Shown here one piece after another: positions 1 to 64,000 of a DNA stretch of 64,000 nucleotides. Every line of letters starts with the position of its first letter. Within the stretch, counting starts at the first letter, position 1. The translations under genes and the position numbers were made by a program. The stretch comes from Arthrobacter terricola. GTDB lineage: Bacteria > Actinomycetota > Actinomycetes > Actinomycetales > Micrococcaceae. The stretch is taken from NCBI RefSeq assembly GCF_004354015.1, contig NZ_SMRU01000015.1:62001-126000 (forward strand), written 5' to 3'. The notes beneath the pieces are model-generated. The model ran no database searches. It was not told where the DNA came from and saw nothing but the letters and a program-made list of their open reading frames with translations.

Positions 1-1420
1 GCTGGCGGCCGCCACCGCCACCCAGCCGCCCGGCAAGATTTCCTGGCAGCACGGCATGGTCCCCTTCTACGGCGGCCGCAGCATCATGTGGAGCGCTTGG
101 TGCCCGCGGCCCGAGGAAGACGAAATGCGCGGGTGGCCGCGCGCCGTCATGGACGCGGCGAAGTCGCACTTCACTACCGCCGAGGACCTCCTCAACGTGG
201 TGTCCGCCGACAAGATCGACGCCGGGCGGTCCGCCGACGTCGTCAACCTCATCAACGACACCCGGCCGGTCTACGGAATCATGCAGAAAGCCCTCCAGGA
301 ACGGCTTGAAGCCGGACTGGACAAGATCGATTCGGCGACCCGCAGCATGCCGGCACCCCTCGCCGCGGCAACAGGGACGAGCTCCGGCGTGGACTTCGCG
401 AAGTTCTCGACGCCGGCAGTCCTCCTGGAGTTGTCGGACCGGCAAGCGACGCTCGAAGCCCAAGGCAAGGGCTCGGCCCTCCGGGTCGTCACGGATTGCA
501 CCGTCTTGAGCGTGCTCCAACAGGACGGAAAAGCCACTGCCCTGAACACCAACCGGGGCGTGGTGAACGTCGGCGACGCCAACCTCGTGCTGGCCATGGG
601 GACCCTTCCCCCGGCGACGCTCGTGCTCAATTCCTTCCCGCAGGTCAAGGGCGCCGGCGAGCAGTTCAGCGCCCACTTCATCACCTCGGTGGTGGCCCGC
701 GTTCCGCGCAAGGATTTCGAATTCAGCGAGCAACTCGGCGAACTCGAGCTCGCGGCGATCTACCTGGCCGGCAAGAGCAAGGCCGGAATGCAGTACCACG
801 TGCAGCTTTCGGTCCTGTCCGACCGTTGCCCGGACAAGAACGCCCAGAAGTCCGAACGCTACGCGCCCGACGTCGTCGCCACGGCCTCGCTGGCACAGTT
901 GCGGTCTTCGGAGGACTACCTCGTTTTCGTTTGCGCTGTCCTTGGCGAACTGGACGAGGGTAACCCGGAGAACCATTTGCGCTTGTCGGGCGGCGCGGAC
1001 CCAACCTGCAACGTCACCTTGAAGGTGCTGGCCAACGCCACCGATGACGAAACGTGGGACACGATGGACGAGGGCACCTTCCAGATGCTCGAGCGCGTCC
1101 TGTCCCCGGAAGGCGCGCAGCGCGTCGAATACTGGCACGGAGATCCCGACGACGGCACGTGGTCGGGCGAGCGGCCCACCATCCCGGAGCGCCGCGTCCC
1201 GGGCCTCGTCCACGAAAGCTCAAGCCTGCCGATCGGCGACGAGGAGGGCGCCGTCGTCGGGACCGATTACCGGCTCAACGGGGTGGAGAACGTGTTCATC
1301 ACGGGCGGCAGCCTGTGGCCCACTGGCGGGTCGTGGAACCCTACCATGACCATGGTGGCCCTCGCCCAGGATCTTGCCGAAAAGCTGGAGGCCGACGGCG
1401 GAGCGGAGGCTGCGCGATGA
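1..1420 (+). CDS. GMC-family FAD oxidoreductase, C-terminal part (5' end outside window)
   Basis: The reading frame is open from base 2, so the start codon and the N-terminal FAD Rossmann motif lie left of the window; 472 residues are visible. Close to the edge is FYGGRSIMWSAWCP, which matches the flavin-contacting loop of the pyranose-2-oxidase-like branch of the GMC family. The C-terminus has the family signature NVFITGG...WNPTMTM. The catalytic His/Asn pair is probably His at 1211-1213 (VHESSS) and Asn at 1337-1339 (WNPT). Family members oxidise sugars or alcohols with oxygen or another acceptor; the substrate cannot be read here. The stop overlaps the start of the PAS gene by 4 nt (ATGA), so the two are probably translationally coupled. 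Family assignment is firm, specificity unknown. Confidence 0.88.
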   Translation, partial: LAAATATQPPGKISWQHGMVPFYGGRSIMWSAWCPRPEEDEMRGWPRAVMDAAKSHFTTAEDLLNVVSADKIDAGRSADVVNLINDTRPVYGIMQKALQERLEAGLDKIDSATRSMPAPLAAATGTSSGVDFAKFSTPAVLLELSDRQATLEAQGKGSALRVVTDCTVLSVLQQDGKATALNTNRGVVNVGDANLVLAMGTLPPATLVLNSFPQVKGAGEQFSAHFITSVVARVPRKDFEFSEQLGELELAAIYLAGKSKAGMQYHVQLSVLSDRCPDKNAQKSERYAPDVVATASLAQLRSSEDYLVFVCAVLGELDEGNPENHLRLSGGADPTCNVTLKVLANATDDETWDTMDEGTFQMLERVLSPEGAQRVEYWHGDPDDGTWSGERPTIPERRVPGLVHESSSLPIGDEEGAVVGTDYRLNGVENVFITGGSLWPTGGSWNPTMTMVALAQDLAEKLEADGGAEAAR

Positions 1421-1842
1421 CCTCCACCCCGGTTGCCCCGGGACTCGGCGCCACCGCGGACCCGGTCATCCTTCCCACGGTCCCGCCGATGAGCGTGGCC
1501 GACGTGCTTGACCGCCAGGACGGCGTGTACTGGGTGGTCAAGGACGCGAACTCGGTTTTCCTGTGGGTCAACCAGAACTTCGCCGACCTCGTGGGCATGA
1601 GCAAGTCGGAGCTGATCGGCCACCAGGACTCGCGGGCGGAACACGTCGCGCACGACAAGGAAGTCATGGCCAGCGGGAAGCCGCTGCTGAACTTCCATGA
1701 GACGATCGCCGTCCCCACCAAGGACGGCGGCATGGTGAACGTGGACATCGTGACGCAAAAAGGACTGCTCCGCGCCCTGGGAAGTGACGAAATCATCGGC
1801 ATCACCGTGTGCTTCTCGCTGAAGGATCCGGTCGATGACTGA
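1417..1842 (+). CDS. single PAS-domain protein
   Basis: A 141-residue protein whose residues about 25-135 form one PAS fold: DGVYWVVKDANSVFLWVNQ, then the FADLVGMSKSELIGH helix, then a C-terminal beta strand (EIIGITVCFSLKD). There is no output domain such as kinase, GGDEF or HTH, so it can only act through a partner or by binding a ligand. The ATG at 1417 is chosen because it overlaps the stop of the GMC gene; the frame is open further upstream but that part is antisense-like noise inside the GMC gene. It overlaps the next gene by 8 nt. I infer a sensory or cofactor-binding accessory to the flanking oxidoreductase and cupin; this is not shown by the sequence. Confidence 0.8.
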   Translation: MTSTPVAPGLGATADPVILPTVPPMSVADVLDRQDGVYWVVKDANSVFLWVNQNFADLVGMSKSELIGHQDSRAEHVAHDKEVMASGKPLLNFHETIAVPTKDGGMVNVDIVTQKGLLRALGSDEIIGITVCFSLKDPVDD

Positions 1843-2347
1843 CACGGCCGAGGACTGGATCAAGCGACTGGACATGTCCCCCGCCAGCGTGGGCGGCTGG
1901 TTCGCACCGGCACTCGTGAGCGACGAGGACATCCCGGGTTCCGGCCTGCCCCCGCGTTTTGGCGGCAGCCACCCGCTCTACAGCTCCAATTGGTACCTGC
2001 TGCAAGCCGGCGACATCCTCCAACTGCACACCCTGAAGCAAGACGAGCTGTGGTTCTTCCACCTCGGGGCGCCCATCAGGATGCACGTGTTCTCCCCGGA
2101 CCGCGGCTATTCCGAGGCGCTCCTTGGAGCGGACCCGGAGGCCGGCGAGAGCCTGCAGGGCATCGCTCCGCACTCGACGTGGTTCGGGGCCGAGCTCGCT
2201 GGAAAAGGGTTCGCCCTGGTCAGTTGCAGCCTGTCACCCGGCTATGAGGCAGCAGACTCCGCAAAACCCACGCACGAGGACGTCGAGTCGCTTGTCTCGA
2301 TGTTCCCCGGCCACGCGGCGCTGATCATGCGCCTGGCGGCCGGCTAA
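1835..2347 (+). CDS. cupin_5 (DUF985) family protein
   Basis: A 170-residue single cupin barrel of the DUF985 type. Recognisable segments are SSNWYLLQAGDILQLHTLKQDELWFFHLG, where Asp-Glu-Leu-Trp-Phe and a following His fit the family barrel, and the second cupin half GIAPHSTWFGAEL...FALVSCSLSPGYE. Members are thought to bind sugars or small metabolites, and some are annotated as epimerase-like, but no reaction is established. It overlaps the PAS gene and is the last gene of the trio, followed 6 nt later by a strong terminator hairpin. Sharing a transcript with a sugar-oxidase-like GMC protein suggests that the cupin handles the same substrate or its product. Confidence 0.82.
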   Translation: MTDTAEDWIKRLDMSPASVGGWFAPALVSDEDIPGSGLPPRFGGSHPLYSSNWYLLQAGDILQLHTLKQDELWFFHLGAPIRMHVFSPDRGYSEALLGADPEAGESLQGIAPHSTWFGAELAGKGFALVSCSLSPGYEAADSAKPTHEDVESLVSMFPGHAALIMRLAAG

Positions 2348-2353
2348 CAACGT

Positions 2354-2385
2354 CTGATGCGCCGGTTCTGGGGCCGGCGCATCAG
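2354..2385 (+). terminator. hairpin terminator after the GMC-PAS-cupin operon
   Basis: A perfect 12-bp inverted repeat (CTGATGCGCCGG at 2354-2365 and its complement at 2374-2385) with an 8-nt loop starts 7 nt after the cupin stop codon. It is followed by GCTTCCCTG rather than a clean T run, as is common in high-GC actinobacteria. Confidence 0.75.
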
Positions 2386-2450
2386 GCTTCCCTGTACGAC
2401 GAACCGCTCCTCCCATTCCACAGGAGGCCCCTAATCCGTAAGGTATCGAC

Positions 2451-2810
2451 ATGAGCATCTACATCAGTCCTGACTCCGCGGCATGGTCGCTAACATCCAT
2501 GGCGGCTGCCGCTTCGGCAGGATCGATCGAAGATGTGCATGCAATGGCCAACCTCGTACGGGAAATATACGAAACAGAAGGCGTGGATGCCCTCTCGGGC
2601 GTAGTTTTCGCCCTGGCCCACCACCACAGCCTTTCGCTTCATGCGCTGGCCACCGCAACCGGGATCCCAGTCCACGAACTGCTCGAAATGCGCAGGCACC
2701 AGGGATCCACCTTCCATCACTCACCGTCCGGGGTAGCCTCCCGTTTCGATGGCCTGCCACCGGGTCTCCAAGCGAGCCTGGAACCGCTCCAAAATGAATC
2801 GGACGGCTAA
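2451..2810 (+). CDS. small hypothetical protein with HTH-like segment
   Basis: A 119-residue protein I do not recognise. The middle segment (about residues 62-85, SLHALATATGIPVHELLEM) has the spacing of a helix-turn-helix, so a small DNA-binding protein is possible. The N-terminus is Ser/Ala rich and the C-terminus is rich in Pro, Ser and His and probably disordered. An AAGG at 2440-2443 sits 7 nt before the ATG and an AGGAGG lies further up at 2422-2427. It stands alone between a terminator and the SAM-IV riboswitch, so it has its own promoter. The coding frame keeps typical high-GC third positions and I think it is a real gene, but its function is unknown. Confidence 0.55.
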   Translation: MSIYISPDSAAWSLTSMAAAASAGSIEDVHAMANLVREIYETEGVDALSGVVFALAHHHSLSLHALATATGIPVHELLEMRRHQGSTFHHSPSGVASRFDGLPPGLQASLEPLQNESDG

Positions 2811-2902
2811 GGCAATTCGGGGTCTGTAGCCCGCCGCGTGGCCGGTTACGGAACATGACGACGCCCGGTGAGGCAGGCCGCCGTCGTGGATGTTACTTTT
2901 CT

Positions 2903-2990
2903 TATTGAGTAATGAGCGCCAGCGCGAAGCCCTGACTTGCTGGTCGGCAACCCTCTCTCCGGCGGGGTGCCTCAGGTGACTACTCGGCGT
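2903..2990 (+). promoter_or_regulatory. SAM-IV riboswitch
   Basis: The segment carries the conserved core of the actinobacterial SAM-IV class: GCCAGCG...AAGCCC...GCTTGCTGG followed by CGGCAACCCTC and GGGGTGCCTCAGGTGA. The closing helix P1 can form between GAGTA at 2907-2911 and TACTC at 2981-2985. It lies 43 nt before the first gene of an operon ending in metZ, which is the usual position for a SAM sensor: high S-adenosylmethionine should lower expression of methionine synthesis. SAM-I, SAM-IV and SAM-I/IV share the core, so the exact subclass is inferred from the actinobacterial style of the P2/P3 sequence. Confidence 0.82.
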
Positions 2991-3032
2991 ATCGACACTT
3001 TCGAACTGCAAGCGTGACTGAGGAGCACCGCA

Positions 3033-3299
3033 ATGCCTGAACCGACTGAAGACAAACTCTCCTACCGCCTCATCACGGGTCCCGACACTCGGGAATTCTG
3101 CGAGCGGATCTCCGCTGCCCTGGCCGAGGGATACGTGCTGCACGGCAGCCCCGCCGCCACTTTTAACGGCACCGACGTGATCGTGGCACAGGCCATCATC
3201 CTGCCGGCGGCGATCGCCAGCGCGGACGCCGCGGTTGCCACCGCCGTCGACGCCCTCGACCAGGCCGACGAAGAGTTCGACGGCGAGGGCCACGCATGA
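3033..3299 (+). CDS. DUF1737 domain protein
   Basis: An 88-residue protein that is one DUF1737 domain: YRLITGPDTREFCERISAALAEGYVLHGSP followed by a hydrophobic strand VIVAQAIILP. The C-terminus is acidic and Ala rich. A GAGGAG ribosome site at 3020-3025 sets the ATG. It is the first gene after the SAM-IV riboswitch and overlaps the rhodanese gene by 4 nt (ATGA), so it belongs to the sulfur-amino-acid operon. DUF1737 has no established biochemical role. Its position suggests an accessory in sulfur transfer or in regulating MetZ, which is inference only. Confidence 0.8.
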   Translation: MPEPTEDKLSYRLITGPDTREFCERISAALAEGYVLHGSPAATFNGTDVIVAQAIILPAAIASADAAVATAVDALDQADEEFDGEGHA

Positions 3300-3706
3300 G
3301 CTACGCAGGCGACCTCAGCCCGCACGACGCCTGGGCCAAGCTGGAACAAGGTGCCATCCTGGTGGACGTCCGCACCGAAGGCGAATGGGCCCACATCGGC
3401 ATCCCGGACACCAAAGCCACCGAAAACGATCCCCTGTTCATCCAGTGGAACCTGGTCGGGGGAATCCCCAACACTCGCTTCATCGAAGAGCTGAAGCAGC
3501 AAGCCCCGGACGCTGAAGGCACCGAACTTGTCTTCCTGTGCCGCTCAGGCCAGCGCTCCATCGCCGCCGCCATCGCCGCGACGCAGGCAGGCTTCACCTC
3601 CTACAACGTCCTCGAAGGCTTTGAGGGGGAACCGGACCGTTACGGCGAACGAACCGTGAATGGCTGGAAAAACCGTGGACTTCCGACGAACCTGGGGAAA
3701 ATCTAA
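3296..3706 (+). CDS. rhodanese-like sulfurtransferase
   Basis: A 136-residue single-domain rhodanese. The N-terminal CH2A-like motif is ILVDVRTEGEWAHIGIP (residues 21-37) and the active-site loop is FLCRSGQRS with the catalytic Cys at residue 82. Such proteins carry a persulfide on this Cys and pass sulfur to acceptors such as cyanide, thiols or biosynthetic enzymes. It is coupled to DUF1737 upstream, and metZ begins at the base after its stop codon. Gene order suggests that it feeds or detoxifies sulfane sulfur connected with homocysteine formation. The family call is firm; the physiological acceptor is not known. Confidence 0.88.
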   Translation: MSYAGDLSPHDAWAKLEQGAILVDVRTEGEWAHIGIPDTKATENDPLFIQWNLVGGIPNTRFIEELKQQAPDAEGTELVFLCRSGQRSIAAAIAATQAGFTSYNVLEGFEGEPDRYGERTVNGWKNRGLPTNLGKI

Positions 3707-4915
3707 GTGACCTTCAATCCTGACGCCGCAAGCTGGAGTGCTGACACCCAGGCAGTCCGCGGCGGCCTTGACCGTACCAATTTCCAGGAGACCTCCGAGC
3801 CCGTCTTCCTGAACTCGGGCTTCGTCTACGAATCCGCCGAGGCCGCCGAGCGCGCGTTCACCGGCGAGGACGAACGCTTCGTCTACTCCCGCTACGGCAA
3901 CCCCTCCGTGGCCACCTTCCAGGAGCGGCTCCGCCTGCTGGAAGGCACGGAAGCCTGCTTCGCGACGGCGTCGGGCATGTCCGCCGTCTTCACCGCCCTC
4001 GGTGCGCTGCTCGGCGCGGGCGACCGCGTGGTCGCGGCCCGTTCGCTGTTCGGCTCCTGCTTCGTCATCCTCAACGAGATCCTGCCCCGCTGGGGAGTCG
4101 AAACCGTCTTCGTCGACGGCCCGGACCTTGAGCAGTGGCGTGCCGCCTTGTCGGTACCCACCACCGCGGTGTTCTTCGAGTCGCCGTCGAACCCCATGCA
4201 GGAAATCGTGGACATCGCGGCCGTGAGCGAACTCGCCCACGCGGCCGGCGCGACCGTCGTCGCCGACAACGTCTTCGCCACTCCCCTGCTGCAGCGCTGC
4301 GGCGACCTCGGCGCCGACGTCATCGTCTACTCGGGCACCAAGCACATCGACGGGCAGGGCCGCGTGATGGGTGGCGCGATCCTGGGCACCAAGGAGTTCA
4401 TCGAGGGCCCCGTCAAGCAGCTCATGCGCCACACGGGTCCGTCGCTCTCCTCGTTCAACGCCTGGGTACTGACGAAGGGCCTGGAGACCATTGGCCTGCG
4501 CGTCAACCACTCCTCGGCCTCGGCCCTGCGGATCGCCGAATGGCTCGAAAACCAGCCGGCCATCAGCTGGGTCAAGTACCCGCTCCTGAAGTCGCACCCA
4601 CAGTACGAGCTCGCCGCGAAGCAAATGAAGGCCGGCGGAACCGTGCTGACCTTCGAGCTGCTGCCGTCGGCCGGGCGCACCGCCAAGGAAGCCGCCTTCG
4701 CGCTCCTCAACGGGCTCAGCGTCATCGACATCTCGAACAACCTGGGCGATTCGAAGTCCCTTATCACCCACCCGGCCACCACTACGCACCGTGCCATGGG
4801 ACCCGAAGGCCGCGCTGCGATCGGCCTGGCGGACGGCGTGGTGCGTTTGTCAGTGGGACTCGAGGACGTGGACGACCTCATCGGTGACCTGGAACGGGCC
4901 CTCAAGCAGGTGTAG
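3707..4915 (+). CDS. metZ: O-succinylhomoserine sulfhydrylase (MetZ)
   Basis: A 402-residue PLP enzyme of the Cys/Met-metabolism family (trans-sulfuration fold). It condenses an activated homoserine ester with sulfide to give homocysteine in the cytoplasm. Visible marks are SRYGNPSV near residue 63, the substrate-phosphate loop ASGMSAV, the cofactor Asp in VVADNVFATP, and the Schiff-base Lys at residue 212 in YSGTKHIDGQGR; the C-terminal VRLSVGLEDVDDLI is typical. The GTG start directly follows the rhodanese stop. The gene is under the SAM-IV riboswitch. MetZ is preferred over MetY (usually about 430 residues with insertions) and over MetB because of length and the DGQGRVMGG context, but an acetyl- versus succinyl-ester preference cannot be settled by eye. 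Confidence 0.86.
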   Translation: MTFNPDAASWSADTQAVRGGLDRTNFQETSEPVFLNSGFVYESAEAAERAFTGEDERFVYSRYGNPSVATFQERLRLLEGTEACFATASGMSAVFTALGALLGAGDRVVAARSLFGSCFVILNEILPRWGVETVFVDGPDLEQWRAALSVPTTAVFFESPSNPMQEIVDIAAVSELAHAAGATVVADNVFATPLLQRCGDLGADVIVYSGTKHIDGQGRVMGGAILGTKEFIEGPVKQLMRHTGPSLSSFNAWVLTKGLETIGLRVNHSSASALRIAEWLENQPAISWVKYPLLKSHPQYELAAKQMKAGGTVLTFELLPSAGRTAKEAAFALLNGLSVIDISNNLGDSKSLITHPATTTHRAMGPEGRAAIGLADGVVRLSVGLEDVDDLIGDLERALKQV

Positions 4916-4922
4916 TACCGGC

Positions 4923-6149
4923 TTAGGAGGGGGCCTCGCGCCAGTCTTGCCGCACCCACGTAAGAACGGGTTGCGGTTTGGTGTCGGTCTCGTCCTTTTC
5001 GGAACCCATCGTAATCTGCACGGCGTGCTCGACGACGGCGGCCAGCCCGGCGGCGTCGGGCCTGCCGTTGTGGTTCCGGCTCCAGCGCCCGGCGACGGTG
5101 CGCTGTTCAATCGCGCCGTTGCCGCGGCCCAAAAGGGCCGCCACGCCGGCTTGGACAAGATCGAACTCGCCCTGTTCGGCAAGGACAGGTTCGAGGTACT
5201 CCACAAGCGACCAGACGACGTCGGCAGCGGGTTCCGGCCGGAACGTGCCAAAATCCAGCAGTTCCGTGCGGAGACCGAAATTGCTGGCCTGCCACGATGC
5301 CATCCGCAATAGCGCGGTGGGAACGGACGCGGGTTCGACGCCGGAATGGTGTTCACGCACCGCGGTTTCCACAAGGGCCCTAACGAGCACTGCAATGAGG
5401 GCCGCGTCCTCCGCACGGAGGCAGACGTCCGCCACCCGCACTTCGACAGTGGGAACGTGCCGGGACAGGCGGGCGTCGAAATAGATCATGCCTTCGTCCA
5501 GCAACACCCCGGTCTCGATCAACCTCCTGACCACTCGACGGTACGAAGCCAGGGAACCGTAAATAGGCGAGGGACCCGACGAAGGCCAGCGGTTCCAAGC
5601 CTGCGTCCGGTAGCTTTCAAAACCTGTTGCCAGCCCGCGCCAGTAGGGCGAATTCGCGCTGATCGCCGTCAGGACCGCGAGTTTGTCCCGGATATGGTCA
5701 AGGACAACCACGCCTTCCTCGGGCGACTCAATGGCCGTGTGGACATGGAATCCGCACGTGAGCTGCTCATGCGCTGTGATGCCGAACCGTTCGAGCATGA
5801 TGGCGTACCGCGGATCCGGGGTGGTGTGGGTCGCCGAATCCACCGGCGATGTTGCCAAGGCCGCTATCCCTGCGCCGTGGCGGCGGGCAGCGCGGCTCGC
5901 GAGCCCCCGTCCCCTCCTGATCTGGTGCAATAGCTCGGCATAGCTGCGGCACGGGCGGGTCTGGGTTTCGATCTGCTCAAGCTTGAGCTCATGGCTGAGG
6001 CCGGTGTCAGGGCCGTCGGCGTCGTCTGGATTCTCGTCGTCATGAGGGTCCTGGGCGATGCCGGACAAGAGCGCGTCGGCAAGGGCGAGCGGCTCGCCGG
6101 TCACAGGATCGACGATCAGCAGCTCCTCTTCCACCCCAAAAGTGCGCAC
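4923..6149 (-). CDS. carboxylate-amine ligase, GCS2/YbdK family
   Basis: A 408-residue protein of the glutamate-cysteine-ligase type 2 family. It opens with [15 protein letters not shown], the family's ATP/Mg-binding Glu cluster, and continues with CGFHVHTAI and [11 protein letters not shown], the expected substrate-pocket motifs. YbdK homologues show weak gamma-glutamylcysteine ligase activity in vitro; the true role in actinobacteria, which make mycothiol rather than glutathione, is not settled. It is convergent with metZ (7 nt apart) and follows the GntR gene on the same strand after a 72-nt gap. I see no clear terminator between metZ and this gene. Confidence 0.85.
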
Positions 6150-6221
6150 GCCTCAATTGTGCGCCATCGCGGCGGCACCGAGACAGAGGCGGTCCGGCAT
6201 GTGTTTCGGGGAGGGCCCCGT

Positions 6222-6893
6222 TCAGGAACCTCCAATAATGGCCAGGCACTCGTTGCGGCTTTGCTCCACGTGGGCATAGGAGAGGGCGGCCGCAAGATCG
6301 CCTTGGCCACGCAGGATGGCCTCGACAATCGCGATGTGTTCGCGGTGCAGTTCGTGCTGGTCCCGGTCGGCGGCTATATGGAAGAGGCGGCGGACGTGGC
6401 CGTTGACCGGGGTCATCAGCTTCTGGAGGAGGCTGTTCCCGCTCAAGGCCAGGATCTCTTCGTGGAGCCGGGAGTTCACGTCGGCAATGTGGACGGCTTC
6501 GTCAGCTTCCGTCGCTTGGAGGGCCTCGTTGAGTACCTCGCGGAGACGGTCGGCCGATGCTCCCCTCGAACACGCCTCGGCAGCCAATCTTGCGGCGAGG
6601 ACCTCCAAGCTTGAGCGGACATCGAAAAGCTCGGTGGCGGCCCGAAGCGTCACGTGCGTCACCACTGCGCCGCGACGGGGAGTCGTGGTGATGTAGCCCT
6701 CGCTTTCGAGCTGGGGCAACGCTTCTCGCACCGGCACCCGGGATACTTGCAGTTTCTCGGCCACTTCGCGCTCGCGGATCCTTTCTCCCGGCGGAAGCGT
6801 TCCGTCGATAATGCGTTCGCGGATCCATTCGTAGGCACTCGTGGCGCGCGACGGCGACCCTACGGAGTTCTCGTCAAGCACTTCCGCCGACAT
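6222..6893 (-). CDS. GntR-family regulator, FadR/FCD subfamily
   Basis: A 223-residue regulator. Residues about 13-80 are the GntR winged helix (AYEWIRERIIDGTLPPGERIREREVAEKLQVSRVPVREAL). Residues about 90-215 are an all-helical FCD effector domain with the metal-ligand pattern of Asp/His residues (FDVRSSLEV, DVNSRLHEEIL, HREHIAIVEAI). A GGAAGG site precedes the ATG. It lies downstream of the cyclodeaminase gene on the same strand, divergent from the ABC transporter operon. FadR-type regulators bind TGG-N-CCA palindromes, and three such palindromes lie in the 7936-8395 intergenic region. I infer that it represses both arms and is released by the transported compound or a breakdown product. 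Confidence 0.9.
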   Translation of the reverse strand: MSAEVLDENSVGSPSRATSAYEWIRERIIDGTLPPGERIREREVAEKLQVSRVPVREALPQLESEGYITTTPRRGAVVTHVTLRAATELFDVRSSLEVLAARLAAEACSRGASADRLREVLNEALQATEADEAVHIADVNSRLHEEILALSGNSLLQKLMTPVNGHVRRLFHIAADRDQHELHREHIAIVEAILRGQGDLAAALSYAHVEQSRNECLAIIGGS

Positions 6894-6948
6894 GTGTTCT
6901 TCCTTCCGCTGGCCCGGTTTGCGCCTCGCCCCAAGTTGGCGCCCCGCC

Positions 6949-7935
6949 CTAGCGGGCGAGATCCACGCGAAGTCCTAGGCCAAATTCTAGGGCGCGGTCG
7001 TACAACAAGCGCCCGATTGCCAGATCCTGCAGGCCGATTCCGACCGAGTTGAAGAGCGTGATGTCGTCTTTCGCCGTTCGGCCCGGCTTGCTTCCGGCAA
7101 TCGCCTCGCCCAACTCCGCTTCCACCCGGTCAAAGCCGTAAGTGCCTTCTGAAACCGGGATGATGAGGTTTCCCGACTTTTCCTTGGCGGTCGCCAGGCT
7201 GTCGACGAAGACCCGCGATTTCAACACACCTTCCGAGTCGATTTCCCGGTGCTCGGGGCGCGGGCGCGAACCGACGGCGTTCACGTGAAGGCCGGGGGCA
7301 AACCATTTTCCGAACACTACCGGCTCCGTAGCGGGAGTAAGTGTGCAGAGCACGTGCGCCGATTCCACTACCTCTTGCACAGAACCAGCGGCCACGATAT
7401 CCAGCTTGTGGTGGGCCGTCTGGGCACGGAACTTCTCGAGGGTTGCCTCCGTGCGGGACCAGACGACGACCTTCTCGATCGGCAGGACCTCCACCATCGC
7501 CTCGACGTGGGCCACCGCGAGGGCACCGGCACCGACGAGGCCAAGGACCGAGGAATCCGGATTGGCCAGGTGTTTGCTGGCCACAGCGCTTGCCGCGGCT
7601 GTACGGATGCGCGTCGGGACACGGCCGTCGAGGATCGCCAGCGTCTCCCCCGTTGCCTGCGAGCTCAACAGAATGGTGGACCGCTGGGTCGGCAGCCCGG
7701 ACTCGTGGTTGGAGGGAATGTCGGCGAGCAGTTTCACTGAAGCCAAGCGGTCGACGTCGGACAGTGCGGCCATCGGCAGGAACTTGGCATCCGATGAGGG
7801 CAGGTGGAGGGATGCGGGGGCCGGTTGGTGCGCTGTTCCCGTTGCGAGGCTGTGGAATGCCCTCTCGATCGTGTCGATGGTGGCAGCCATGTTCGCCAGG
7901 GAGCTGAGCTCGGAGGCCGAGAGGATCAGGGTCAC
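6949..7935 (-). CDS. ornithine cyclodeaminase / mu-crystallin family dehydrogenase
   Basis: A 328-residue NAD(P)-dependent enzyme. The N-terminal half has the family substrate region ending in RTAAASAVASKHLA (residues 111-124), and the Rossmann glycine motif is LGLVGAGALAVAHVE (from residue 131). Family members perform ornithine cyclisation, imine (ketimine) reduction, or alanine and opine oxidation, so substrate assignment by family is unsafe. The start is a GTG with AAAGGA upstream. It is the first gene of the left arm of a divergon whose other arm is a peptide/opine-type ABC transporter, and it is co-oriented with the GntR gene. The context suggests it oxidises or reduces a C-N bond in the imported compound. 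Confidence 0.88.
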   Translation of the reverse strand: MTLILSASELSSLANMAATIDTIERAFHSLATGTAHQPAPASLHLPSSDAKFLPMAALSDVDRLASVKLLADIPSNHESGLPTQRSTILLSSQATGETLAILDGRVPTRIRTAAASAVASKHLANPDSSVLGLVGAGALAVAHVEAMVEVLPIEKVVVWSRTEATLEKFRAQTAHHKLDIVAAGSVQEVVESAHVLCTLTPATEPVVFGKWFAPGLHVNAVGSRPRPEHREIDSEGVLKSRVFVDSLATAKEKSGNLIIPVSEGTYGFDRVEAELGEAIAGSKPGRTAKDDITLFNSVGIGLQDLAIGRLLYDRALEFGLGLRVDLAR

Positions 7936-8012
7936 GTGTTTTCCTTTGCTTGTGGGGTGCTGAGGGGGGACCGGCCAGGCGGACCGCGTCAGTGGAGACG
8001 ATCATAGGACTT

Positions 8013-8024
8013 TTGGCATGCCAA
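8013..8024. promoter_or_regulatory. operator candidate 1 (TTGGCATGCCAA)
   Basis: A perfect 12-bp palindrome located 78 nt upstream of the cyclodeaminase start. It fits the TGG-N-CCA consensus of FadR-type GntR regulators and matches the core of site 3. It probably controls the leftward promoter. Confidence 0.65.
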
Positions 8025-8117
8025 GTGAAGGGTACTAGGCAGATCCTCGCGGCCGCGCACCTAAAAAATCCCGAAATCTCGCGGCAAAACCGCCAGCAAC
8101 AATCCTTAAGTCCTATT

Positions 8118-8131
8118 TTTTGTATACCAAA
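8118..8131. promoter_or_regulatory. operator candidate 2 (TTTTGTATACCAAA)
   Basis: A 14-bp palindrome with one mismatch (T for G at position 4 of the left arm). Its centre is 34 bp from the centre of site 3, so the two could be bound cooperatively by GntR dimers. Confidence 0.5.
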
Positions 8132-8150
8132 GCTCTGCTATCAAAACTCA

Positions 8151-8166
8151 ATTTGGCATGCCAAAT
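8151..8166. promoter_or_regulatory. operator candidate 3 (ATTTGGCATGCCAAAT)
   Basis: A perfect 16-bp palindrome, the strongest of the three, on the transporter side of the divergent region. The inner 12 bp equal site 1. Its symmetry and the neighbouring FadR-type gene make it the best candidate operator for the right arm. Confidence 0.7.
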
Positions 8167-8395
8167 TGCATATTTTTCGCCAAAAGGGGTGACTTAATCC
8201 CTTGAATGTGTGATTCTGCATACCAACCACCGACGCCGAGCTCCCCCAAACGGATTCTCGCCCAAGGATCCGCTCGGCGCCCCCTGCCAGGGCGGCCGGG
8301 TCAAACGACCGCCCACCCCCTTCGAACGGGTCGGATGCACCGCCCGGCCACGTTTCGAGAACTTCACCGAATGGTTCAGCTCCGAAAGGAAAGAA

Positions 8396-9967
8396 ATGAA
8401 TCTCCACAAGAGGAAACTGGCGCTCACGCTACTCTCGGCCACGACGGCAATGGCGCTGTCCTCCTGCCAGCTCCCTACCGGCGCGAGCTCGGGCGGAAGC
8501 GGCTCCGCCAAACAAAGCACCATCGTCATCGGAAGCTCCAACACCGCGGAAACCCTGGACCCGCTCCAGTCGTCGGACGCGCACAATGACTTCAACCTCG
8601 CACCGATGTATGACCGGCTGGTGGACTTCGACGCAAAGGGCGAGATGGTTCCGAAGCTTGCCGAGCAATGGACCTTCAACGGGGACGCTACCCAGCTGAC
8701 CCTCACGCTGCGCAAAGGCGTGAAGTTCCATTCCGGGAACTCGTTTACAGCCGCAGACGTCGTGTACAGCCTCGACCGGGCGAAGAAGATCGGTTCGGGT
8801 GCGGCTTCCTTCCTCTCGGACTACGCGTCATCCAAGGCCACGGATGATCTGCACGTCGTCATCACCCTGTCGAAGACGGACCTCGACTTCATCGGCGCCC
8901 TCAGCCAGATCTACATCCTGGATTCGAACCTCGTGAAGCCCAACCAGGGTTCTGACAATGCGCAGGGCTGGCTCGGAACGCACGAGGCAGGTTCGGGACC
9001 GTTCGCGATGGGCACCTACAAGCCGAACCAAGAGCTCGACCTCACCCGCAACAAGGACTACTGGGACTTCGACGACAAGCGCCCGACGTCGATCGTCTTG
9101 CGCATGATCAACGATTCGAGCGCCAACCGGGACGAATTCCTCGCCGGAAACCTGGACATCACCATGGGCCTTGCCTCGGTGGATGTGGACAACATCTCGA
9201 AGGACAGCAAGTACGAGATCGTGAACATCCCGGCACCCCGCCAGACGTACGCATGGCTCAACATGCAGGGCAAGATCACCGGGGACGCCCGCGTGCGGGA
9301 AGCAATCCAGCTTGCCTATGACTACAACGGACACCTGGCAAGCGCGCTCGGCAACCAAGGCAGCATCGCCAACTCCATCCTCCCCGAAGGGATCGCGTGC
9401 CGCGTGGACGCCGGCAAGCCCCAGCAGGACCTCGAGAAAGCCAAACAGCTCATCAAGGCGGCCGGCGTCGAGGGTGCCTCGATCACTGTCGCATACCAAC
9501 CCTCCGTGCGTGAATTCAACGCGGCGGGAACCATCCTGCAGGACTCGCTCAAGAAGATCGGCCTCAACGCCCAACTCAAGGCAGTCACGTTCCCCCAGTA
9601 TTCGGCCCTTGTGTCGAAGCCCGAGACCATGCCCGACGTCGCCCTCGCTTGGGACTTCGCGGCGTTCCCGGCTGCGGGTCCCATGCTCAACCGTGAATGG
9701 AACTCGGCGTTGGCCGGCCAGACCAACTTCACCCGCTACTCGAATCCGAAGGTCGACGCGCTTCTCAAGGACGGCCTCACTGCCGCGGACCAAAAGCAGG
9801 CGTGCAGCGATTTCCAGGAAGTCCAGCAGCAAGTGATAGCCGACCACGCACTCCTTTACATCGCGTACCCGGCGGTAACCATGGTCTCCGACAAGAGGGT
9901 CGGTCCCATTCCTTTCTCCCCGACGCAGCAGGATTTCAACGTCGGCACCCTTCGGATGGCCAAGTAG
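8396..9967 (+). CDS. ABC transporter substrate-binding lipoprotein (SBP_bac_5, dipeptide/opine type)
   Basis: A 523-residue extracytoplasmic binding protein. The ATG at 8396 is chosen because an AAAGGA site precedes it and a lipoprotein signal follows: basic start NLHKRK, hydrophobic core, lipobox ALSSC with the lipidated Cys at residue 24. The mature part shows family-5 marks such as ETLDPLQSSDAHN near its start, LTLTLRKGVKFHSG and FTAADVVYSLDR. The family binds peptides, nickel, opines, cello-oligosaccharides and other bulky ligands, so the ligand is unknown. It is the first gene of a five-gene transporter operon (binding protein, two permeases, two ATPases) continuing into catabolic genes. 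Confidence 0.92.
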   Translation: MNLHKRKLALTLLSATTAMALSSCQLPTGASSGGSGSAKQSTIVIGSSNTAETLDPLQSSDAHNDFNLAPMYDRLVDFDAKGEMVPKLAEQWTFNGDATQLTLTLRKGVKFHSGNSFTAADVVYSLDRAKKIGSGAASFLSDYASSKATDDLHVVITLSKTDLDFIGALSQIYILDSNLVKPNQGSDNAQGWLGTHEAGSGPFAMGTYKPNQELDLTRNKDYWDFDDKRPTSIVLRMINDSSANRDEFLAGNLDITMGLASVDVDNISKDSKYEIVNIPAPRQTYAWLNMQGKITGDARVREAIQLAYDYNGHLASALGNQGSIANSILPEGIACRVDAGKPQQDLEKAKQLIKAAGVEGASITVAYQPSVREFNAAGTILQDSLKKIGLNAQLKAVTFPQYSALVSKPETMPDVALAWDFAAFPAAGPMLNREWNSALAGQTNFTRYSNPKVDALLKDGLTAADQKQACSDFQEVQQQVIADHALLYIAYPAVTMVSDKRVGPIPFSPTQQDFNVGTLRMAK

Positions 9968-9972
9968 GAAGA

Positions 9973-10992
9973 ATGTACAAATTCGTACTTCGCAGGCTCG
10001 GCTTCGCCGCCCTGTCGCTTTGGGGCGTCGCGACCATCGTGTTCGTCATCTCGAAGCTCATCCCGGGCGACGTCGCCAGGGTCGCTGCCGGGCGGCTCGC
10101 CACTGCCGACCAGGTAGCCCACATGCGCGAGGTCCTTGGACTGAATGATCCGCTGTTCCTGCAATACACGGGCTACATTTCACGCCTTGTGCAGGGAAAC
10201 CTCGGCACGTCCACAATCACCCGCCAGAGCGTCATGGGTGATCTCGGCGCGGTGCTGCCCACCACTATCCAGCTCGTGCTCCTCGGCATGTTCATCACGG
10301 TGCTCATCGCGGCCCCTGTGGGCATCGCCGCAGCCGTGAGCGAGGGAAAGGCCGCGGACGTCGCAGCCCGGATCGTCCTCGTGACGAGCGGCGGCGTTCC
10401 GGTGTTCTGGCTCGCGATCATGATGCGCTGGATCCTGGGATCGGTCCTCGGGTGGTTCCCCATCTCCGGAACAAACAGCGTCGACGGCGGGCCACCCACG
10501 GTCACGGGCTTCACGGTGCTGGATTCGCTTTTGTTCGGCACCATCGGCAACCTTGCGGATTCCGTGTTCCACCTGATCCTTCCGGCCCTCGCGCTCAGTG
10601 CACCGTTCGTGTCGACGCTCGCACGCCTGATCCGGTCCAACATGATGACGGCCCTGAAGGCGGACTACATCACGTTCGCGATCTCCAAGGGAGTCCCGCG
10701 GCGGCGCGTTATCCTCCGCCACGCCTTCCGGTCCGCGCTGGGCTCCGTTCTGACCGTGTTCGGCATGCAGTTCGGCTGGATGATCAGCGCCGCGGTGCTC
10801 GTCGAGGCAGTGTTCGGACTCCCAGGCATCGGCAGCTATTTGTACCGGGCCATCATCAACCAGGACACGTTTTCCGTCCTCGCATCGGTTGTCGTGATCG
10901 GATTCGTGTTCATCGCGACGTCGTTCATCGTGGACCTCCTCCAGATGGCGATCGACCCACGGGTACGGCACGCCCAGTTAGGAGCAGCATGA
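9973..10992 (+). CDS. ABC transporter permease, DppB-type
   Basis: A 339-residue inner-membrane permease. It starts with MYKFVLRRLGFAALSLWGVATIVFVI, the usual DppB-type first helix, and has about six membrane segments. The EAA loop that docks the ATPase is in RRRVILRHAFRSALGSVLTVFG, followed by VLVEAVFGLPGIGSYL. The ATG at 9973 lies 5 nt after the binding-protein stop and has GGAAG before it; an open frame further upstream is a shadow of the binding-protein gene. It overlaps the second permease by 4 nt. Confidence 0.92.
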   Translation: MYKFVLRRLGFAALSLWGVATIVFVISKLIPGDVARVAAGRLATADQVAHMREVLGLNDPLFLQYTGYISRLVQGNLGTSTITRQSVMGDLGAVLPTTIQLVLLGMFITVLIAAPVGIAAAVSEGKAADVAARIVLVTSGGVPVFWLAIMMRWILGSVLGWFPISGTNSVDGGPPTVTGFTVLDSLLFGTIGNLADSVFHLILPALALSAPFVSTLARLIRSNMMTALKADYITFAISKGVPRRRVILRHAFRSALGSVLTVFGMQFGWMISAAVLVEAVFGLPGIGSYLYRAIINQDTFSVLASVVVIGFVFIATSFIVDLLQMAIDPRVRHAQLGAA

Positions 10993-11930
10993 AATCCGAA
11001 ACAGCGGGCGCTCCGTCCGCCAAGCTCGCTGACGCCCCGTCGGCGATAAGCGCCGCGGTGTCGGCCGCATCAATCGGCGGAGCGGCGGCTCGCTTGGGCC
11101 GCAGGCTGTTCGGCCGGCGGACGGCCGGTGTGGACCGGATGGCCTTCGGGCTCGTCGCCCTCCTCACGATCGCCGCCGTCGTCGGACCTTTCGTTACACC
11201 GTACGATCCGTTCGCCGTCGAGACGTCCGAAGCCCTCCGCCCGCCGAGCGCCGCCCACCTGCTGGGAACGGACGACGTCGGACGCGACGTTCTCTCGCGG
11301 CTCCTCGCCGGCGCGGGCCTCACCCTCCTCTCGGCAGCTGCGATTGTTGTGCTCGCCGCCGCCGTCGGGATCGTCGTCGCGAGCGTCGCGGCGTTGCTTC
11401 CGCGACGCGCCGACGAAGCAATCATGAGGGCGTGCGACATCTTCATGTCGATTCCCTCCCTCGTCCTCGCGCTGGGGCTCGCGGCCGCACTCGGTCCCTC
11501 GATGCTCTCGATCATCGTGGCGATGGTCGCTGCCTCGTGGCCGAGCACGGCACGGCTCATGCGCGGCATCCTGCGCGAGACGATGTCGTCGTCGTACGTC
11601 GAATCCGCCAGGATTCTCGGCATGTCGCGGCCGCGGCTCATGCTCCGCCATGTCCTCCCCAATTCGCTCGACGCGATCTACGTCCAGGCAAGCATGGAAA
11701 TCTCCGGGACGATCGTCATGATCTCCGGGCTCGCGTTCCTGGGCGTCGGCGCTCCGCCTCCCAGCCCCGATTGGGGCTCCATGATCGCCGAAGGCCAGCA
11801 GTACACCACCACTGCTTGGTGGATCTCGCTGTTCCCCGGCCTCGCGATCAGCCTCGGCGCGATCGCGTTCGGGCTCGTGGGTGACGCGGTGCGCAGCTTC
11901 GTCGATCCGTCCTCAAGGAGGTCCTCGTGA
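10989..11930 (+). CDS. ABC transporter permease, DppC-type
   Basis: A 313-residue permease partner. Residues 1-50 are an unusually long Ala/Ser-rich cytoplasmic start. Then follow the first helix (AFGLVALLTIAAVVGPFV), the DppC hallmark HLLGTDDVGRDVLSRLL, and the EAA loop ARILGMSRPRLMLRHVLPN. The segment GAPPPSPDWGSMIAEG near the C-terminus is typical of this subunit. It starts by ATGA overlap with the first permease and ends by GTGA overlap with the first ATPase, so the operon is translationally coupled throughout. Confidence 0.92.
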   Translation: MKSETAGAPSAKLADAPSAISAAVSAASIGGAAARLGRRLFGRRTAGVDRMAFGLVALLTIAAVVGPFVTPYDPFAVETSEALRPPSAAHLLGTDDVGRDVLSRLLAGAGLTLLSAAAIVVLAAAVGIVVASVAALLPRRADEAIMRACDIFMSIPSLVLALGLAAALGPSMLSIIVAMVAASWPSTARLMRGILRETMSSSYVESARILGMSRPRLMLRHVLPNSLDAIYVQASMEISGTIVMISGLAFLGVGAPPPSPDWGSMIAEGQQYTTTAWWISLFPGLAISLGAIAFGLVGDAVRSFVDPSSRRSS

Positions 11931-12817
11931 AGGAGCCGTTAGTGCACGGCGGCGGTGCCCTCCTCAGCATCGCGAACCTCACCGTGTCGCTGCCCGAACG
12001 GCAGCGCACGATCACCGGGAGCGGCGATCTCACGCTGGTCGAAGGGCTTTCGCTCGACATCCGGCCGGGCGAGCGGCTCGCGCTCGTGGGCGAATCGGGC
12101 TCCGGGAAGTCCCTGACGGCGCGTTCGATCCTCCAGCTCGATCCCGCGCTCAAGCTTGAGGGATCTATCACGTGGAAAGGGTGCGAGCTCCTTGGGGCTT
12201 CGCGCCGCGTGCTCCAAAAGGTTCGTGGCGCGGAGATCTCGATGATCTTCCAGGATCCGATGACTGCCCTCAACCCTGTGCTCACGATCGGCGAGCAGGT
12301 AGCGGAGCCGCTGCTCGTACGCGGGGTCCCGCGGCGCAAGGCATATGCCCGCGCGGTGGAGATGCTGGACCGGCTTGGCGTGCCGAAGGCCAAGGAACGG
12401 ATGCGTGCCTATCCCGGCCAGTTCTCCGGAGGCATGCGGCAGCGTGTCGTTATGGCTGCTGCGCTCGTGGCGCAGCCGCAACTGTTGATTGCCGACGAGC
12501 CGACGACGGCCCTCGACGTCCGTGTCCAGGAACAGGTCCTCGATCTCCTCGAGGAACAATCGCGGGAACTCAATCTCGCGGTCCTGTTCATCACCCACGA
12601 CCTCGCAATCGTCGCCGGCCTTGCCCAGCGGGTGGCTGTCATGTTCCGGGGCCGGCTCGTCGAGGAGAAGCCGGTGGACGAGCTCTTCGACCATCCCGAC
12701 CATCCGTACACGCAGGGGCTTATCGGCTCGATCCCCCGCATCGACCTCGATCCGGACACCCGGCTCACAACAGTCGAGGACTACCTCGTCCTCCAGGGAG
12801 GTGCACACCATGAATGA
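11927..12817 (+). CDS. ABC transporter ATP-binding protein, DppD-type
   Basis: A 296-residue ATPase. Walker A is GESGSGKS (residues 55-62), the signature is SGGMRQR (about 166-172), and Walker B is LLIADEPTTALD (about 186). The C-terminal HPDHPYTQGLIGSIP is the oligopeptide-ATPase tail motif. It starts with GTG overlapping the permease stop. An extra stretch ERQRTITGSGDLTLVEG sits between the first strand and the core and is slightly longer than usual. It drives import together with the DppF-type subunit that follows. Confidence 0.92.
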   Translation: MKEPLVHGGGALLSIANLTVSLPERQRTITGSGDLTLVEGLSLDIRPGERLALVGESGSGKSLTARSILQLDPALKLEGSITWKGCELLGASRRVLQKVRGAEISMIFQDPMTALNPVLTIGEQVAEPLLVRGVPRRKAYARAVEMLDRLGVPKAKERMRAYPGQFSGGMRQRVVMAAALVAQPQLLIADEPTTALDVRVQEQVLDLLEEQSRELNLAVLFITHDLAIVAGLAQRVAVMFRGRLVEEKPVDELFDHPDHPYTQGLIGSIPRIDLDPDTRLTTVEDYLVLQGGAHHE

Positions 12818-13634
12818 TGTCCTGCTCCGCGTGGAGGGGCTATCAAAAACCTTCGGCTCGGGCCGGCGCGCCCACCAAGCGCTCGATGACGTATCGTTCG
12901 AACTGCGGCAAGGAGAGATCCTCGGCCTGGTCGGGGAATCGGGCTCCGGGAAGTCGACCATTATCCGTTGCCTCGTGGGCCTCGAAAAGGAATCGTCCGG
13001 GAGCATCCGCTACCAGGGGATCAATCCCGCGGCGGCGAGCAAAAGCGAATTGCACCGCTACCGGCGCGACCTGCAAATGGTCTTCCAGGATCCGTATTCG
13101 AGCCTCGATCCGCGGATGACCGTGCGGCGGATAATCGAAGAACCGATGCTGGTCATGGGCGGTTATTCGGAGCGCGAGCGGCGTGAGCGCATCCATGAAC
13201 TAATTCGGCTTGTGGGCCTCCGGGACGAACACCTGGACCGCTATCCGCGGGATTTCTCCGGCGGACAGCGGCAAAGGATCGCCATTGTGCGGGCGCTCGT
13301 CGTCGAACCAAAGGTCCTTTTGTGCGACGAACCCGTGTCCGCGCTCGACGTGTCCGTCCAGGCCCAAGTCCTGAACCTCCTCAAAGACATGCAGCGTCAG
13401 CTGGACCTCACGGTGCTTTTCGTCTCGCACGACCTCGCGGTGGTGAAATACCTCTGTACGCGCCTTGTTGTGCTCAATCGCGGGCGGGTGGCGGAGAAGG
13501 GGTCCGTGCCGGAGATCTACGAGAATCCGCAGGATGCCTATACGAAGGCGTTGCTTGAAGCGGTTCCCGTGCCGAACCCCGCCGCCGAACGCGAACGCCG
13601 TGCGCGCAGGCTCGGCTTGGCGGTGGCGCGATGA
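12810..13634 (+). CDS. ABC transporter ATP-binding protein, DppF-type
   Basis: A 274-residue ATPase. Walker A is GESGSGKST (residues 41-49), the Q-loop is QMVFQDPYSSLDPRMTV, the signature is FSGGQRQR, and Walker B is VLLCDEPVSALDVSVQ. The ATG at 12810 lies inside the last codons of the DppD-type gene; a longer open frame upstream is only its shadow. It ends by overlapping the first isomerase gene, so uptake and catabolism genes are co-transcribed. Confidence 0.92.
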   Translation: MNDVLLRVEGLSKTFGSGRRAHQALDDVSFELRQGEILGLVGESGSGKSTIIRCLVGLEKESSGSIRYQGINPAAASKSELHRYRRDLQMVFQDPYSSLDPRMTVRRIIEEPMLVMGGYSERERRERIHELIRLVGLRDEHLDRYPRDFSGGQRQRIAIVRALVVEPKVLLCDEPVSALDVSVQAQVLNLLKDMQRQLDLTVLFVSHDLAVVKYLCTRLVVLNRGRVAEKGSVPEIYENPQDAYTKALLEAVPVPNPAAERERRARRLGLAVAR

Positions 13635-14698
13635 ACAGGATTGGAGTGGACGTCAAGTTCGAGGACGGCCGCTCGCTCATCGGCGAGGACCCGTTCGAAA
13701 CCCTTTCGATCGCGCGGGACCTTGGATTCGAGGGAATACTGCTGCGCACGGTTGACGAGGCTTTTCCCACGCTCGATTCCGGGGCGATCCGGGAATTCGC
13801 CGCGGAGGCAAAGGCACAGGACATGTTTGTCCAGCTTGGGCTCGGCAAGGTCAACCCCTATATGACAGGGGAACTCCCGCGGGTCCGGGACCTCGGACGC
13901 GGAAGCTACCTCGGCGGAATGGAGCGAATGGTCGGCCTCTGCGCCGAGTACGGATGGACCGAGGCCTGGACCGCCGCGGGCGCGTACCAGCACAACCTGC
14001 CGGCCCCGTTCTGCTTCGAGCGGTTCAGGACCGACGTCGACTGGCAGGACCAACTCGACGCAACGGCGAGGTTCCTCCGCAAGCTTGCCCCGATGCTCAG
14101 GGAACACGGGGTGCGGCTCAATCTCGAGACACACGAGGAAATCACCACGTTCGAACTCCTCCGCCTTATCGATGAGATCGGCGACGACGTATTGGGAGTC
14201 TGCCTCGATCCGGCCAACCTCATGGTGCGGGGAGAACTCGTGGACGACGCCGTCCGGAGGGTCGCTCCGTACGTAAACATGACGCACTTGCGCGACGCCG
14301 TGATCCTGCCGACGGAGGACGGTCTCTCGAGATTCCTCGCACCGATCGGGCAGGGCGCGATCGATTGGAGCCGGTTGCTCGACCACGTGCTCGGCGCCCA
14401 TCCAGGCCTCGACCTCGTCATCGAGGGAATCGGCGGTTCACGGGCCGAGATGCTCGTACAGCCGGACGACCCCCGGTGGAGGGCCATGCATCCGGACATG
14501 GACGAGGCGGACGCGGAGGGGCTGACGAAGCTCGCTTCGTGGTTTCACGCCGAGTCGCTGCTCGGGCGGGCTCCCACCGTGGCCGAGCTCCGGGCGTCGC
14601 CTCCTGTCGGTCCCGACTACACGGACTTCCTGGCCACTTCCCTCCGCGCGCTGAAGGCAGCCCTCGACAGCCGCGCTACTTCATCCCTTGCACCTTAA
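13631..14698 (+). CDS. sugar phosphate isomerase/epimerase-like TIM barrel, copy 1
   Basis: A 355-residue AP-endonuclease-2/xylose-isomerase-like TIM barrel. The four metal ligands of the fold are identifiable: Glu166 (NLETHEEI), Asp193 (CLDPAN), His219 (MTHLRDA) and Glu265 (VIEGIGG). The family includes sugar epimerases, inosose dehydratase, hydroxypyruvate isomerase and C-glycoside deglycosidases, so the reaction is open. It starts by ATGA overlap with the ATPase. A clear paralogue lies two genes downstream, with the same ligands at almost identical spacing (27/26/46 against 27/26/44 residues). The shared NLETHEEITTFEL and RFRTDVDW segments show that the two arose by duplication. Confidence 0.85.
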   Translation: MNRIGVDVKFEDGRSLIGEDPFETLSIARDLGFEGILLRTVDEAFPTLDSGAIREFAAEAKAQDMFVQLGLGKVNPYMTGELPRVRDLGRGSYLGGMERMVGLCAEYGWTEAWTAAGAYQHNLPAPFCFERFRTDVDWQDQLDATARFLRKLAPMLREHGVRLNLETHEEITTFELLRLIDEIGDDVLGVCLDPANLMVRGELVDDAVRRVAPYVNMTHLRDAVILPTEDGLSRFLAPIGQGAIDWSRLLDHVLGAHPGLDLVIEGIGGSRAEMLVQPDDPRWRAMHPDMDEADAEGLTKLASWFHAESLLGRAPTVAELRASPPVGPDYTDFLATSLRALKAALDSRATSSLAP

Positions 14699-14713
14699 GG
14701 AAAGAGAAAACCC

Positions 14714-16156
14714 ATGCAAGAAACGCTTGAACTCACTGGTCTCGCCGCCGCAGTGGACTGCGAGGTCGTTTTCCCCGGCGCCCCGAGCTACGAATCGCTG
14801 CGGCATGTGTGGAACGCCGACGTCGACCGGCATCCCGCCGCGATCGTCCGTTGCACCACTGCCGAACACGCCGCGAGCGCCCTGCGCTGGTGCGTCGAGA
14901 ACGGGATGCCGCTCACGGTCCGCGGCGGCGGACACAACCTGGCCGGAACGAGCGTTTCCGACGGCAGCGTCCTGATCGACACCGGCCTCATGAAGAACGT
15001 GGAGATCGACACCAAAGCCCGGACCATCACGGTCGGGGCCGGTTGCCGTTGGGGCGACGTGGACCGGGCCGCGGAACCCTTCAACATAGCCCTTCCTGCC
15101 GGCGTCGTTTCCCACACAGGGGTGGCCGGACTGACCCTCGGAGGAGGAATGGGTTACCTTTCGCGAATGTTCGGTTCGACCGTCGATTTCCTCCGCGAAG
15201 TCGAGATCGTCACAGCCGACGGCACCATCCGGCGCGTGAACGCGGTGAATGAGCCGGACCTGTTCTGGGCGCTAAAGGGGGCGGGCCATAACTTCGGCAT
15301 CGCCACTGAATTCGTCTTCGACTATGTGGACCTCCCCGGACTCGCCACCGTGCGCCTCGCGCTCTACCCCGCGAAGTACCGCAAAGAGATCCTCCAGCGA
15401 TTCCGGGACACCGGCCCCGCCCTGCCGGACAACGTCGGCAGTTACGTCCGGCTCTACCGCTGCCCCGAGTATTGGTCCCAAGTACCGCGGGAGTACCGGG
15501 GACAGCCGATCATATCCGTTGCCACCGTCACCTACGGAGACCCGGAACTCGAGCCGCAGCTCAGCGGGCCGATGTTCGGATCAGGGACGCCCATCTACCA
15601 AAGCGTGCGCACCATTCCCCATGTGACGCTGCAGCATTCAACCGACGACGAGTTCCGCTACGGGATCTCGCACTACTGGCGCCACGTCGCCTTCCGCGAA
15701 CTTCCGGACGAACTCCTGGACATCGCGATCGAACACGCTGACGCCTACCCAGGCCGCTCACTCAACTCGAGTTCCTTCATCAGCCACCAGGTGATGTGCC
15801 CGTTCGAACTCATCGCGGGCAAGCTCGTGCCACGGGACCACAGCAACGACTCCACCACCGACATCCACTCACGATGGGCCGGCAACATCGGCGCCGATTG
15901 GGAGTTCGCGGACGAACGCTCCGATCTGGTGGACTGGGTCAAACGCTTCACGGCAGCGGTGAGCGAGTGGGAGCACGGAACGTACATCAACTTCACTTCA
16001 GAGCACAGTGACGCCCGGAGTGCGCGGAACATCTACGGCCCGAAGTATCGGCGACTCGCCGAGATCAAGGCGTCCTACGATCCCGCAAACGTTTTCGACC
16101 ACGGCCTCGTCGACCTTGACCTTGCGGCGGCCGACGGCGACCTGGCGGGAGAGTAG
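14714..16156 (+). CDS. FAD-binding oxidase, PCMH/BBE type (6-hydroxy-D-nicotine-oxidase-like)
   Basis: A 480-residue flavoprotein. Residues about 40-205 form the PCMH FAD domain with RGGGHNLAG; His74 is placed to hold FAD covalently, as His71 does in 6-hydroxy-D-nicotine oxidase. The second covalent site (a Cys in bicovalent sugar oxidases) is a Val in GVVSHTGVAGLTLGGG, so attachment is probably single. DLFWALKGAGHNFGIATEF and the C-terminal BBE motif YGPKYRRLAEIKASYDPANVF complete the family pattern. Such enzymes oxidise amines, sugars or alcohols using oxygen. It sits between the two TIM-barrel paralogues and very likely acts on the same compound. An AAGGAAAG site lies upstream. Confidence 0.88.
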   Translation: MQETLELTGLAAAVDCEVVFPGAPSYESLRHVWNADVDRHPAAIVRCTTAEHAASALRWCVENGMPLTVRGGGHNLAGTSVSDGSVLIDTGLMKNVEIDTKARTITVGAGCRWGDVDRAAEPFNIALPAGVVSHTGVAGLTLGGGMGYLSRMFGSTVDFLREVEIVTADGTIRRVNAVNEPDLFWALKGAGHNFGIATEFVFDYVDLPGLATVRLALYPAKYRKEILQRFRDTGPALPDNVGSYVRLYRCPEYWSQVPREYRGQPIISVATVTYGDPELEPQLSGPMFGSGTPIYQSVRTIPHVTLQHSTDDEFRYGISHYWRHVAFRELPDELLDIAIEHADAYPGRSLNSSSFISHQVMCPFELIAGKLVPRDHSNDSTTDIHSRWAGNIGADWEFADERSDLVDWVKRFTAAVSEWEHGTYINFTSEHSDARSARNIYGPKYRRLAEIKASYDPANVFDHGLVDLDLAAADGDLAGE

Positions 16157-16162
16157 CCCACA

Positions 16163-17251
16163 GTGCTCCACATTGGAGTTGACAGCACCAAGTTCTCCGA
16201 AGCCGGCGACGAACCAGCGTTCAAAATGCTGGAGCGTTCGGCCGGGCTAGGCCTCGACGGCGTCTTCTTCCGGTCCATCCTGGAACTCAGCCCCACCCTG
16301 GACCAAACCGAGATCGAAGAGTCGATGCAGGCAGCCCGCGAGCTCGGCCAGCGGGTCGAAGCCGGGGTGGGGAAAGTGAACCCGTTCGCTACCCCGGAAG
16401 CGCCCCGGATCCGGGCATTGGGCGACGGCGATTACCTGCTGGCAATGCGGAAAATGATCGAAGCCGCTGCCAAGGGCGGCATCCACGAACTGTGGAGCGC
16501 CACGGCAAATTACCAGTTCCGGCTATCGGGTCTCTACGCGTGCGACCGGTTCAGAACGGACGTGGATTGGAGCGAACAACTCACCGCAACCGCGAAGTTC
16601 CTGCACCGGCTCGCCCCGATCCTCCGCGACAACGCGACGCACTTGAACCTGGAAACCCACGAGGAAATCACCACGTTCGAACTCGTCCGCCTCGTCGAAG
16701 AGGTCGGTCCTGACGTCCTCGGCATCACCTTCGACTCGGCCAACGTCCTGGTCCGTTGCGAAGACCCGATAGCCGCGGTGCGCCGCGCGGCCCCCTACAT
16801 CCGCTCGAGCCACATCAGGGACGCCGCACTTTTGTTCAGGCCGGACGGGATCGCGCGCATCCTGGCACCCGTGGGCGACGGGGTCATCGATTGGGAGCTG
16901 TTCCTGGAGCCCATCCTGGACCACGACCTCATGCTTTCCATCGAAGGCATCGTCGAAAGCACCCGCGGCGAGATGACCCTCAACATCTACGACGAGCGCT
17001 GGCAACGGGGACACCCGGACCTGGCGCTCGCCGAAGCGTTTGAGGTCATCCGGCTCGCGAGTACCTACGAGTCCCGGGCGGCATCGGGCGAACTTCCCAC
17101 CTGGGACGAGCTCCATGCGCCGCTCGGTCCGGACGAATCACTTCACTTCATCGAGCGCAGCGCCCGGCACCTCCGCGAGGTCATCGGGCGGCTCACACCA
17201 TCACAAAACACGGAAAGGCAGGAACCAGAAAATGGAAAATACCCTCAGTGA
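16163..17251 (+). CDS. sugar phosphate isomerase/epimerase-like TIM barrel, copy 2
   Basis: A 362-residue paralogue of the 13631 gene. The ligands are Glu164 (NLETHEEI), Asp191 (TFDSAN), His217 (SSHIRDA) and Glu261 (SIEGIVE). It begins with GTG 6 nt after the oxidase stop. The C-terminal 20 codons overlap the start of the M24-like gene and look lower in complexity (PSQNTERQEPENG), suggesting that the end of this gene has been extended or is unstructured. Retention of all four ligands in both copies suggests that both are active and act on related substrates, or form a hetero-oligomer. The reaction is not assignable from sequence alone. Confidence 0.85.
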   Translation: MLHIGVDSTKFSEAGDEPAFKMLERSAGLGLDGVFFRSILELSPTLDQTEIEESMQAARELGQRVEAGVGKVNPFATPEAPRIRALGDGDYLLAMRKMIEAAAKGGIHELWSATANYQFRLSGLYACDRFRTDVDWSEQLTATAKFLHRLAPILRDNATHLNLETHEEITTFELVRLVEEVGPDVLGITFDSANVLVRCEDPIAAVRRAAPYIRSSHIRDAALLFRPDGIARILAPVGDGVIDWELFLEPILDHDLMLSIEGIVESTRGEMTLNIYDERWQRGHPDLALAEAFEVIRLASTYESRAASGELPTWDELHAPLGPDESLHFIERSARHLREVIGRLTPSQNTERQEPENGKYPQ

Positions 17252-18473
17252 AGCGTTGCGGGGCTACCCCACTTTGAGCCTCAAGGAGCGGGACCGCCGG
17301 TGGGCCTCGGTCCGCGGGCTGCTCGAGCGCGAAGGGCTCGACGGCGTTGTCGTGTTCGGTTCGGGGCGCGACAATGCGGACGCGTACCTCACGAACGAGG
17401 CCAAAGGCGCGATCGTGCTCCTTACCCCGGAGGACGACCCCGTCCTCTTCCTGGGCGACGTACCGCTCAACCGTTTCGACGCCCAGGCTTCCCGGTGGGA
17501 ACGGTGGGTGGACGAATGGGTGCACGGCGAGCCGATCTCGGCACTCGCGTCCCGCATCAGGGAACGGGGCCTCGGGAAGGCGCGGCTCGGCGTCGTCGGC
17601 CTCACGAGCCGCATGGTCGGCGAATGGGCGGGCACCATCTCACACACCACGTGGACGCGCGTCCTCTCTGAACTGCCCGACGTCGAATGGGCCGATGTCG
17701 CCGACGCCTACGAATCCATCGCTATCATCAAGAGCCCGGAAGAACAGGTCTTGCTGCGGAGAGCTGCGGCCCTGGGCGAGGAGGCTTGCCGCGCGTTCGT
17801 CGAGACCGCGAGGGCAGGTGGCAACGAGCACCAGATCGCCGCAGCCTCGTTCCACGCGATCATTGCCGGCGGAGGCTGGGTCCGGTGGCCGTTCATGCTC
17901 GAACGCGCCGGTGAGAGCATGTTCGCCTGGTCGGTCCCGGAATGGTTCGAGAGTGGCGGGGCTCCGCGCATCCTGCGGCCTGGCGACACCATCGCGGCCG
18001 AGATCTTCGCGTTCTACGGCGGCATGGAGTCCCAGCAGCAGATCGATGTTTGCGTCGGCGAGCCGAGCGCTTTGCTCCGCGAACTCGAGTCCGTGTGCGT
18101 GGACTCCTACCAAGCCGGTCTGGCTGCGCTCAAACCAGGAATGCGTTTCTCTGAACTCGCGAAGATCATGGAGGAGCCCCTGCATAGCTCAAAGACCTGG
18201 AACACGGGACCGATGGTCCAGACCGTCTCGCCCATCTACAACAGCGCAACCCGCCTCCATCCGGAAGTGGATCCCGCACTGTCCCGCCTGGAACAGCTGC
18301 CGTCGGGCGTAGGCCTGGACGGGGACTTCGTCATCGAGCAAGGGCACGCATTCGCCTTCGAACCGAACGCCCTCCGCGACGGCCAGCGCGTGTGCATTGG
18401 CGGAACCGTTCTGCTTGGGCCGAACGGTCCGGAAGAACTCAACAGCATCCCGAACCGCCTGAATGTCATCTGA
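17232..18473 (+). CDS. M24 (creatinase/prolidase fold) protein with degenerate metal site
   Basis: A 413-residue protein. It has the N-terminal creatinase domain (residues 1-165, with VVVFGSGRDNADAYLTN) and the C-terminal pita-bread domain. Of the five metal ligands (D, D, H, E, E) of M24 peptidases, the first Asp position reads Glu (IAAEIFAF), the second reads Gln (ESQQQID), and the last Glu is Gly (VCIGGTVLL). Only the Glu in FAFEPNA is kept; I cannot place the His. A metallopeptidase is therefore unlikely. Creatinase itself uses this fold without metal to hydrolyse a C-N bond, and that is the better model. The ATG at 17232 is chosen for MENTLSEALRGYPTLS; the open frame upstream belongs to the previous gene. 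Confidence 0.8.
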   Translation: MENTLSEALRGYPTLSLKERDRRWASVRGLLEREGLDGVVVFGSGRDNADAYLTNEAKGAIVLLTPEDDPVLFLGDVPLNRFDAQASRWERWVDEWVHGEPISALASRIRERGLGKARLGVVGLTSRMVGEWAGTISHTTWTRVLSELPDVEWADVADAYESIAIIKSPEEQVLLRRAAALGEEACRAFVETARAGGNEHQIAAASFHAIIAGGGWVRWPFMLERAGESMFAWSVPEWFESGGAPRILRPGDTIAAEIFAFYGGMESQQQIDVCVGEPSALLRELESVCVDSYQAGLAALKPGMRFSELAKIMEEPLHSSKTWNTGPMVQTVSPIYNSATRLHPEVDPALSRLEQLPSGVGLDGDFVIEQGHAFAFEPNALRDGQRVCIGGTVLLGPNGPEELNSIPNRLNVI

Positions 18474-18491
18474 CCGAACCACGTGTTCGGG

Positions 18492-18531
18492 AGCCCGTCC
18501 GGCAGCCCTATTCGAGGCGGCCGGGCGGGCT
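18492..18531 (+). terminator. terminator between the M24-like gene and the RpiR gene
   Basis: A 12-bp stem (AGCCCGTCCGGC at 18492-18503 with GCCGGGCGGGCT at 18520-18531, one G-T pair) with a 16-nt loop is followed by TTTG. It lies in the 92-nt gap between convergent genes and ends the long island operon. Confidence 0.7.
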
Positions 18532-18565
18532 TTGCGCTGTGTTGGGCAGGCTGGGGCACTCCGGA

Positions 18566-19432
18566 CTAGCGGCCCAGGTCTCCGTTGTCGATTTCACCAA
18601 GAACTTCGTAAGCCTCGGCCACTTTCAACACACTGCGCTCCCCGCGCGGGTGGAGGTGTTCGAGCACCCCGTCGGTGATTTGGGTGCATGCGCTCATCGC
18701 CGCCGCATAGCTGTCGAACGCGCCCACGCCGTCGATCGGGCAATCGACCCAAATGTCCGCGAATTGCGCGTACCGGCGAGCGGTGGAATCGGCGATCAGT
18801 ATGTTCTTCGCGCCCGTAGTAGGCAGGAACCGCATGATGTCGCCGAACCCGGACACCCGCCGTCGGAAGCCGACGACGACCACTACGTCTCCGGCGCCCA
18901 CGTGGACAAGTTCCTCGCCCAATGACTGGCCAGGCTGCGGTGCGAGCACCACCCTGGCACGCACTTGGGCGAGGGACTCCCGCAGGCGCATGGCAACGGG
19001 GTACCCGGTGCGGAAGCCGATAATGAGCACGTTCCCTGCGGAGGCGAGCGCTTCGCTGATGTCGGTGAGCAGGCTCCCTTGAAGCTGCTCGCTGACGCGC
19101 CGGAGGTTTTCGACTTCCAGTTTGAATCTCTCGGTGCCGTCAACGGGCGAGGGCGCTACCCCGAGGGGGATGCCGCGGCCACGGAGCGTACGAAGGTGGT
19201 CTTTGACCTCGGCGAAGTCTTCGAAGCCCAAAGCGGAGAACAGCCGGCTCACTGTTGCCGGCGAAGTGCCGCTCATCCGGGCGAGTTGGGAAACGCTATA
19301 CGTTCCAATGTCTCCCAGGTTGTCCAGCACGATGTCCGCCACCCGCTGCGCACGGGGTGGAAGCGTCGCATACACCGAATCGATCCTGGCGTAGATCGAG
19401 CCTTGGTCGTTCCCGTCTGCCGGATCCTGCAT
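18566..19432 (-). CDS. RpiR/MurR-family regulator (HTH_6 + SIS)
   Basis: A 288-residue regulator. An N-terminal HTH_6 domain (about residues 12-85, with SVSQLARMSGTSPATVSRLFSALGF) is followed by a SIS sugar-phosphate-binding domain (about 115-260, with VLIIGFRTGYPVAMRLRES and DVVVVVGFRRR). The ATG at 19432 is preferred over the one at 19456 because GGGAGGAAC lies just before it. The gene is divergent from the MFS/racemase/DUF6282 operon, and twin GATGA-N10-TCATC sites lie in the gap. RpiR proteins usually sense phosphorylated sugars or sugar acids. It could also influence the island to its left, with which it is convergent. Confidence 0.9.
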   Translation of the reverse strand: MQDPADGNDQGSIYARIDSVYATLPPRAQRVADIVLDNLGDIGTYSVSQLARMSGTSPATVSRLFSALGFEDFAEVKDHLRTLRGRGIPLGVAPSPVDGTERFKLEVENLRRVSEQLQGSLLTDISEALASAGNVLIIGFRTGYPVAMRLRESLAQVRARVVLAPQPGQSLGEELVHVGAGDVVVVVGFRRRVSGFGDIMRFLPTTGAKNILIADSTARRYAQFADIWVDCPIDGVGAFDSYAAAMSACTQITDGVLEHLHPRGERSVLKVAEAYEVLGEIDNGDLGR

Positions 19433-19549
19433 CGCCCTGTTCCTCCCCTGCCCCATATGCCGATCAACAATAGCCCACGATCGAGGGTGAACCCGTCCGG
19501 ACCCCGGCCACGCCGAGGGCTTGCGCTATCGACTCCACCCTGCCAGACT

Positions 19550-19569
19550 GATGAAACAAATTGATCATC
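19550..19569. promoter_or_regulatory. operator candidate, GATGA-N10-TCATC (site 1)
   Basis: An inverted repeat with arms GATGA (19550-19554) and TCATC (19565-19569) and a 10-nt A/T-rich centre. It has exactly the same geometry as the second site 29 bp downstream. Confidence 0.6.
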
Positions 19570-19578
19570 TTTGATTTA

Positions 19579-19598
19579 GATGAAAAAAACCATTCATC
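19579..19598. promoter_or_regulatory. operator candidate, GATGA-N10-TCATC (site 2)
   Basis: A second inverted repeat with the same arms and the same 10-nt spacer, whose left part again reads GATGAAA. It lies 93 nt upstream of the MFS start. Two copies in an otherwise GC-rich intergenic region next to an RpiR gene make it a likely binding site. Confidence 0.6.
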
Positions 19599-19690
19599 AT
19601 TCAGCTCTCTCCGCTTCCGGATCCCCCGGCCGGCCACCCCTCCCGGCCACACCAACATGCGTTCCAATTCATGGAAATCAAGGAGCAACG

Positions 19691-21058
19691 ATGCCCCACC
19701 CCGATCCCTCGCCCCTCCCCGAAACCTCAACCCTCGAAGACCGCAACCGAACCTTCAAGCGGGTTGTCCTACGAATCCTCCCCTTCGCAACACTCATCTA
19801 CGTCCTGGCATGGCTTGACCGGGTCAATGTCGGATTCGCCAAACTGACCATGCTCGACAACCTCGGCTGGAACGAGGCCATCTACGGCGCCGGCGCAGGA
19901 ATTTTCTTCCTCGGCTACTTCCTGTTCGAAGTTCCCAGCAACCTGCTGCTCCAGAAAATCGGGGCACCCAAGACGATCATGCGGATCGGCATCGGGTGGG
20001 GCGTGGTTTCCGTTCTCATGGCCTTCTGTACCGAGGCCTGGCACTTCTACGTCCTCCGGTTCCTGCAAGGCGCGTTCGAAGCCGGACTCCACCCCGGGCT
20101 CATCCTCTATCTGACGTTTTGGCTTCCGGCACATCGCAGGTCCAGGGCCATAGCCATATTCATGTCCGCCTCACCCATAGCCCTCCTGGTAGGCAGCCCC
20201 CTCGCCGCCTACATCATGACAAGCACTAACGGAATGCTGGGGGCAGCGGACTGGCAATGGCTCTTCATGATCGAAGGCTTCCCGTCAATCATCCTCGGCA
20301 TCCTCGCCGTCTTCGTCATGACCGCCAAACCAAGCAGCGCCAAGTGGCTCAGCAAGGAAGAACAGGCCCACGTCGCCTACGAACTGGACAAGGAATCCGC
20401 CGAACAAAGCCACCGTGAACACCGGTTCAGCGCCGCCCTCCGCTCCAAATCCGTGTGGATACTCATCCTCACACTGTTCTGCATCATCACAGGAAACGCT
20501 ACGCTCTCCTTCTACGGTCCAAGCCTGATCACCGCAGCCGGTTTCACCGACATCACCTCGGTGGGATGGATCATGTCCGGAATCTTCCTGTTCGGATGGA
20601 TCGGCATGATGGTCAACGGCTGGCTGTCCGACCGACGCCAGGAATCACGCTGGCACACCGCCTGCGCCGCCGCCCTGGGCGCCCTCGGCCTGATCCTCGC
20701 CGCCATCGCACAACAAGCCGCAAGCCCCGTAGGGGTCGTCCTCGCCCTCGCACTCTCTGCCGCAGGGACCATGGGCTCGATCCCCGTCTTCTGGAGCCTG
20801 CCGCCGCGCTTCATGTCCGGCACGGCACTAGCCGCCGGACTCGCGCTCATCAACTCCATCGCAAACCTGGCCGGCTACTTCGCTCCCCAGTTCCTCGGCG
20901 TGATCAAGACAACCACCGGTGTCTATTCAACGGGCCTGTACATCATCGCGGCCGTCGAGTCCATAGCCGTGGTGCTCGTGCTGCTCTGCATCCGCAAGCA
21001 GTCTCCCGGCATCCCCGGCGGGGTCAACGCCACCATCCCATCAGAAATCGGCTCCTAA
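19691..21058 (+). CDS. MFS transporter, anion:cation symporter type
   Basis: A 455-residue 12-helix MFS permease. The sequence FATLIYVLAWLDRVNVGFAKL in helix 1 and the LLQKIGAPKTIMRIGIGWG loop are typical of the ACS (phthalate/tartrate/allantoate permease) branch, which imports organic anions with protons. The ATG at 19691 has AAGGAG 5 nt upstream; an open frame from 19580 would run through both operator candidates and is rejected. It is followed by the racemase-like gene, and the three genes of this arm probably form one unit for uptake and breakdown of an organic acid or cyclic amide. Confidence 0.88.
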   Translation: MPHPDPSPLPETSTLEDRNRTFKRVVLRILPFATLIYVLAWLDRVNVGFAKLTMLDNLGWNEAIYGAGAGIFFLGYFLFEVPSNLLLQKIGAPKTIMRIGIGWGVVSVLMAFCTEAWHFYVLRFLQGAFEAGLHPGLILYLTFWLPAHRRSRAIAIFMSASPIALLVGSPLAAYIMTSTNGMLGAADWQWLFMIEGFPSIILGILAVFVMTAKPSSAKWLSKEEQAHVAYELDKESAEQSHREHRFSAALRSKSVWILILTLFCIITGNATLSFYGPSLITAAGFTDITSVGWIMSGIFLFGWIGMMVNGWLSDRRQESRWHTACAAALGALGLILAAIAQQAASPVGVVLALALSAAGTMGSIPVFWSLPPRFMSGTALAAGLALINSIANLAGYFAPQFLGVIKTTTGVYSTGLYIIAAVESIAVVLVLLCIRKQSPGIPGGVNATIPSEIGS

Positions 21059-21119
21059 GCGAGCCGAAACCGCGTCCAGACCAAACCGCCGTCATCAAGG
21101 AAAGGAGGTAGATCGAGTA

Positions 21120-21791
21120 GTGGGTCCACTCCTCCTGATCAACCCAAACACCAGCAAGCCAACAACCATCGAAATGGTGGACGTCGCCCGCGCCGCCGCG
21201 ACCAACCACGAGGCGATAATCGGCGCAACAGCGCTTCGAGGCTCTGACCTGATCGACGACGACGGCAAGCTGGCAACCGCCGCCGAGGCCGTCGTCGAAC
21301 TCGCACAGTCGCTGGAACTCGCGCCATACCAAGGCATCATCGTTTCGGCTTTCGGCGATCCCGGCGTCGAAGAGCTTCGCCGCCGGGTTCCGGTGCCCGT
21401 CACCGGAATCGCCGAGGCCGGGATCTTCGAAGCCGCACGGGAAGGCCGACGCTTCTCCATCGTCACCACCACGCCCAGGCTGGCTTCCGCCATCAACGGA
21501 AGAGTGGCCGAGTACGGCTTCGGCGACCTCTACACGGGCCTGCGCCTGACCGAAGGGAATCCTGCCGAAATCATGAAAGATGCCGTTCTGCTGGAAGAGA
21601 GCCTTTCACAGGCCTGCGAGATCGCCTTGGTGGAGGACGCCGCCGAAGCGATCGTCATTGGCGGGGGCCCCTTGGCGCTGTCCGCTGTCGCATTGCGGCG
21701 ACGATTCCCCGTTCCCATCATCGAGCCGGTCCCTGCAGCCGTGCGCCTGGCTCTGGCCAGGGCGGCGCGGCACGAATCGCTAATGATCTAG
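21120..21791 (+). CDS. Asp/Glu/hydantoin racemase-family protein lacking both catalytic cysteines
   Basis: A 223-residue protein with the pseudo-symmetric racemase fold: LLLINPNTSKPTTIEM at the start, SAFGDPGVEEL, TGIAEAGIFEA, and AIVIGGGPLA. In hydantoin and allantoin racemases and in maleate isomerase the two catalytic bases are Cys, in CFGDPG and GCAG contexts. Here these positions are Ala77 and Gly182, and the only Cys (166) is elsewhere. Two-base racemisation by the known mechanism is therefore not possible. The protein may bind a ligand, catalyse a decarboxylase-like reaction (arylmalonate decarboxylases keep one Cys), or use other residues. GTG start with AAAGGAGGT at 21101-21109. Confidence 0.8.
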   Translation: MGPLLLINPNTSKPTTIEMVDVARAAATNHEAIIGATALRGSDLIDDDGKLATAAEAVVELAQSLELAPYQGIIVSAFGDPGVEELRRRVPVPVTGIAEAGIFEAAREGRRFSIVTTTPRLASAINGRVAEYGFGDLYTGLRLTEGNPAEIMKDAVLLEESLSQACEIALVEDAAEAIVIGGGPLALSAVALRRRFPVPIIEPVPAAVRLALARAARHESLMI

Positions 21792-21850
21792 ACCAACCCC
21801 TGAGCGCCTTCCCAGCGCATCAACCAACCCAAGAAAGAGGAGAAAGCTAC

Positions 21851-22936
21851 GTGACGATCACAAGCGAACCCATCTCGAGCCTCGCCGAAGGGACAGCCGA
21901 AAGCCTGGGCATCGGAGCATCGCTTCCCCGCGAGACCTTTGACCACAGATCGATGGAACTTCCGGATGAACTGATCCGGGGAACCAGCGACGTCCACGTC
22001 CACAGCGGTCCATGGCTCCAGTCCTGCCCCGGCCGGCTCGATCCCTTCCAGATCGCGGAACAGGCCAAAGCCGCCGGAATGAAGTCCCTGGTCTTCTACG
22101 ATCACACCCTGGGCATCAGTACCGGCACGGCCCAGTTGGCGAGCCGGCAGGTTACAGGAATCAACATCTTCGGCGGGATCATCCTCACGAGCGTCCTGGG
22201 CGGACTCAATCCGCGCGCCGTGAAAACAGCGCTGCATTACGGTTCCGGAGCGAAATTCGTCCACTTCGGCGCTCACTGCACCCACTACATGGTCACGCAC
22301 GAAGGCAGCTTCGTTGACGGCAAACCAGTGCGGTTCGTGGACCAATACCCCAAATTCGCGCAGGACGAGCTGCCACGTGCAATCCGGATCCCGCTTGACG
22401 GATCCGTCCCGTCGGAACTGGTTGAAATCCTTGGATTGATCTCCGAACGTCCGGATGTGCACTTGAACACGGGCCATTTGTCCGTGGATGAAGCGATCCG
22501 CCTGGTCGACCTTGCCATCGGTTTCGGAATCAAGAAGATCGTGGTGGCGCACCCTTGCCGGGCACGCATGACGACGGAGCAGCAGAAAGAACTCGCACAA
22601 AAAGGCGTGCTTCTTGAAGGAGCAGTTTCCGACTGGATGTTCCACCGGGGACTGCGGAGGACCAACTACTACGTGGAGCGTGAATTGGCGGACGAGATCG
22701 CCGGCATCGCGAGCACCCCGGAACTCAGCGCCGGCGTGGTTCCCTGGGCAAAGCAAATCAGGGACATCGGCGTCGAACATTTCCTCCTTGGCACGGACTA
22801 CGGAATCCGCTCCGGGCCCACGCCGGTGGAGGGAATGCGCACCCTGATCAGCACGCTGCTCGACTTGGAGTTCACGTCCGAGGAAATCCACACGTTGACC
22901 AAGTCCAACGCGGACTGGCTCTTCGACCTGGACTGA
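21851..22936 (+). CDS. DUF6282 family, metal-dependent amidohydrolase-like protein
   Basis: A 361-residue protein with the metal-site pattern of amidohydrolase/PHP-like TIM barrels: SDVHVHSG (residues about 47-54), FGAHCTHY, HLNTGHLS, VVAHPCR and FLLGTDYG. I recognise it as the DUF6282 type, for which no reaction is known to me. The GTG start is preceded by GAGGAG. It is the third gene of the MFS / racemase-like / hydrolase arm. A likely role is hydrolysis of a cyclic amide, imide or lactone delivered by the MFS protein, but that rests only on the fold and neighbours. Confidence 0.78.
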   Translation: MTITSEPISSLAEGTAESLGIGASLPRETFDHRSMELPDELIRGTSDVHVHSGPWLQSCPGRLDPFQIAEQAKAAGMKSLVFYDHTLGISTGTAQLASRQVTGINIFGGIILTSVLGGLNPRAVKTALHYGSGAKFVHFGAHCTHYMVTHEGSFVDGKPVRFVDQYPKFAQDELPRAIRIPLDGSVPSELVEILGLISERPDVHLNTGHLSVDEAIRLVDLAIGFGIKKIVVAHPCRARMTTEQQKELAQKGVLLEGAVSDWMFHRGLRRTNYYVERELADEIAGIASTPELSAGVVPWAKQIRDIGVEHFLLGTDYGIRSGPTPVEGMRTLISTLLDLEFTSEEIHTLTKSNADWLFDLD

Positions 22937-23020
22937 CGGCGGCTTGGCGGCCGCCGCAGTCCCGCCCACACCCTCCGCGGGCACGCCGGCGCGGCGCGGC
23001 ACCGGTCGCGCCCGCCCTCC

Positions 23021-24544
23021 TCAGTCCTGGAAGTACTCGATCCTCGCGCCGATGGTGTTGAGCCGCTCGGCGAGGTCCTCGTACCCACGCTCGATCACGT
23101 AGATGTTGCGCAGCTCGGAGGTACCCCGGGCTGCCAGCATCGCGAGCAAGAGGCACGCGGCGGGGCGGAGGGCCGGCGGGCAGCCGACTTCCGCGCCACG
23201 CCACTTGGTTGGCCCGTTGACATAGATGCGGTGCGGATCGAGCAGCTGCACCTGGGCGCCGAGCTTGTTGAGTTCGGTCAAGTAGATCGCCCGGTTCTCG
23301 TAGACCCAGTCGTGGATCATGGTCTGGCCCTCGGCGTTGCCGGCGATCACTGCAAAGAACGGCAGGTTGTCGATATTGAGCCCGGGGAAGGGCATCGGGT
23401 GGATCTTGTCTTCCGGCGCGTGGAGACGTGACGGCCTGGTGGTGACGTCCACGAGGCGCGTGCGCCCGTTGCGGGCAAAGTACTCACCGGAGATGTCCAA
23501 TTGCTGGCCCATCTGCTCGAGGGTGGCCAGCTCGATTTCCATGAACTCAATGGGGACGCGGCAAACGGTGACCTCCGAATTGGTCACGATTCCCGCGGTG
23601 ATGAGGCTCATGGCCTCGATCGGGTCTTCGGACGGGAAGTACTCGATGTCGACGTCGATCGCCGGCCTTCCGGTGATGCGCAGCGTAGTGGTGCCGACGC
23701 CGTCGATCACCACGCCGAGCCCCTGCAGGTAGAAGCACAGGTCCTGAACCATGTAATTCGGGCTGGCGTTGCGGATCACGGTAGTTCCGCTGCGGTGCGC
23801 GGCGGCCATGATGGCGTTTTCCGTCACGGTGTCTCCGCGCTCGGTGAGCACGAAGGTGCGGTTGTCGCCGTCGGCCGGTGGTGCCTGCACGGAATAGAAG
23901 CCGGATTTCGCTTCCACCGAAAGCCCGAACTGCCGCAGCGCTTGCATGTGCGGTTCCACGGTCCGTGTTCCGAGGTCGCATCCGCCGGCGTAGGGCAAGC
24001 GGTACGAGGCGGCCTCGTCCAGGAGGGGGCCAAGCAGCATGATGACGCTGCGCGTGCGGCGGGCAGCCTCGACGTCCATGGAAGCGAGGTCCAGCATTTC
24101 CGGACGGCGGATCCGAAGGTCGTTGCCGTTGAGCCACGTACATTCGACGCCGATGGAGGTCAGTACCTCGACGATCCGGTTGACCTCCTCGATCCGCGCG
24201 AGCTTGCGGAGTGTGGTGGTTCCGCGGTTAATGAGGCTCGCGCACAACAGGGCGACGCCGGCATTCTTGCTGCTGTTGACGTCCACGGATCCGGACAACG
24301 TCCGTCCGCCCTCGACGCGCAAGTGGGTCATCTGCGGCCGGCCGACCTTGACGATGGTCCGGCCGAAGATCGTCTCAAGGCGTTCGATCATGCGCAGGCT
24401 CAAATTCTGCCTTCCCTGCTCCATCCGGGCGATCGCGCTTTGGCTGGTGCCCAGCTCCGAGGCAAGCTGTCCCTGCGTCCAGCCTTTCTCGCTCCGTGCA
24501 TCGCGAAGAAGGAGGCCTACGTGTTCAGCAGTGGGTTGCGTCAT
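23021..24544 (-). CDS. HTH (XRE) - MurA fusion (UDP-GlcNAc 1-carboxyvinyltransferase-like)
   Basis: A 507-residue protein. Residues about 6-60 are a Cro/XRE helix-turn-helix (LRDARSEKGWTQGQLASELG, TSQSAIARMEQGRQ). Residues about 72-505 are an EPSP/MurA two-lobed enolpyruvyl transferase. Key MurA residues are present: Lys93 (VNSSKNAG, equivalent to K22) and the active-site loop Cys189 (YAGGCDLGTRTVEPH). Asp in FPGLNIDNLPFF fits D305. The transferase therefore looks competent: PEP plus UDP-GlcNAc, the first step of peptidoglycan synthesis. Normal MurA is about 420 residues without HTH. The ATG at 24544 is chosen, with a TTG two codons earlier possible; a -10 box 11 nt before the ATG suggests a very short leader. 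Confidence 0.87.
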   Translation of the reverse strand: MTQPTAEHVGLLLRDARSEKGWTQGQLASELGTSQSAIARMEQGRQNLSLRMIERLETIFGRTIVKVGRPQMTHLRVEGGRTLSGSVDVNSSKNAGVALLCASLINRGTTTLRKLARIEEVNRIVEVLTSIGVECTWLNGNDLRIRRPEMLDLASMDVEAARRTRSVIMLLGPLLDEAASYRLPYAGGCDLGTRTVEPHMQALRQFGLSVEAKSGFYSVQAPPADGDNRTFVLTERGDTVTENAIMAAAHRSGTTVIRNASPNYMVQDLCFYLQGLGVVIDGVGTTTLRITGRPAIDVDIEYFPSEDPIEAMSLITAGIVTNSEVTVCRVPIEFMEIELATLEQMGQQLDISGEYFARNGRTRLVDVTTRPSRLHAPEDKIHPMPFPGLNIDNLPFFAVIAGNAEGQTMIHDWVYENRAIYLTELNKLGAQVQLLDPHRIYVNGPTKWRGAEVGCPPALRPAACLLLAMLAARGTSELRNIYVIERGYEDLAERLNTIGARIEYFQD

Positions 24545-24555
24545 AACCAAGGAAT

Positions 24556-24593
24556 ATCATAAATGATCTACACGCCCGGCATTATGTGATCTA
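24556..24593 (-). promoter_or_regulatory. promoter and candidate autoregulatory repeats of the HTH-MurA gene
   Basis: Read on the minus strand, a -10 box TATGAT lies at 24561-24556. TAGATCA occurs twice as a direct repeat (24593-24587 and 24570-24564, 23 bp apart), each followed by an AT-rich stretch ending in ATG or ATGAT. The second copy overlaps the -10 box. An XRE regulator often binds repeats over its own promoter, so autoregulation by the fused HTH is plausible. Confidence 0.45.
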
Positions 24594-24644
24594 ACACGCC
24601 GATACAGCCGGACCGTAGTCACTTCGTGCGATAAAACTGAGGCC

Positions 24645-25448
24645 CTATCCCTGCTTAAGCCACACGAAGTGCCAGGTCCCGGCCCATTGGGCGGCAAGCA
24701 TGGCGGCACCAGCGAGGACTGCCCCGCCCACCAGGACCCACGCGTCCAGGCGGCTATACGTGGATTCGCGGGCCCATGTCCGCTGGCCGCCGCTGAATCC
24801 GCGCGCCTCCATGGTCACCGCCAGGCGGGAAGCCCGCCGGATCGCCTGGACCAGCAACCCGAAGCTCTGGCCAAGCATCGCCTTGAAGCGTTGGACCGGA
24901 CTTCCATGCGATCCGACACCACGCGCGCGACGCGCCATGCCGATGGTCTGCCACTCCTCCGCCACAAGGCCGACCAGCCTCAGCGCGGCCAAGGTCCCCA
25001 GCACAAAACGGTGCGGGAGCTTCGCCTTTTGCGCCAAAGCGTCGGCGAGGTCGGTGGGATCGGTGCAGCTCATAAGGAGGACGGCCGGCAAAGCGATCGC
25101 CAGGCCCCGCAGCATGAACCCGAGGCCCAGCGTGAGCGAGCCTTCGCTGATCGACCAGATTCCGACATCGAGAAACACCCTGCCGCTATTTGCCGAAAGG
25201 ATCGCTGTGCTCCAGCCACCGAAGGCCGCCGCGATGATGAGCGGCCATCCGCGCTGCCACAAGAGGCGCAAAGTGAGGCCCGCCAAAGGGAACAACGCCA
25301 GCTCACCGAGGAGGGCGGTTGACGCCGAAACCAAGTCGATGGACAACGCCAGCACGAGGGTCACCAGGAAGACGGCGACGAATTTCGCCAGCGGGTTCGC
25401 TCGGGTCAGGAGCGCGTTGTTGCCGCGCAGGTTCAGTTCTTGCCTCAT
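24645..25448 (-). CDS. ykoC: ECF transporter T component (YkoC-like)
   Basis: A 267-residue membrane protein, the energy-coupling scaffold of an ECF vitamin transporter. It has about five helices and the EcfT coupling motifs, two Ala-Arg-Gly type signatures: MARRARGVGSHGSP and TMEARGFSGGQR. The start is ATG at 25448 (MRQELNLRGNNALL); the much longer open frame upstream lies inside the ATPase gene. It is the last gene of the TPP-riboswitch operon and overlaps the ATPase stop by 4 nt. With the ATPase fusion and the YkoE-type S component it forms a YkoEDC system for hydroxymethylpyrimidine, a thiamine precursor. Confidence 0.88.
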   Translation of the reverse strand: MRQELNLRGNNALLTRANPLAKFVAVFLVTLVLALSIDLVSASTALLGELALFPLAGLTLRLLWQRGWPLIIAAAFGGWSTAILSANSGRVFLDVGIWSISEGSLTLGLGFMLRGLAIALPAVLLMSCTDPTDLADALAQKAKLPHRFVLGTLAALRLVGLVAEEWQTIGMARRARGVGSHGSPVQRFKAMLGQSFGLLVQAIRRASRLAVTMEARGFSGGQRTWARESTYSRLDAWVLVGGAVLAGAAMLAAQWAGTWHFVWLKQG

Positions 25449-27034
25449 GCCGCTCCAGCTTTCTGTCGCGGCCCCTGAAAGGCAGCTTCGAGCCGCATCT
25501 CGGTTCCGCCCAGAACGGACGTGAACTCCCGGTCGTGGGTCACGGAAACCACCGAGGTTCCGGCGTCGAGCAGTTCGGAGAGGAAGGATGCGAGTTCGGC
25601 CCACGTGTTGGCGTCCTGGCCGAAGGTCGGTTCGTCGAGCACCAGGACGCGGGGGTGCGCGGCGAGCACGGTAGCGACGGACAGCCGGCGCTTTTCGCCC
25701 CCGGAGAGCGTGTATGGGTTGGCGTCCACGAGGTGGCCCAAACGCAGCCGCTCGAGCAATTCGTCCACGCGGTCCTCGCCGTGGCCCAGGTGCTTTGGCC
25801 CGAACATGAGCTCGTCCAGCACGCGACCGGTCACGAATTGATGCTCGGGCTCCTGGAACACGGTCCCGATCCGCGAGATCAACTGTTGGGCTTTCCATTT
25901 GAACGGATCGGTGCCGGCACCGTCACTGAGCCCGACGGCGGCACTCAGGGTTCCGGACACGGGCGCCAACAGACCGGCCAGGGTCAAGGCGAAGGTCGAT
26001 TTCCCCGCGCCGTTGGCGCCGGTGACGGTGAGCGCCTGGCCCGCCAGCACATCGGCGTCGAGACCCGACTGCACGGGGACAGGCGGAATGGTCTTAAATC
26101 CGCGGCGGCGTGCTGGTTCACGTGAAACCGCGAGGTCCCGGGCGCTCAGCAGGACTTCGTCCCCTGCCGTCGATCCGGAACCCACGGATGCCGAGCGCGC
26201 ACGGGTGGCGGGAATGTAGCCGGGCACCCACACGCCGGCAGCAATGAGCATGTCCCTCGCTTGCGCCAGCACGGCGTCAGGCGCGCCGTCGAGCAGGACG
26301 GCTGGCGTCGAACCGCTTTCGGAAGTATTGCCTGGCTGGAGGACCACGATCCGGTCCACAAGGTCTTTCCATACGGACACCCGGTGTTCAACCACCACAA
26401 GGGTGGCTCCGGTCTTGTCCAGGCAACGGCCCACTGCATCCCGGACTTCCAGCACGCCGGCCGGGTCCAAGTTGGCGGTCGGCTCGTCCAGGAGGATCAG
26501 CCCGGGGCGCATCGCGAGGATCCCGGCGAGCGCGAGCCGCTGCTTCTGCCCGCCGGACAGGGCCGACGTCGGGTGGTCCAGCGCAAAACCGTCGCCCGCG
26601 CTGCTCTTCAGCCCGACGTCGTCGAGCGCTTCATGGACGCGCTTCCAGATTTCCCCCCGAGGCACCCTGAGGTTTTCCGCACCGAAGGCGACGTCGTCAC
26701 CCAAGCGGGACAGGACCACTTGGGTTTCCGGGTCCTGCTGCATGAGCCCGGCCCTCCCGCGACGGGCGCGCGGCGACTCGCCGTCCACCAGCAGCGAGCC
26801 GGTTTCGTCGGCGTCGTCGCCTTCCTCGCCAAGGACACCGGCAAGGGCGTGCAGGAGCGTCGATTTGCCCGCACCCGATGGTCCAAGCAATAGGACCCGC
26901 TCGCCCGGACGAATGTCCAGGTCCAGGGCGTGGATGGCCTGCGTGGCGCGGCCCGAATGCCGCCAACCCCAACCTTGTGCGGAAATGGCGGCGGGTCGCA
27001 CCACGGCAGCGGTGCCGGAATCAGGACTGGGCAT
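25445..27034 (-). CDS. ykoD: ECF transporter ATPase, two fused ATP-binding domains (YkoD-like)
   Basis: A 529-residue fusion of two ABC ATPases. The first half has GPSGAGKST, LSGGQKQR and LILLDEPTANLDP; the second half has GANGAGKST, LSGGEKRR and VLVLDEPTFG. A Ser/Thr/Gly-rich linker (around SASVGSGSTAGDE) joins them. This fused form is characteristic of YkoD. The ATG at 27034 (MPSPDSGTAAVV) overlaps the stop of the S component by one base; the upstream extension of the frame is a shadow. It hydrolyses ATP to power uptake through the T and S components. Confidence 0.92.
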   Translation of the reverse strand: MPSPDSGTAAVVRPAAISAQGWGWRHSGRATQAIHALDLDIRPGERVLLLGPSGAGKSTLLHALAGVLGEEGDDADETGSLLVDGESPRARRGRAGLMQQDPETQVVLSRLGDDVAFGAENLRVPRGEIWKRVHEALDDVGLKSSAGDGFALDHPTSALSGGQKQRLALAGILAMRPGLILLDEPTANLDPAGVLEVRDAVGRCLDKTGATLVVVEHRVSVWKDLVDRIVVLQPGNTSESGSTPAVLLDGAPDAVLAQARDMLIAAGVWVPGYIPATRARSASVGSGSTAGDEVLLSARDLAVSREPARRRGFKTIPPVPVQSGLDADVLAGQALTVTGANGAGKSTFALTLAGLLAPVSGTLSAAVGLSDGAGTDPFKWKAQQLISRIGTVFQEPEHQFVTGRVLDELMFGPKHLGHGEDRVDELLERLRLGHLVDANPYTLSGGEKRRLSVATVLAAHPRVLVLDEPTFGQDANTWAELASFLSELLDAGTSVVSVTHDREFTSVLGGTEMRLEAAFQGPRQKAGAA

Positions 27035-27663
27035 CAGGAAAAGACGGACTCCGAAGCGGCCTTGCGGGACGCGAAGGCGCTCAAGACGCCCGTCTTTGCC
27101 AGGCCACGGGTGGCGATCCAGGCCAGGGCGCCGGCGATTACCGCACCGGAGACCGTGCACAACGCGATGTACGCGAGCTTGTCAACGGGTTCGTAGGCAA
27201 TGTTCCAACCCCACGGGAGGAAGGAGTCGTTGAGTCCGCAGAACAGGCCAGCGCCTGCCCCGGCCAGCAACGAAACGGGCAAGTTGAACTTCTTGTACAC
27301 AAAGGCAAGGAAAATCAGCTCGGCGCCGAGACCCTGCAGGACGCCCGAGATCAGCACCGTGGTGCCGTACTGGGAGCCCATGAAGAGTTCGCTCGTGGCC
27401 GCGACTGTCTCACAGAAGATGGCCGCGCCGGGCTTGCGGACGATCAGCATGCCAAGGATGGCCGGAATCATCCAGCCGCCGGCGATGATGCCGGACAGGG
27501 GCGGGTAGGAAGCGCTCATCGGTGTGGCAACCAAGGCCATCTGGTCCCATGCCCAGAAGATCACGCCGCCGGCGATGGAAATCAGCGCAGCCACGACGAT
27601 GTCGACGACGCGCCAGCTGTAACCGGGCTTTTTGATGCCCGGCCTTGCAGAAACACCAGTCAT
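27034..27663 (-). CDS. ykoE: ECF transporter S component, YkoE family (hydroxymethylpyrimidine)
   Basis: A 209-residue membrane protein with about five or six helices. The segments WRVVDIVVAALISIAGGVIF, GGWMIPAILGMLIVRKPGAA and SQYGTTVLISGVLQGLGAEL are typical of YkoE. An AGGAGG site 5 nt before the ATG gives strong initiation. It lies directly downstream of a TPP riboswitch, which supports a thiamine-precursor substrate (HMP) over other vitamins. First gene of ykoEDC. Confidence 0.9.
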   Translation of the reverse strand: MTGVSARPGIKKPGYSWRVVDIVVAALISIAGGVIFWAWDQMALVATPMSASYPPLSGIIAGGWMIPAILGMLIVRKPGAAIFCETVAATSELFMGSQYGTTVLISGVLQGLGAELIFLAFVYKKFNLPVSLLAGAGAGLFCGLNDSFLPWGWNIAYEPVDKLAYIALCTVSGAVIAGALAWIATRGLAKTGVLSAFASRKAASESVFS

Positions 27664-27747
27664 TTTGTCCTCCTGAGGAACAGGAGGGGAAAGTGTTTGC
27701 GGCTTCCTGGCAGCTTCCGCCGCGCCGGTTTCCGGACACTTTGAGAA

Positions 27748-27871
27748 CTCGACTCCCTTGCGCCGGTACTAGCCGGATCAGGTTCGAGGGTCTGCGGCAA
27801 TCCGCACTCTCAGCGCCCATCCTCCGCGTCCGCACTGCTGCGGGCACGACGGCCGGCGCTCCCCTGTCGTT
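27748..27871 (-). promoter_or_regulatory. TPP riboswitch (THI element)
   Basis: On the minus strand the region reads through the conserved THI-box blocks: GGGGAGC, then GCGCTGAGAGT, then ACCCTCGAACCTGATCCGG, TAGTACCGGCG and AAGGGAGTC. The closing helix can form between 27866-27869 and 27750-27753. The internal part (about 27795-27855) carries an extra variable hairpin arm. It ends about 85 nt before the ykoE start, so thiamine pyrophosphate should repress the operon. Confidence 0.93.
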
Positions 27872-28006
27872 ATCAAATACACCCTTTCTGGGCGTGGTTC
27901 AGTTTACACCTCGGCTTGTTTTTGGACCCTTTGCGACCCGATTGCGTCTCAACCTGCCGGATCACCGGAGGCCCCGGCCTAGGCTGGCCCCGGTATCGTG
28001 ACAGGC

Positions 28007-28726
28007 ATGAGCGAAGCGAACAGCCCAAAGGTGGCAGAACCCAGGCTCGCCGCAAGCGTGATCCTTGTCCGGGACGCGGCTATTCCGGAGGACGAAGGGA
28101 CTGGACTTTCCGGCTTGGAGGTCTTTGTCCAGCACCGGGTATCCACCATGGACTTCGCCGCCGGCATGGTGGTTTTCCCGGGCGGGCGCGTCGACCAGGT
28201 GGACAGCTCCGGCTGGGACTTCACGGACGACGTCGTCGAGCGGCACGCGTCCGCGTGGCACCGGAGCAGCCTTGCCGCCGATCCCGCGTCGGCCCTGCAC
28301 AACGCCGGGCAGGTCCTGGCCGCCGCCCAGCGCGAAGTCTTCGAAGAAACCGGGCTGAAGCTCCCGGCCACGGCCCTTCGCCCCTGGGCAAACTGGGTCA
28401 CTCCCGCAGACCAGCCCAAGCGCTTCGACACGTTTTTCTACTTGGCCTTCCCCGATCGCGGGTCCGAGCCGCAGCACCAGACCACGGAGGCGTCGTCTTC
28501 CGTCTGGTTGCCCGTGCAGGGAATCCTCGAATCCGAGGCCGCCGGTACGCTCAAGCTGATGCCTCCCACCTTGGCCCTGCTGGAAGAACTCCTCAAGCTC
28601 GGCACGATGGACGCTGTGGAAGCCGAAGATCGGGACATCTTCCCCGTCCGGCCGGAACCCGGCGCCCTCGAAGAGTTCTTCCGGCTCCGGCGCCAGGCCC
28701 GGCAGCAGGCCTGGCCGGACGCGTGA
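28007..28726 (+). CDS. Nudix hydrolase with split Nudix box (NUDT19-like)
   Basis: A 239-residue Nudix protein. FPGGRVD (the Gly-Gly part) and REVFEETGLKL (the catalytic REUxEExGU part) are both present but separated by an insertion of about 50 residues, as in the NUDT19/acyl-CoA-hydrolase branch rather than the compact MutT box. The N-terminus has SVILVRD and a region VFVQHRVSTMDF that positions the substrate. I choose the ATG at 28007, with a TATCGT -10 box ending 7 nt before it (leaderless); a GTG at 27998 is an alternative start. CoA derivatives are a likely substrate class by subfamily, not proven. Confidence 0.82.
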   Translation: MSEANSPKVAEPRLAASVILVRDAAIPEDEGTGLSGLEVFVQHRVSTMDFAAGMVVFPGGRVDQVDSSGWDFTDDVVERHASAWHRSSLAADPASALHNAGQVLAAAQREVFEETGLKLPATALRPWANWVTPADQPKRFDTFFYLAFPDRGSEPQHQTTEASSSVWLPVQGILESEAAGTLKLMPPTLALLEELLKLGTMDAVEAEDRDIFPVRPEPGALEEFFRLRRQARQQAWPDA

Positions 28727-28786
28727 GCCGATGGTGGGGTTAGGCTGGGGGACGGCCCCAGTTTCGCCAAACGAAGGAGTCCCGGA

Positions 28787-29047
28787 ATGAACATGCTCAT
28801 CAAGCTCATGGGCACCGCCATCAGCATCGTCGCAGGCTTGGTCGGAACGAAGATCGTGAACACCGTCTGGGAGAAAACCACGGGCAACAAGCCGCCGACT
28901 GACAAGGACGAAACCCCTCAGAGCCTTCGTTCGGCGCTTACCTTCGCGTTGATTTCCTCAACCGTCAGCACAATCATCCAGGTCCTGGCCAACCGCGGCA
29001 CGCAACGCGCGATCGTCCGCTTCCAGAAGACCCAGGACATCGTCTAG
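28787..29047 (+). CDS. DUF4235 small membrane protein
   Basis: An 86-residue protein with an N-terminal helix (IKLMGTAISIVAGLVGTKIVNTVW) and a second hydrophobic segment (ALTFALISSTVSTIIQVLA), typical of DUF4235 in actinobacteria. Residues between the helices are polar (TGNKPPTDKDE). A GAAGGAG lies before the ATG. Its stop codon and that of mnhG on the other strand share the palindrome CTAG (29044-29047). Function unknown; probably inner membrane. Confidence 0.8.
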   Translation: MNMLIKLMGTAISIVAGLVGTKIVNTVWEKTTGNKPPTDKDETPQSLRSALTFALISSTVSTIIQVLANRGTQRAIVRFQKTQDIV

Positions 29048-29475
29048 GGCTGCTTGCCGGCCTCTTCGTCCTTTTCTTCGGCTGGTTCTTCGCCGGCAGA
29101 CGCTTGTTCGCCCGCAGCCCGAAGCACCACTGCTTCGAGTTCGTCGGCGCTGAGCAGTTCGGGATGGAGGTGCTTTGTCCTGTAGCCCGCGCGTCCCACC
29201 ATGTGGGCGGAGACGGGCACGGTTAGCAGCTGGAAGATCCAGGCAACCAGCAGGACCGGCCACACCCACAATTCGCGCATTTGCAGGCCGATGGCGGCCA
29301 GGACCAGGAACAGTCCCAGTACCTGCGGTTTGGTGGCCGCGTGCATCCTGCTCATGAGGTCGGGAAAGCGCAACAGGCCTATCGCGGCCCCAAGCGACAT
29401 GAGGGCGCCAACTATCAGCAAGACCGCGGTGACGGCGTCGATCACGGCGTCCATTCCGGTGGCGTCAGGAGTCAT
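29044..29475 (-). CDS. mnhG: Na+/H+ antiporter subunit G (MnhG/MrpG)
   Basis: A 143-residue membrane protein with three helices (VIDAVTAVLLIVGALMSLGAAIGLLRFPDLMSRMHAATKPQ being the family core). It is the last gene of the seven-function Mrp operon, which exports Na+ (and other cations) in exchange for protons. The C-terminal 40 residues are acidic and rich in Glu/Ala (EEPAEEKDEEAG) and probably cytoplasmic. The start overlaps the end of mnhF by 11 nt. Confidence 0.92.
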   Translation of the reverse strand: MTPDATGMDAVIDAVTAVLLIVGALMSLGAAIGLLRFPDLMSRMHAATKPQVLGLFLVLAAIGLQMRELWVWPVLLVAWIFQLLTVPVSAHMVGRAGYRTKHLHPELLSADELEAVVLRAAGEQASAGEEPAEEKDEEAGKQP

Positions 29476-29743
29476 TGACCTGCCCCCTGCGGTCGGCGAC
29501 GAAGCGGGCCACGGTTACGGAACCGATGAATCCGATGAGTGATAAGGCAACCAGCAGCACGAGGTTGTTGAGGTGCCGGTTGACGGCCATATCGATCGCG
29601 AGGGCCGCGCCCAGGATGGCGAGCAGCACGTCTGACGCGAGGACCCTGTCCAACAGGGAAGGCCCGACGGCGATCCGGTAGATCGCGCCAGCCGCCGCGA
29701 GGCTCAGGATCACCGCTGTGACGATCAGGACGAGGTCTTTCAC
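29465..29743 (-). CDS. mnhF: Na+/H+ antiporter subunit F (MnhF/MrpF)
   Basis: A 92-residue three-helix protein. The core YRIAVGPSLLDRVLASDVLLAILGAALAIDM is the MrpF signature. The GTG at 29743 gives a start overlapping the mnhE stop by 4 nt. The much longer open frame upstream is antisense noise over mnhE. Part of the MrpE-G module of the complex. Confidence 0.92.
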   Translation of the reverse strand: MKDLVLIVTAVILSLAAAGAIYRIAVGPSLLDRVLASDVLLAILGAALAIDMAVNRHLNNLVLLVALSLIGFIGSVTVARFVADRRGQVNDS

Positions 29744-30306
29744 GATCGGGCTCCCCTCGTTGCAGGCCATCCTTCGGCCTGGAGTGCTTCCATTTCGGCC
29801 CGGGTTCCCATGATGCGTATCAGCCCAGCCTCCGTGTCCTGGACTTCTCGCCGAAGCTTGGCGAGGTCGGCATCGTTCCGGACGTTGAGTCCGTGGATGT
29901 ACAACGTGGACGTTGAGCGGTCCACTTCCACCACGAGGGAGCCCGGAATGAGCGAGATCACATGGCCTGTGGCGGTCACCATGAGGTCTGAATGGCTCCG
30001 CAAAGGAACAGCGACGACGGCGTTGGTCACGGCGGGTCCCCGGAATATCGCGAGGAACATGACGTTCAAGCTCGCTGCCACCACTTTGCCGAGGAACACG
30101 ATGGCGAAAGGAATGGCTCGAAGCACGTTGAAGCGCCCGCTGAGCTCGACGGGAGGCAAGTAGAACACCCGGGCAACCACCACTGCCACCATGGCGCCGA
30201 AGACGAGGTTGCCGGGGCTGAAGTCGCGCCAGAGCGCGCCCCAGACCACCACGAGCCAAATGAGGAGGGGAAGTTCGGTGCGGAAGGAGATCCGTTTGCG
30301 GCTCAT
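29740..30306 (-). CDS. mnhE: Na+/H+ antiporter subunit E (MnhE/MrpE)
   Basis: A 188-residue protein. Its N-terminal helices (LPLLIWLVVVWGALWR and FGAMVAVVVARVFYLPP) are followed by a cytoplasmic domain with ISLIPGSLVVEVDRSTSTLY..HGL, the MrpE mark. The ATG at 30306 overlaps the mnhD stop by 4 nt. Some Mrp complexes work without E at reduced activity; here the gene is intact. Confidence 0.92.
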   Translation of the reverse strand: MSRKRISFRTELPLLIWLVVVWGALWRDFSPGNLVFGAMVAVVVARVFYLPPVELSGRFNVLRAIPFAIVFLGKVVAASLNVMFLAIFRGPAVTNAVVAVPLRSHSDLMVTATGHVISLIPGSLVVEVDRSTSTLYIHGLNVRNDADLAKLRREVQDTEAGLIRIMGTRAEMEALQAEGWPATRGARS

Positions 30307-31892
30307 TTGCCGCTCCCCTGGACACCCGATTGGACACTCGGCGCCGCGGTTCCTGGAATGTGGGCGTTGTCGCCGAGCACCGAATGGATGTACGCCGTCC
30401 GGTCCAGCATCTGCTCGGCGGAGTTGTTCGCCAAATGGAAGAGCGGACCGGCAAACACCGTCAACGCGACGCCGAACACCACCAGGGCCGCGGTGGCTCC
30501 CACCATGGACCTCGGAAGCAGGCCCACGCCGGCCGTGTCCTTCAGGACGCGATCTGGGTATTCCGCATCTTCGGGTTTGCGCCAGAATGCCCGGTTCCAC
30601 ACGCGGGCAACGGCCAGGAGGGTCAGGAGGCTCGTGACTACGCCTCCGACTACCAAGGTGATGGCCAGCGGCGTCCCGAGCGCGATCCCGGCCTGGAGGA
30701 GGCCGAGTTTCCCGAGGAATCCGGAGAACGGCGGGATTCCGGCGAGGTTCATTGCCGGAATGAAGAACAGCAGGGCCAGGAGCGGGGACAACTTTGCGAG
30801 CCCGCCTAGCCTGTCCATGGATGAGCTTCCGCCACGGCGTTCGATCAAGCCCGTCACCAGGAAGAGGCTGGTCTGGACGGTGATGTGGTGGGCCACGTAG
30901 AAGACAGCAGCGGCCAGCCCGGCGACGGAGGACATTGCCAAGCCGAACACCATGTAACCGATGTGGCTCACCAAGGTGAACGACAGCAGACGTTTGATAT
31001 CGCTCTGGGCTATCGCGCCGAGGATCCCCACCACCATGGTCAACAACGCCACCACCATGAGGGGTGCGTTGAGGGTATCGCCGGGGAAGAGCAAGGTCTC
31101 GGTGCGGACCATGGCGTAGACGCCCACCTTGGTGAGCAGGCCCGCGAACACGGCGGTAACCGGGGCAGGCGCGGTCGGGTAGGAGTCGGGCAGCCAAAAG
31201 GAGAGCGGGAAGACGGCGGCCTTGATGCCGAAGGCCACGAGGAGCATGACGTGCAGCAGGTTCCGGGTTCCCGGATCCATGCCGGCCAGCTTGACTGCGA
31301 GGTCGGCCATGGTGATGGTTCCAGTGGCGCCGTAGATCATGGCGATAGCGATGAGGAACAGCACCGAGGACACCACCGACACCACAACATAGGTGACGCC
31401 GGCTCGGATGCGCGGACCGGTCCCGCCGAGCGTCATGAGCACGTAGCTCGCCGTGAGCAGGATTTCGAAGCCTACGTAGAGGTTGAAGAGGTCGCCAGTG
31501 AGGAAGGCGTTGGAAACCCCGGCAACCAGGATCAGGTAGGTCGGGTGGAAGATCGATACCGGCGCTTCGCTGTCCCCGTCCGCCATGCCTTGTCCCGTCG
31601 CGTAGACCAAGACGGCGAGGCTGACCACGGAGGAAACCACCAGCATGAGCGAGGAGAACTGGTCCACCACCATCACTACGCCGAACGGCGGGAGCCAGCC
31701 GCCCAGGGTGACGGATGCTGTCCCGGTGGTCCACACCGAGGCGAGGAGCCAGCATTCCAAGAGCAACGTGAGGGATAACAGGCCGATGCTGACTACGCGC
31801 TGCGCCCGGGGGTTCCGGTTCAGGGCGAAGGTGAGTGCGGCGCCGAGGATGGGAAGGACGACGGCGAGCGGTGCCAGGCTGGCGATGTTCAC
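30303..31892 (-). CDS. mnhD: Na+/H+ antiporter subunit D (MnhD/MrpD)
   Basis: A 529-residue proton-antiporter-like subunit, homologous to NuoM/N of complex I, with about 14 helices. Charged residues inside helices, including Lys in GIKAAVFPLSFWLPDSYPTAPAPVTAVFAG and Glu in LYVGFEILLTASYVLM, form the proton path. The last 30 residues are polar. It overlaps mnhC and mnhE by 4 nt each, so expression is tightly coupled. Confidence 0.93.
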   Translation of the reverse strand: MNIASLAPLAVVLPILGAALTFALNRNPRAQRVVSIGLLSLTLLLECWLLASVWTTGTASVTLGGWLPPFGVVMVVDQFSSLMLVVSSVVSLAVLVYATGQGMADGDSEAPVSIFHPTYLILVAGVSNAFLTGDLFNLYVGFEILLTASYVLMTLGGTGPRIRAGVTYVVVSVVSSVLFLIAIAMIYGATGTITMADLAVKLAGMDPGTRNLLHVMLLVAFGIKAAVFPLSFWLPDSYPTAPAPVTAVFAGLLTKVGVYAMVRTETLLFPGDTLNAPLMVVALLTMVVGILGAIAQSDIKRLLSFTLVSHIGYMVFGLAMSSVAGLAAAVFYVAHHITVQTSLFLVTGLIERRGGSSSMDRLGGLAKLSPLLALLFFIPAMNLAGIPPFSGFLGKLGLLQAGIALGTPLAITLVVGGVVTSLLTLLAVARVWNRAFWRKPEDAEYPDRVLKDTAGVGLLPRSMVGATAALVVFGVALTVFAGPLFHLANNSAEQMLDRTAYIHSVLGDNAHIPGTAAPSVQSGVQGSGK

Positions 31893-32344
31893 TCGGTGGC
31901 TCCTTCCTTGGCGGCGGCGGGCACTTCGGTAACGGGGAATTCCGAGGTTTCTTCGGGAACCACGGAGTCGTCCTCGGCGTCGAAGCTGGGGGTCTTTGCG
32001 ACGCGGCGGTCTTCGGCGTCGTCCTGGATGTCGTCTTGCCGCGCCAGTGCCCAGGTCCGGTAAATGATTCCGAGCATGAAGGCTGTGACCGCGAAGGAAA
32101 TCACGATCGATGTCAGGATCAAGGCCTGCGGCAAGGGATCGTTGTAATCGTGGGGGTCCGTGGACTTGCTGAACAGCGGCGCGAGTCCCGCGTAACCGCC
32201 GGTGGCCAGGATCAGCAGGTTCGTCGCGTTAGCGAGGAGCATGAGGCCAAGCAGGACGCGGGTCAGGCTGCGCTCCAGGATGAGGTAGATCCCGCATGCG
32301 TACAGCACGCCCATGACGATCAACAAGGTCAAGTTGACGCTCAT
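31889..32344 (-). CDS. mnhC: Na+/H+ antiporter subunit C (MnhC/MrpC)
   Basis: A 151-residue NuoK-like protein with three helices (LTLLIVMGVLYACGIYLIL, RVLLGLMLLANATNLLIL, ALILTSIVISFAVTAFMLGII). A long acidic cytoplasmic tail (residues 118-151) contains several Glu/Asp clusters. Many MrpC proteins lack such a long tail. It overlaps the fused mnhA-B gene by 4 nt. Confidence 0.92.
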   Translation of the reverse strand: MSVNLTLLIVMGVLYACGIYLILERSLTRVLLGLMLLANATNLLILATGGYAGLAPLFSKSTDPHDYNDPLPQALILTSIVISFAVTAFMLGIIYRTWALARQDDIQDDAEDRRVAKTPSFDAEDDSVVPEETSEFPVTEVPAAAKEGATE

Positions 32345-35300
32345 GGGGTCCTCTTTGTCGTTGGCACGGTGGTCGCGGTTTCGTCCGATACCGGGCCGGC
32401 CGAACCGGCCGTAGAAGCCCAGGAACGCTTGGCGTCCGCGCTGGCCGTTTCCTCGAAATGCTCGTCGATCTCGCCGCCAAGGCTGCGCAGCACGTCCAGG
32501 GCAAGCCCGACCACCACGAGGTACACGCCGATATCGAAAATCGTCGAGGTCACGAACTTGATGTTGCCGAACAGCGGCAGCCAGAACTCGAAGATGGCGC
32601 TCTGGAAGACCTGGCCGCCGAAAATCAGCGGCACGAACCCGGCGACGGCCGCCGTTGCGAGGCCTGTTCCGAGCAACATGCCGGCACTGATCGGCGCGGC
32701 TTCGCGGAGCTCGAAACGGCCGCCCGCCAAGTAGCGGATGGTGAGCGCGAGGCCTGCAGTGAGTCCTCCGGCGAAGCCTCCGCCCGGCAGGTTGTGGCCT
32801 GCGAGCAGCAAATAGACGGAGAACACGATCATCGAGTGGAAGATCAGCCTGGTGACCACTTCGAAAATGATCGAGCGCCGCTCCGGTGCAAGGGTCCGGC
32901 CAGCCACGAGCCAGGGATCGGCAAGGGATCCGGCGAACTTGCGGACCATCGCCAGGGAGGCTTCCTCGCGCGAATTGCCCCCGACTGCGGGGCGCCGCCC
33001 CACGCTGCCTTCGGGCACCGATGCGGACTTGACGATGCGTTCACCCCGGCTGCGGACGAAGATCAAGCTCGCGACGCCGGTGGCGGCGACCGCGAGGACC
33101 GAGATCTCGCCGAAGGTATCCCACGCCCGGATATCCACGAGGGTCACGTTGACGACGTTGAGGCCGCCGCCGCCTTCGTAGGCGAGCCGCGGGAAGGACA
33201 GCGAGACGGGATTGGAAATCCGCGCCCCCATGGCGTAGATCGCAACGAAGATCATGGTCACGCCGAACGCGACGCCGATAATGACGCGGACCACGCGGTA
33301 CTTGCCGCCGGTCCGGTCCCGGAGTTCCGGAGGAAGGCTGCGCATCGCCAGGACAAAAGCCACCAGGATGATGGTCTCGACGAGCATCTGGGTCAGGGCG
33401 AGGTCCGGCGCGCCTTGGAACGCGAACAACAAGGCGATTCCATACCCAGTCACGGACACCATGAGCACTGCGAGGAAGCGCTTGTTGGCACGGACGGCCG
33501 CCAGGGCACCGACAATGATTCCGGCCGCGGCGATGACCTGCAGCGGGGAATTCGGATCAATCAGGTAGAGGCCGCCCGGAATGGGTTTGTTGGCCATGAT
33601 GAGGGCCGTGAGCGGCACGGCGAAGGCGACAGTGAGGATGACCGCCAAGTAGAAGTAGAGCGAACCGCGCTGCGTGCGTCCGGTCACCCACACTGCGACG
33701 TCGTCCAAGGCACCGATGGTGCGCTGGTAGGCGCGGTCGCCGTCGATCCAGTCAGGGACGCGGGATTGGGCGCGGGACACGAAGTTCCGGGCGTAAACCA
33801 TGGCGATACCTGCGGCAAACGTGACTGCGGTCAGCCCGAGCGCCGTCGTCAAACCATGCCACAGCGCGAGGTGCCCTGCGCTCGAAGCGGTGGTACCGCC
33901 GTCGTGGCTACCGGTGAAAACTGCGGCGTACGGCTGGATCCAGCTGTCCACGGGATCCGGCCAAAGGCCGTAAACCACAGTGAGGAAGCTCAAGACGGCG
34001 GGCGCGGCCAGGAAAGAGGGCTTGATGGCTTTGAACGGGGTGCGGTCGACGCCCGGCTTCGTAGCGAAAGCTCCCCACATGAAACGGGCGCTGTACGCGA
34101 AGGTGAGGATGGATCCCAGCACCAGGCCCACCAGGAGAACGGGCCCCCACGGTTCCGACGCCGGATCCGCGCCGTAGTGGACGAACGCCTCGAACACGGA
34201 TTCCTTGGCCACGAAACCGGCCAGCGGCGGAACCCCTGCCATGGAGGCGGCGGCAACGGCAGCCACGATGGCGAGGGCCCGCGAGGACTGGTACACCCCT
34301 GAAAGCTTGCGGATATCGCGGGTACCGGACTGATGGTCGATGATGCCCACCACCAGGAACAACGCCGCCTTGAACAGGCCGTGCGCCAGCAGGAGCGCGA
34401 GCCCGGCCAGGGCGGCGTCGGGCTTGCCGAGTCCGACAACCATGGTGAGGAATCCGAGCTGGCTGACGGTGCCATAGGCAAGGATGAGCTTGATATCGGT
34501 CTGACGCAGCGCCCGGTACCCGCCCACCAGCATCGTGGCGAGGCCAAGGCCGAGCACTAGCGGCAACCATGCAGGGCTGTCGCTGAAACCCGGCGCCAGG
34601 CGCGCCACGATGTAGATGCCCGCCTTCACCATCGCCGCGGCGTGCAGGTAGGCGCTCACCGGCGTCGGGGCCGCCATGGCGCCCGGGAGCCAGAAGTGGA
34701 AGGGAACCAGCGCGGATTTGGTGATCGCCCCCACCAGGATGAGTACGACGGCGGCCGCAACAGCCGCCTGCGCCGGTCCGGTAGCGAACGTGGAGGCTTC
34801 GGCCAGGATCGCCGAAATCCGGTAGGTCCCGGCTGTCTGGCCGAGGATGATGAGCCCGACGAGCATGGCGAGGCCGCCGGCAGTAGTGACTATGAGGGCC
34901 TGCAGGGCCGAGCGCCGGGCCGCGAGGCGGGTCCGCGCATAGCCGATCAGGAGGTAGGACAGGACCGTGGTGAGTTCCCAGAAGATGAACATCATCAAGA
35001 GGTCGTCGGCTGTCACCAGGCCGAACATCGCGCCCGCGAAGGCGAGGAGCTGTGCCCCGAATCCTCCGAGGTCGGCGTCCTTGTTCTTGAAGTACCGCGC
35101 GCAATAGACCAGGACCAGGGTGCCGACGCCCAACACCAGCAAGGACATGACCCACGCCAGGACGTCCATGCGGAAAGCGAACTCCAGCTTGAGGTCGGGA
35201 ATCCAAGGCATGGTCTCTTCGATGGCCCCGCCCGTGGAACTGCCACCGGTGGAACCATGGCCGCCTCCGTAGACTGCGCCATACTGCCCAAGCAGCCAGA

Positions 35301-35415
35301 CAAACGCTCCGGCCGGAACCGCCGCCAGGACATAGAACGCATTCCGCTGGAATTTCCGGAAGATCCAGGGCGCCACAGTTGCCGCTGCAAAGGTCACGGC
35401 AAGAACTGCGATCAC
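32341..35415 (-). CDS. mnhA: Na+/H+ antiporter fused subunits A and B (MnhA-MnhB)
   Basis: A 1024-residue protein. Residues 1-770 are MrpA (NuoL-like helices with GTAGVLVY-type core, DDLLMMFIFWELTTVLSYLLIGY, and KSALVPFHFWLPGAMAAPTPVSAYLHAA). The following part (about 840-1000) is MrpB, with ARTLAPERRSIIFEVVTRLIFHSMIVFSVYLLLAGHNLPGGGFAGGL. Fusion of A and B is usual in actinobacteria. GTG start with GGAG upstream. It is the first gene of the operon, and a 141-nt region separates it from the TetR gene. The Ser/Thr/Ala C-terminus is low in complexity. Confidence 0.92.
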   Translation of the reverse strand: MIAVLAVTFAAATVAPWIFRKFQRNAFYVLAAVPAGAFVWLLGQYGAVYGGGHGSTGGSSTGGAIEETMPWIPDLKLEFAFRMDVLAWVMSLLVLGVGTLVLVYCARYFKNKDADLGGFGAQLLAFAGAMFGLVTADDLLMMFIFWELTTVLSYLLIGYARTRLAARRSALQALIVTTAGGLAMLVGLIILGQTAGTYRISAILAEASTFATGPAQAAVAAAVVLILVGAITKSALVPFHFWLPGAMAAPTPVSAYLHAAAMVKAGIYIVARLAPGFSDSPAWLPLVLGLGLATMLVGGYRALRQTDIKLILAYGTVSQLGFLTMVVGLGKPDAALAGLALLLAHGLFKAALFLVVGIIDHQSGTRDIRKLSGVYQSSRALAIVAAVAAASMAGVPPLAGFVAKESVFEAFVHYGADPASEPWGPVLLVGLVLGSILTFAYSARFMWGAFATKPGVDRTPFKAIKPSFLAAPAVLSFLTVVYGLWPDPVDSWIQPYAAVFTGSHDGGTTASSAGHLALWHGLTTALGLTAVTFAAGIAMVYARNFVSRAQSRVPDWIDGDRAYQRTIGALDDVAVWVTGRTQRGSLYFYLAVILTVAFAVPLTALIMANKPIPGGLYLIDPNSPLQVIAAAGIIVGALAAVRANKRFLAVLMVSVTGYGIALLFAFQGAPDLALTQMLVETIILVAFVLAMRSLPPELRDRTGGKYRVVRVIIGVAFGVTMIFVAIYAMGARISNPVSLSFPRLAYEGGGGLNVVNVTLVDIRAWDTFGEISVLAVAATGVASLIFVRSRGERIVKSASVPEGSVGRRPAVGGNSREEASLAMVRKFAGSLADPWLVAGRTLAPERRSIIFEVVTRLIFHSMIVFSVYLLLAGHNLPGGGFAGGLTAGLALTIRYLAGGRFELREAAPISAGMLLGTGLATAAVAGFVPLIFGGQVFQSAIFEFWLPLFGNIKFVTSTIFDIGVYLVVVGLALDVLRSLGGEIDEHFEETASADAKRSWASTAGSAGPVSDETATTVPTTKRTP

Positions 35416-35556
35416 TGGTATCTCCGCAAAAGTCAGGAATAAGTTGTCAAAAGTTGGAGCAAGCGGTCAAACGTTGGGTTCGGTGCAGATAGTTTATCAA
35501 TCGCATGTGACAAATAATGTCCGGCTGCGCTGCCGTGAACGGCCCCACAGAGCGGG

Positions 35557-36105
35557 CTAGGAAGCGAGCAGTCCGTCCGCGACGATCGCCAGCATCGACG
35601 CTGCTGCGTCGGCCGGAAGTTCACTGTTGTCTACTACTGCGGCCACGCCGCCGACGAGCCTGCTGATCTGCATGGCCTCGACCCCGGGGCGCAAGGCCGA
35701 GTCCAACTTTTCGATCACGCGTTGATTGGCGCCAAGGTAGGTCTGGCACTTCGCCGCGAACGGAGATCCGGGGTCGCCCAGCGCAGCCGTGATACGCGCA
35801 GCCGCACCTTTGTGTTCGGTCAGCATTGCCGCATAGTCGCTCAGCCAACTCAACAACTGCTCCCGTGCGGGCCCATCGAGGGTGAGTGCGCGGTCGACGG
35901 CGGCATTGACCCTGTCCGCCCAGGCTTCGAGGACGGCGTCGTAGAGCGACTCCTTGGTGGGGAAGTGCCGGTACAGCGTGCCTGCGCCCACTTCGGCGCC
36001 CTTGGCGACTTCGTCCATCGACACGGCGTCGAAGCCTTTCGAGCGGAAGAGCGCGCGCGCAACCTCCACGATCCGATCGCGGTTGCGTTGGGCGTCAGCG
36101 CGCAC
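35557..36105 (-). CDS. TetR-family repressor of the divergent efflux gene
   Basis: A 182-residue regulator. Residues about 5-50 hold the TetR HTH (RDRIVEVARALFRSKGFDAVSMDEVAKGAEVGAGTLYRHFPTKE). The GTG at 36105 is chosen (VRADAQRNRDRI); the upstream extension would run through the shared promoter. It is divergent from a DHA2 drug-efflux gene, and two inverted repeats overlap that promoter. The arrangement is that of a classic drug-responsive repressor and pump. The C-terminal ligand domain (residues 60-182) is Ala rich, without a readable specificity. Confidence 0.9.
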   Translation of the reverse strand: MRADAQRNRDRIVEVARALFRSKGFDAVSMDEVAKGAEVGAGTLYRHFPTKESLYDAVLEAWADRVNAAVDRALTLDGPAREQLLSWLSDYAAMLTEHKGAAARITAALGDPGSPFAAKCQTYLGANQRVIEKLDSALRPGVEAMQISRLVGGVAAVVDNSELPADAAASMLAIVADGLLAS

Positions 36106-36142
36106 AGGAAACACCTCGTCAAAGTAATCAAAATAGAGCCTG

Positions 36143-36171
36143 TTGCAAAGCGGAGAGAGTCTCCGTATAGT
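36143..36171 (+). promoter_or_regulatory. promoter of the DHA2 efflux gene
   Basis: -35 TTGCAA (36143-36148), a 17-nt spacer, and -10 TATAGT (36166-36171), a close match to the housekeeping sigma consensus. The start codon is at 36237, giving a leader of about 60 nt that contains the second operator candidate. Confidence 0.7.
36151..36165. promoter_or_regulatory. TetR operator candidate in the promoter spacer
   Basis: CGGAGAGAGTCTCCG: 6-bp perfect arms with a 3-nt centre, lying exactly in the spacer between the -35 and -10 boxes. Binding here would block RNA polymerase. Confidence 0.6.
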
Positions 36172-36172
36172 T

Positions 36173-36197
36173 CTAAGCGGAGCATCTCTCCTCTTAG
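36173..36197. promoter_or_regulatory. second TetR operator candidate at the transcription start
   Basis: A 25-bp inverted repeat: outer arms CTAAG/CTTAG and inner arms GGAG/CTCC around a 5-nt centre, directly downstream of the -10 box. It shares the GGAG/CTCC core with the spacer site. Confidence 0.55.
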
Positions 36198-36236
36198 TGT
36201 ACGTCAGCCCCTCGGCTAGAACAGGACACCACCCCC

Positions 36237-37658
36237 ATGACATCTTCAACCGCCACACGTGCCCCTGGCGGGATCGCGCTCTCGGGCCGCCGCACGGGCA
36301 GCATCGGCCTCTGGCTGGTCATGCTCGCCCAACTCATGCTCGTCCTCGATGCGACGGTCGTAAACGTCGCGCTCCCCCACATCGCTTCGGATCTCCACTT
36401 CGCACCGGCCGAACTCAGCTGGGTCCTGAACGGCTACGCCGTCGCTTTCGGCGGCCTCCTGCTGCTCGGCGGTCGGATCGGAGACGTCGTCGGCCGACGC
36501 CGCACCTTCCTGATCGGCGTCGCGGCTTTTACGGTCTTCTCGCTCCTCGGCGGCCTCGCTACCTCGCCGCTCCTCCTCGTCGTCTCACGCGCCCTCCAAG
36601 GCCTCGGCGCTGCCTTCGCGGCACCCAGCGTGCTCGCCCTGATCACAACGAGCGCCCGGGACGACGGTGCGCGGAACCGAGCCCTCGCCCTATTCTCCGC
36701 CATCGCCTCAATGGGTGGAGCGCTCGGCCTCATCCTGGGCGGATTTCTCACGGACACCACCAGCTGGAGGTGGACCCTCTTCATCAACGTGCCGATCGGC
36801 GTCGTCATCCTCATCGCCGTGCCCCGCCTTGTGGCGGAAACTCCGCGACGGCCCGGGCGCTTCGACATAGTCGGGGCCGTCACCGCCACTGGCGGCGCAG
36901 TCTCCATCGTGTGGGCCCTCATCCAAGCGGGCGACGACGGATGGTCTAGTCCCCGCACGATCGGCGGCCTGGTGGTCGGCGGAGTGTTGATTGCCGTCCT
37001 CGCCTTCACCGAGCGTAGGGTGCCCCACCCCCTGCTGCGTCCTCAACTGCTCCGCAGCCCTAGCCGCGTGGCGGCGCTGGCCGCAATGGCAGCAACTTAC
37101 GGCGGAATGCTCGCAATGTTCTTCCTCATGGTCCAATACCTCGAGGACGATCTGCACCTCAGCCCCATGGTGACGGGGCTTGCATTCCTCCCGATGCCGT
37201 TGAGCATCTTCGCGATGTCCCGCATCGTGCCGCGGCTTGTCGAACGGCTTGGCGCTGTCCGACTGGCCATTCTCGGCGCCGCGCTTCGCGTCATCGCCTT
37301 CCTGCCGCTTACGCAGCTGGGCCCGCACACGAACTTCACGGTGGTGGTCGCCGCCCTGCTGTTCACGGGAATCTCGGCCGGCCTGACCTTCATGCCGCTC
37401 ACCACGCTCGCCCTGCGCAATGTAGAGCCCGAACATGCCGGGTCCGCGTCCGGGCTTTTCCAGACGATGCAGCAACTCGGCGGAGCGGTGGGGCTCGCCA
37501 TCGTGGCGTCGACCTATGCGGCGTTCGCTACCCCCGGCGATTTCCTCGTGGGTGGCCGGGCCGGGTTCTGGTCCGCGACCATCCTTTCGGCTGTCGCGCT
37601 GGCCGCCGTCATGGGACTCGTGATCAGGCCGCGCAAGATGGCTTCACGGGAAAGTTAG
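36237..37658 (+). CDS. MFS drug efflux transporter, DHA2 (EmrB/QacA) family
   Basis: A 473-residue multidrug exporter with about 14 helices. Helix 1 has LMLVLDATVVNVALPHIASDL (motif D1) and the loop after helix 2 has GRIGDVVGRRRTFLIG (motif A). RALQGLGAAFAAPSVLALI and GAALGLILGGFL-type motif C (residues about 155-170) are present. Proton-driven export of hydrophobic drugs is the family role. It is divergent from the TetR gene, with a strong promoter overlapped by operator-like repeats. Confidence 0.92.
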   Translation: MTSSTATRAPGGIALSGRRTGSIGLWLVMLAQLMLVLDATVVNVALPHIASDLHFAPAELSWVLNGYAVAFGGLLLLGGRIGDVVGRRRTFLIGVAAFTVFSLLGGLATSPLLLVVSRALQGLGAAFAAPSVLALITTSARDDGARNRALALFSAIASMGGALGLILGGFLTDTTSWRWTLFINVPIGVVILIAVPRLVAETPRRPGRFDIVGAVTATGGAVSIVWALIQAGDDGWSSPRTIGGLVVGGVLIAVLAFTERRVPHPLLRPQLLRSPSRVAALAAMAATYGGMLAMFFLMVQYLEDDLHLSPMVTGLAFLPMPLSIFAMSRIVPRLVERLGAVRLAILGAALRVIAFLPLTQLGPHTNFTVVVAALLFTGISAGLTFMPLTTLALRNVEPEHAGSASGLFQTMQQLGGAVGLAIVASTYAAFATPGDFLVGGRAGFWSATILSAVALAAVMGLVIRPRKMASRES

Positions 37659-37691
37659 CCGCAAGCGAAGTTAACTGTCGCTTCGGGCGGT

Positions 37692-37697
37692 TACCAT
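37692..37697 (+). promoter_or_regulatory. -10 box, probable leaderless start of the UMF1 gene
   Basis: TACCAT ends 7 nt before the ATG at 37705, and no ribosome site is visible. This is the spacing expected for a leaderless transcript. Confidence 0.45.
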
Positions 37698-37704
37698 TCA
37701 GACC

Positions 37705-39108
37705 ATGAACACGGCAGCTCAGTCCGAAGCCCCGCACCCCGCGTCCGAGCTCGCCTCCGGTCCCGCGGTGTCCAACAAAGGCCAGATCATTGCCTGGGCA
37801 TCCTGGGACTGGGGTTCCGCGGCATTCAACGCCGTCATGACCACGTTCGTCTTCACCGTCTACCTGACATCCAAAGCCTTCGGCGGCGGAGACAAGGCCT
37901 CTGCGACGTTGGGTGCCGCACTGGCGATTGCCGGCGTCGCGATTGCCGTCTTGGCACCGGTTACCGGCCAACGCTCCGACGCCGGCGGCCGGCGTAAGCT
38001 GTGGCTCGGGGTCAACACAATCCTCGTGGCCATCCTCACCGGATTGTGCTTCTTCGTTTTTCCCAGGCCCGAGTTCCTGCTTCTTGGCGTCTGCCTGATC
38101 GCCCTCGGCAATGTGTTCTTCGAGTTCGCGGGCGTCAACTACAACGCGATGCTCGCGCAGATTTCGACGCCGGCCAACATCGGCAAGGTGAGCGGTTTCG
38201 GCTGGGGCATGGGCTACTTGGGCGGAATTGTGGCGCTGCTCGTGGTGCTGAAGTTGTTCGTCCAGCCATCTTTCGAATGGTTTGGCGCTTCTACCCAGGA
38301 CAGCCTGAACATCCGGCTCGTAGCTGTCTTTTCCGCCCTGTGGCTGTTCATTTTCGCCTTGCCGCTGCTCTTCGCCGTCCCGGAATTCTCGGTCCCGAAA
38401 ACGGATCGGCGTCTCGGATTCTTCGATTCGTACCGCCTGCTGGGACGCAGGATCTCGGCCATCTACAAAACGAGTCCGCACACCATCTATTTCCTCCTCT
38501 CGAGCGCCATCTTCCGCGACGGGCTTGCGGCTGTGTTCACGTTCGGCGGAGTCATCGCCGCCGGGACCTTCGGCTTCGAACTGACTCAAGTCATCTTCTT
38601 CGCGATTTTCGGCAACGTCGTTGCCGCGGTTGGGGCGATGATCGGCGGTTTCCTGGACGACAGGATCGGCCCCAAGTCGGTCATCGTCATTTCACTCATA
38701 GGACTCCTCATAGCCGGGACCTCCATCCTGGTCCTGGGCAACGGAGACTACGTCTTCTTCGGAGCGCACTGGGCCGGCAGCACAACCTTCTGGGTCTTCG
38801 GCCTGTTCCTCTGCCTCTTCGTCGGACCGGCGCAAGCGTCATCCCGGGCGTACCTCGCGCGCTTGGCCCCTGAGGGCGAATCCGGCGAACTCTTCGGGCT
38901 GTACGCCACCACCGGCAGGGCCGTGAGTTTCCTCGCCCCTGCCCTCTTTACCCTGTGCATCACCATCGCCACGCCCTTTGTAGCCGCGGGGGCAGCGCAG
39001 CGCTGGGGAATCCTGGGCATTATGGTGGTCCTGCTGGCCGGGCTATTGGTGATCCTCCCGGTGAAGTCGCCGGACAAAGCAGACATCGCCGTGGTGCCGG
39101 TTCGCTGA
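37705..39108 (+). CDS. MFS transporter, UMF1 (Atg22-like) family
   Basis: A 467-residue 12-helix membrane protein. SNKGQIIAWASWDWGSAAFNAVMTTFVFTVYL is the UMF1/Atg22 first-helix pattern, and QRSDAGGRRK is its motif A. FEFAGVNYNAMLAQISTPANIGKVSGFGWGMGYLGG is highly characteristic. Yeast Atg22 exports amino acids from the vacuole; the bacterial substrate is unknown. The first 30 residues are polar and cytoplasmic. It ends just before a strong terminator. Confidence 0.9.
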   Translation: MNTAAQSEAPHPASELASGPAVSNKGQIIAWASWDWGSAAFNAVMTTFVFTVYLTSKAFGGGDKASATLGAALAIAGVAIAVLAPVTGQRSDAGGRRKLWLGVNTILVAILTGLCFFVFPRPEFLLLGVCLIALGNVFFEFAGVNYNAMLAQISTPANIGKVSGFGWGMGYLGGIVALLVVLKLFVQPSFEWFGASTQDSLNIRLVAVFSALWLFIFALPLLFAVPEFSVPKTDRRLGFFDSYRLLGRRISAIYKTSPHTIYFLLSSAIFRDGLAAVFTFGGVIAAGTFGFELTQVIFFAIFGNVVAAVGAMIGGFLDDRIGPKSVIVISLIGLLIAGTSILVLGNGDYVFFGAHWAGSTTFWVFGLFLCLFVGPAQASSRAYLARLAPEGESGELFGLYATTGRAVSFLAPALFTLCITIATPFVAAGAAQRWGILGIMVVLLAGLLVILPVKSPDKADIAVVPVR

Positions 39109-39136
39109 CTGCTCGGCACCGGATTTGGCGCCCGCA

Positions 39137-39176
39137 AAGGACCCACGCACCCGGTACAACGGGGGCGTGGGTCCTT
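39137..39176 (+). terminator. terminator after the UMF1 gene
   Basis: A perfect 12-bp stem (AAGGACCCACGC at 39137-39148, complement at 39165-39176). A second inner CCCG/CGGG pairing inside the loop extends it. It lies 28 nt after the stop codon. Confidence 0.8.
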
Positions 39177-39245
39177 AGTGGGTACAGACGTCATCAACGG
39201 GGCCGCCGTCCCACAAAAATCCGTCGAACCCCTTGAATATTGTTT

Positions 39246-39264
39246 GTTAGTAGAGTTTACTAAC
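39246..39264. promoter_or_regulatory. operator candidate for the ROK repressor
   Basis: GTTAGTA (39246-39252) and TACTAAC (39258-39264) form perfect 7-bp arms around GAGTT, just 4 nt before the ATG of the ROK gene. A site this close to the start would block its own transcription. The AT-rich context also suggests the promoter overlaps it. Confidence 0.6.
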
Positions 39265-39268
39265 TTCC

Positions 39269-40450
39269 ATGGAAGCCATTCGTGACCGTCAAGTCAGCGA
39301 TCGCTACCGGCCCGGTTCCCGGCGCACGCAGCGGACCAGCGCGGCCACCTTGCCCTCAGACGGACGAGCCCACAACTTGTCCTTGGTACGCCAAACCCTC
39401 CACTCGGCCGGGGCAATGAGCCGCGCGGAGCTCTCCCGTACCCTCGGCCTGACCCGCGTCACTGTTTCAGACCTCGTGTCGGAGCTCATCGAGCGGGGCC
39501 ATGTTGTTGAGCTCGGCCAATCGGATGAGGTCCGCCCCGGCAAACCGGCCATCCTCGTGGATATCAACCGCCAAGGCCTCCAAGTCATCGGCATGGACCT
39601 CGCCGAAAACTCGGTCTTGCGCGCGGCTGTCCTGGACCTCGACGGCAACATCCTCCACCGGATGGAACGTGAACTCGCCGAAGAAACCGGGCAGGAAGTG
39701 ATCCGGCAGGTCCTCGAGCTCGCTTCCGAGGCGGCGGAACGCGCCACCGCTACGCTCCTGGGGATCGGCGTCGGCACTCCCGGCATCGTCAATGCCGAGG
39801 GCGTCGTCACCACCGCTCCCAACTTCGAGTGGAAGGACGTCCCGCTCCGCAGCCTCATCGAGGATCACACGGGACTCCCGACCCTCGTCTCCAACGACGC
39901 CGATGCCGCTGTCCACGCGCACCACACTTTCGGTGGCGGCAGCGACGATACGGTGCTCGTCAAGATCGGCCGCGGCGTGGGTTCGGGCCTTATCGTGGGC
40001 GGCCGCCGTGCCCGGGGCGCACACTCCGCAGCCGGCGAAATCGGCCATGTCACCGTCGGGACCGACGGCGGCGCCATGTGCAAATGCGGAAAAACCGGTT
40101 GCCTCGAAACGTGGATGTCCGTCCCCAGCCTCGAACGGGCCCTCGCCGAAGCAGCGGCGAGTCCCCAACCGGAGGCGGCGGCCGGCGTCGTACTCCGGGA
40201 AGCAGGCGAGCGGCTCGCGATCGCCCTCGCGCCCGTGGTCGGCGCGCTCGACCTCTCCGAACTGGTCCTCAGCGGACCCCGGGAACTCCTGGCGGGACCC
40301 CTCCTCGATGCCGTCCGGCAAACGTTGCTCTCGCGTTTGCTGCACCGAGACCCGTCGCCGGTCTCCGTCCGCCTCGCGGATGACGCGGAGGACATCGTCC
40401 TGCGCGGAGCCGCCGTGATGGTTCTTTGGAACCAATTGGGTGTGTCCTGA
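39269..40450 (+). CDS. ROK-family transcriptional regulator (NagC/XylR type)
   Basis: A 393-residue protein. Residues about 30-85 are a winged helix (AMSRAELSRTLGLTRVTVSDLVSELIERGHVVE). Residues 100-390 are the ROK sugar-binding domain, with IGVGTPGIV, the EIGHVTVG segment and the zinc site CKCGKTGCLE. The absence of a clear ATP-phosphate loop typical of ROK kinases, plus the HTH, makes it a regulator. It heads an operon with a GH3 hexosaminidase and NagB, so it probably senses an amino sugar such as GlcNAc-6-P or GlcNAc. Confidence 0.9.
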   Translation: MEAIRDRQVSDRYRPGSRRTQRTSAATLPSDGRAHNLSLVRQTLHSAGAMSRAELSRTLGLTRVTVSDLVSELIERGHVVELGQSDEVRPGKPAILVDINRQGLQVIGMDLAENSVLRAAVLDLDGNILHRMERELAEETGQEVIRQVLELASEAAERATATLLGIGVGTPGIVNAEGVVTTAPNFEWKDVPLRSLIEDHTGLPTLVSNDADAAVHAHHTFGGGSDDTVLVKIGRGVGSGLIVGGRRARGAHSAAGEIGHVTVGTDGGAMCKCGKTGCLETWMSVPSLERALAEAAASPQPEAAAGVVLREAGERLAIALAPVVGALDLSELVLSGPRELLAGPLLDAVRQTLLSRLLHRDPSPVSVRLADDAEDIVLRGAAVMVLWNQLGVS

Positions 40451-40499
40451 TGACCGCTCCCACCAACCCCACAAGCGTCCTTTGAAGAAGGAGCCGGAT

Positions 40500-41996
40500 A
40501 TGGACACGATTCAGTCCTCCGCAACCGAAGTCACAACCCGTCCCGCCGACCCTGACCGTCTTCGTCGCATGGCCGCCGGCACGCTCATGCCCGGTTTCAC
40601 CGGGATCGCCGTTCCCGTGTGGATCCTGGACGCGTACGACGCCGGACTGGCGGCTGTGTGCCTCTACGGCACCAATGTGGCGTCCCCCGTCCAATTGCGC
40701 GAGTTGTGCGCGGGACTCCGGTCCCATGCGCCGAACTCGTTGATCGCCGTCGACGAAGAAGGCGGGGACGTTACGCGGCTGCACTACCGCACGGGATCCA
40801 ACCAGCCCGGAAATGCCGTGCTCGGGCGCCTGGACGACGTCGAACTGACGGCCGCGAGCGCATCCGCCATTGGCCACGAGCTCGCTGGGTTGGGCATCAA
40901 CCTCAACCTGGCCCCTGATGCAGACGTGAACTCCGCCGCGGACAATCCGGTGATCGGCGTGCGCAGCTTCGGGGCCGAACCGGATTTGGTGGCCCGGCAC
41001 ACTGCAGCATGGATTCGCGGCCTCGAAGATGCGGGCGTGGCATCGTGCGCGAAGCACTTCCCGGGGCACGGCGATACCACCACGGATTCGCATTTGTCCC
41101 TGCCCAAGGTCACGGCTGACGCGGCCACCCTCGATGTCCGCGAACTCGCCCCGTTCCGCGCCCTCGTTGCGGCCGGCGGCGCCACCGTGATGACGAGCCA
41201 CATCCTGGTGGAGGCTTTGGACTCGGACCACCCCGCCACTTTCTCTTCGCGCATCCTGCAAGACCTGCTGCGGGGCCGCATGGGATTCGAGGGCGTAATC
41301 ATCACGGATGCCTTGGACATGGCCGGGGCATCCGCGCAGACCGGCGTTCCCGAAGCTGCCGTGCGGGCATTGATGGCGGGAGCGGACCTGCTCTGCCTTG
41401 GATCCGACACAACGCCGGCCTTGTTCGAACAAACCCTTGCCGCTATCACCCGTGCCGTCCAGGCCGGTCGCCTGCCCCTTGAGCGCCTCGCCGACGCCGC
41501 TGCCCGCACGGCCACCTTGGCCGGGCGGTTCCCTGCCGCGAGTGCTGCGGAAATCCAGGAAGCGGCGGTCAGGGGCCAGGGCGGCCTGAAAGAGACCGAA
41601 CTGCTCGACGGCGAGCGCATCGCCGAGGCCTTCGAAGTCTCGCCCGCGGCCGAAAAGTGGCTTGCACGCGAAGAGCCCGTGGCCATCGTCCAGGTGGAAA
41701 CCGGGGCCAACTTCGCGGTGGGCCACGTGCCGTGGGGACCTGCGGCAGCAACCCGGGCGATTGTCAGCGAAGGCGAGGTGCCCGACGGCGCGCGGGTCGC
41801 CGTCGTCGGGCGCGGACTGGACGCCGAGCACCCGCTGTGGACCACGTTCGCCCGGCTGCGCGCGGAAGGGCACGCCGTGATCGCCGTCGAGTGCGGCTTG
41901 CCGCGCGGCGGGGCTGACATCGTGACGTACGGTGCGTCCCTCGCGGTTTCCCAGGCCCTGACCTCGTTGCTTTTAGGGGGCGGCTCCGCTTCCTAG
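40500..41996 (+). CDS. GH3 beta-N-acetylhexosaminidase (NagZ/Nag3-like)
   Basis: A 498-residue cytoplasmic glycoside hydrolase family 3 protein (no signal peptide). The NagZ signature is CAKHFPGHGDTTTDSHLSLP, with the Asp196/His198 acid-base dyad, and the nucleophile is Asp270 in IITDALDMAG. The C-terminal 150 residues go beyond the 340-residue minimal NagZ and form a second domain, as in Cellulomonas Nag3-type enzymes, some of which act as phosphorylases. It releases GlcNAc (or GlcNAc-1-phosphate) from cell wall or chitin fragments. AAGGAG precedes the ATG, and a longer open frame upstream is rejected. Its product feeds NagB after phosphorylation and deacetylation. Confidence 0.88.
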   Translation: MDTIQSSATEVTTRPADPDRLRRMAAGTLMPGFTGIAVPVWILDAYDAGLAAVCLYGTNVASPVQLRELCAGLRSHAPNSLIAVDEEGGDVTRLHYRTGSNQPGNAVLGRLDDVELTAASASAIGHELAGLGINLNLAPDADVNSAADNPVIGVRSFGAEPDLVARHTAAWIRGLEDAGVASCAKHFPGHGDTTTDSHLSLPKVTADAATLDVRELAPFRALVAAGGATVMTSHILVEALDSDHPATFSSRILQDLLRGRMGFEGVIITDALDMAGASAQTGVPEAAVRALMAGADLLCLGSDTTPALFEQTLAAITRAVQAGRLPLERLADAAARTATLAGRFPAASAAEIQEAAVRGQGGLKETELLDGERIAEAFEVSPAAEKWLAREEPVAIVQVETGANFAVGHVPWGPAAATRAIVSEGEVPDGARVAVVGRGLDAEHPLWTTFARLRAEGHAVIAVECGLPRGGADIVTYGASLAVSQALTSLLLGGGSAS

Positions 41997-42042
41997 CAGC
42001 AGGTCCGAGTCCGCAGCCACTACCCATCCACAGAGAGTCGCC

Positions 42043-42828
42043 TTGGAAGTCATTGTCACGCCCACACCTGAAACAGCCGCTTCGGCTGCCGCCCAGGCCG
42101 TCCTTGCGGGCCTTCCCGCGGGTAAGCCGCCTGTCCTTGGCCTCGCCACTGGCTCCTCGCCGCTGGGCCTGTATGCCGAGCTCGCCGCCGCGGCTGCCGC
42201 CGGGCGCGTGGACTTCTCTGCGGCCAAGGGCTTCGCGCTCGACGAGTACGTGGGACTCCCGGCAGGGCATCCCCAGTCCTACCGCCAGGTATTGATCCAC
42301 GAAGTGTGCGACGTCATCGGGCTTCCCTTGACCGGGCTGAATGTTCCGGACGGCACTGGGGCCACGGACGCGGCGCTCGAGGCCGGGGCCGCAGCTTACG
42401 ATGCCGCGATCCGAGAGGCCGGCGGGGTCGACGTGCAGATCCTGGGGATCGGGGCCAATGGCCACGTGGGCTTCAATGAACCAGGATCGTCGTTGTCCTC
42501 GCGAACCCGGGTGAAGCGCCTGGCCGCCGGCACCCGCCGGGACAACGCCCGGTTCTTCGCCGACGACGCCGATGTTCCCACCCATTGCATCACCCAGGGG
42601 CTCGGCACCGTCCTGGACGCTCGGCGTCTCGTGCTCATCGCCACTGGTTCCGCCAAGGCCGCGGCGATCGCTGCCGCCGTGGAAGGCCCGCTCTCCGCGT
42701 CCTGCCCCGGCTCGATCCTGCAGTGGCACTCGGACGCCGTGGTGGTCGTCGACGAAACGGCCGCTGCCAGGCTCTCGAACCGTGAATATTACGACGATGC
42801 CGCGCGCGGACTGGCGTTGACACCTTAG
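42043..42828 (+). CDS. nagB: glucosamine-6-phosphate deaminase NagB
   Basis: A 261-residue enzyme converting glucosamine-6-phosphate to fructose-6-phosphate and ammonia. Family marks are LGLATGSSPLGLYAEL (phosphate loop), FALDEYVGLP with the catalytic Asp, and GIGANGHVGFNEPGSS. A TTG start is used, because MEVIVTPTP aligns with the normal NagB N-terminus and no ATG or GTG fits. Last gene of the ROK/GH3/NagB unit; nagA is not in this window. Confidence 0.93.
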   Translation: MEVIVTPTPETAASAAAQAVLAGLPAGKPPVLGLATGSSPLGLYAELAAAAAAGRVDFSAAKGFALDEYVGLPAGHPQSYRQVLIHEVCDVIGLPLTGLNVPDGTGATDAALEAGAAAYDAAIREAGGVDVQILGIGANGHVGFNEPGSSLSSRTRVKRLAAGTRRDNARFFADDADVPTHCITQGLGTVLDARRLVLIATGSAKAAAIAAAVEGPLSASCPGSILQWHSDAVVVVDETAAARLSNREYYDDAARGLALTP

Positions 42829-42941
42829 TACCGGTGGGCTGCTTCGAGCTGCCGCGCGTCTGGGCGTCGCCTGAAAGTTTTCTGCGATGCGCCTGTGACA
42901 CCTCTGTGAACAACGGCATTCCGCCGGCAACCCCCGAGGAC

Positions 42942-42947
42942 TAGGGT
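42942..42947 (+). promoter_or_regulatory. -10 box, probable leaderless start of the TrkA-C gene
   Basis: TAGGGT ends 6 nt before the ATG at 42954, without a ribosome binding site, which suggests a leaderless transcript for the antiporter pair. Confidence 0.4.
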
Positions 42948-42953
42948 GTAGCT

Positions 42954-43436
42954 ATGAACGTGGATGAGACAGTGCTGCCAGGCTTGGGGGTCCGCAAGGA
43001 TTTCGTCACAGCCTCGGGACGCCGGATCGGTGTTGTCGAGATGCGCGAAGGTGAAACGGAATTGTTCGTCTCCACGTGGGACGATCCCGATACCTGCCAG
43101 GCGTCCATCCCGCTCACCGCCGACGAAGCTTCCTGCCTGGGCAACCTCCTGGGCGGCCAGCACCTCGCCATGAGCCTTGCTGAAGCCCACAAGGACGTTC
43201 CCGGCATCGCCACGCGGCAGTTCTCCATCACTGCCGATTCGCCATTTAACAACGAACCGATGGGGAAGGCCCAGATCCGCACGCGCAGCGGCGTCTCGAT
43301 CGTGGCGATCATGCGCGAAGGCGAGGTGGTTCCCTCGCCCGCACCCGACGTCGTCCTTCACATGGGCGACCTGCTGGTGGCTGTCGGCACGCAGAAAGGT
43401 CTTGACTCTGCGGCTGCCATCCTGCGCAACGGCTGA
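42954..43436 (+). CDS. TrkA-C domain regulatory subunit of K+/H+ antiporter (KhtT-like)
   Basis: A 160-residue soluble protein. Residues about 1-80 are a KhtT-type N-terminal domain (VLPGLGVRKDFVTASGRRIGVVEM). Residues about 85-158 are an RCK_C/TrkA-C domain (ARTRSGVSIVAI-like, DVVLHMGDLLVAVGTQKGLDSAA) that binds a nucleotide such as c-di-AMP. In Bacillus, KhtT gates the KhtU K+ efflux protein. The next gene, 5 nt away, is the matching antiporter. Confidence 0.87.
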   Translation: MNVDETVLPGLGVRKDFVTASGRRIGVVEMREGETELFVSTWDDPDTCQASIPLTADEASCLGNLLGGQHLAMSLAEAHKDVPGIATRQFSITADSPFNNEPMGKAQIRTRSGVSIVAIMREGEVVPSPAPDVVLHMGDLLVAVGTQKGLDSAAAILRNG

Positions 43437-43441
43437 CGGCG

Positions 43442-44647
43442 ATGGATCCCCTGGCCCTGACCCTCATTGAGCTGGGTGCAGTCGTTTTCTGCCTCGGCCT
43501 CCTTGCTCGCTTGGCCGGCAGGATCGGCATGTCCCCCATTCCGTTCTACCTCGTGGGCGGACTCGCGTTTGGCGCCGGAGGGTTCGTGAACCTCGATGGC
43601 ATGCACGAGTTCGCGCACCTGTCCGGCGAAATCGGCGTCATCCTGCTTTTGTTGATGCTTGGCCTGGAATATACGGCCGCGGAGCTGGTCAATGGGCTGC
43701 GGCGCTCATGGCAAGCGGGCGTGTTGGACCTCGTCCTGAACTTCGCTCCCGGCGCGGGCATCGCGCTCCTCCTCGGCTGGGGGGTGGTGGGCGCGATCGT
43801 CATGGGCGGCGTCACCTATATCTCCTCGTCCGGGATCGCCGCCAAAGTGATCACCGACCTCGGACGGATCGGTAACCGCGAAACTCCCGTGGTTTTGGCC
43901 ATCCTGGTGTTCGAGGACCTCACGATGGCCATTTACCTCCCGATCCTTACGGCCATCCTGGCCGGGGTCGGTTTCCTTGGTGGACTCCAGACTGTGGGTA
44001 TCGCCTTGGCCGTGGTCACTTTGGTGCTGGTGGTGGCGCTCAAGCACGGTCATCGCGTGTCCCAAGCCGTGCACAGCGAAAACTCCGAGGTCTTCCTGCT
44101 CAATGTCCTGGGGGCCGCGCTTTTGGTGGCAGGCATCGCCTCCGCCATGCAGGTTTCAGCCGCGGTGGGAGCGTTCATGCTCGGGATCGCCATTTCCGGC
44201 GCCACCGCCCACACCGCGACGCGCATCCTCGAACCCTTGCGGGACCTCTTCGCTGCGCTCTTCTTCGTGGCGTTCGGACTCAACACGGATCCTTCGGGAA
44301 TTCCTCCGGTGCTCGGATGGGCCTTGCTTTTGGCGGTCTTGACGGCCGCCACCAAGATGCTGACCGGGATCTGGGCGGCCAAACGGGCCGGCATCGCCGT
44401 TCCCGGCCGTTTCCGCGCCGGAGCGGCCCTGATTGCCCGCGGCGAATTTTCCATCGTCATCGCAGGCCTGGCCGTGACCTCGGGCGCAGTTCCGGCCGAC
44501 CTCGCAGCACTCGCTACGGCCTACGTGCTCCTCATGGCCATCACGGGACCCCTCGCGGCGCGCTTCGTGGAGCCTGTGGTCAAGGCCTTCCGCAAGTCTT
44601 CGCGGAAACCAACCCCAGCCGAGCCGAGGACTTCCGTCGAGGCGTGA
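43442..44647 (+). CDS. cation:proton antiporter, CPA2 family (KhtU-like)
   Basis: A 401-residue membrane protein with about 12-13 helices. LLLLMLGLEYTAAELVNGLRRSW and ARGEFSIVIAGLAV are CPA2/KefB-type motifs, and GVTYISSSGIAAKVITDLGRIGNRETPVVLAILVFEDLTMAIY is the core of the transport site. It lacks the C-terminal RCK domain, which is supplied by the preceding gene. Expected role: K+ or Na+ efflux coupled to proton entry under alkaline or high-K+ stress. It ends at a strong bidirectional hairpin. Confidence 0.9.
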   Translation: MDPLALTLIELGAVVFCLGLLARLAGRIGMSPIPFYLVGGLAFGAGGFVNLDGMHEFAHLSGEIGVILLLLMLGLEYTAAELVNGLRRSWQAGVLDLVLNFAPGAGIALLLGWGVVGAIVMGGVTYISSSGIAAKVITDLGRIGNRETPVVLAILVFEDLTMAIYLPILTAILAGVGFLGGLQTVGIALAVVTLVLVVALKHGHRVSQAVHSENSEVFLLNVLGAALLVAGIASAMQVSAAVGAFMLGIAISGATAHTATRILEPLRDLFAALFFVAFGLNTDPSGIPPVLGWALLLAVLTAATKMLTGIWAAKRAGIAVPGRFRAGAALIARGEFSIVIAGLAVTSGAVPADLAALATAYVLLMAITGPLAARFVEPVVKAFRKSSRKPTPAEPRTSVEA

Positions 44648-44689
44648 GATCTCGGCCCTTTCGCGTTCCCAAAAGGCCGAGATCTCACG
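44643..44689. terminator. bidirectional terminator between the antiporter and dcd
   Basis: A perfect 15-bp inverted repeat (CGTGAGATCTCGGCC at 44643-44657 and complement at 44675-44689) overlaps the antiporter's stop codon and serves both convergent genes. Confidence 0.8.
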
Positions 44690-44714
44690 TCTCGACGCGC
44701 CGCTGCGAGAAAGC

Positions 44715-45290
44715 CTAGATTGCCGTCCGGTGGAAGTTGAGGTGGCTTCGGCTGGCGGTGGGCCCGCGCTGGCCTTGGTAGCGGTTGCCGTAGCTACCGG
44801 AACCGTAGGGGAACTCGGCGGCCGAACTGAGGCGGAAGAAGCACAACTGGCCGATCTTCATGCCCGGCCACAGCTTGATGGGCAGCGTGGCCACATTGGA
44901 CAGTTCCAAGGTCACGTGGCCCGAGAAGCCAGGGTCGATGAAGCCGGCCGTGGAGTGCGTCAGCAAACCGAGGCGGCCAAGGGAGGACTTGCCTTCCAGC
45001 CGCGCGGCGATATCGTCCGGCAGGCTCACAGTTTCGTACGTTGAACCGAGCACGAATTCGCCCGGGTGCAGGATGAAGGGTTCGTCGCCTTCCACCTCCA
45101 CCAAGCGGGTCAGTTCCGGCTGCTCTTCGGCGGGGTCGATGTGGGCGTACTTGTGGTTGTCGAAGAGCCGGAAAAAGCGATCAATCCTGACATCCACCGA
45201 GGACGGCTGAACCATTTCCGGTTCATAGGGCTCCAGGACGATGCGTCGGGAGTCGATTTCGGCACGAATGTCGCGGTCAGAGATCAGCAC
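44715..45290 (-). CDS. dcd: dCTP deaminase
   Basis: A 191-residue enzyme making dUTP from dCTP in thymidylate supply. Marks are [12 protein letters not shown] at the start, [33 protein letters not shown] with catalytic Glu/Ser/Arg residues, and the C-terminal [15 protein letters not shown] clamp over the nucleotide. The GTG at 45290 gives exactly the usual length; an ATG at 45320 would add 10 unusual residues ([10 protein letters not shown]). A -10 box TATTTT ends 7 nt before this GTG, so the transcript is probably leaderless. Could be bifunctional with dUTPase in some actinobacteria, but this length suits the monofunctional form. Confidence 0.93.
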
Positions 45291-45297
45291 AGGTTCA

Positions 45298-45303
45298 AAA
45301 ATA
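45298..45303 (-). promoter_or_regulatory. -10 box of dcd (leaderless)
   Basis: On the minus strand TATTTT ends 7 nt before the GTG at 45290, and no ribosome site is present. This decides the start codon in favour of 45290. Confidence 0.55.
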
Positions 45304-45425
45304 CCGCATGCGCCGTGCAAGCCATGGTGCAGGAGTGGCGCATGGGACTATAGTGCGGAACATAGACTGCCGTTGCTCTTGCTTTTTGGTCTCAAACGGC
45401 GGCAAAACCGGAATCTGGGGATACG

Positions 45426-47213
45426 TTGCGACGAATTGTGGTGCCCATCGCCGTGCTGGTGGCTTGCCTCCTCACGGTCCTGGCCCCTGCCTCCGGCCCG
45501 CAGCCCCTCCCGGTTCCGCTCGCGGCAACCGGAACCGCTCCAACCAGCCCCGGCGCACCTTCCGCCTCCGGAACTGAAAGTACGACGACGACGCCCGCAC
45601 CGGCGTCGGGATCCACCCGCCCGCAGGCCGAACCTTCGCCCAGCGCACCTGCCGCCGTCGGGACCGCACCCGGCGCGGCAAACACGGCCCAAATCCCCGC
45701 GGCCACAGTTCTCACGACCCAAACCCCGGCTGCCCCGGACGCGTCCGCCCAAACCCCGGCAGCCCCCGCTGCCTCCAGCCCCGCCGTCGGGACCGGAACA
45801 GTCGGGTCGCCGCAAGCAGTCGGACCTCCTCCCGTGCCTTCCATCCCGCCGGCCTTGGGACCGGACCCGCTCCCGGCCGCGGCCACGAACGGCCAATCGT
45901 CGAACAAAGGCCCCGCCGCGGTATCCCAGGTCTCGGCCCAAGCGCTGGTCAAGGACGACAACTCCGCCCAAGTCCTGGCAGTATTCAACGCGATCAACGC
46001 CTACCGGACTTCGCTGGGCCTGAATCCGGTGAAGTACAACCCCACAGTTTCCACGCTCTCGCAAGAGTGGTCCGACAACATCGCCACGCGCCAGGTCATT
46101 GAACACCGGCCGAATTTCTGGACCGACCCCCGGGCCTTGAACCCCAACAACGGCGCAGGCGAGGTCATTGCCGTCCGCTGGGACAGGAACGCCGCGCAAC
46201 TCGTCGAATGGTGGAAGAGCTCACCGGCGCACGACGCCCTGCTGAAGGACCCGCGATTCAACGTGATCGGCGTCGGAATCACCTTCACGGACGGCAACTG
46301 GCAAACAACCCCCACCAGCTACACGATGTGGGGCGTCGTCAACCTCTTCGGCTACACCACCCTTCCGGCCGGCACCGTCAACAGCCCGGGCGCCGGAACC
46401 ACGCCGCCGCAGCAACCGGACCCGAGCGTTTGCGATCCCATCGCCAAAGTCCAGCCGCCAACGCTGAACCTCAACGCAGCCGCGATCCGCAGCGCGGGAG
46501 ACATCGTCGCGGTCGACGCCGCCGGAAACCTGAAGGACTACCCGGCCCTCGGGAACGGCTCGTACGGGCCCGCGCGGGCGGTTGGATCCGGATTCGGCGG
46601 CTCGAAAGAGCTCATGGTCACGGACTGGGACCGCGACGGCGTTTACGATGTCATGGCTCAAATGCAGGACGGCAGGCTCCTGCTCTATCCGGGCCTTCTG
46701 GGCGGCGGTTTCAGCGCACCCGTGACCTTGGGACAGTTTGGCTGGCAGCCCATGACCATGGCAGTCGGCCTGTGGTGCGTCGGCAACAGGCTCCCCCAGG
46801 TCCTCGCGACGGACCCGAGCGGCGTGCTCTACCTCTACCCGAACCGAGGCCTTGGTCCCCTGGGCCCGCGGACGCAAGTGGCCTCCGGGGTCAGCGCCCT
46901 ACGGCTCAGCATGGTGGACTACGACGCCAACGGTTACCAGGACCTCTTGGCGGTGGAACCGGGCGGCAACCTTCGCCTCTACCGCGGTTCAGGAATGCCC
47001 GCACCCGTGGCCGAGGCGCGTCCCATCGTGGGGACGAGCTGGACGGACTATTCGGACTTGCGCTCGCTCCGGAACGTGACCGGGCTCAACTCCACGGGCA
47101 TCGCCGGCCTGCTGGGCAATGGCACAATTGAGTACTGGGACCTGAGCAGCGGACAGCTCACGACGCCGACTACTCCCCTGACAGGATTGGCCGGACTCAA
47201 GCTGGCGCAATAG
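45426..47213 (+). CDS. secreted CAP-domain protein with FG-GAP-like C-terminal repeats
   Basis: A 595-residue exported protein. The TTG start (MRRIVVPIAVLVACLLTVLAPASG) gives a signal peptide of about 25-30 residues, with GGGGA before it. Residues 30-165 are a Pro/Ala/Thr/Ser-rich linker. Residues about 172-310 are a CAP (SCP/PR-1) domain: VFNAINAYRTSLGLNPV, EHRPNF, GAGEVIAV and SPAHDALLKDPRFNVIGVG. Residues about 350-590 repeat an FG-GAP/VCBS-like unit (VTDWDRDGVYDVMAQMQDGRLLLYPG; VDYDANGYQDLLAVEPGGNLRLYRG). CAP domains bind lipids or act as proteases; the C-terminal beta-propeller probably binds a wall or surface ligand. This combination with a long linker is notable. Confidence 0.85.
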   Translation: MRRIVVPIAVLVACLLTVLAPASGPQPLPVPLAATGTAPTSPGAPSASGTESTTTTPAPASGSTRPQAEPSPSAPAAVGTAPGAANTAQIPAATVLTTQTPAAPDASAQTPAAPAASSPAVGTGTVGSPQAVGPPPVPSIPPALGPDPLPAAATNGQSSNKGPAAVSQVSAQALVKDDNSAQVLAVFNAINAYRTSLGLNPVKYNPTVSTLSQEWSDNIATRQVIEHRPNFWTDPRALNPNNGAGEVIAVRWDRNAAQLVEWWKSSPAHDALLKDPRFNVIGVGITFTDGNWQTTPTSYTMWGVVNLFGYTTLPAGTVNSPGAGTTPPQQPDPSVCDPIAKVQPPTLNLNAAAIRSAGDIVAVDAAGNLKDYPALGNGSYGPARAVGSGFGGSKELMVTDWDRDGVYDVMAQMQDGRLLLYPGLLGGGFSAPVTLGQFGWQPMTMAVGLWCVGNRLPQVLATDPSGVLYLYPNRGLGPLGPRTQVASGVSALRLSMVDYDANGYQDLLAVEPGGNLRLYRGSGMPAPVAEARPIVGTSWTDYSDLRSLRNVTGLNSTGIAGLLGNGTIEYWDLSSGQLTTPTTPLTGLAGLKLAQ

Positions 47214-47216
47214 GCC

Positions 47217-47696
47217 TTACTCTTCCGGAGCTTGCTCCTCGATGACCGACTTGAGCTGCTCCAGCTGGACCACTTCGCCTTCCATGGTCTTCTGGATCAT
47301 TCCGTTCATGAGTTTCTTCAGGCCCTTGGGGTGGAACTCCAGGGCGAAACGCAAGCGCGTATTCGGCCCTTCCGTGCTGAGGTAGTAGCCGCCCGTGGGG
47401 CGAGCAGGGCCGGCGACGACGGCGAAACGGACTTCGGCGCCCGGCCGCGCTTCGGTGATTTGGAAGTCGGCCGCGACAGGCCGCCCGCCGGGGCCGGAAA
47501 GGGTCTGCTGGTAGACGGCACCCTTCTCGCCCGCCTGCCCGGATCGCAAGGAAATGCTGCGGACACCGCTGCGCCACAAAGGATTATTGAGACCATCCAC
47601 GAGGAAGCGGTAGACCGTCATGGCGTCACGACCAATGAGCACTTCGTGCTGTGCAAATGCCACTACAACCTCTTTCGGCGTACGACTCACGGACAT
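47217..47696 (-). CDS. SRPBCC-family (polyketide cyclase-like) protein
   Basis: A 159-residue START/Bet-v-1-fold protein. Family pattern: EVLIGRDAMTVYRFLVDGLNNPLWRSGVRSISL at the start, a central strand region (ADFQITEARPGAEVRFAVVAGP), and a long C-terminal helix (FHPKGLKKLMNGMIQKTMEGEVVQLEQLKSVIEE). It probably binds a hydrophobic ligand. The ATG at 47696 is chosen; the frame is open further up without ribosome site. Only 3 nt separate it from the convergent CAP-protein gene. Confidence 0.82.
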   Translation of the reverse strand: MSVSRTPKEVVVAFAQHEVLIGRDAMTVYRFLVDGLNNPLWRSGVRSISLRSGQAGEKGAVYQQTLSGPGGRPVAADFQITEARPGAEVRFAVVAGPARPTGGYYLSTEGPNTRLRFALEFHPKGLKKLMNGMIQKTMEGEVVQLEQLKSVIEEQAPEE

Positions 47697-47923
47697 AGCC
47701 CGGTTCCCCATGACACAGCAGCTAACTGCTACAGAATAATCAGCCCCGGAGCGGCGGGACACACCTGCGTCGAGCCTTAACCGAATCTTTACGAGTACCG
47801 CCGAATATTTGATGCGACCGTGACGTGGCAGGTATTCAAAAATGCCGTGCCGGTGAGTCTGGTCTGGACCCATCGGCTTTCTACGCTAAGCTGGGATCTG
47901 CTCCGGCAAGATGACGGGGCAAT

Positions 47924-47994
47924 GCGGGCGTAGCTCAATGGTAGAGCGCTAGCTTCCCAAGCTCGATACGCGGGTTCGATTCCCGTCGCCCGCT
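47924..47994 (+). tRNA. tRNA-Gly (anticodon CCC)
   Basis: A 71-nt cloverleaf. Acceptor GCGGGCG pairs with CGCCCGC, with T as discriminator; D-arm GCTC/GAGC; anticodon loop TTCCCAA (CCC at 47956-47958); T-arm GCGGG/CCCGT. CCA is not encoded. The anticodon stem CTAGC/GCTCG has one T-C mismatch (47950 and 47964). It is followed by a rho-independent terminator. Confidence 0.95.
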
Positions 47995-48006
47995 CGCAAT
48001 TCAGCA

Positions 48007-48037
48007 AAAACACCCCGGTCATTGACCGGGGTGTTTT
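48007..48037 (+). terminator. rho-independent terminator of tRNA-Gly
   Basis: A perfect stem AAAACACCCCGGTC (48007-48020) with its complement at 48024-48037, a 3-nt loop and a TTTT end. It can also terminate the convergent MFS gene, whose stop is at 48062. Confidence 0.9.
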
Positions 48038-48061
48038 GCGTTTCTTATCAGGCCCGAATCG

Positions 48062-49489
48062 TTAGGCCGATTGCGCGACGATCCGCACCATCCGCCGTCG
48101 GTCCCTGACGTCCACTTTGAGGCGCAGCGCGGACTTCCTGGCGAGTACGACGGCGACCGTCGCCGCCGCGAGGGCCGGCACCCCGCCGGAGACCAGGATC
48201 GCCGTGTGCGGGTTGAGGTGTTCGGCGAGCCACCCGAGCATGGGGCCACCGATGGCCTGCCCACCGATGAGCACCATGATGTAGAGGCTCATGACGCGCC
48301 CCCGGATGCTCATGTTGGCGCTGACCTGGACCAGCTGGTTGGCGGCGGTGAGGAACATGAGGCACCAGAAGCCGGCGAGCACCATGGCGGCTCCGAACCA
48401 TGCCATGGAAGGTGCGAGGGCGGCGAGGCACAGCATCAGTCCGTACATTCCGGCGCAGAAAACCACGGAACGCAACCGCAGTTGGCGTCGGCGGGCCGAG
48501 GTGATCGCCCCCGTCAGCGCTCCGACGGCCACCAGGGCGTTGAGCAGTCCGTAGCCACCGGCACCCGCACGGTAGATGTTGTCCGCGAACGCTGCGAGGA
48601 GGACCGGCAAGCTCATCGCGAAGACCGCCACGAACCCTGCCATGAGCCAGGGCCAGAAAATGGTGGGCTTGCTGAGGGCGTAATGCAGGCCTTCCTTGAG
48701 CATCCCTTTGCGCTTGGGCACGGGAGTGCTGACGTACAGCTCGTCCTTGCGGAGCATGAGGAGCATGCTCACCGTTGAACAGCAGGCGACGGCGTTCGCG
48801 GCGAAGGCCCAGCCCGCGCCGACCGCCGTGAGCAGCACGCCCGCCAAAGCAGGGCCGATCAAGCCGCCCAGCTGGAAAATAGTGGAGTTGACGCTGATGG
48901 CGTTGCGAAGGTACTTCGGTCCCACGAGTTCGTTGACGAAGACTTGGCGTGCCGGCTGGTCAAGGACCGTCACCAGCCCCAGGACCAAGGCGATCACGTA
49001 GACGTGCCACACCTCGATGCGGTGGCTCAGCGCCAAGGTGGCGAGGATAGCGGCGAGCGCGGCCGCCACGCCCTGGCACCCGATGAGGATGCGCCGTTTC
49101 GGGAAACGGTCCGCCATCATGCCGCCCCACGGGCCAAGGAAGAGGGAAGGCATGAACTGCAATGCCACGGTAAACCCTACGGCGGTGACGGAGCCCGAGA
49201 GCTGGAGAACCAGCCAGTCCTGGGCAATCCGCTGCATCCAGAGCGCAATTACGGCAACGAAATGGCCACTGGCGAATATGCGGAAATTAGGGACCTTGAG
49301 CGCAATGAAAGTGTGGCGCCAAGGCAGCCGTTCACTGACGACGGCAATTGGTTGGGTAATGGCGTCCGAAGGGTCAGCAGCATCTGGAATTCGGCTGCTT
49401 GCGGTGAGTGAATCGATGGTTGGTTGGCTGACGTTTGCCGCTGCGGGCGGTGGGGGTGCCAAAATTGTTCCTCGGATAGAAGGTTTCAC
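48062..49489 (-). CDS. MFS transporter, MFS_3 (EntS-like) type
   Basis: A 475-residue membrane protein with 12 predicted helices after a polar 60-residue N-terminus. The core starts at HTFIALKVPNFRIFASGHFVAVIALWMQRIAQDWLVLQLSGS, typical of the EntS/TcmA-like MFS_3 exporters; PWGGMMADRFPKRRILIG is motif A. GTG start at 49489 has no clear ribosome site; a later start inside the polar tail would still encode all helices. It is divergent from a LysR gene that probably controls it. Substrate unknown; export is the usual direction for this branch. Confidence 0.85.
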   Translation of the reverse strand: MKPSIRGTILAPPPPAAANVSQPTIDSLTASSRIPDAADPSDAITQPIAVVSERLPWRHTFIALKVPNFRIFASGHFVAVIALWMQRIAQDWLVLQLSGSVTAVGFTVALQFMPSLFLGPWGGMMADRFPKRRILIGCQGVAAALAAILATLALSHRIEVWHVYVIALVLGLVTVLDQPARQVFVNELVGPKYLRNAISVNSTIFQLGGLIGPALAGVLLTAVGAGWAFAANAVACCSTVSMLLMLRKDELYVSTPVPKRKGMLKEGLHYALSKPTIFWPWLMAGFVAVFAMSLPVLLAAFADNIYRAGAGGYGLLNALVAVGALTGAITSARRRQLRLRSVVFCAGMYGLMLCLAALAPSMAWFGAAMVLAGFWCLMFLTAANQLVQVSANMSIRGRVMSLYIMVLIGGQAIGGPMLGWLAEHLNPHTAILVSGGVPALAAATVAVVLARKSALRLKVDVRDRRRMVRIVAQSA

Positions 49490-49613
49490 TGGGATGGCTT
49501 TAACGCTAGGGTTGGGCCGCGTAATTATGGAAGCAAATTGCCTGTATAACTAGCATTACAAAGCGCAATATGCTGGAATCCTCTTCAAAAGAACCCCTCA
49601 TCAAAGGAGAGCC

Positions 49614-50468
49614 GTGTTCGAACCCGTGCAGCTGCGGTCCTTCCTGGCCGTCGCCGAGACATTGAGCTTCACCAAGGCAGCCGAGCGCCTCGGCCTGGCC
49701 CAGCCCACCGTCAGCCAGCACGTCCGGAAGCTGGAGATGGCAGCCAAGCGGGCCCTCGTCGCACGGGACACCAGGGACGTGCGGCTCACGGACAATGGCG
49801 ACGCCATGGCAGGCTTTGCCCGCAACATCCTGGCCGCCCACGATTCGGCGGCGAGGTATTTCTCCGGCTCGGCGATGCGCGGCCGTTTGCGCTTCGGCAC
49901 TGCGGACGACCTCGCGATCACAGGGCTGCCGCGCATCCTCCGCGAATTCCGGCAACTGTATCCGCAGATCAACCTTGAGCTCACGGTCAGCCAGAGCGAC
50001 CAACTCTACAAGCGCGTCAACGCAGGTCAACTGGATCTCGTGTTCGTGAAATGGGTAGGCGAGGCCAAGGACGGAACCGTGGTCCGGCACGACAAATTTG
50101 CCTGGGTGGGCGTGGAACAGACGGTGCTTGACCCGGCCAATCCCGTTCCGTTGATTTGCTACCCGGCACCGAGCGTGAGCCGGAAGCTTGCCATCGATGC
50201 ACTGGAGGCAATGGGGCGGACGTGGCGCGTCACGTGCTCGACGAAGCAGATTGCCGGAGTCTTGGCAGCGGTCCGGGCGGGCATCGGCGTCGCCGTCATG
50301 CCGTCGTCGTTGGTTCCCGAAGACCTCACGGTGATCACCAAGCGGTTCGACCTCCCGCCCGTGGGCGACGTCGACTTCACCCTGATCCGAAACCCGCTGG
50401 CGAACGCGGAGGTCGTGGACGCCCTGACACAGGCGATCATCGGCAGGACGCTCAACAAACAGGCCTGA
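49614..50468 (+). CDS. LysR-family transcriptional regulator
   Basis: A 284-residue regulator. Residues 1-60 are the LysR HTH (LRSFLAVAETLSFTKAAERLGLAQPTVSQHVRKLE). Residues 90-280 are the periplasmic-binding-like effector domain (LRFGTADDLAITGLPRILREFRQLYPQINLELTVSQ). GTG start with AAGGAG 6 nt upstream. It is divergent from the MFS gene; a 124-nt AT-richer gap (ATTGC...GCAAT imperfect dyad around 49537-49570) would hold the operator, but I cannot define it with confidence. Confidence 0.9.
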   Translation: MFEPVQLRSFLAVAETLSFTKAAERLGLAQPTVSQHVRKLEMAAKRALVARDTRDVRLTDNGDAMAGFARNILAAHDSAARYFSGSAMRGRLRFGTADDLAITGLPRILREFRQLYPQINLELTVSQSDQLYKRVNAGQLDLVFVKWVGEAKDGTVVRHDKFAWVGVEQTVLDPANPVPLICYPAPSVSRKLAIDALEAMGRTWRVTCSTKQIAGVLAAVRAGIGVAVMPSSLVPEDLTVITKRFDLPPVGDVDFTLIRNPLANAEVVDALTQAIIGRTLNKQA

Positions 50469-50498
50469 GTTCGAGGAGCCGAGTGCTCCCAGACGCCG

Positions 50499-51095
50499 CT
50501 AAACGCTGCTGTGGTCGGGAACCAGCGCCTGCGCCGTCGCGAGGACCGTCTGGACGATCGCCTTCCGGCGCCGCTCCACCCTGCTGGGCTCCTTACCGGC
50601 CATGAGGCCATCCAGTTCGGGCAGCACCGGCCAGGCATCACAGAGCGCAATGATGGTGAGCATCAGGTCCGCCGCGTCTTCCCTGGAAGTGCCGGGCATG
50701 GCCCGAATGACGCTTTCAACCTTGTTGCTACAGTTCGCAGCCCGGTCCGGGCGGTTCACGACGTACTCGCCACGTTCGAGCCCTTCCCAAAACAGCAGCC
50801 TTGGCAGTGTGGCGTCTTGGTGGTGGTGGTCGAAGAGGCGTCCGGCATAGTCGGCCAAGGCTTCGGGGCCATCGCCCTCGACACGGACTTCGTCGACGAC
50901 CTTGCTGAGCTGGGACGAGATGACGGCATCGAAGAGCAGATCCTTCTTGCCGAAATACTGATAGATACGCTCCTTGTTGACTCCAGCCGCCGTCGCGATG
51001 CGGTCAACCCTGGCCCCGGCGAGCCCGAATTGGCAAAACTCGGCCGTGGCCGCCTCAAGGAGAAGCCTTTTGGTTCGATCCGTATCCCATGCCAT
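50499..51095 (-). CDS. TetR-family regulator
   Basis: A 198-residue regulator with an N-terminal HTH (TKRLLLEAATAEFCQFGLAGARVDRIATAAGVNKERIYQYFGKKD) and an all-helical C-terminal domain of the type found in TetR_C_35-like proteins (SNKVESVIRAMPGTSREDAADLMLTIIALCDAWPVLPE). It is divergent from a small membrane protein gene. Two inverted repeats CAACT-N4-AGTTG lie in the gap, one over the promoter -35 box of that gene. Confidence 0.9.
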   Translation of the reverse strand: MAWDTDRTKRLLLEAATAEFCQFGLAGARVDRIATAAGVNKERIYQYFGKKDLLFDAVISSQLSKVVDEVRVEGDGPEALADYAGRLFDHHHQDATLPRLLFWEGLERGEYVVNRPDRAANCSNKVESVIRAMPGTSREDAADLMLTIIALCDAWPVLPELDGLMAGKEPSRVERRRKAIVQTVLATAQALVPDHSSV

Positions 51096-51115
51096 GTCCC
51101 CATATTAACAGAATC

Positions 51116-51129
51116 CAACTAAACAGTTG
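51116..51129. promoter_or_regulatory. TetR operator candidate 1 (CAACT-N4-AGTTG)
   Basis: Perfect 5-bp arms around AAAC, 20 nt upstream of the TetR start. It overlaps the -35 box TTGCAG (51127-51132) of the divergent small-protein gene. Confidence 0.6.
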
Positions 51130-51155
51130 CAGTTTGCTTGAGTGCTGGCTAGTCT
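51127..51155 (+). promoter_or_regulatory. promoter of the small membrane protein gene
   Basis: -35 TTGCAG at 51127-51132, a 17-nt spacer and -10 TAGTCT at 51150-51155. The leader of about 35 nt contains the second operator candidate. Confidence 0.5.
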
Positions 51156-51171
51156 GAACGCACCCCGAAAG

Positions 51172-51185
51172 CAACTAATCAGTTG
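51172..51185. promoter_or_regulatory. TetR operator candidate 2 (CAACT-N4-AGTTG)
   Basis: The same arms and spacer length as site 1 (centre AATC), 56 bp downstream. It lies between the transcription start and the ATG at 51195. Confidence 0.6.
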
Positions 51186-51194
51186 GAGAATTGC

Positions 51195-51551
51195 ATGAGC
51201 ACCCAAACCCCGCTTGCTGCGCCCGTGGACGGCGCCGCATCCACGCCGGTTTCCGCGCCTACTCCGGCCACGGCGCCCGCGCCAACCGGTCCCGCCCACG
51301 CAGCCTCCGTGCACGCGCATTTGCCGCATGTTCCTTCCGTCCACGTGCGCGCAGTCATTACCTGGCTGGCCATTTTCCCGCTCGTCGCCATCGGGATGAC
51401 GGCCCTCGCTCCGCTCACAGGGGATTGGCACCCTGCCCTCCGCGCCCTGGTCCTGACGCTCCTGGCGGTTCCCACCGCGGTCTATTTCGTGGTCCCCCGG
51501 CTCCTCGCGGCCCATAGCTCCCTGAAGCGGCGGCAGGCAAGCAAGCGCTAG
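51195..51551 (+). CDS. small two-helix membrane protein, unknown family
   Basis: A 118-residue protein. The first 40 residues are Ala/Pro/Thr-rich and disordered; a His-rich stretch (HAHLPHVPSVHV) follows. Two helices (VITWLAIFPLVAIGMTALAP; ALRALVLTLLAVPTAVYFVV) anchor it in the membrane, and the end is basic (KRRQASKR). The ATG at 51195 has GGAGAA upstream; a TTG four codons earlier is possible. It has twin TetR operator candidates over its promoter, so it is probably an inducible membrane protein or exporter accessory. No function is readable. Confidence 0.68.
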   Translation: MSTQTPLAAPVDGAASTPVSAPTPATAPAPTGPAHAASVHAHLPHVPSVHVRAVITWLAIFPLVAIGMTALAPLTGDWHPALRALVLTLLAVPTAVYFVVPRLLAAHSSLKRRQASKR

Positions 51552-51591
51552 CCTGTGTCCGGTATCACCCGGCGATCGAACAGCCACGCGC

Positions 51592-51597
51592 TAAACT
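51592..51597 (+). promoter_or_regulatory. -10 box of panD
   Basis: TAAACT ends 9 nt before the ATG at 51607, leaving a leader of only a few bases. No ribosome site is visible. Confidence 0.4.
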
Positions 51598-51606
51598 TGT
51601 CACGTT

Positions 51607-52035
51607 ATGAACCGCACAATGTTTAAGTCCAAGATCCACCGCGCCACGGTCACCCATGCTGACCTGCACTACGTGGGTTCAGTGACGGTCGACCTTGACC
51701 TGCTGGATGCCGCGGATATCCTGCCCGGCGAGCTGGTCTCGATTGTCGACGTCACCAATGGCGCACGCCTGGAGACTTACACCATTGCGGGCGAACGCGG
51801 CTCCGGCGTTATCGGCATCAACGGCGCAGCCGCTCATTTGGTGCACGTGGGCGATGTCGTCATCCTCATCACGTACGCCGAAATGACCACCGAAGAGGCC
51901 AAGGCATACCGTCCGCGGGTCGTCCACGTGGATAAGAACAACCAGATCATCCAACTGGGCGACGATCCCGCCGAGGGCCACACTCCGGGACTCATGCGTC
52001 CGCCGCACGCCCTCAACAACGCTGCCCTGAACTAA
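51607..52035 (+). CDS. panD: aspartate 1-decarboxylase PanD
   Basis: A 142-residue pyruvoyl enzyme making beta-alanine from aspartate for pantothenate and CoA. Self-cleavage occurs at Gly24-Ser25 in HYVGSVTVD, which forms the pyruvoyl group; [11 protein letters not shown] is the C-terminal family mark. Starting at the first ATG reproduces the E. coli cleavage numbering exactly, supporting this start over the ATG at 51619. Confidence 0.95.
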
Positions 52036-52182
52036 CCGCGCTCCCGGCCCAGCCCACGCGGGTCCGCAGCGGTCCACATCGCGGAACTTCCCGCCGTCGG
52101 GCACTGCTCGCAAATAAAGCTGATTTAGGCTGGGAGCGTGAACCCACCCAACTGCGCTCCCCGTACCTTCCGGAAACTGTAA

Positions 52183-53109
52183 ATGCTGGGGGTGCTTTAC
52201 GGGTTTTTCGTCGTATGGGCCATCATTTTGGTGGGCATGTTCGTCGGGAGGCGCGGAATCCTGGGTGATAACGCCCGCCCGGTCCTGAGCGGCCTGACGT
52301 TCTTCGTCGCGAGTCCCGCCCTTCTCTTCGAAACCTTGAGCAAAGCGCATTTGCACGACGTTTTCGCCGCCCCGCTGCTGGTCACGGCCGTGGGCGCGAT
52401 CGCCACGGGCACACTGTTCTTCGTCATCGTGAAGTTCTGGCTCAAGCGTTCCCTGCCCGAATCCCTCATGTCCTCGATGAGCGCTTCCTTGGCCAACTCC
52501 GCGAACCTCGGCATTCCGATCTCAGTGTTCGTCCTGGGCGACGCGAGCTACGTGGCGCCGCTCCTGATCTTCCAGCTGGCCTTCTTCACGCCGATGTACC
52601 TCATGGCCCTCGACGCCAGCACCAGCAGCCACCGGACCACTCCCCTGCGGTTCCTGCTGATGATCGTGCGGAACCCCATGATAGTGGGAACCGCCCTCGG
52701 CCTGATCGTCGCGGGAACGGGGTGGCAAGTGCCGTCGCTCATCATGGAACCGATCAATTTGATTGGCGGAGCGGCCATTCCGGCGATGTTGATGGCGTTC
52801 GGCATGAGCCTGAATGGCTCTAGGCCGCTGCAAAAAGACGGCGGGCGGCGCCTGGACAGTTTGATGGCGAGCGGCTTCAAGCTCTTCGTGCATCCGTTGA
52901 TGGCTTACCTCTTCGCGCATTTCGCGCTGGGCCTTGAGGGGCACGCCTTGTTCGCCGTGGTGGTGACCTCGGCCTTGCCCACGGCACAGAACGTGTTCGT
53001 GGCCGCGAGCCGCTACAACACCGGAATCACCGTTGCCAAGGACACCGTCCTGATCACCACGGTGGTCGCCGTCCCGGCGATGATCGCCGTCGCGCTCCTC
53101 CTCACCTGA
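52183..53109 (+). CDS. AEC (auxin efflux carrier) family transporter
   Basis: A 308-residue membrane protein with ten helices, typical of AEC family malate/auxin-type carriers. It begins LGVLYGFFVVWAIILVGMFVGRRGIL; the broken helix region SASLANSANLGIPISVFVLG is the AEC substrate site; SALPTAQNVFVAASRYN near the end is the second half-site. Substrate unknown, likely a carboxylate. Its stop is 11 nt from the convergent GH15-fusion gene. Confidence 0.88.
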   Translation: MLGVLYGFFVVWAIILVGMFVGRRGILGDNARPVLSGLTFFVASPALLFETLSKAHLHDVFAAPLLVTAVGAIATGTLFFVIVKFWLKRSLPESLMSSMSASLANSANLGIPISVFVLGDASYVAPLLIFQLAFFTPMYLMALDASTSSHRTTPLRFLLMIVRNPMIVGTALGLIVAGTGWQVPSLIMEPINLIGGAAIPAMLMAFGMSLNGSRPLQKDGGRRLDSLMASGFKLFVHPLMAYLFAHFALGLEGHALFAVVVTSALPTAQNVFVAASRYNTGITVAKDTVLITTVVAVPAMIAVALLLT

Positions 53110-53120
53110 GCCCCGGGAGT

Positions 53121-55760
53121 CTACTCCTCGTCCACCGAGTCCAGGTACTTGTCCAGCAACTGCGCGCAACGGATAAAGCCCAAGTGCGAGTACGCCTGCG
53201 GGTGGTTTCCCAAGTGGGTCTCGGTGCCGGGGTCGAACTCCTCAGGAAGCAGGCCGGTCGGCCCGAAGAGCGCCACGAGTTGGTTGAACAACTCCAAGGC
53301 ATCGTCCAAGCGGCCCACGGCGAGGTACGCCTCGATGAGCCAGGTGGTGCAGATGTGGAACCCGCCCTCCAAACCCGGCAGGCCGTCGTCGTACCTGTAC
53401 CGGAAGACGGTGGGACCTACCCGGAGTTCCCGCTCGACCGCGGTGACGGTATCAAGGAAGCGCTGGTCGCGGACGTCCAGCAAGCCGGAGAGTCCGATAT
53501 GCAGCACCGCCGCGTCCAGATCGGGACTGTCGTAGGCGACGGTATAGGAACTGGCCGAATCGTCCCAGCCTTCCCGGAGGACTTCCGCGCGGATGGTGTT
53601 TGCCGTTTCCTCCCACTCGGCCCCGACTGGGCGCCGGAACCGCACCGCGGTGTGCATCGCCCGGTCGAGCGTCACCCAACACATCACCTTGGTGTAGATG
53701 TGGTGCCTCGGCGCACGGCGGGCTTCCCAGATGCCGTGGTCGGGTTCGTGCCAGCGGGCCAGCGCGGCCGAGGCCATTTGTTCCATGAGTTTCCAGTGCT
53801 CGTCCGGCAAGCTGCCGCGCCGCCTGCCCAGCGTCTGGATCAGCTCGGCGATCGGTCCGAAAACGTCCAGTTGCACTTGGTGGTCTGCCGCGTTCCCGAT
53901 CCGCACGGGCCGCGAGCCCGCATAGCCCGGCAGGCTCTCGATGATGGCCTCGGTGGACAAGGGCGCACCCGTCACGGAATACAGGGGGTGCAGCCACTCG
54001 GGTCCCGGGGCGTTCTCCAGGATGCGGCCCAGCCAACGAAGGAAACCGTCTGCCTCCTCCGTAGAGCCAAGGTCCACCAACGCGTTGACGGTCATTGAGC
54101 CGTCGCGGAGCCAGCAGTAGCGGTAGTCCCAGTTGCGGGTGCCGCCGATGCCTTCCGGCAGGGAGGTGGTTGGCGCTGCGAGGACGGCACCGGTCGGCTC
54201 GTGCACCAGCGCTTTCAGGACAAGCGCCGAGCGCCGCACCAGCGATGGTTTCATGTCCGGCAGCTCCAGTCCCCGGACCCACTGCCGGGATTGGTGCGCG
54301 ACGGCGGCCCGCCGGGTCAGCTCTCCAGCAGGATCGGGCGTCGTCGGCTCAGTGTCTCCGCACCTGAGGTTCATGACCACCGGACCGTATGCGAGGCTGA
54401 CTTCCGCGGTGGCGGTGCCGTGCTTTCCGTCGCTCGAAACGGTGAATGGCACCCCGGGGGCGAAGAGGACAATCGGGTCCGAGGTGCCCACGACGTGCAG
54501 TTCCTCGCCCCGGACCTCCATGTTGAACGGGGCGTTGGCGTAGTCCGGCCGCGGCGCGAAGACAATCCGCGCGGTGCCTGTGCCGGAAAGGACACGGACC
54601 AGGCTCGTGATGCCGTCCGGAGCGGGCTCGAGGTAGTCGGTGACGGTCACGTCCGCCCATCGCGTTTCCACGATCATGGTGTTGTCCACGTAGCGCTGGC
54701 CAAGCACTTTCGAGGCCTTGACTGGTTCCACGCTGAAGTGGCCCGCCGGATCGCCGCCCAGGATGTGTGCGAATAGTGAGCCGGAATCCGGGAGGGGATG
54801 GCTCATCCAGCAGATCTTGGCCTCGGGGGTGAGCAGCGCAGTCACCGAACCGTTGCCGATCATCGAATGCCGCTCAAGACCCACCGCGTCCTCGCCGAAC
54901 AGCCAGGCCCGGCGCAGTTCGAAGAGGATGGCGAGAACCTTGGCGAAGGACTCCGGGTCCGGGAGCCTGTGGCGGGCCGAGGTTTTCCCCGGCCCCACGT
55001 GCACGCCGAGGTCCGGGCCACGCAACGTGGCGACGGCGAGTTCGTCGCTGTCCGCATCGCCTGCGAAAAGTGCCGCGCTGGCCCCCAACTGTGTTCGCAG
55101 ATGCTCCAGCGCGGCGTCTTTGGAGGGCTCGACAATGGACAGGTCCAGCACGGACCCGTCCACAATGAAGAACAAGCCCAATTCGCGGGCGATCTGGTGC
55201 GCCTCGCGGGTCACTCTTGCCACTACTGCGGGCGTGGCGGTGCGGGTATGGATTCCAACGGCCACAGGTTTCCGCTCGATGCTGATGCCCTTTTCGAAGC
55301 CGATTGATTCGTTGAGGGCCGTGGCTGCCTGTTGGAGGAGCGCCTCGGTGGCCATCGAGACGCCGTACGCATAGGTCATGTCGAACTCGGCGCCGTGCGA
55401 GCCCACCAAATGCACTTCCGCGGGCAGCCGCGACACCGCGGCGAGGTCCCGCAGCGAGCGCCCGGAAATGACCGCCGTGTGCGTGTTCGGCAGTGCTGCC
55501 AGGGCACGGAGTGCGACGGCGGCGCTCCCCAGCGGGAGCGTTTCCGTGGACACGCCTTCGGCGGCACAGAGGGTTCCACCATAGTTGCAGGCCACCAGGA
55601 GGCCGGGAGTCCGGGCGAGCATCTTGAGCTCGGCGAGCAACTCCGGGGTAATGCCGTCGTGGGCGGCCTCGGATTGGAGGGAAGTCCGGAGCAGGCCGAG
55701 GGGAAGCGACTTGGTCAGCAGCGCAGAATCGGCCACCGATTGGTTGAGCGGAGTAGCCAT
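53121..55760 (-). CDS. trehalose-phosphatase-like / GH15 glucoamylase-trehalase fusion with degenerate phosphatase site
   Basis: An 879-residue fusion. Residues about 45-300 are an OtsB-like HAD domain: VISGRSLRDL, LVGSHGAE and FAGDADSDE are kept, but the catalytic DxD motif reads NYGGTL (Asn59, Gly61), so the nucleophile Asp is missing. Residues about 310-875 are GH15, with GGTRNWDYRYCWLRDGS (about residue 540) and PEEFDPGTETHLGNHPQAYSHLGFI, including the catalytic Glu near 840. GH15 members of actinobacteria include trehalases and glucoamylases. The ATG at 55760 (MATPLNQS) has GGAAGG upstream. I infer that GH15 works on trehalose or alpha-glucan, with the dead HAD domain binding trehalose-phosphate or acting structurally. 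Confidence 0.87.
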   Translation of the reverse strand: MATPLNQSVADSALLTKSLPLGLLRTSLQSEAAHDGITPELLAELKMLARTPGLLVACNYGGTLCAAEGVSTETLPLGSAAVALRALAALPNTHTAVISGRSLRDLAAVSRLPAEVHLVGSHGAEFDMTYAYGVSMATEALLQQAATALNESIGFEKGISIERKPVAVGIHTRTATPAVVARVTREAHQIARELGLFFIVDGSVLDLSIVEPSKDAALEHLRTQLGASAALFAGDADSDELAVATLRGPDLGVHVGPGKTSARHRLPDPESFAKVLAILFELRRAWLFGEDAVGLERHSMIGNGSVTALLTPEAKICWMSHPLPDSGSLFAHILGGDPAGHFSVEPVKASKVLGQRYVDNTMIVETRWADVTVTDYLEPAPDGITSLVRVLSGTGTARIVFAPRPDYANAPFNMEVRGEELHVVGTSDPIVLFAPGVPFTVSSDGKHGTATAEVSLAYGPVVMNLRCGDTEPTTPDPAGELTRRAAVAHQSRQWVRGLELPDMKPSLVRRSALVLKALVHEPTGAVLAAPTTSLPEGIGGTRNWDYRYCWLRDGSMTVNALVDLGSTEEADGFLRWLGRILENAPGPEWLHPLYSVTGAPLSTEAIIESLPGYAGSRPVRIGNAADHQVQLDVFGPIAELIQTLGRRRGSLPDEHWKLMEQMASAALARWHEPDHGIWEARRAPRHHIYTKVMCWVTLDRAMHTAVRFRRPVGAEWEETANTIRAEVLREGWDDSASSYTVAYDSPDLDAAVLHIGLSGLLDVRDQRFLDTVTAVERELRVGPTVFRYRYDDGLPGLEGGFHICTTWLIEAYLAVGRLDDALELFNQLVALFGPTGLLPEEFDPGTETHLGNHPQAYSHLGFIRCAQLLDKYLDSVDEE

Positions 55761-55857
55761 GGACGATCCTTCCAGGGGGGGTGCGTCCAGTGTCCGCCCC
55801 GGGAGTTTCACCTCCGTGACCCGCGTATTGCCGGGGTGTAACGCTTCCTGGCGCCCG

Positions 55858-56847
55858 CTACGCCGGGACGAGGCCTACAGCTTCGGCCACCAGTTCCACC
55901 GAGCGGAGGCGTTGCTCCGTGCCCGTGCTTTGGTGGGCCACGATGAGTTCGTCGGCATCGGCGTGCCGGGCGAATTCGTCGAGGTACTCGCGCACTACCT
56001 CGGGAGTCCCCACGGCCGAGTACTTCACCATGTTCGCGATGTGCTGGCCCTGCGCGGAATCAAGGATGAGGTCCGCCTCGGCGTCGGTGAATTCGCGGCC
56101 ACCGCCCAGGAAACGGGAAACACGGTCGCGCTTGACCTCGAGGAATAGGCGATGGGCTTCGGCCGCGGAATCGGCGGCTACTACGTTCACGCCGGCAATG
56201 ACATACGGTTCCTGAAGCTGTTCCGACGGCCTGAATTCGCGGCGGTAGGCGGCGACCGCGTCCTGCAGGGCATTGGGCGCGAAGTGCGAGGCGAACGCGT
56301 AAGGCAGGCCGAGTTGGGCTGCGAGGTGCGCGCCGAACATCGAGGAACCAAGGATGTACAGCGGGACGTTGGTGCCTTTTCCGGGAGTAGCTTCCACGCC
56401 CTGGATCCGTGTGGGTCCACTCAGGTAGCCCTGCAATTCCAGCACGTCCTGCGGGAAGGTGTCGGCGGCCATGTGATCGCGGCGCAGTGCCCGCATGGTG
56501 TTCTGGTCACTGCCCGGGGCGCGGCCAAGTCCCAGGTCGATGCGGCCCGGGTGCAGCGTTTCGAGGGTTCCGAACTGCTCGGCGATAGTCAGCGGCGAGT
56601 GGTTCGGCAGCATCACGCCGCCCGCGCCGAGCCGGATGGTGCTCGTGTTGGCTGCGACGTGAGCAATCAGAACGCTCGTGGCCGAGGAAGCAATCGAGGC
56701 CATGTTGTGGTGCTCGGCGTACCAGATCCGCCGGTACCCGAGCCGTTCGGCCAATTGCGCTATGGCCACGCTCCCGGCGAAACTCTCCGCCGCCGTCTGG
56801 CCCTTGCCGATGATCGCCAGGTCGAGGATGGAGAGGGGAACAGTCAC
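55858..56847 (-). CDS. LLM-class flavin-dependent oxidoreductase (luciferase-like)
   Basis: A 329-residue TIM-barrel flavoprotein. [15 protein letters not shown] opens the family; [44 protein letters not shown] and [10 protein letters not shown] are the MsnO8-type luciferase-like signatures. The GTG at 56847 with GAAAGG upstream is chosen. It is divergent from the binding-protein gene at 57117. Reaction unknown; members use FMNH2 or F420. Confidence 0.87.
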
Positions 56848-57116
56848 GTCGGTGCCGGCCTTTCGAAGGTGGTGTGAGTGCAAACGGCCGTCTCGCGGCC
56901 ACTCTTGCGACAACGACGGCGGCAGCCGGGTTATTTCTGCCGCTTACGTGGGTTCCGTCTCACCCTGAGTGTGACGCCCGCGGACGCCCAGTGAAGCCCG
57001 GTTAACCCCCGTATCCCCACGTTTCACGGCGCTTTGACCGGCCCCCGACACTCCCGGATAGTTGCAGCAACAAGCATTCCGCAGCTCTCAATAAGCTCTC
57101 AAAACAAGGGGAATCC
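56848..57116. other. divergent intergenic region, LLM oxidoreductase and amino-acid binding protein
   Basis: A 269-nt gap between divergent genes. I looked for a riboswitch, a leader peptide and operator palindromes and found nothing I can support beyond the ribosome site AAGGGGAA before 57117 and a moderately A/T-richer stretch around 57065-57110. Confidence 0.4.
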
Positions 57117-58094
57117 ATGGCTATTTCACGACTCAAGACAGGCACAGCGTTGGCACTCGCCGCCACCACAATCTTCGGCCTCGCCGCGTGCTCGGACCCG
57201 GGCGCATCGGCGGCGTCAGCACCGTCGTCGTCCGCTACGTCCGGGGCGAAAACGTTCAACCTGTCGCCCGAACAAAACCGCTTCCCGGTAACGGTCTCAC
57301 CTGAGGCCGCCGCACTGGTGCCCGCATCCGTCAAGGCGGACGGCAAGCTGACTGTTGCCGTGAGTCCTTTCTCCGCGCCGCTCGCCGTCTACGCCACGGA
57401 CAACAAGACGCCGGTGGGCAACGAGGTGGATATCGCCGTCGCGCTGGCCGAATCGCTGGGCCTCAAGGCCGATATTGTCCCGACGGCGTGGGCCGACTGG
57501 CCGTTGGGCGTCGAGTCGGGCAAGTACGAGGCCGTCATCTCGAACGTCACGGTGACGGAAGAGCGCAAGCTCAAGTTCGATTTCGCCAGCTACCGGGACG
57601 ACAAACTGGGCTTCTACGCCAAGAGCGACAGCCCCATCACCAAGGTGGACTCGGCCCCGGACGTCGCGGGCAAACGGATCATCGTGGGCTCGGGTACCAA
57701 CCAGGAGGCCATCCTCCTGCGCTGGGACGCCGAGAACAAGAAGAACGGTTTGAAGCCGGTCGAGTTCCAGTATTACGACGACGATTCCGCCTCCACGCTG
57801 GCACTCCAGTCGGGCCGTGCGGACCTCACGTTCGGACCCAATGCCACGGCGTCCTACAAATCACAGACTGATGGCAAGACCAAGAACGTGGGACTGGTGG
57901 ACGGCGGCTGGCCGCTCAAGGCGAACATCGCGGTGACCACCAAGAAGGGTAACGGTCTCGCGGCAGCTGCCCAGGCGGGACTGAACGCGCTGATTAAGGA
58001 CGGCACCTACGGCAAGATCCTGGACCGCTGGGGACTCTCGGCTGAGGCAGTCCAGAAGTCGGAGCTGAACCCGCCGGGCCTGCCGAAGTCGTAG
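57117..58094 (+). CDS. ABC transporter substrate-binding lipoprotein (SBP_bac_3), copy 1
   Basis: A 325-residue lipoprotein with lipobox FGLAAC (lipidated Cys at residue 25). The mature protein has the polar-amino-acid-binding fold: GKLTVAVSPFSAPLAVY, EVDIAVALAESLGLK, and KIIVGSGTNQEAILLRW-like regions. It is a clear paralogue of the binding protein at 62345-63343; both share SDPGASAA after the Cys, SPEQNR, VGSGTNQE, KGNGLA and a DGTYGK-like C-terminal motif. No permease or ATPase lies next to it, so it probably uses the transporter on the opposite strand (ATPase at 63356). The first-listed family ligands are amino acids or small sulfur compounds. Confidence 0.9.
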   Translation: MAISRLKTGTALALAATTIFGLAACSDPGASAASAPSSSATSGAKTFNLSPEQNRFPVTVSPEAAALVPASVKADGKLTVAVSPFSAPLAVYATDNKTPVGNEVDIAVALAESLGLKADIVPTAWADWPLGVESGKYEAVISNVTVTEERKLKFDFASYRDDKLGFYAKSDSPITKVDSAPDVAGKRIIVGSGTNQEAILLRWDAENKKNGLKPVEFQYYDDDSASTLALQSGRADLTFGPNATASYKSQTDGKTKNVGLVDGGWPLKANIAVTTKKGNGLAAAAQAGLNALIKDGTYGKILDRWGLSAEAVQKSELNPPGLPKS

Positions 58095-58146
58095 TCCTGT
58101 TGGGAGCCGTGTCCGGGGCGAACCGCCCTGGACGCGGCGCCACTGT

Positions 58147-58797
58147 TTAAACCAGTTCGATGACCAAGTCAGCGCGGCCCTTCGTCGCTTCCACCACGTC
58201 CGCGTTCCGTTGGTCGCTGCCCCTGGCCCAGGCTTCGGCCTCGTCGTGCGGCTTTCCGAAGGCTTCATGGCGACGGATCAGCCGCCGCAGCCGTTCGTCC
58301 TCGTCCAGTTCCACGTACCAGACCTCGTCGATCAATTCCCGGCTTTCACGCCAGCCCGCGGCATCGAGCAGGAGGTAGTTTCCTTCGGTGATGATCAGTG
58401 GGACGTCCTGCGGCACGGGTACTGCGCTGCCGATGGATTCCTCCAGGCTGCGATCGAACATCGGCGCATAGACCACGGGCTCGTCGTTGTTCTTGAGCCG
58501 GCGGAGGAGGTTCGCGTAGCCCCACGGATCGAAGGTATCCGGGGCGCCTTTGCGGTCCCGCGAACCATGCGATGCGAGGACAGCGTTGGCTAAATGGAAC
58601 GCGTCCATTCCCGCAAGCGCGGCCTGGGTCCCCAATGCTTCCGCGACCGCATGGGCCAACGTCGATTTGCCGGCGCCTGGAGCCCCGGTGATGCCCAGGA
58701 TTCGACGGCGGCCGGTTCCGGCGAGAGCGCGCGCCCGTTCGACCAAGTCATCCAAGCCGCACCTGAGGCGTGGGGGTCGGTAGTCCGTGCTCGTCAT
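58147..58797 (-). CDS. P-loop kinase, uridine kinase / PanK-like (nucleoside or sugar kinase)
   Basis: A 216-residue kinase. Walker A is GITGAPGAGKST (about residues 35-46), followed by GMDAFHLAN, the substrate-binding DGFH-like motif, and VPLIITEGNYLLLD (Walker-B-like). RLIRRHEAFGK carries the lid Arg residues. The fold groups with uridine kinase, PanK type I and the fructose kinase FrcK. ATG at 58797 has AAGGGA upstream. It lies downstream of the LLM operon with no shared overlap. Confidence 0.82.
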   Translation of the reverse strand: MTSTDYRPPRLRCGLDDLVERARALAGTGRRRILGITGAPGAGKSTLAHAVAEALGTQAALAGMDAFHLANAVLASHGSRDRKGAPDTFDPWGYANLLRRLKNNDEPVVYAPMFDRSLEESIGSAVPVPQDVPLIITEGNYLLLDAAGWRESRELIDEVWYVELDEDERLRRLIRRHEAFGKPHDEAEAWARGSDQRNADVVEATKGRADLVIELV

Positions 58798-58950
58798 TAT
58801 TCCCTTATTCATGGGAGGCGGATGCCCGCGAGGGCAATCACCGCTGGGTCACGGCTACCCTACCCGGTTCAGGGAAGTTGCGCTGGCTCAGGCGGACTGC
58901 CCCCACACAGTGAGCCGCAGGCGCACCAGGCCAGCGTCCGGGTCGCGGGT

Positions 58951-58983
58951 GCCGCCGTCGGCAAGTGACTGCACGACGGCGGC
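58951..58983. terminator. hairpin downstream of the monooxygenase operon
   Basis: A perfect 10-bp inverted repeat (GCCGCCGTCG at 58951-58960 and its complement at 58974-58983) with a 13-nt loop, 20 nt past the stop of the minus-strand LLM gene. There is no T run, so the call is moderate. Confidence 0.5.
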
Positions 58984-59003
58984 CGCGAACCGGGCGAGCC
59001 AAC

Positions 59004-60308
59004 TCACCTTGCGGGTTCCGGGACCAACGAGGCCGAACGCACCGGCGTCGCGAGCCCCAGGTTTTCGCGGAGGGTGTTCCCTGCGTATTCCGTGGGGTAC
59101 ACCCTGCGTTCCTGCAGCTCAGGAACAAGGTGGTTCACGATGTCGTCCAGCCCGGTGGGGATGAGCCATGGCGAGATGTTGAAGCCGTCCACTGCGCCCA
59201 CCCTGGCGTATTCGGCCAGCGTGTCCGCCACGGACGAGTAGGACCCCGTGAAGGTTGCGTCCACCCGGGCCGTGCGCGAGGTGACGAACTTCCGGATGGT
59301 CAGTCCTTTCTCGGCGGCTTCGGCCCGCCATTGCGCGGTGAGCTCCCGCGCTTTCGCCCCATGGAAACCGCTTCCCCTGGTCTCCGAGGTTTCATCCACG
59401 GCCGGCTCGATGTCTGGAAGCGGCCCGTCGGGATCGTAGGCGGACAATTCGCGGCCCCAGAATTGTTCGAGGTATGCGATCGCTTGCTGGGGACCGATTT
59501 GCAGGCTCCGGACCCACTCTTTCTTCTCGCGTGCTTCGTGTTCGCTCCCGGCCAGGATGAACTCGCTCGCGGGCATGATCTTGACGTCGTTGGCACCTCG
59601 TCCGGCTGCCAGGGACCGCGAGACGATGTCCGCGCGGAACTCCACGGCGTCGTCGAATTTGGGGTGTGCCGAGAAGATCACGTCGGCTTGGCGGGCCGCG
59701 AAGTCCCGGCCGTCCGGTGAATCACCGGCTTGGAAGAGGACAGGCCTATACTTCGCGCTTCGGGGCAACCGGGGAGTGCCGTAGACCCCGTCCCAGATCC
59801 CCTTTGCTGTTTCCACGAAGGCTTCTGCGTGGACGTAGCGGTCGGCGTGGTCAAGGTAGCCGCCCCGCCGGAAGTTGGCGCCGGTCCAGGCATTGTCCGT
59901 GGTCACGATGTTCCAGGCGGCACGGCCACCCGAGAGCAAATCCAATGACGCGAGCCGGTGGGCCAGGTCCGAGGGATCGTTGTAGGTGGTGTTTTGGGTG
60001 GCGACGAGGCCGATGTTGGACGTCACCGACGCCAGCGCGGCGAGCATGGTTTGCGCGTCCGGCCTGCCCGCCACGTCAAGGGCATGCGGGCGTCCGAGGT
60101 GTTCCCGCAAGCGCAGGCCTTCGCCGAGGAAGAACGCCGCGAACAAGCCACGTTCGGCGGTCTGGGCGATCCTGCGGAACGACTCGAAATCGGTTTGCGA
60201 GCCAGATTCCGGTGCCTTCCAGATGGTGCCGGAATTGACGCCCTGAAAGAAGACACCGAACTGGATCCTGCCGCTCGGCTGGAATTTAGCACGGGTGTGC
60301 TGTGACAT
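59004..60308 (-). CDS. LLM flavin monooxygenase, NtaA/SnaA/DszA family
   Basis: A 434-residue FMNH2-dependent monooxygenase. IQFGVFFQGVNSGTIWK and the region RRIAQTAERGLFAAFFLGEGLRLREH are typical of the NtaA/SnaA/SoxA(DszA) branch, as are ATQNTTYNDPSDLAHRLASLDLLSGGRAAWNIVTT and NFRRGGYLDHADRY. Substrates in the family include nitrilotriacetate, dibenzothiophene sulfone and similar C-N or C-S compounds. AGGAGG precedes the ATG at 60308. Last gene of an operon with a second LLM protein, DUF1684, a binding protein and an ATPase. Confidence 0.9.
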   Translation of the reverse strand: MSQHTRAKFQPSGRIQFGVFFQGVNSGTIWKAPESGSQTDFESFRRIAQTAERGLFAAFFLGEGLRLREHLGRPHALDVAGRPDAQTMLAALASVTSNIGLVATQNTTYNDPSDLAHRLASLDLLSGGRAAWNIVTTDNAWTGANFRRGGYLDHADRYVHAEAFVETAKGIWDGVYGTPRLPRSAKYRPVLFQAGDSPDGRDFAARQADVIFSAHPKFDDAVEFRADIVSRSLAAGRGANDVKIMPASEFILAGSEHEAREKKEWVRSLQIGPQQAIAYLEQFWGRELSAYDPDGPLPDIEPAVDETSETRGSGFHGAKARELTAQWRAEAAEKGLTIRKFVTSRTARVDATFTGSYSSVADTLAEYARVGAVDGFNISPWLIPTGLDDIVNHLVPELQERRVYPTEYAGNTLRENLGLATPVRSASLVPEPAR

Positions 60309-60318
60309 GCTTTTCCTC

Positions 60319-61461
60319 CTAGTTTTCCGCACCGACGACGACGGAGCCGCCCACTGTGACCGTGCTCGAGTACCGGCTCAGCGGCCGCCCAAGTCCCAGC
60401 ACTTCCCGGAACGTGCCGCCCGGAGAGACAGGCTTGAGCACTCCGCGGCGTCGAAGTTCGGGAAGCACCAACTGGGCCAGTTCTTCGAACTCGACATCCA
60501 GCACCGCGGGATGGATCCGGACGCCGTCAGCCACCACCAGCAAGTCCGTGAGGACATCGACCAACTCAGCGGCCGTACCGACGAAACGCGCCCGCGGACT
60601 GTCCCATTCGCCCAACACGTCCAGTTCGGTGAGCCGCGCGGAAGCGCTTTGCCCGCGGGAGTCGAGGACGACGTCGAGCTCGGCCACCACCGCTGCCCCC
60701 GTCCGGCCGCGGATCCCGGCAAGTTCGTCGGCGAGCAGCTCAAGCGTCGGGGCAGAAACGAGGACTACGTCAGCCTCGGCAAGCAAGCCCGCAGGCGCAA
60801 GCACGGGGATTTGGCCTTGCAGCGGACGCGGAATGATGGACGGCCCCTTCACCGCATAGCGCTGTCCCGCGAAGTCAGCGGGGGTTTCGAAATCGATGTA
60901 ATGGAGCTTGTCGACGTCAAGGTACCGCCCGGTAGGGACGTCGCGGATCACGGCGCCGTCCTCCCACGAGTCCCAGAGCTTGCGGCTCACTTCCACCGAG
61001 GCGGCCGCTTCCTGCGCCAGCCCGGCGCCGGAAACAACAGCACGCCCGACGGCGGCAGCCTCCTCCGCGGAAGTGCTCGCCTTGACGAGCCACCCGGCAC
61101 GGCCGCCGGAGACATAGTCGAGGCTCGCGAGTTGGGTGGAGATGTGGAACGGCTCGGTGTAAACAGTGTCGACTTCCGGCACCAGGACGATGGAGCTCGT
61201 CACCGGCCCGGCGAAGGCTGCCCGCTGCAGCGCGTTCAAGCGCCCGGCAATGCCCGAGCCCTCATCCAGGGAACCATCGGCGAACGTCGCCGCGTGAAAG
61301 CCGGCCGATTCCGCTGCAAGGACGGTGTTACGGATCCGTGCACCGTTCAAGAGGTCGTCGGGAGCATGCCGCGCTTTGCGCCACGCCGCGGGGTGGGCGC
61401 CGTCGCCGTCGAGCTCCAATGCGAGGAAGCCGCGGCGGCCGCCTTCGGAGGATGTGCTCAT
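60319..61461 (-). CDS. LLM-class flavin-dependent oxidoreductase
   Basis: A 380-residue luciferase-like protein. The core AAESAGFHAATFADGSLDEG and FHISTQLASLDYVSGGRAGWLVKAS is a diverged form of the same branch as its neighbour. The gene starts by ATGA overlap with the DUF1684 stop and ends 10 nt before the next LLM gene. The N-terminus lacks the typical FGVF start, having a short polar leader (MSTSSEGGRRGFLALELDGDGAHPA). It probably acts on the same or the next intermediate. Confidence 0.85.
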   Translation of the reverse strand: MSTSSEGGRRGFLALELDGDGAHPAAWRKARHAPDDLLNGARIRNTVLAAESAGFHAATFADGSLDEGSGIAGRLNALQRAAFAGPVTSSIVLVPEVDTVYTEPFHISTQLASLDYVSGGRAGWLVKASTSAEEAAAVGRAVVSGAGLAQEAAASVEVSRKLWDSWEDGAVIRDVPTGRYLDVDKLHYIDFETPADFAGQRYAVKGPSIIPRPLQGQIPVLAPAGLLAEADVVLVSAPTLELLADELAGIRGRTGAAVVAELDVVLDSRGQSASARLTELDVLGEWDSPRARFVGTAAELVDVLTDLLVVADGVRIHPAVLDVEFEELAQLVLPELRRRGVLKPVSPGGTFREVLGLGRPLSRYSSTVTVGGSVVVGAEN

Positions 61462-62312
61462 CGCTGGTCCTGCCTTTCGAAGGGAATCTGTTCGCCGGCT
61501 TCAATGGCCACGGTCAAGCGGTTTTCCGCGGGCGGAAGCGGGCAAGTGGCAAGGTCGGTGTAGGCGCATGGCAGGTTGACCGCACGGTTGAAGTCGAGCA
61601 GCACGGAACCGTCGGCCTCCGGGACTACGGTGAGGGACCGGTTTGCCGCGTAGGTGGTCTTGCCGGATGTCGCGTCCGTGAACAGTACGGAGAGCGATCC
61701 CGGCGCATGGCCGTTGAACGCGGTGAGCGCCAGGTCCTGGCCGCCCAGCGTGAATCGGAGCTCACCCGGTGCCTCGTACACGTGCTGGATGCCTTCGACG
61801 GCGGCCCTAACAGTCGTGGGACGCGGCTCGTCGAACGGTACGAACGTGCCGTTCACAACGAATGAGGCGTCCGGGGCGTAGGCCGGTGTGCCGCGATATT
61901 CCGAGAGCAACTGGTTCGCGGGGTTCCGCGGCCGCACGATGTATTCCCCGCCGCGCTTGGCGAGCTCGACGACGGCGTCCCCGGTCCGGAGGTTGATGCC
62001 GTCGCGTTCGGCGATGGGACCGAAGGTGAGCGTGGTTCCGGCTGCGTCCGGGTTCAGTTCCCGGCCGCCCCGAAGCAGACTCTCGCCGGCCCCCAAAACT
62101 ACAGTGACGACGTCGTTCTCCACGCTCCAGGTTCCCGGCACCCCGTCCAACGGGGACGGTGAGCTGCCAAGCCAGTGCAGGTGGGTGACGGCCAGGAAAC
62201 CGTGGGGATCGGCGCGGTGGCGCTCATGTGCGGCGTGCCATTCCTGCCAGGCGGCGGCGAAGGCGGCACCTTGTTGAGGCGACTCAGCCAGGGTTTCAGT
62301 TGACGTGGACAA
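61458..62312 (-). CDS. DUF1684 domain protein
   Basis: A 284-residue protein. The diagnostic C-terminal stretch is LDFNRAVNLPCAYTDLATCPLPPAENRLTVAIEAGE; TDATSGKTTYAANRSLTV is also typical. The function of DUF1684 is unknown. I choose the TTG at 62312 because an AGGAGG lies 4 nt before it. An upstream GTG at 62348 would overlap the binding-protein stop and has a poorer site. It is commonly found beside flavin monooxygenases, as here. Confidence 0.82.
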   Translation of the reverse strand: MSTSTETLAESPQQGAAFAAAWQEWHAAHERHRADPHGFLAVTHLHWLGSSPSPLDGVPGTWSVENDVVTVVLGAGESLLRGGRELNPDAAGTTLTFGPIAERDGINLRTGDAVVELAKRGGEYIVRPRNPANQLLSEYRGTPAYAPDASFVVNGTFVPFDEPRPTTVRAAVEGIQHVYEAPGELRFTLGGQDLALTAFNGHAPGSLSVLFTDATSGKTTYAANRSLTVVPEADGSVLLDFNRAVNLPCAYTDLATCPLPPAENRLTVAIEAGEQIPFERQDQR

Positions 62313-62344
62313 GTTTCCTCCTGTGGTTGGCGTGGTCTGGAATG

Positions 62345-63343
62345 TCACGGTGTCTTCCCCGTTTGGTACGTTGCGAAGTTGGCCTCGGTGACGGTCTTGG
62401 CCTCCGGCACCGCTTCTTCGTACAAGCCCCAACGGTCCAGCACCTTGCCGTAGGAGCCGTCCTTGATCGCCGAGTTCAGGGCGTCAGTGATGGCCGGGGC
62501 CAGGCCGTTGCCCTTGAGCGTCGTGGCTGCCACGAGAGTCTCGGACGGCCAACCCGCATTCACTTTGCCTACGACTTTCAGGTCGTTTCGGGTGTTCTCC
62601 CGGTAGGACACCGACGGGTAAGGGGCGATGTTCAGGTCCGTTCGCCCGGAAGAGAGCGCAAGGATGGTGTCCGCGTCCGAGGAGTAGTACTGCAGGGTCG
62701 CGGGAGCCTTCCCCTTAGCCTCGAGTTCCTTGTTCCAGGCCAGGAGGATCTTCTCTTGGTTGGTGCCCGATCCCACGGAGACCTTGAGGCCGGAGATATC
62801 GTCCGCGCCCTTGATGTTGTAGTTGGACGTCTTCTTCGCTTCGAAGCCCATGTAGGCGGCCCGGTAGCTGGAGAAGTCGAACAATTTCACGCGGTCCTTG
62901 TTGATGCCGACGTTCGAGAACACGGCCTCGAAATCGCCGGACTGCGTCTTGAGCGGCCAGTTCTCCCAAGAGGTGACCTGTACGTCCAAGGCGAGGCCTA
63001 GCTTGTCGGCCACGAGCTGGGCGATGTCCACCTCGACGCCGATGGGCGTCTTGTCGTCCGTAGCGTGGAAGGACAGCGGGATGGATCCGGCCGTTGTGGC
63101 CACCGTCAGCTTTCCATCCTTGCTGATCGCAGCCGGCACAGCGGCTGCCGCAGCGGCATCCTTCTGGGCGCGGATGCGGTTCTGCTCCGGTGAGGTGTTG
63201 TAGACGACGCCGTTGCGGGCGGCGCTTGCCGACGGGCTCGCGCCGGCTGCGGAGGCGCCGGGGTCCGAGCAGGCCGCGAGCGCCGGAAGGACGACGGCGG
63301 GGAGCACGGCGAGTGCCAGGAGCCTGGCGGTGATGGGTGGCAT
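62345..63343 (-). CDS. ABC transporter substrate-binding lipoprotein (SBP_bac_3), copy 2
   Basis: A 332-residue lipoprotein with lipobox VLPALAAC; the Cys is at about residue 25 and is followed by SDPGASAAG. Family marks are GKLTVATTAGSIPLSFH, EVDIAQLVADKLGL and KVSVGSGTNQEKILLAW. It is a paralogue of the protein at 57117 and probably has a related ligand. GAGGAA precedes the ATG. It lies between the ATPase and DUF1684 on one transcript; the matching permease is not in the window and may lie to the right. Confidence 0.9.
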   Translation of the reverse strand: MPPITARLLALAVLPAVVLPALAACSDPGASAAGASPSASAARNGVVYNTSPEQNRIRAQKDAAAAAAVPAAISKDGKLTVATTAGSIPLSFHATDDKTPIGVEVDIAQLVADKLGLALDVQVTSWENWPLKTQSGDFEAVFSNVGINKDRVKLFDFSSYRAAYMGFEAKKTSNYNIKGADDISGLKVSVGSGTNQEKILLAWNKELEAKGKAPATLQYYSSDADTILALSSGRTDLNIAPYPSVSYRENTRNDLKVVGKVNAGWPSETLVAATTLKGNGLAPAITDALNSAIKDGSYGKVLDRWGLYEEAVPEAKTVTEANFATYQTGKTP

Positions 63344-63355
63344 TGTGGGGATTCC

Positions 63356-64000
63356 TCAGATGTTAAAAGCGGGTTCGATGACTTTTGAGAAGAAGGTGCG
63401 TGTGCGCGGTTCGCGCGGGTTCGAGAAAATTTCCTCGGGTCTGCCTTGTTCCACGATCTGGCCTTGGTCCATGAACACCACGGTGTCCGCCACATCGCGG
63501 GCAAAGCCCATCTCGTGGGTGACGATGATCAATGTGGTGCCCGAGGTCGCGAGTTCACGGATGACGTCCAGTACCTCGTTGACGAGTTCCGGGTCCAAAG
63601 CGGATGTGGGCTCGTCGAAGAGCAGGATCTTGGGGTCGAGGGCCAGGGCACGGGCGATCGCCACGCGTTGTTGCTGGCCGCCGGACAACTGCCGGGGGTA
63701 GGCGTGGGCGCGGTCCTTGAGGCCCACCCGATCCAGGAGTTCGAGCGCCCTCTCGCGGGCTTCCGCTTTGCTTCGGCGCTGCCGGCCATCCGGGCGGAGT
63801 GCGACGACGGGTGCTTCAGCTACGTTTTCGAGCGCGGTCAGGTGTGGGAACAGGTTGAAGTTCTGGAAGACCATCCCGATGTCCGTGCGCTGCTTGAGGA
63901 TGTCCTTCTCACGCAGCTCGTGCAGTTTGTTTCCGCGGACTTCGTAGCCCACGAGTTGTCCGTCGATGGTGATGTAGCCGCCGTCCACCTTCTCCAGGTG
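63356..64000 (-). CDS. polar amino acid ABC transporter ATPase, C-terminal part (5' end outside window)
   Basis: The frame stays open to the window edge; about 214 residues are visible and the Walker A motif is off-window. The Q-loop IGMVFQNFNLFPHLTALENV, signature LSGGQQQR, Walker B KILLFDEPTSALDPEL and switch VTHEMGFARDVADTVVFMDQG identify a polar-amino-acid (HisP/GlnQ-like) ATPase. It is followed 12 nt later by the binding protein. The insertion VVALRPDGRQRRSKAE between Q-loop and signature is slightly longer than usual. Confidence 0.92.
   Translation of the reverse strand, partial: HLEKVDGGYITIDGQLVGYEVRGNKLHELREKDILKQRTDIGMVFQNFNLFPHLTALENVAEAPVVALRPDGRQRRSKAEARERALELLDRVGLKDRAHAYPRQLSGGQQQRVAIARALALDPKILLFDEPTSALDPELVNEVLDVIRELATSGTTLIIVTHEMGFARDVADTVVFMDQGQIVEQGRPEEIFSNPREPRTRTFFSKVIEPAFNI

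Follow-up and report, generated by a model that had tools for sequence, protein, structure and literature searches.

An XRE helix-turn-helix domain fused to a MurA-type enolpyruvyl transferase in actinomycetes, with a conserved palindromic site at its own promoter

PutA, BirA and NadR are enzymes that bind DNA and control genes of their own pathways, and to our knowledge none of the three is an enzyme of peptidoglycan precursor synthesis. The protein described here resembles them in a general way, as a candidate self-controlling enzyme. Control of the entry into peptidoglycan synthesis is described, in one account, as post-translational on MurA, for example through PASTA-kinase signalling (PMC12077105). 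A comparable domain layout is that of BzdR, which combines an XRE helix-turn-helix (HTH) with a shikimate-kinase-like domain; there the enzyme fold serves as the effector domain, its catalysis has been lost, and the protein controls benzoate genes (PMC3602430). The fusion presented here likewise places an HTH before a metabolic enzyme fold, but unlike BzdR it keeps its catalytic residues and has its own gene as its sole clear predicted target; it is similar in layout, and we do not class it with BzdR.

The Streptomyces orthologue of the fusion is probably murA2 (SCO5998, sven5810/vnz_28735), judged by neighbourhood, since 7 of the 10 Streptomyces loci among the 80 best of at least 590 family loci have a gene for aconitase on its upstream side (Pfam-checked for L067), just as SCO5999, which encodes AcnA, adjoins SCO5998 (MurA2) in the available text of PMC12161575. 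Two of the three aconitase-less Streptomyces loci have short flanks, and one Janibacter locus has an aconitase gene on the other side of the fusion. The accessible passages name Streptomyces MurA2 as one of a pair of UDP-GlcNAc transferases. Footprints of BldM-WhiI lie on its promoter (PMC4125116), its transcription is SigB-dependent (PMC8346170), a DmdR1 site is predicted at the promoter (PMC12161575), and the phenotype of whiI overexpression is not reproduced by overexpression of murA2 (PMC11005364), all according to the available parts of these papers. Those same parts of PMC4125116, PMC8346170 and PMC12161575 treat murA2 purely as the gene of a regulated enzyme and mention neither an HTH nor the palindrome described below, and those of PMC11005364 mention no HTH. 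An XRE-MurA fusion is described in no title or abstract among the open-access matches listed, which is weak evidence of novelty because most subscription journals and bioRxiv lie outside that search.

The window that we analysed is a stretch of 64,000 nucleotides from Arthrobacter terricola, and the features discussed below are collected in Table 1. The fusion gene encodes 507 amino acids followed by a stop, with its ATG at 24544 and its stop codon at 23023-23021; the plus strand, read in the corresponding frame, contains a stop. The original prediction had the extent of the gene right, and its strand is minus.

Table 1. Positions in the window of the fusion gene, its domains and residues, and the two operator-like sites
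Feature	Positions	Strand	Evidence
XRE-MurA fusion gene	23021..24544	-	Open frame and translation; 80 relatives kept by genome scan
XRE-type helix-turn-helix codons (residues 9-64)	24353..24520	-	Pfam HTH_31 and HTH_3 above cut-off
MurA-type enolpyruvyl transferase codons (residues 72-507)	23024..24331	-	Pfam EPSP_synthase; NCBIfam PRK09369.1; Foldseek
Cys189 codon (E. coli Cys115, catalytic/fosfomycin Cys)	23978..23980	-	Alignment with E. coli MurA; 91/91 have Cys
G237-D238-T239 codons, in place of E. coli Ser162-Val163-Gly164	23828..23836	-	GDT in 91/91
Proximal operator-like site TAGATCATTTATGATATT	24553..24570	-	Ends 8 nt before ATG; imperfect palindrome, 10/14 consensus positions
Distal site TATCGCACGAAGTGACTA	24616..24633	-	63 bp upstream of proximal site

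Pfam places HTH_31 at residues 9-62 (E 3.3e-13), HTH_3 at residues 13-64 (E 1.4e-11) and EPSP_synthase at residues 77-495 (E 4.4e-46). Among the NCBIfam models, the fusion passes the cut-off of PRK09369.1 (320.7 versus 297) and falls below those of the murA model TIGR01072 (309.6 versus 392.7) and of PRK12830.1 (218.2 versus 552). AlphaFold models the chain with overall confidence (mean pLDDT 88.1, pTM 0.81), and the model is weak at residues 66-70, which form the linker, and 188-193, which form the Cys loop. In a Foldseek comparison with solved structures, rows 1-43 are MurA, rows 44-45 are NikO, and AroA follows. The Pfam domains and the recurrence of the arrangement in relatives confirm the expected layout, an XRE HTH fused N-terminally to a MurA-type enzyme. 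The fusion is not a product of chance, since it recurs at 65-97% identity in all 80 loci kept by the genome scan (the best 80 of at least 590).

The enzyme domain shares with standard MurA, represented by E. coli b3189 and by the HTH-less MurA of the same genome (L002), its fold, its PEP site and the catalytic Cys, Lys, Asp and Arg residues. On alignment to E. coli MurA, K93 corresponds to K22, C189 to C115 and D392, in the NIDN motif, to D305, which bears out the positions given in the original prediction, while R165, R194, R418, R460 and R486 match R91, R120, R331, R371 and R397. We aligned 91 family members (80 from the genome scan, 10 from a phylum sample, and P0001; L095, the split gene of G139, was omitted), and the residues corresponding to E. 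coli K22, N23, R91, C115, R120, D231, D305, R331, R371 and R397 are identical in all of them, including the Cys at the fosfomycin site, whose retention had been claimed. The description of the transferase as intact-looking therefore holds for the catalytic and PEP-site residues; it fails at SVG, replaced by GDT, and at D369, replaced by P, in every member. P121 is likewise replaced by T and F328 by Y in 91/91, and with the added HTH these changes set the fusion apart from standard MurA, to which it is about 27-29% identical; L002 retains SVG and D369. Sensitivity to fosfomycin, which the original prediction expected from the kept Cys, is possible, but the UDP-phosphate motif departs from that of standard MurA. 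Residues 162-164 of MurA belong to the biphosphate-binding region in the available text of PMC8698320. Because GDT and P stand in place of SVG and D369 in 91/91, the family is, on this alignment, a divergent MurA-type subfamily and not a standard MurA; these replacements, taken alone, would suggest a different substrate.

Of the best 80 of at least 590 loci, 79 are labelled actinomycetes and one is labelled Sporosarcina beigongshangi. The copy in this last genome is 80% identical to that of the window and has Arthrobacter-type neighbours; a mislabelled record or a faulty assembly is probable. A sample of the phylum comprised 296 genomes, 26 of them from the window's class; all strong matches (11 intact, 1 split) belong to these 26, with none in the other 270. 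Within that class, a profile built from the enzyme domain only finds the family in 114 of 394 genomes (111 unbroken, 3 split), with a wide gap between the family and the next matches. Split genes, in two frames or pieces, occur in G139, G571 and G479, through sequencing error or decay. On plasmids there are 131 matching records, of which only two exceed 60% identity, both actinobacterial.

The HTH accompanies the enzyme domain throughout. When members lacking it were sought with the enzyme-domain profile, all 111 unbroken frames proved to be at least 510 amino acids long, enough for an HTH. The HTH pattern is found in 91/91 aligned members and in 30/30 loci chosen by the enzyme domain alone; five of these loci duplicate members of the 91, which leaves 116 distinct proteins, all with the HTH, so the notion that it might be degenerate in relatives is false. 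In a tree of 46 rows, the 20 fusion members form a single, fully supported branch with a long stem (2.39), separate from the L002 type; the tree program flags long branches meeting, and no use is made of the sister group of the fusion clade.

The genome of the window contains three PF00275 genes, namely an AroA-like gene (L001), an HTH-less MurA of 441 amino acids (L002) and the fusion, and a second, HTH-less murA is thus present there. The converse possibility, that the fusion is the only murA, is false in this genome but applies to 24 of 50 genomes (among them Nocardioides, Aeromicrobium and Janibacter), in which AroA is the sole other PF00275 gene. The 24 comprise 15 of 32 genomes searched with PF00275, partly picked for having a single match in the class sample, and 9 of the 19 genomes reached from named loci (four each of Aeromicrobium and Nocardioides, and one Janibacter); the two sets share one genome, entered as G500 and G668 and the same by coordinates, and the fraction of a non-random set such as this is not a prevalence. 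MurB was found in 24/24 of these genomes. Within one family of the class sample (f8) the fusion is the single match in 33 of 36 genomes, in a search that scored at most four candidates per genome, and 9 of the 33 were rechecked with PF00275. Among the 19 genomes, a further MurA is present in addition to the fusion in those of Arthrobacter, Sinomonas, Brachybacterium, Oerskovia, Pedococcus and Streptomyces jeddahensis. Since the fusion is the only MurA in 24 of 50 genomes, and all 24 have MurB, the enzyme is probably active, and in these 24 it must be the working enzyme unless they hold a MurA that is not recognised as such.

Upstream of the start codon, an 18-bp palindromic site with the consensus TATCTCA-N4-TGAGATA recurs across the family. 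In the window, TAGATCATTTATGATATT has a single match at up to 3 mismatches, where 0.00 are expected. Scored at 14 consensus positions, all 91 family promoter regions reach 9 and 52 reach 12, versus 286 and 8 of 7653 stretches of 130 bp drawn at random from these loci; the loci picked by enzyme domain all score at least 12 (30/30). Members without Ala39 in the HTH score strongly, and those with Ala39 score 9-13. For 7 of the 91, all of them Ala39 members, the best consensus match lies away from the proximal position; in this group the candidate site is supported by a conserved right half, TGATATW, and by its position, rather than by the palindrome.

Searches of whole genomes place the site mostly at this one promoter. 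Of 9 genomes whose intact family gene is of the non-Arthrobacter type, 8 have the exact core ATCTCAN4TGAGAT at the promoter of that gene (G182 is the one without). Elsewhere the core occurs once in G161 and once in each of two family-less genomes, in these two with a GC-rich centre; a reversed control pattern has no match in the same genomes. With up to 2 mismatches allowed, 34 of 36 genomes (26/28 and 8/8 Streptomyces-like) have the site at the family promoter, and in 20 of the 36 it is unique to that promoter. G543 and G533 carry the fusion gene with no site at its promoter at up to 2 mismatches, which counts against autorepression; they belong to the 16 of 36 genomes with extra sites, which are the only such sites these two have. 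The 28-genome set contains 10 extra sites versus 5 matches of the reversed control pattern, and of its 20 site loci that are comparable, 3 are also in the motif set. Every Streptomyces-like genome (8/8) has at least one further site at up to 2 mismatches, which again tells against autorepression, with 2 matches of the reversed pattern in the 9 genomes of that search; a regulon search in Streptomyces and relatives found the extra sites to be few and, except for one, non-recurrent. In the window's own genome a relaxed Arthrobacter-type pattern has 7 matches at 2 mismatches, one of them this promoter, and the control has 0; the Arthrobacter motif, as read from these counts, is too weak for excluding other targets.

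Of the 45 members that lack Ala39, 44 have a T four bases past the site, which completes a TAnnnT sequence overlapping it, and in 37 of the 45 the distance from the site to the first in-frame start codon is 10-11 nt. This spacing fits the -10 element of a leaderless transcript, and a protein bound there would cover the promoter. The Ala39 members number 46 (43 of the Arthrobacter group and three others); their start codon lies 8-9 nt past the site in 30/46 and a T two bases past it in 26/46, and their putative -10 element is less clear than that of the members without Ala39. In the window the site itself is imperfect (10/14) and its promoter has no clear TAnnnT at the expected place, both points against autorepression, and a scan of 24500-24800 for sigma-70-type promoters and terminators found 0.

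The half-sites vary with residue 39 of the HTH, which, as in the 434 and P22 repressors, would sit at a base-contacting position. Asn39 goes with the right half TGAGATA in 30/37 members and Thr39 with TGAGTTA in 3/3; the five His39 members have TGAGTTA in three cases and TGAGATA in two; and among Ala39 members TGAGATA is found in 0/46 and TGATATW in 41/46. One locus (L055) has both an altered helix, TTQSVVN, and a symmetrically altered site, TATCGCA-N4-TGCGATA. These counts ignore kinship, the residues are confounded with lineages, and the sites were chosen by a score that favours the right halves TGAGATA and TGATATW; with that said, such co-variation matches what direct recognition predicts.

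In the Arthrobacter group there is a second site. A distal element, mostly TATCGCA, occurs upstream of the proximal site in 41 of 46 Ala39 members, at 62-64 bp in 31 and at 71-74 bp in 10 (two of these ten, both Sinomonas, are doubtful), and is absent in 5/46 by the patterns used. These distances, the only ones seen, correspond to roughly six or seven DNA turns. Outside the Arthrobacter group no second site rises above background, save one 10/14 match (L069). The phasing suggests cooperative binding on one helix face, or a loop.

The best explanation, which we consider probable, is that the fusion is a working MurA2-type UDP-GlcNAc enolpyruvyl transferase that would also be the ligand-modulated autorepressor of its own gene. 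What comes from the sequences is the fusion, its clade, the conservation of HTH and operator, the co-variation of the two, and the existence of genomes with this site only or with this MurA only; from these we infer DNA binding, repression rather than activation, catalysis and ligand control. In the proposed mechanism, the N-terminal XRE domain would bind the 18-bp site, probably as a dimer, and thereby block RNA polymerase at the overlapping -10 element of what looks like a leaderless promoter. Occupancy of the enzyme domain, by substrates, by the PEP adduct on Cys189 or by the inhibitor UDP-MurNAc, would most plausibly alter binding by the HTH, and the level of MurA could in this way track the demand for precursors. 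Ligand control is suggested by the conformational change that MurA undergoes on substrate binding and by the presence, among the Foldseek structures, of complexes with UDP-MurNAc and Cys-PEP (titles of 3swd, 3su9 and 8d84). In the Arthrobacter group the distal site, which lies upstream by six or seven helical turns, may allow cooperative binding or a loop, and in Streptomyces BldM-WhiI and SigB would be layered over autorepression. The link between enzyme and gene expression in the original prediction is likely, given a conserved HTH and a promoter site that differs with it. Its target is more likely to be the fusion's own promoter than a group of cell-wall genes: at up to 2 mismatches, 34 of 36 genomes have the site there, and 20 of the 36 have it at no other place. 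The replacement of SVG and D369 and the shortfall against TIGR01072 count against a working MurA that represses itself, as do the seven Ala39 members whose best consensus match is not proximal and, in the available accounts, the action of BldM-WhiI and SigB on the Streptomyces promoter. A bolder picture, of an enzyme becoming a regulator while still active, in which the only MurA of Nocardioides, Aeromicrobium and Janibacter represses its own gene and the loop in Arthrobacter relies on two phased operators, is tentative, and we lean somewhat against it.

The same observations can be read in other ways. The protein might be a regulator only, whose MurA domain has lost catalysis and acts as a ligand-binding sensor like the shikimate-kinase domain of BzdR, and the family-wide loss of SVG and D369, the long stem branch and the further MurA in Arthrobacter, Sinomonas, Brachybacterium, Oerskovia and Streptomyces genomes would all suit this; however, Lys93, Arg165, Cys189, Arg194, Asp392 and Arg486 are invariant in 91/91, and the genomes with no other MurA all have MurB, which makes it unlikely as a general account, though it could be true in genomes with another MurA. 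We think it very improbable that the fusion is instead an enolpyruvyl transferase for another acceptor, as NikO is in nikkomycin synthesis, and not a peptidoglycan enzyme: the replaced UDP-diphosphate motif and the structural kinship with NikO are offset by MurB in genomes without any other MurA-type gene, and by the fact that all 43 Foldseek rows above NikO are MurA.

Two further alternatives concern the site rather than the enzyme. If the palindrome belonged to a different regulator, the HTH would be a structural or interaction domain, and other regulators do act, or are predicted to act, at the Streptomyces promoter in the available text of PMC4125116, PMC8346170 and PMC12161575; but the site accompanies the fusion gene despite changed neighbourhoods, is nearly unique in each genome and varies with HTH residue 39, and we give this reading little credence. 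It is also improbable that the protein regulates envelope genes more broadly in response to wall precursors or fosfomycin, the kinds of signal that the original prediction named. The extra sites in 16 of 36 genomes are what such a regulator would leave, whereas 20 of the 36 have no second site, the 10 extra sites of the 28-genome set compare with 5 control matches, and the one recurrent extra site in Streptomyces, TATCTCGATGTCGAGATA, has a different core.

Should autorepression by a working MurA be correct, the first step of cell-wall synthesis may set its own production, a one-protein solution different from post-translational control and spread over a wide group of actinomycetes, and a MurA inhibitor could alter the expression of its own target. 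It would also be a natural counterpart of the synthetic BzdR-type 'missing link' in the available text of PMC3602430.

The genes around the fusion do not hint at a signal. Neighbours were clustered, from crude gene calls, around the best 80 of at least 590 loci; they differ among lineages, and a conserved gene partner was therefore rejected. The absence of a conserved neighbour among the 80 loci counts against autorepression. Loci of the Arthrobacter group share an ECF-transporter neighbourhood and other lineages have mostly other genes. In the window, ECF-type transporter genes lie upstream of the fusion at 24645-27663 (CbiQ, a two-domain ATPase and a PF09819 permease, by Pfam), with relatives in 22-36 of the 80 loci, all in the Arthrobacter group. 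On the other side, at 17040-22936, is a catabolic-looking group of an M24 peptidase, an RpiR-type regulator, an MFS transporter, a member of the Asp/Glu/hydantoin racemase family and a DUF6282 protein; in relatives this side holds mostly other genes. The DUF6282, racemase and MFS neighbours were rejected as an explanation of the fusion because the neighbourhoods vary across the 80 loci.

The palindrome TATCTCGATGTCGAGATA, whose core is not that of the family site, lies about 0.7-5 kb upstream of the fusion in 8/8 Streptomyces-like genomes (G023, G107, G128, G161, G171, G182, G193 and G246), on the same side as the aconitase gene of the 7 Streptomyces loci, and occurs in G630 on a different contig. 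A different regulator may bind there, TamR being one candidate. Among the HTH-less MurA genes of the phylum sample (L096-L113), 10 of 18 have Asp at the position of the fosfomycin Cys, a residue that predicts natural fosfomycin resistance.
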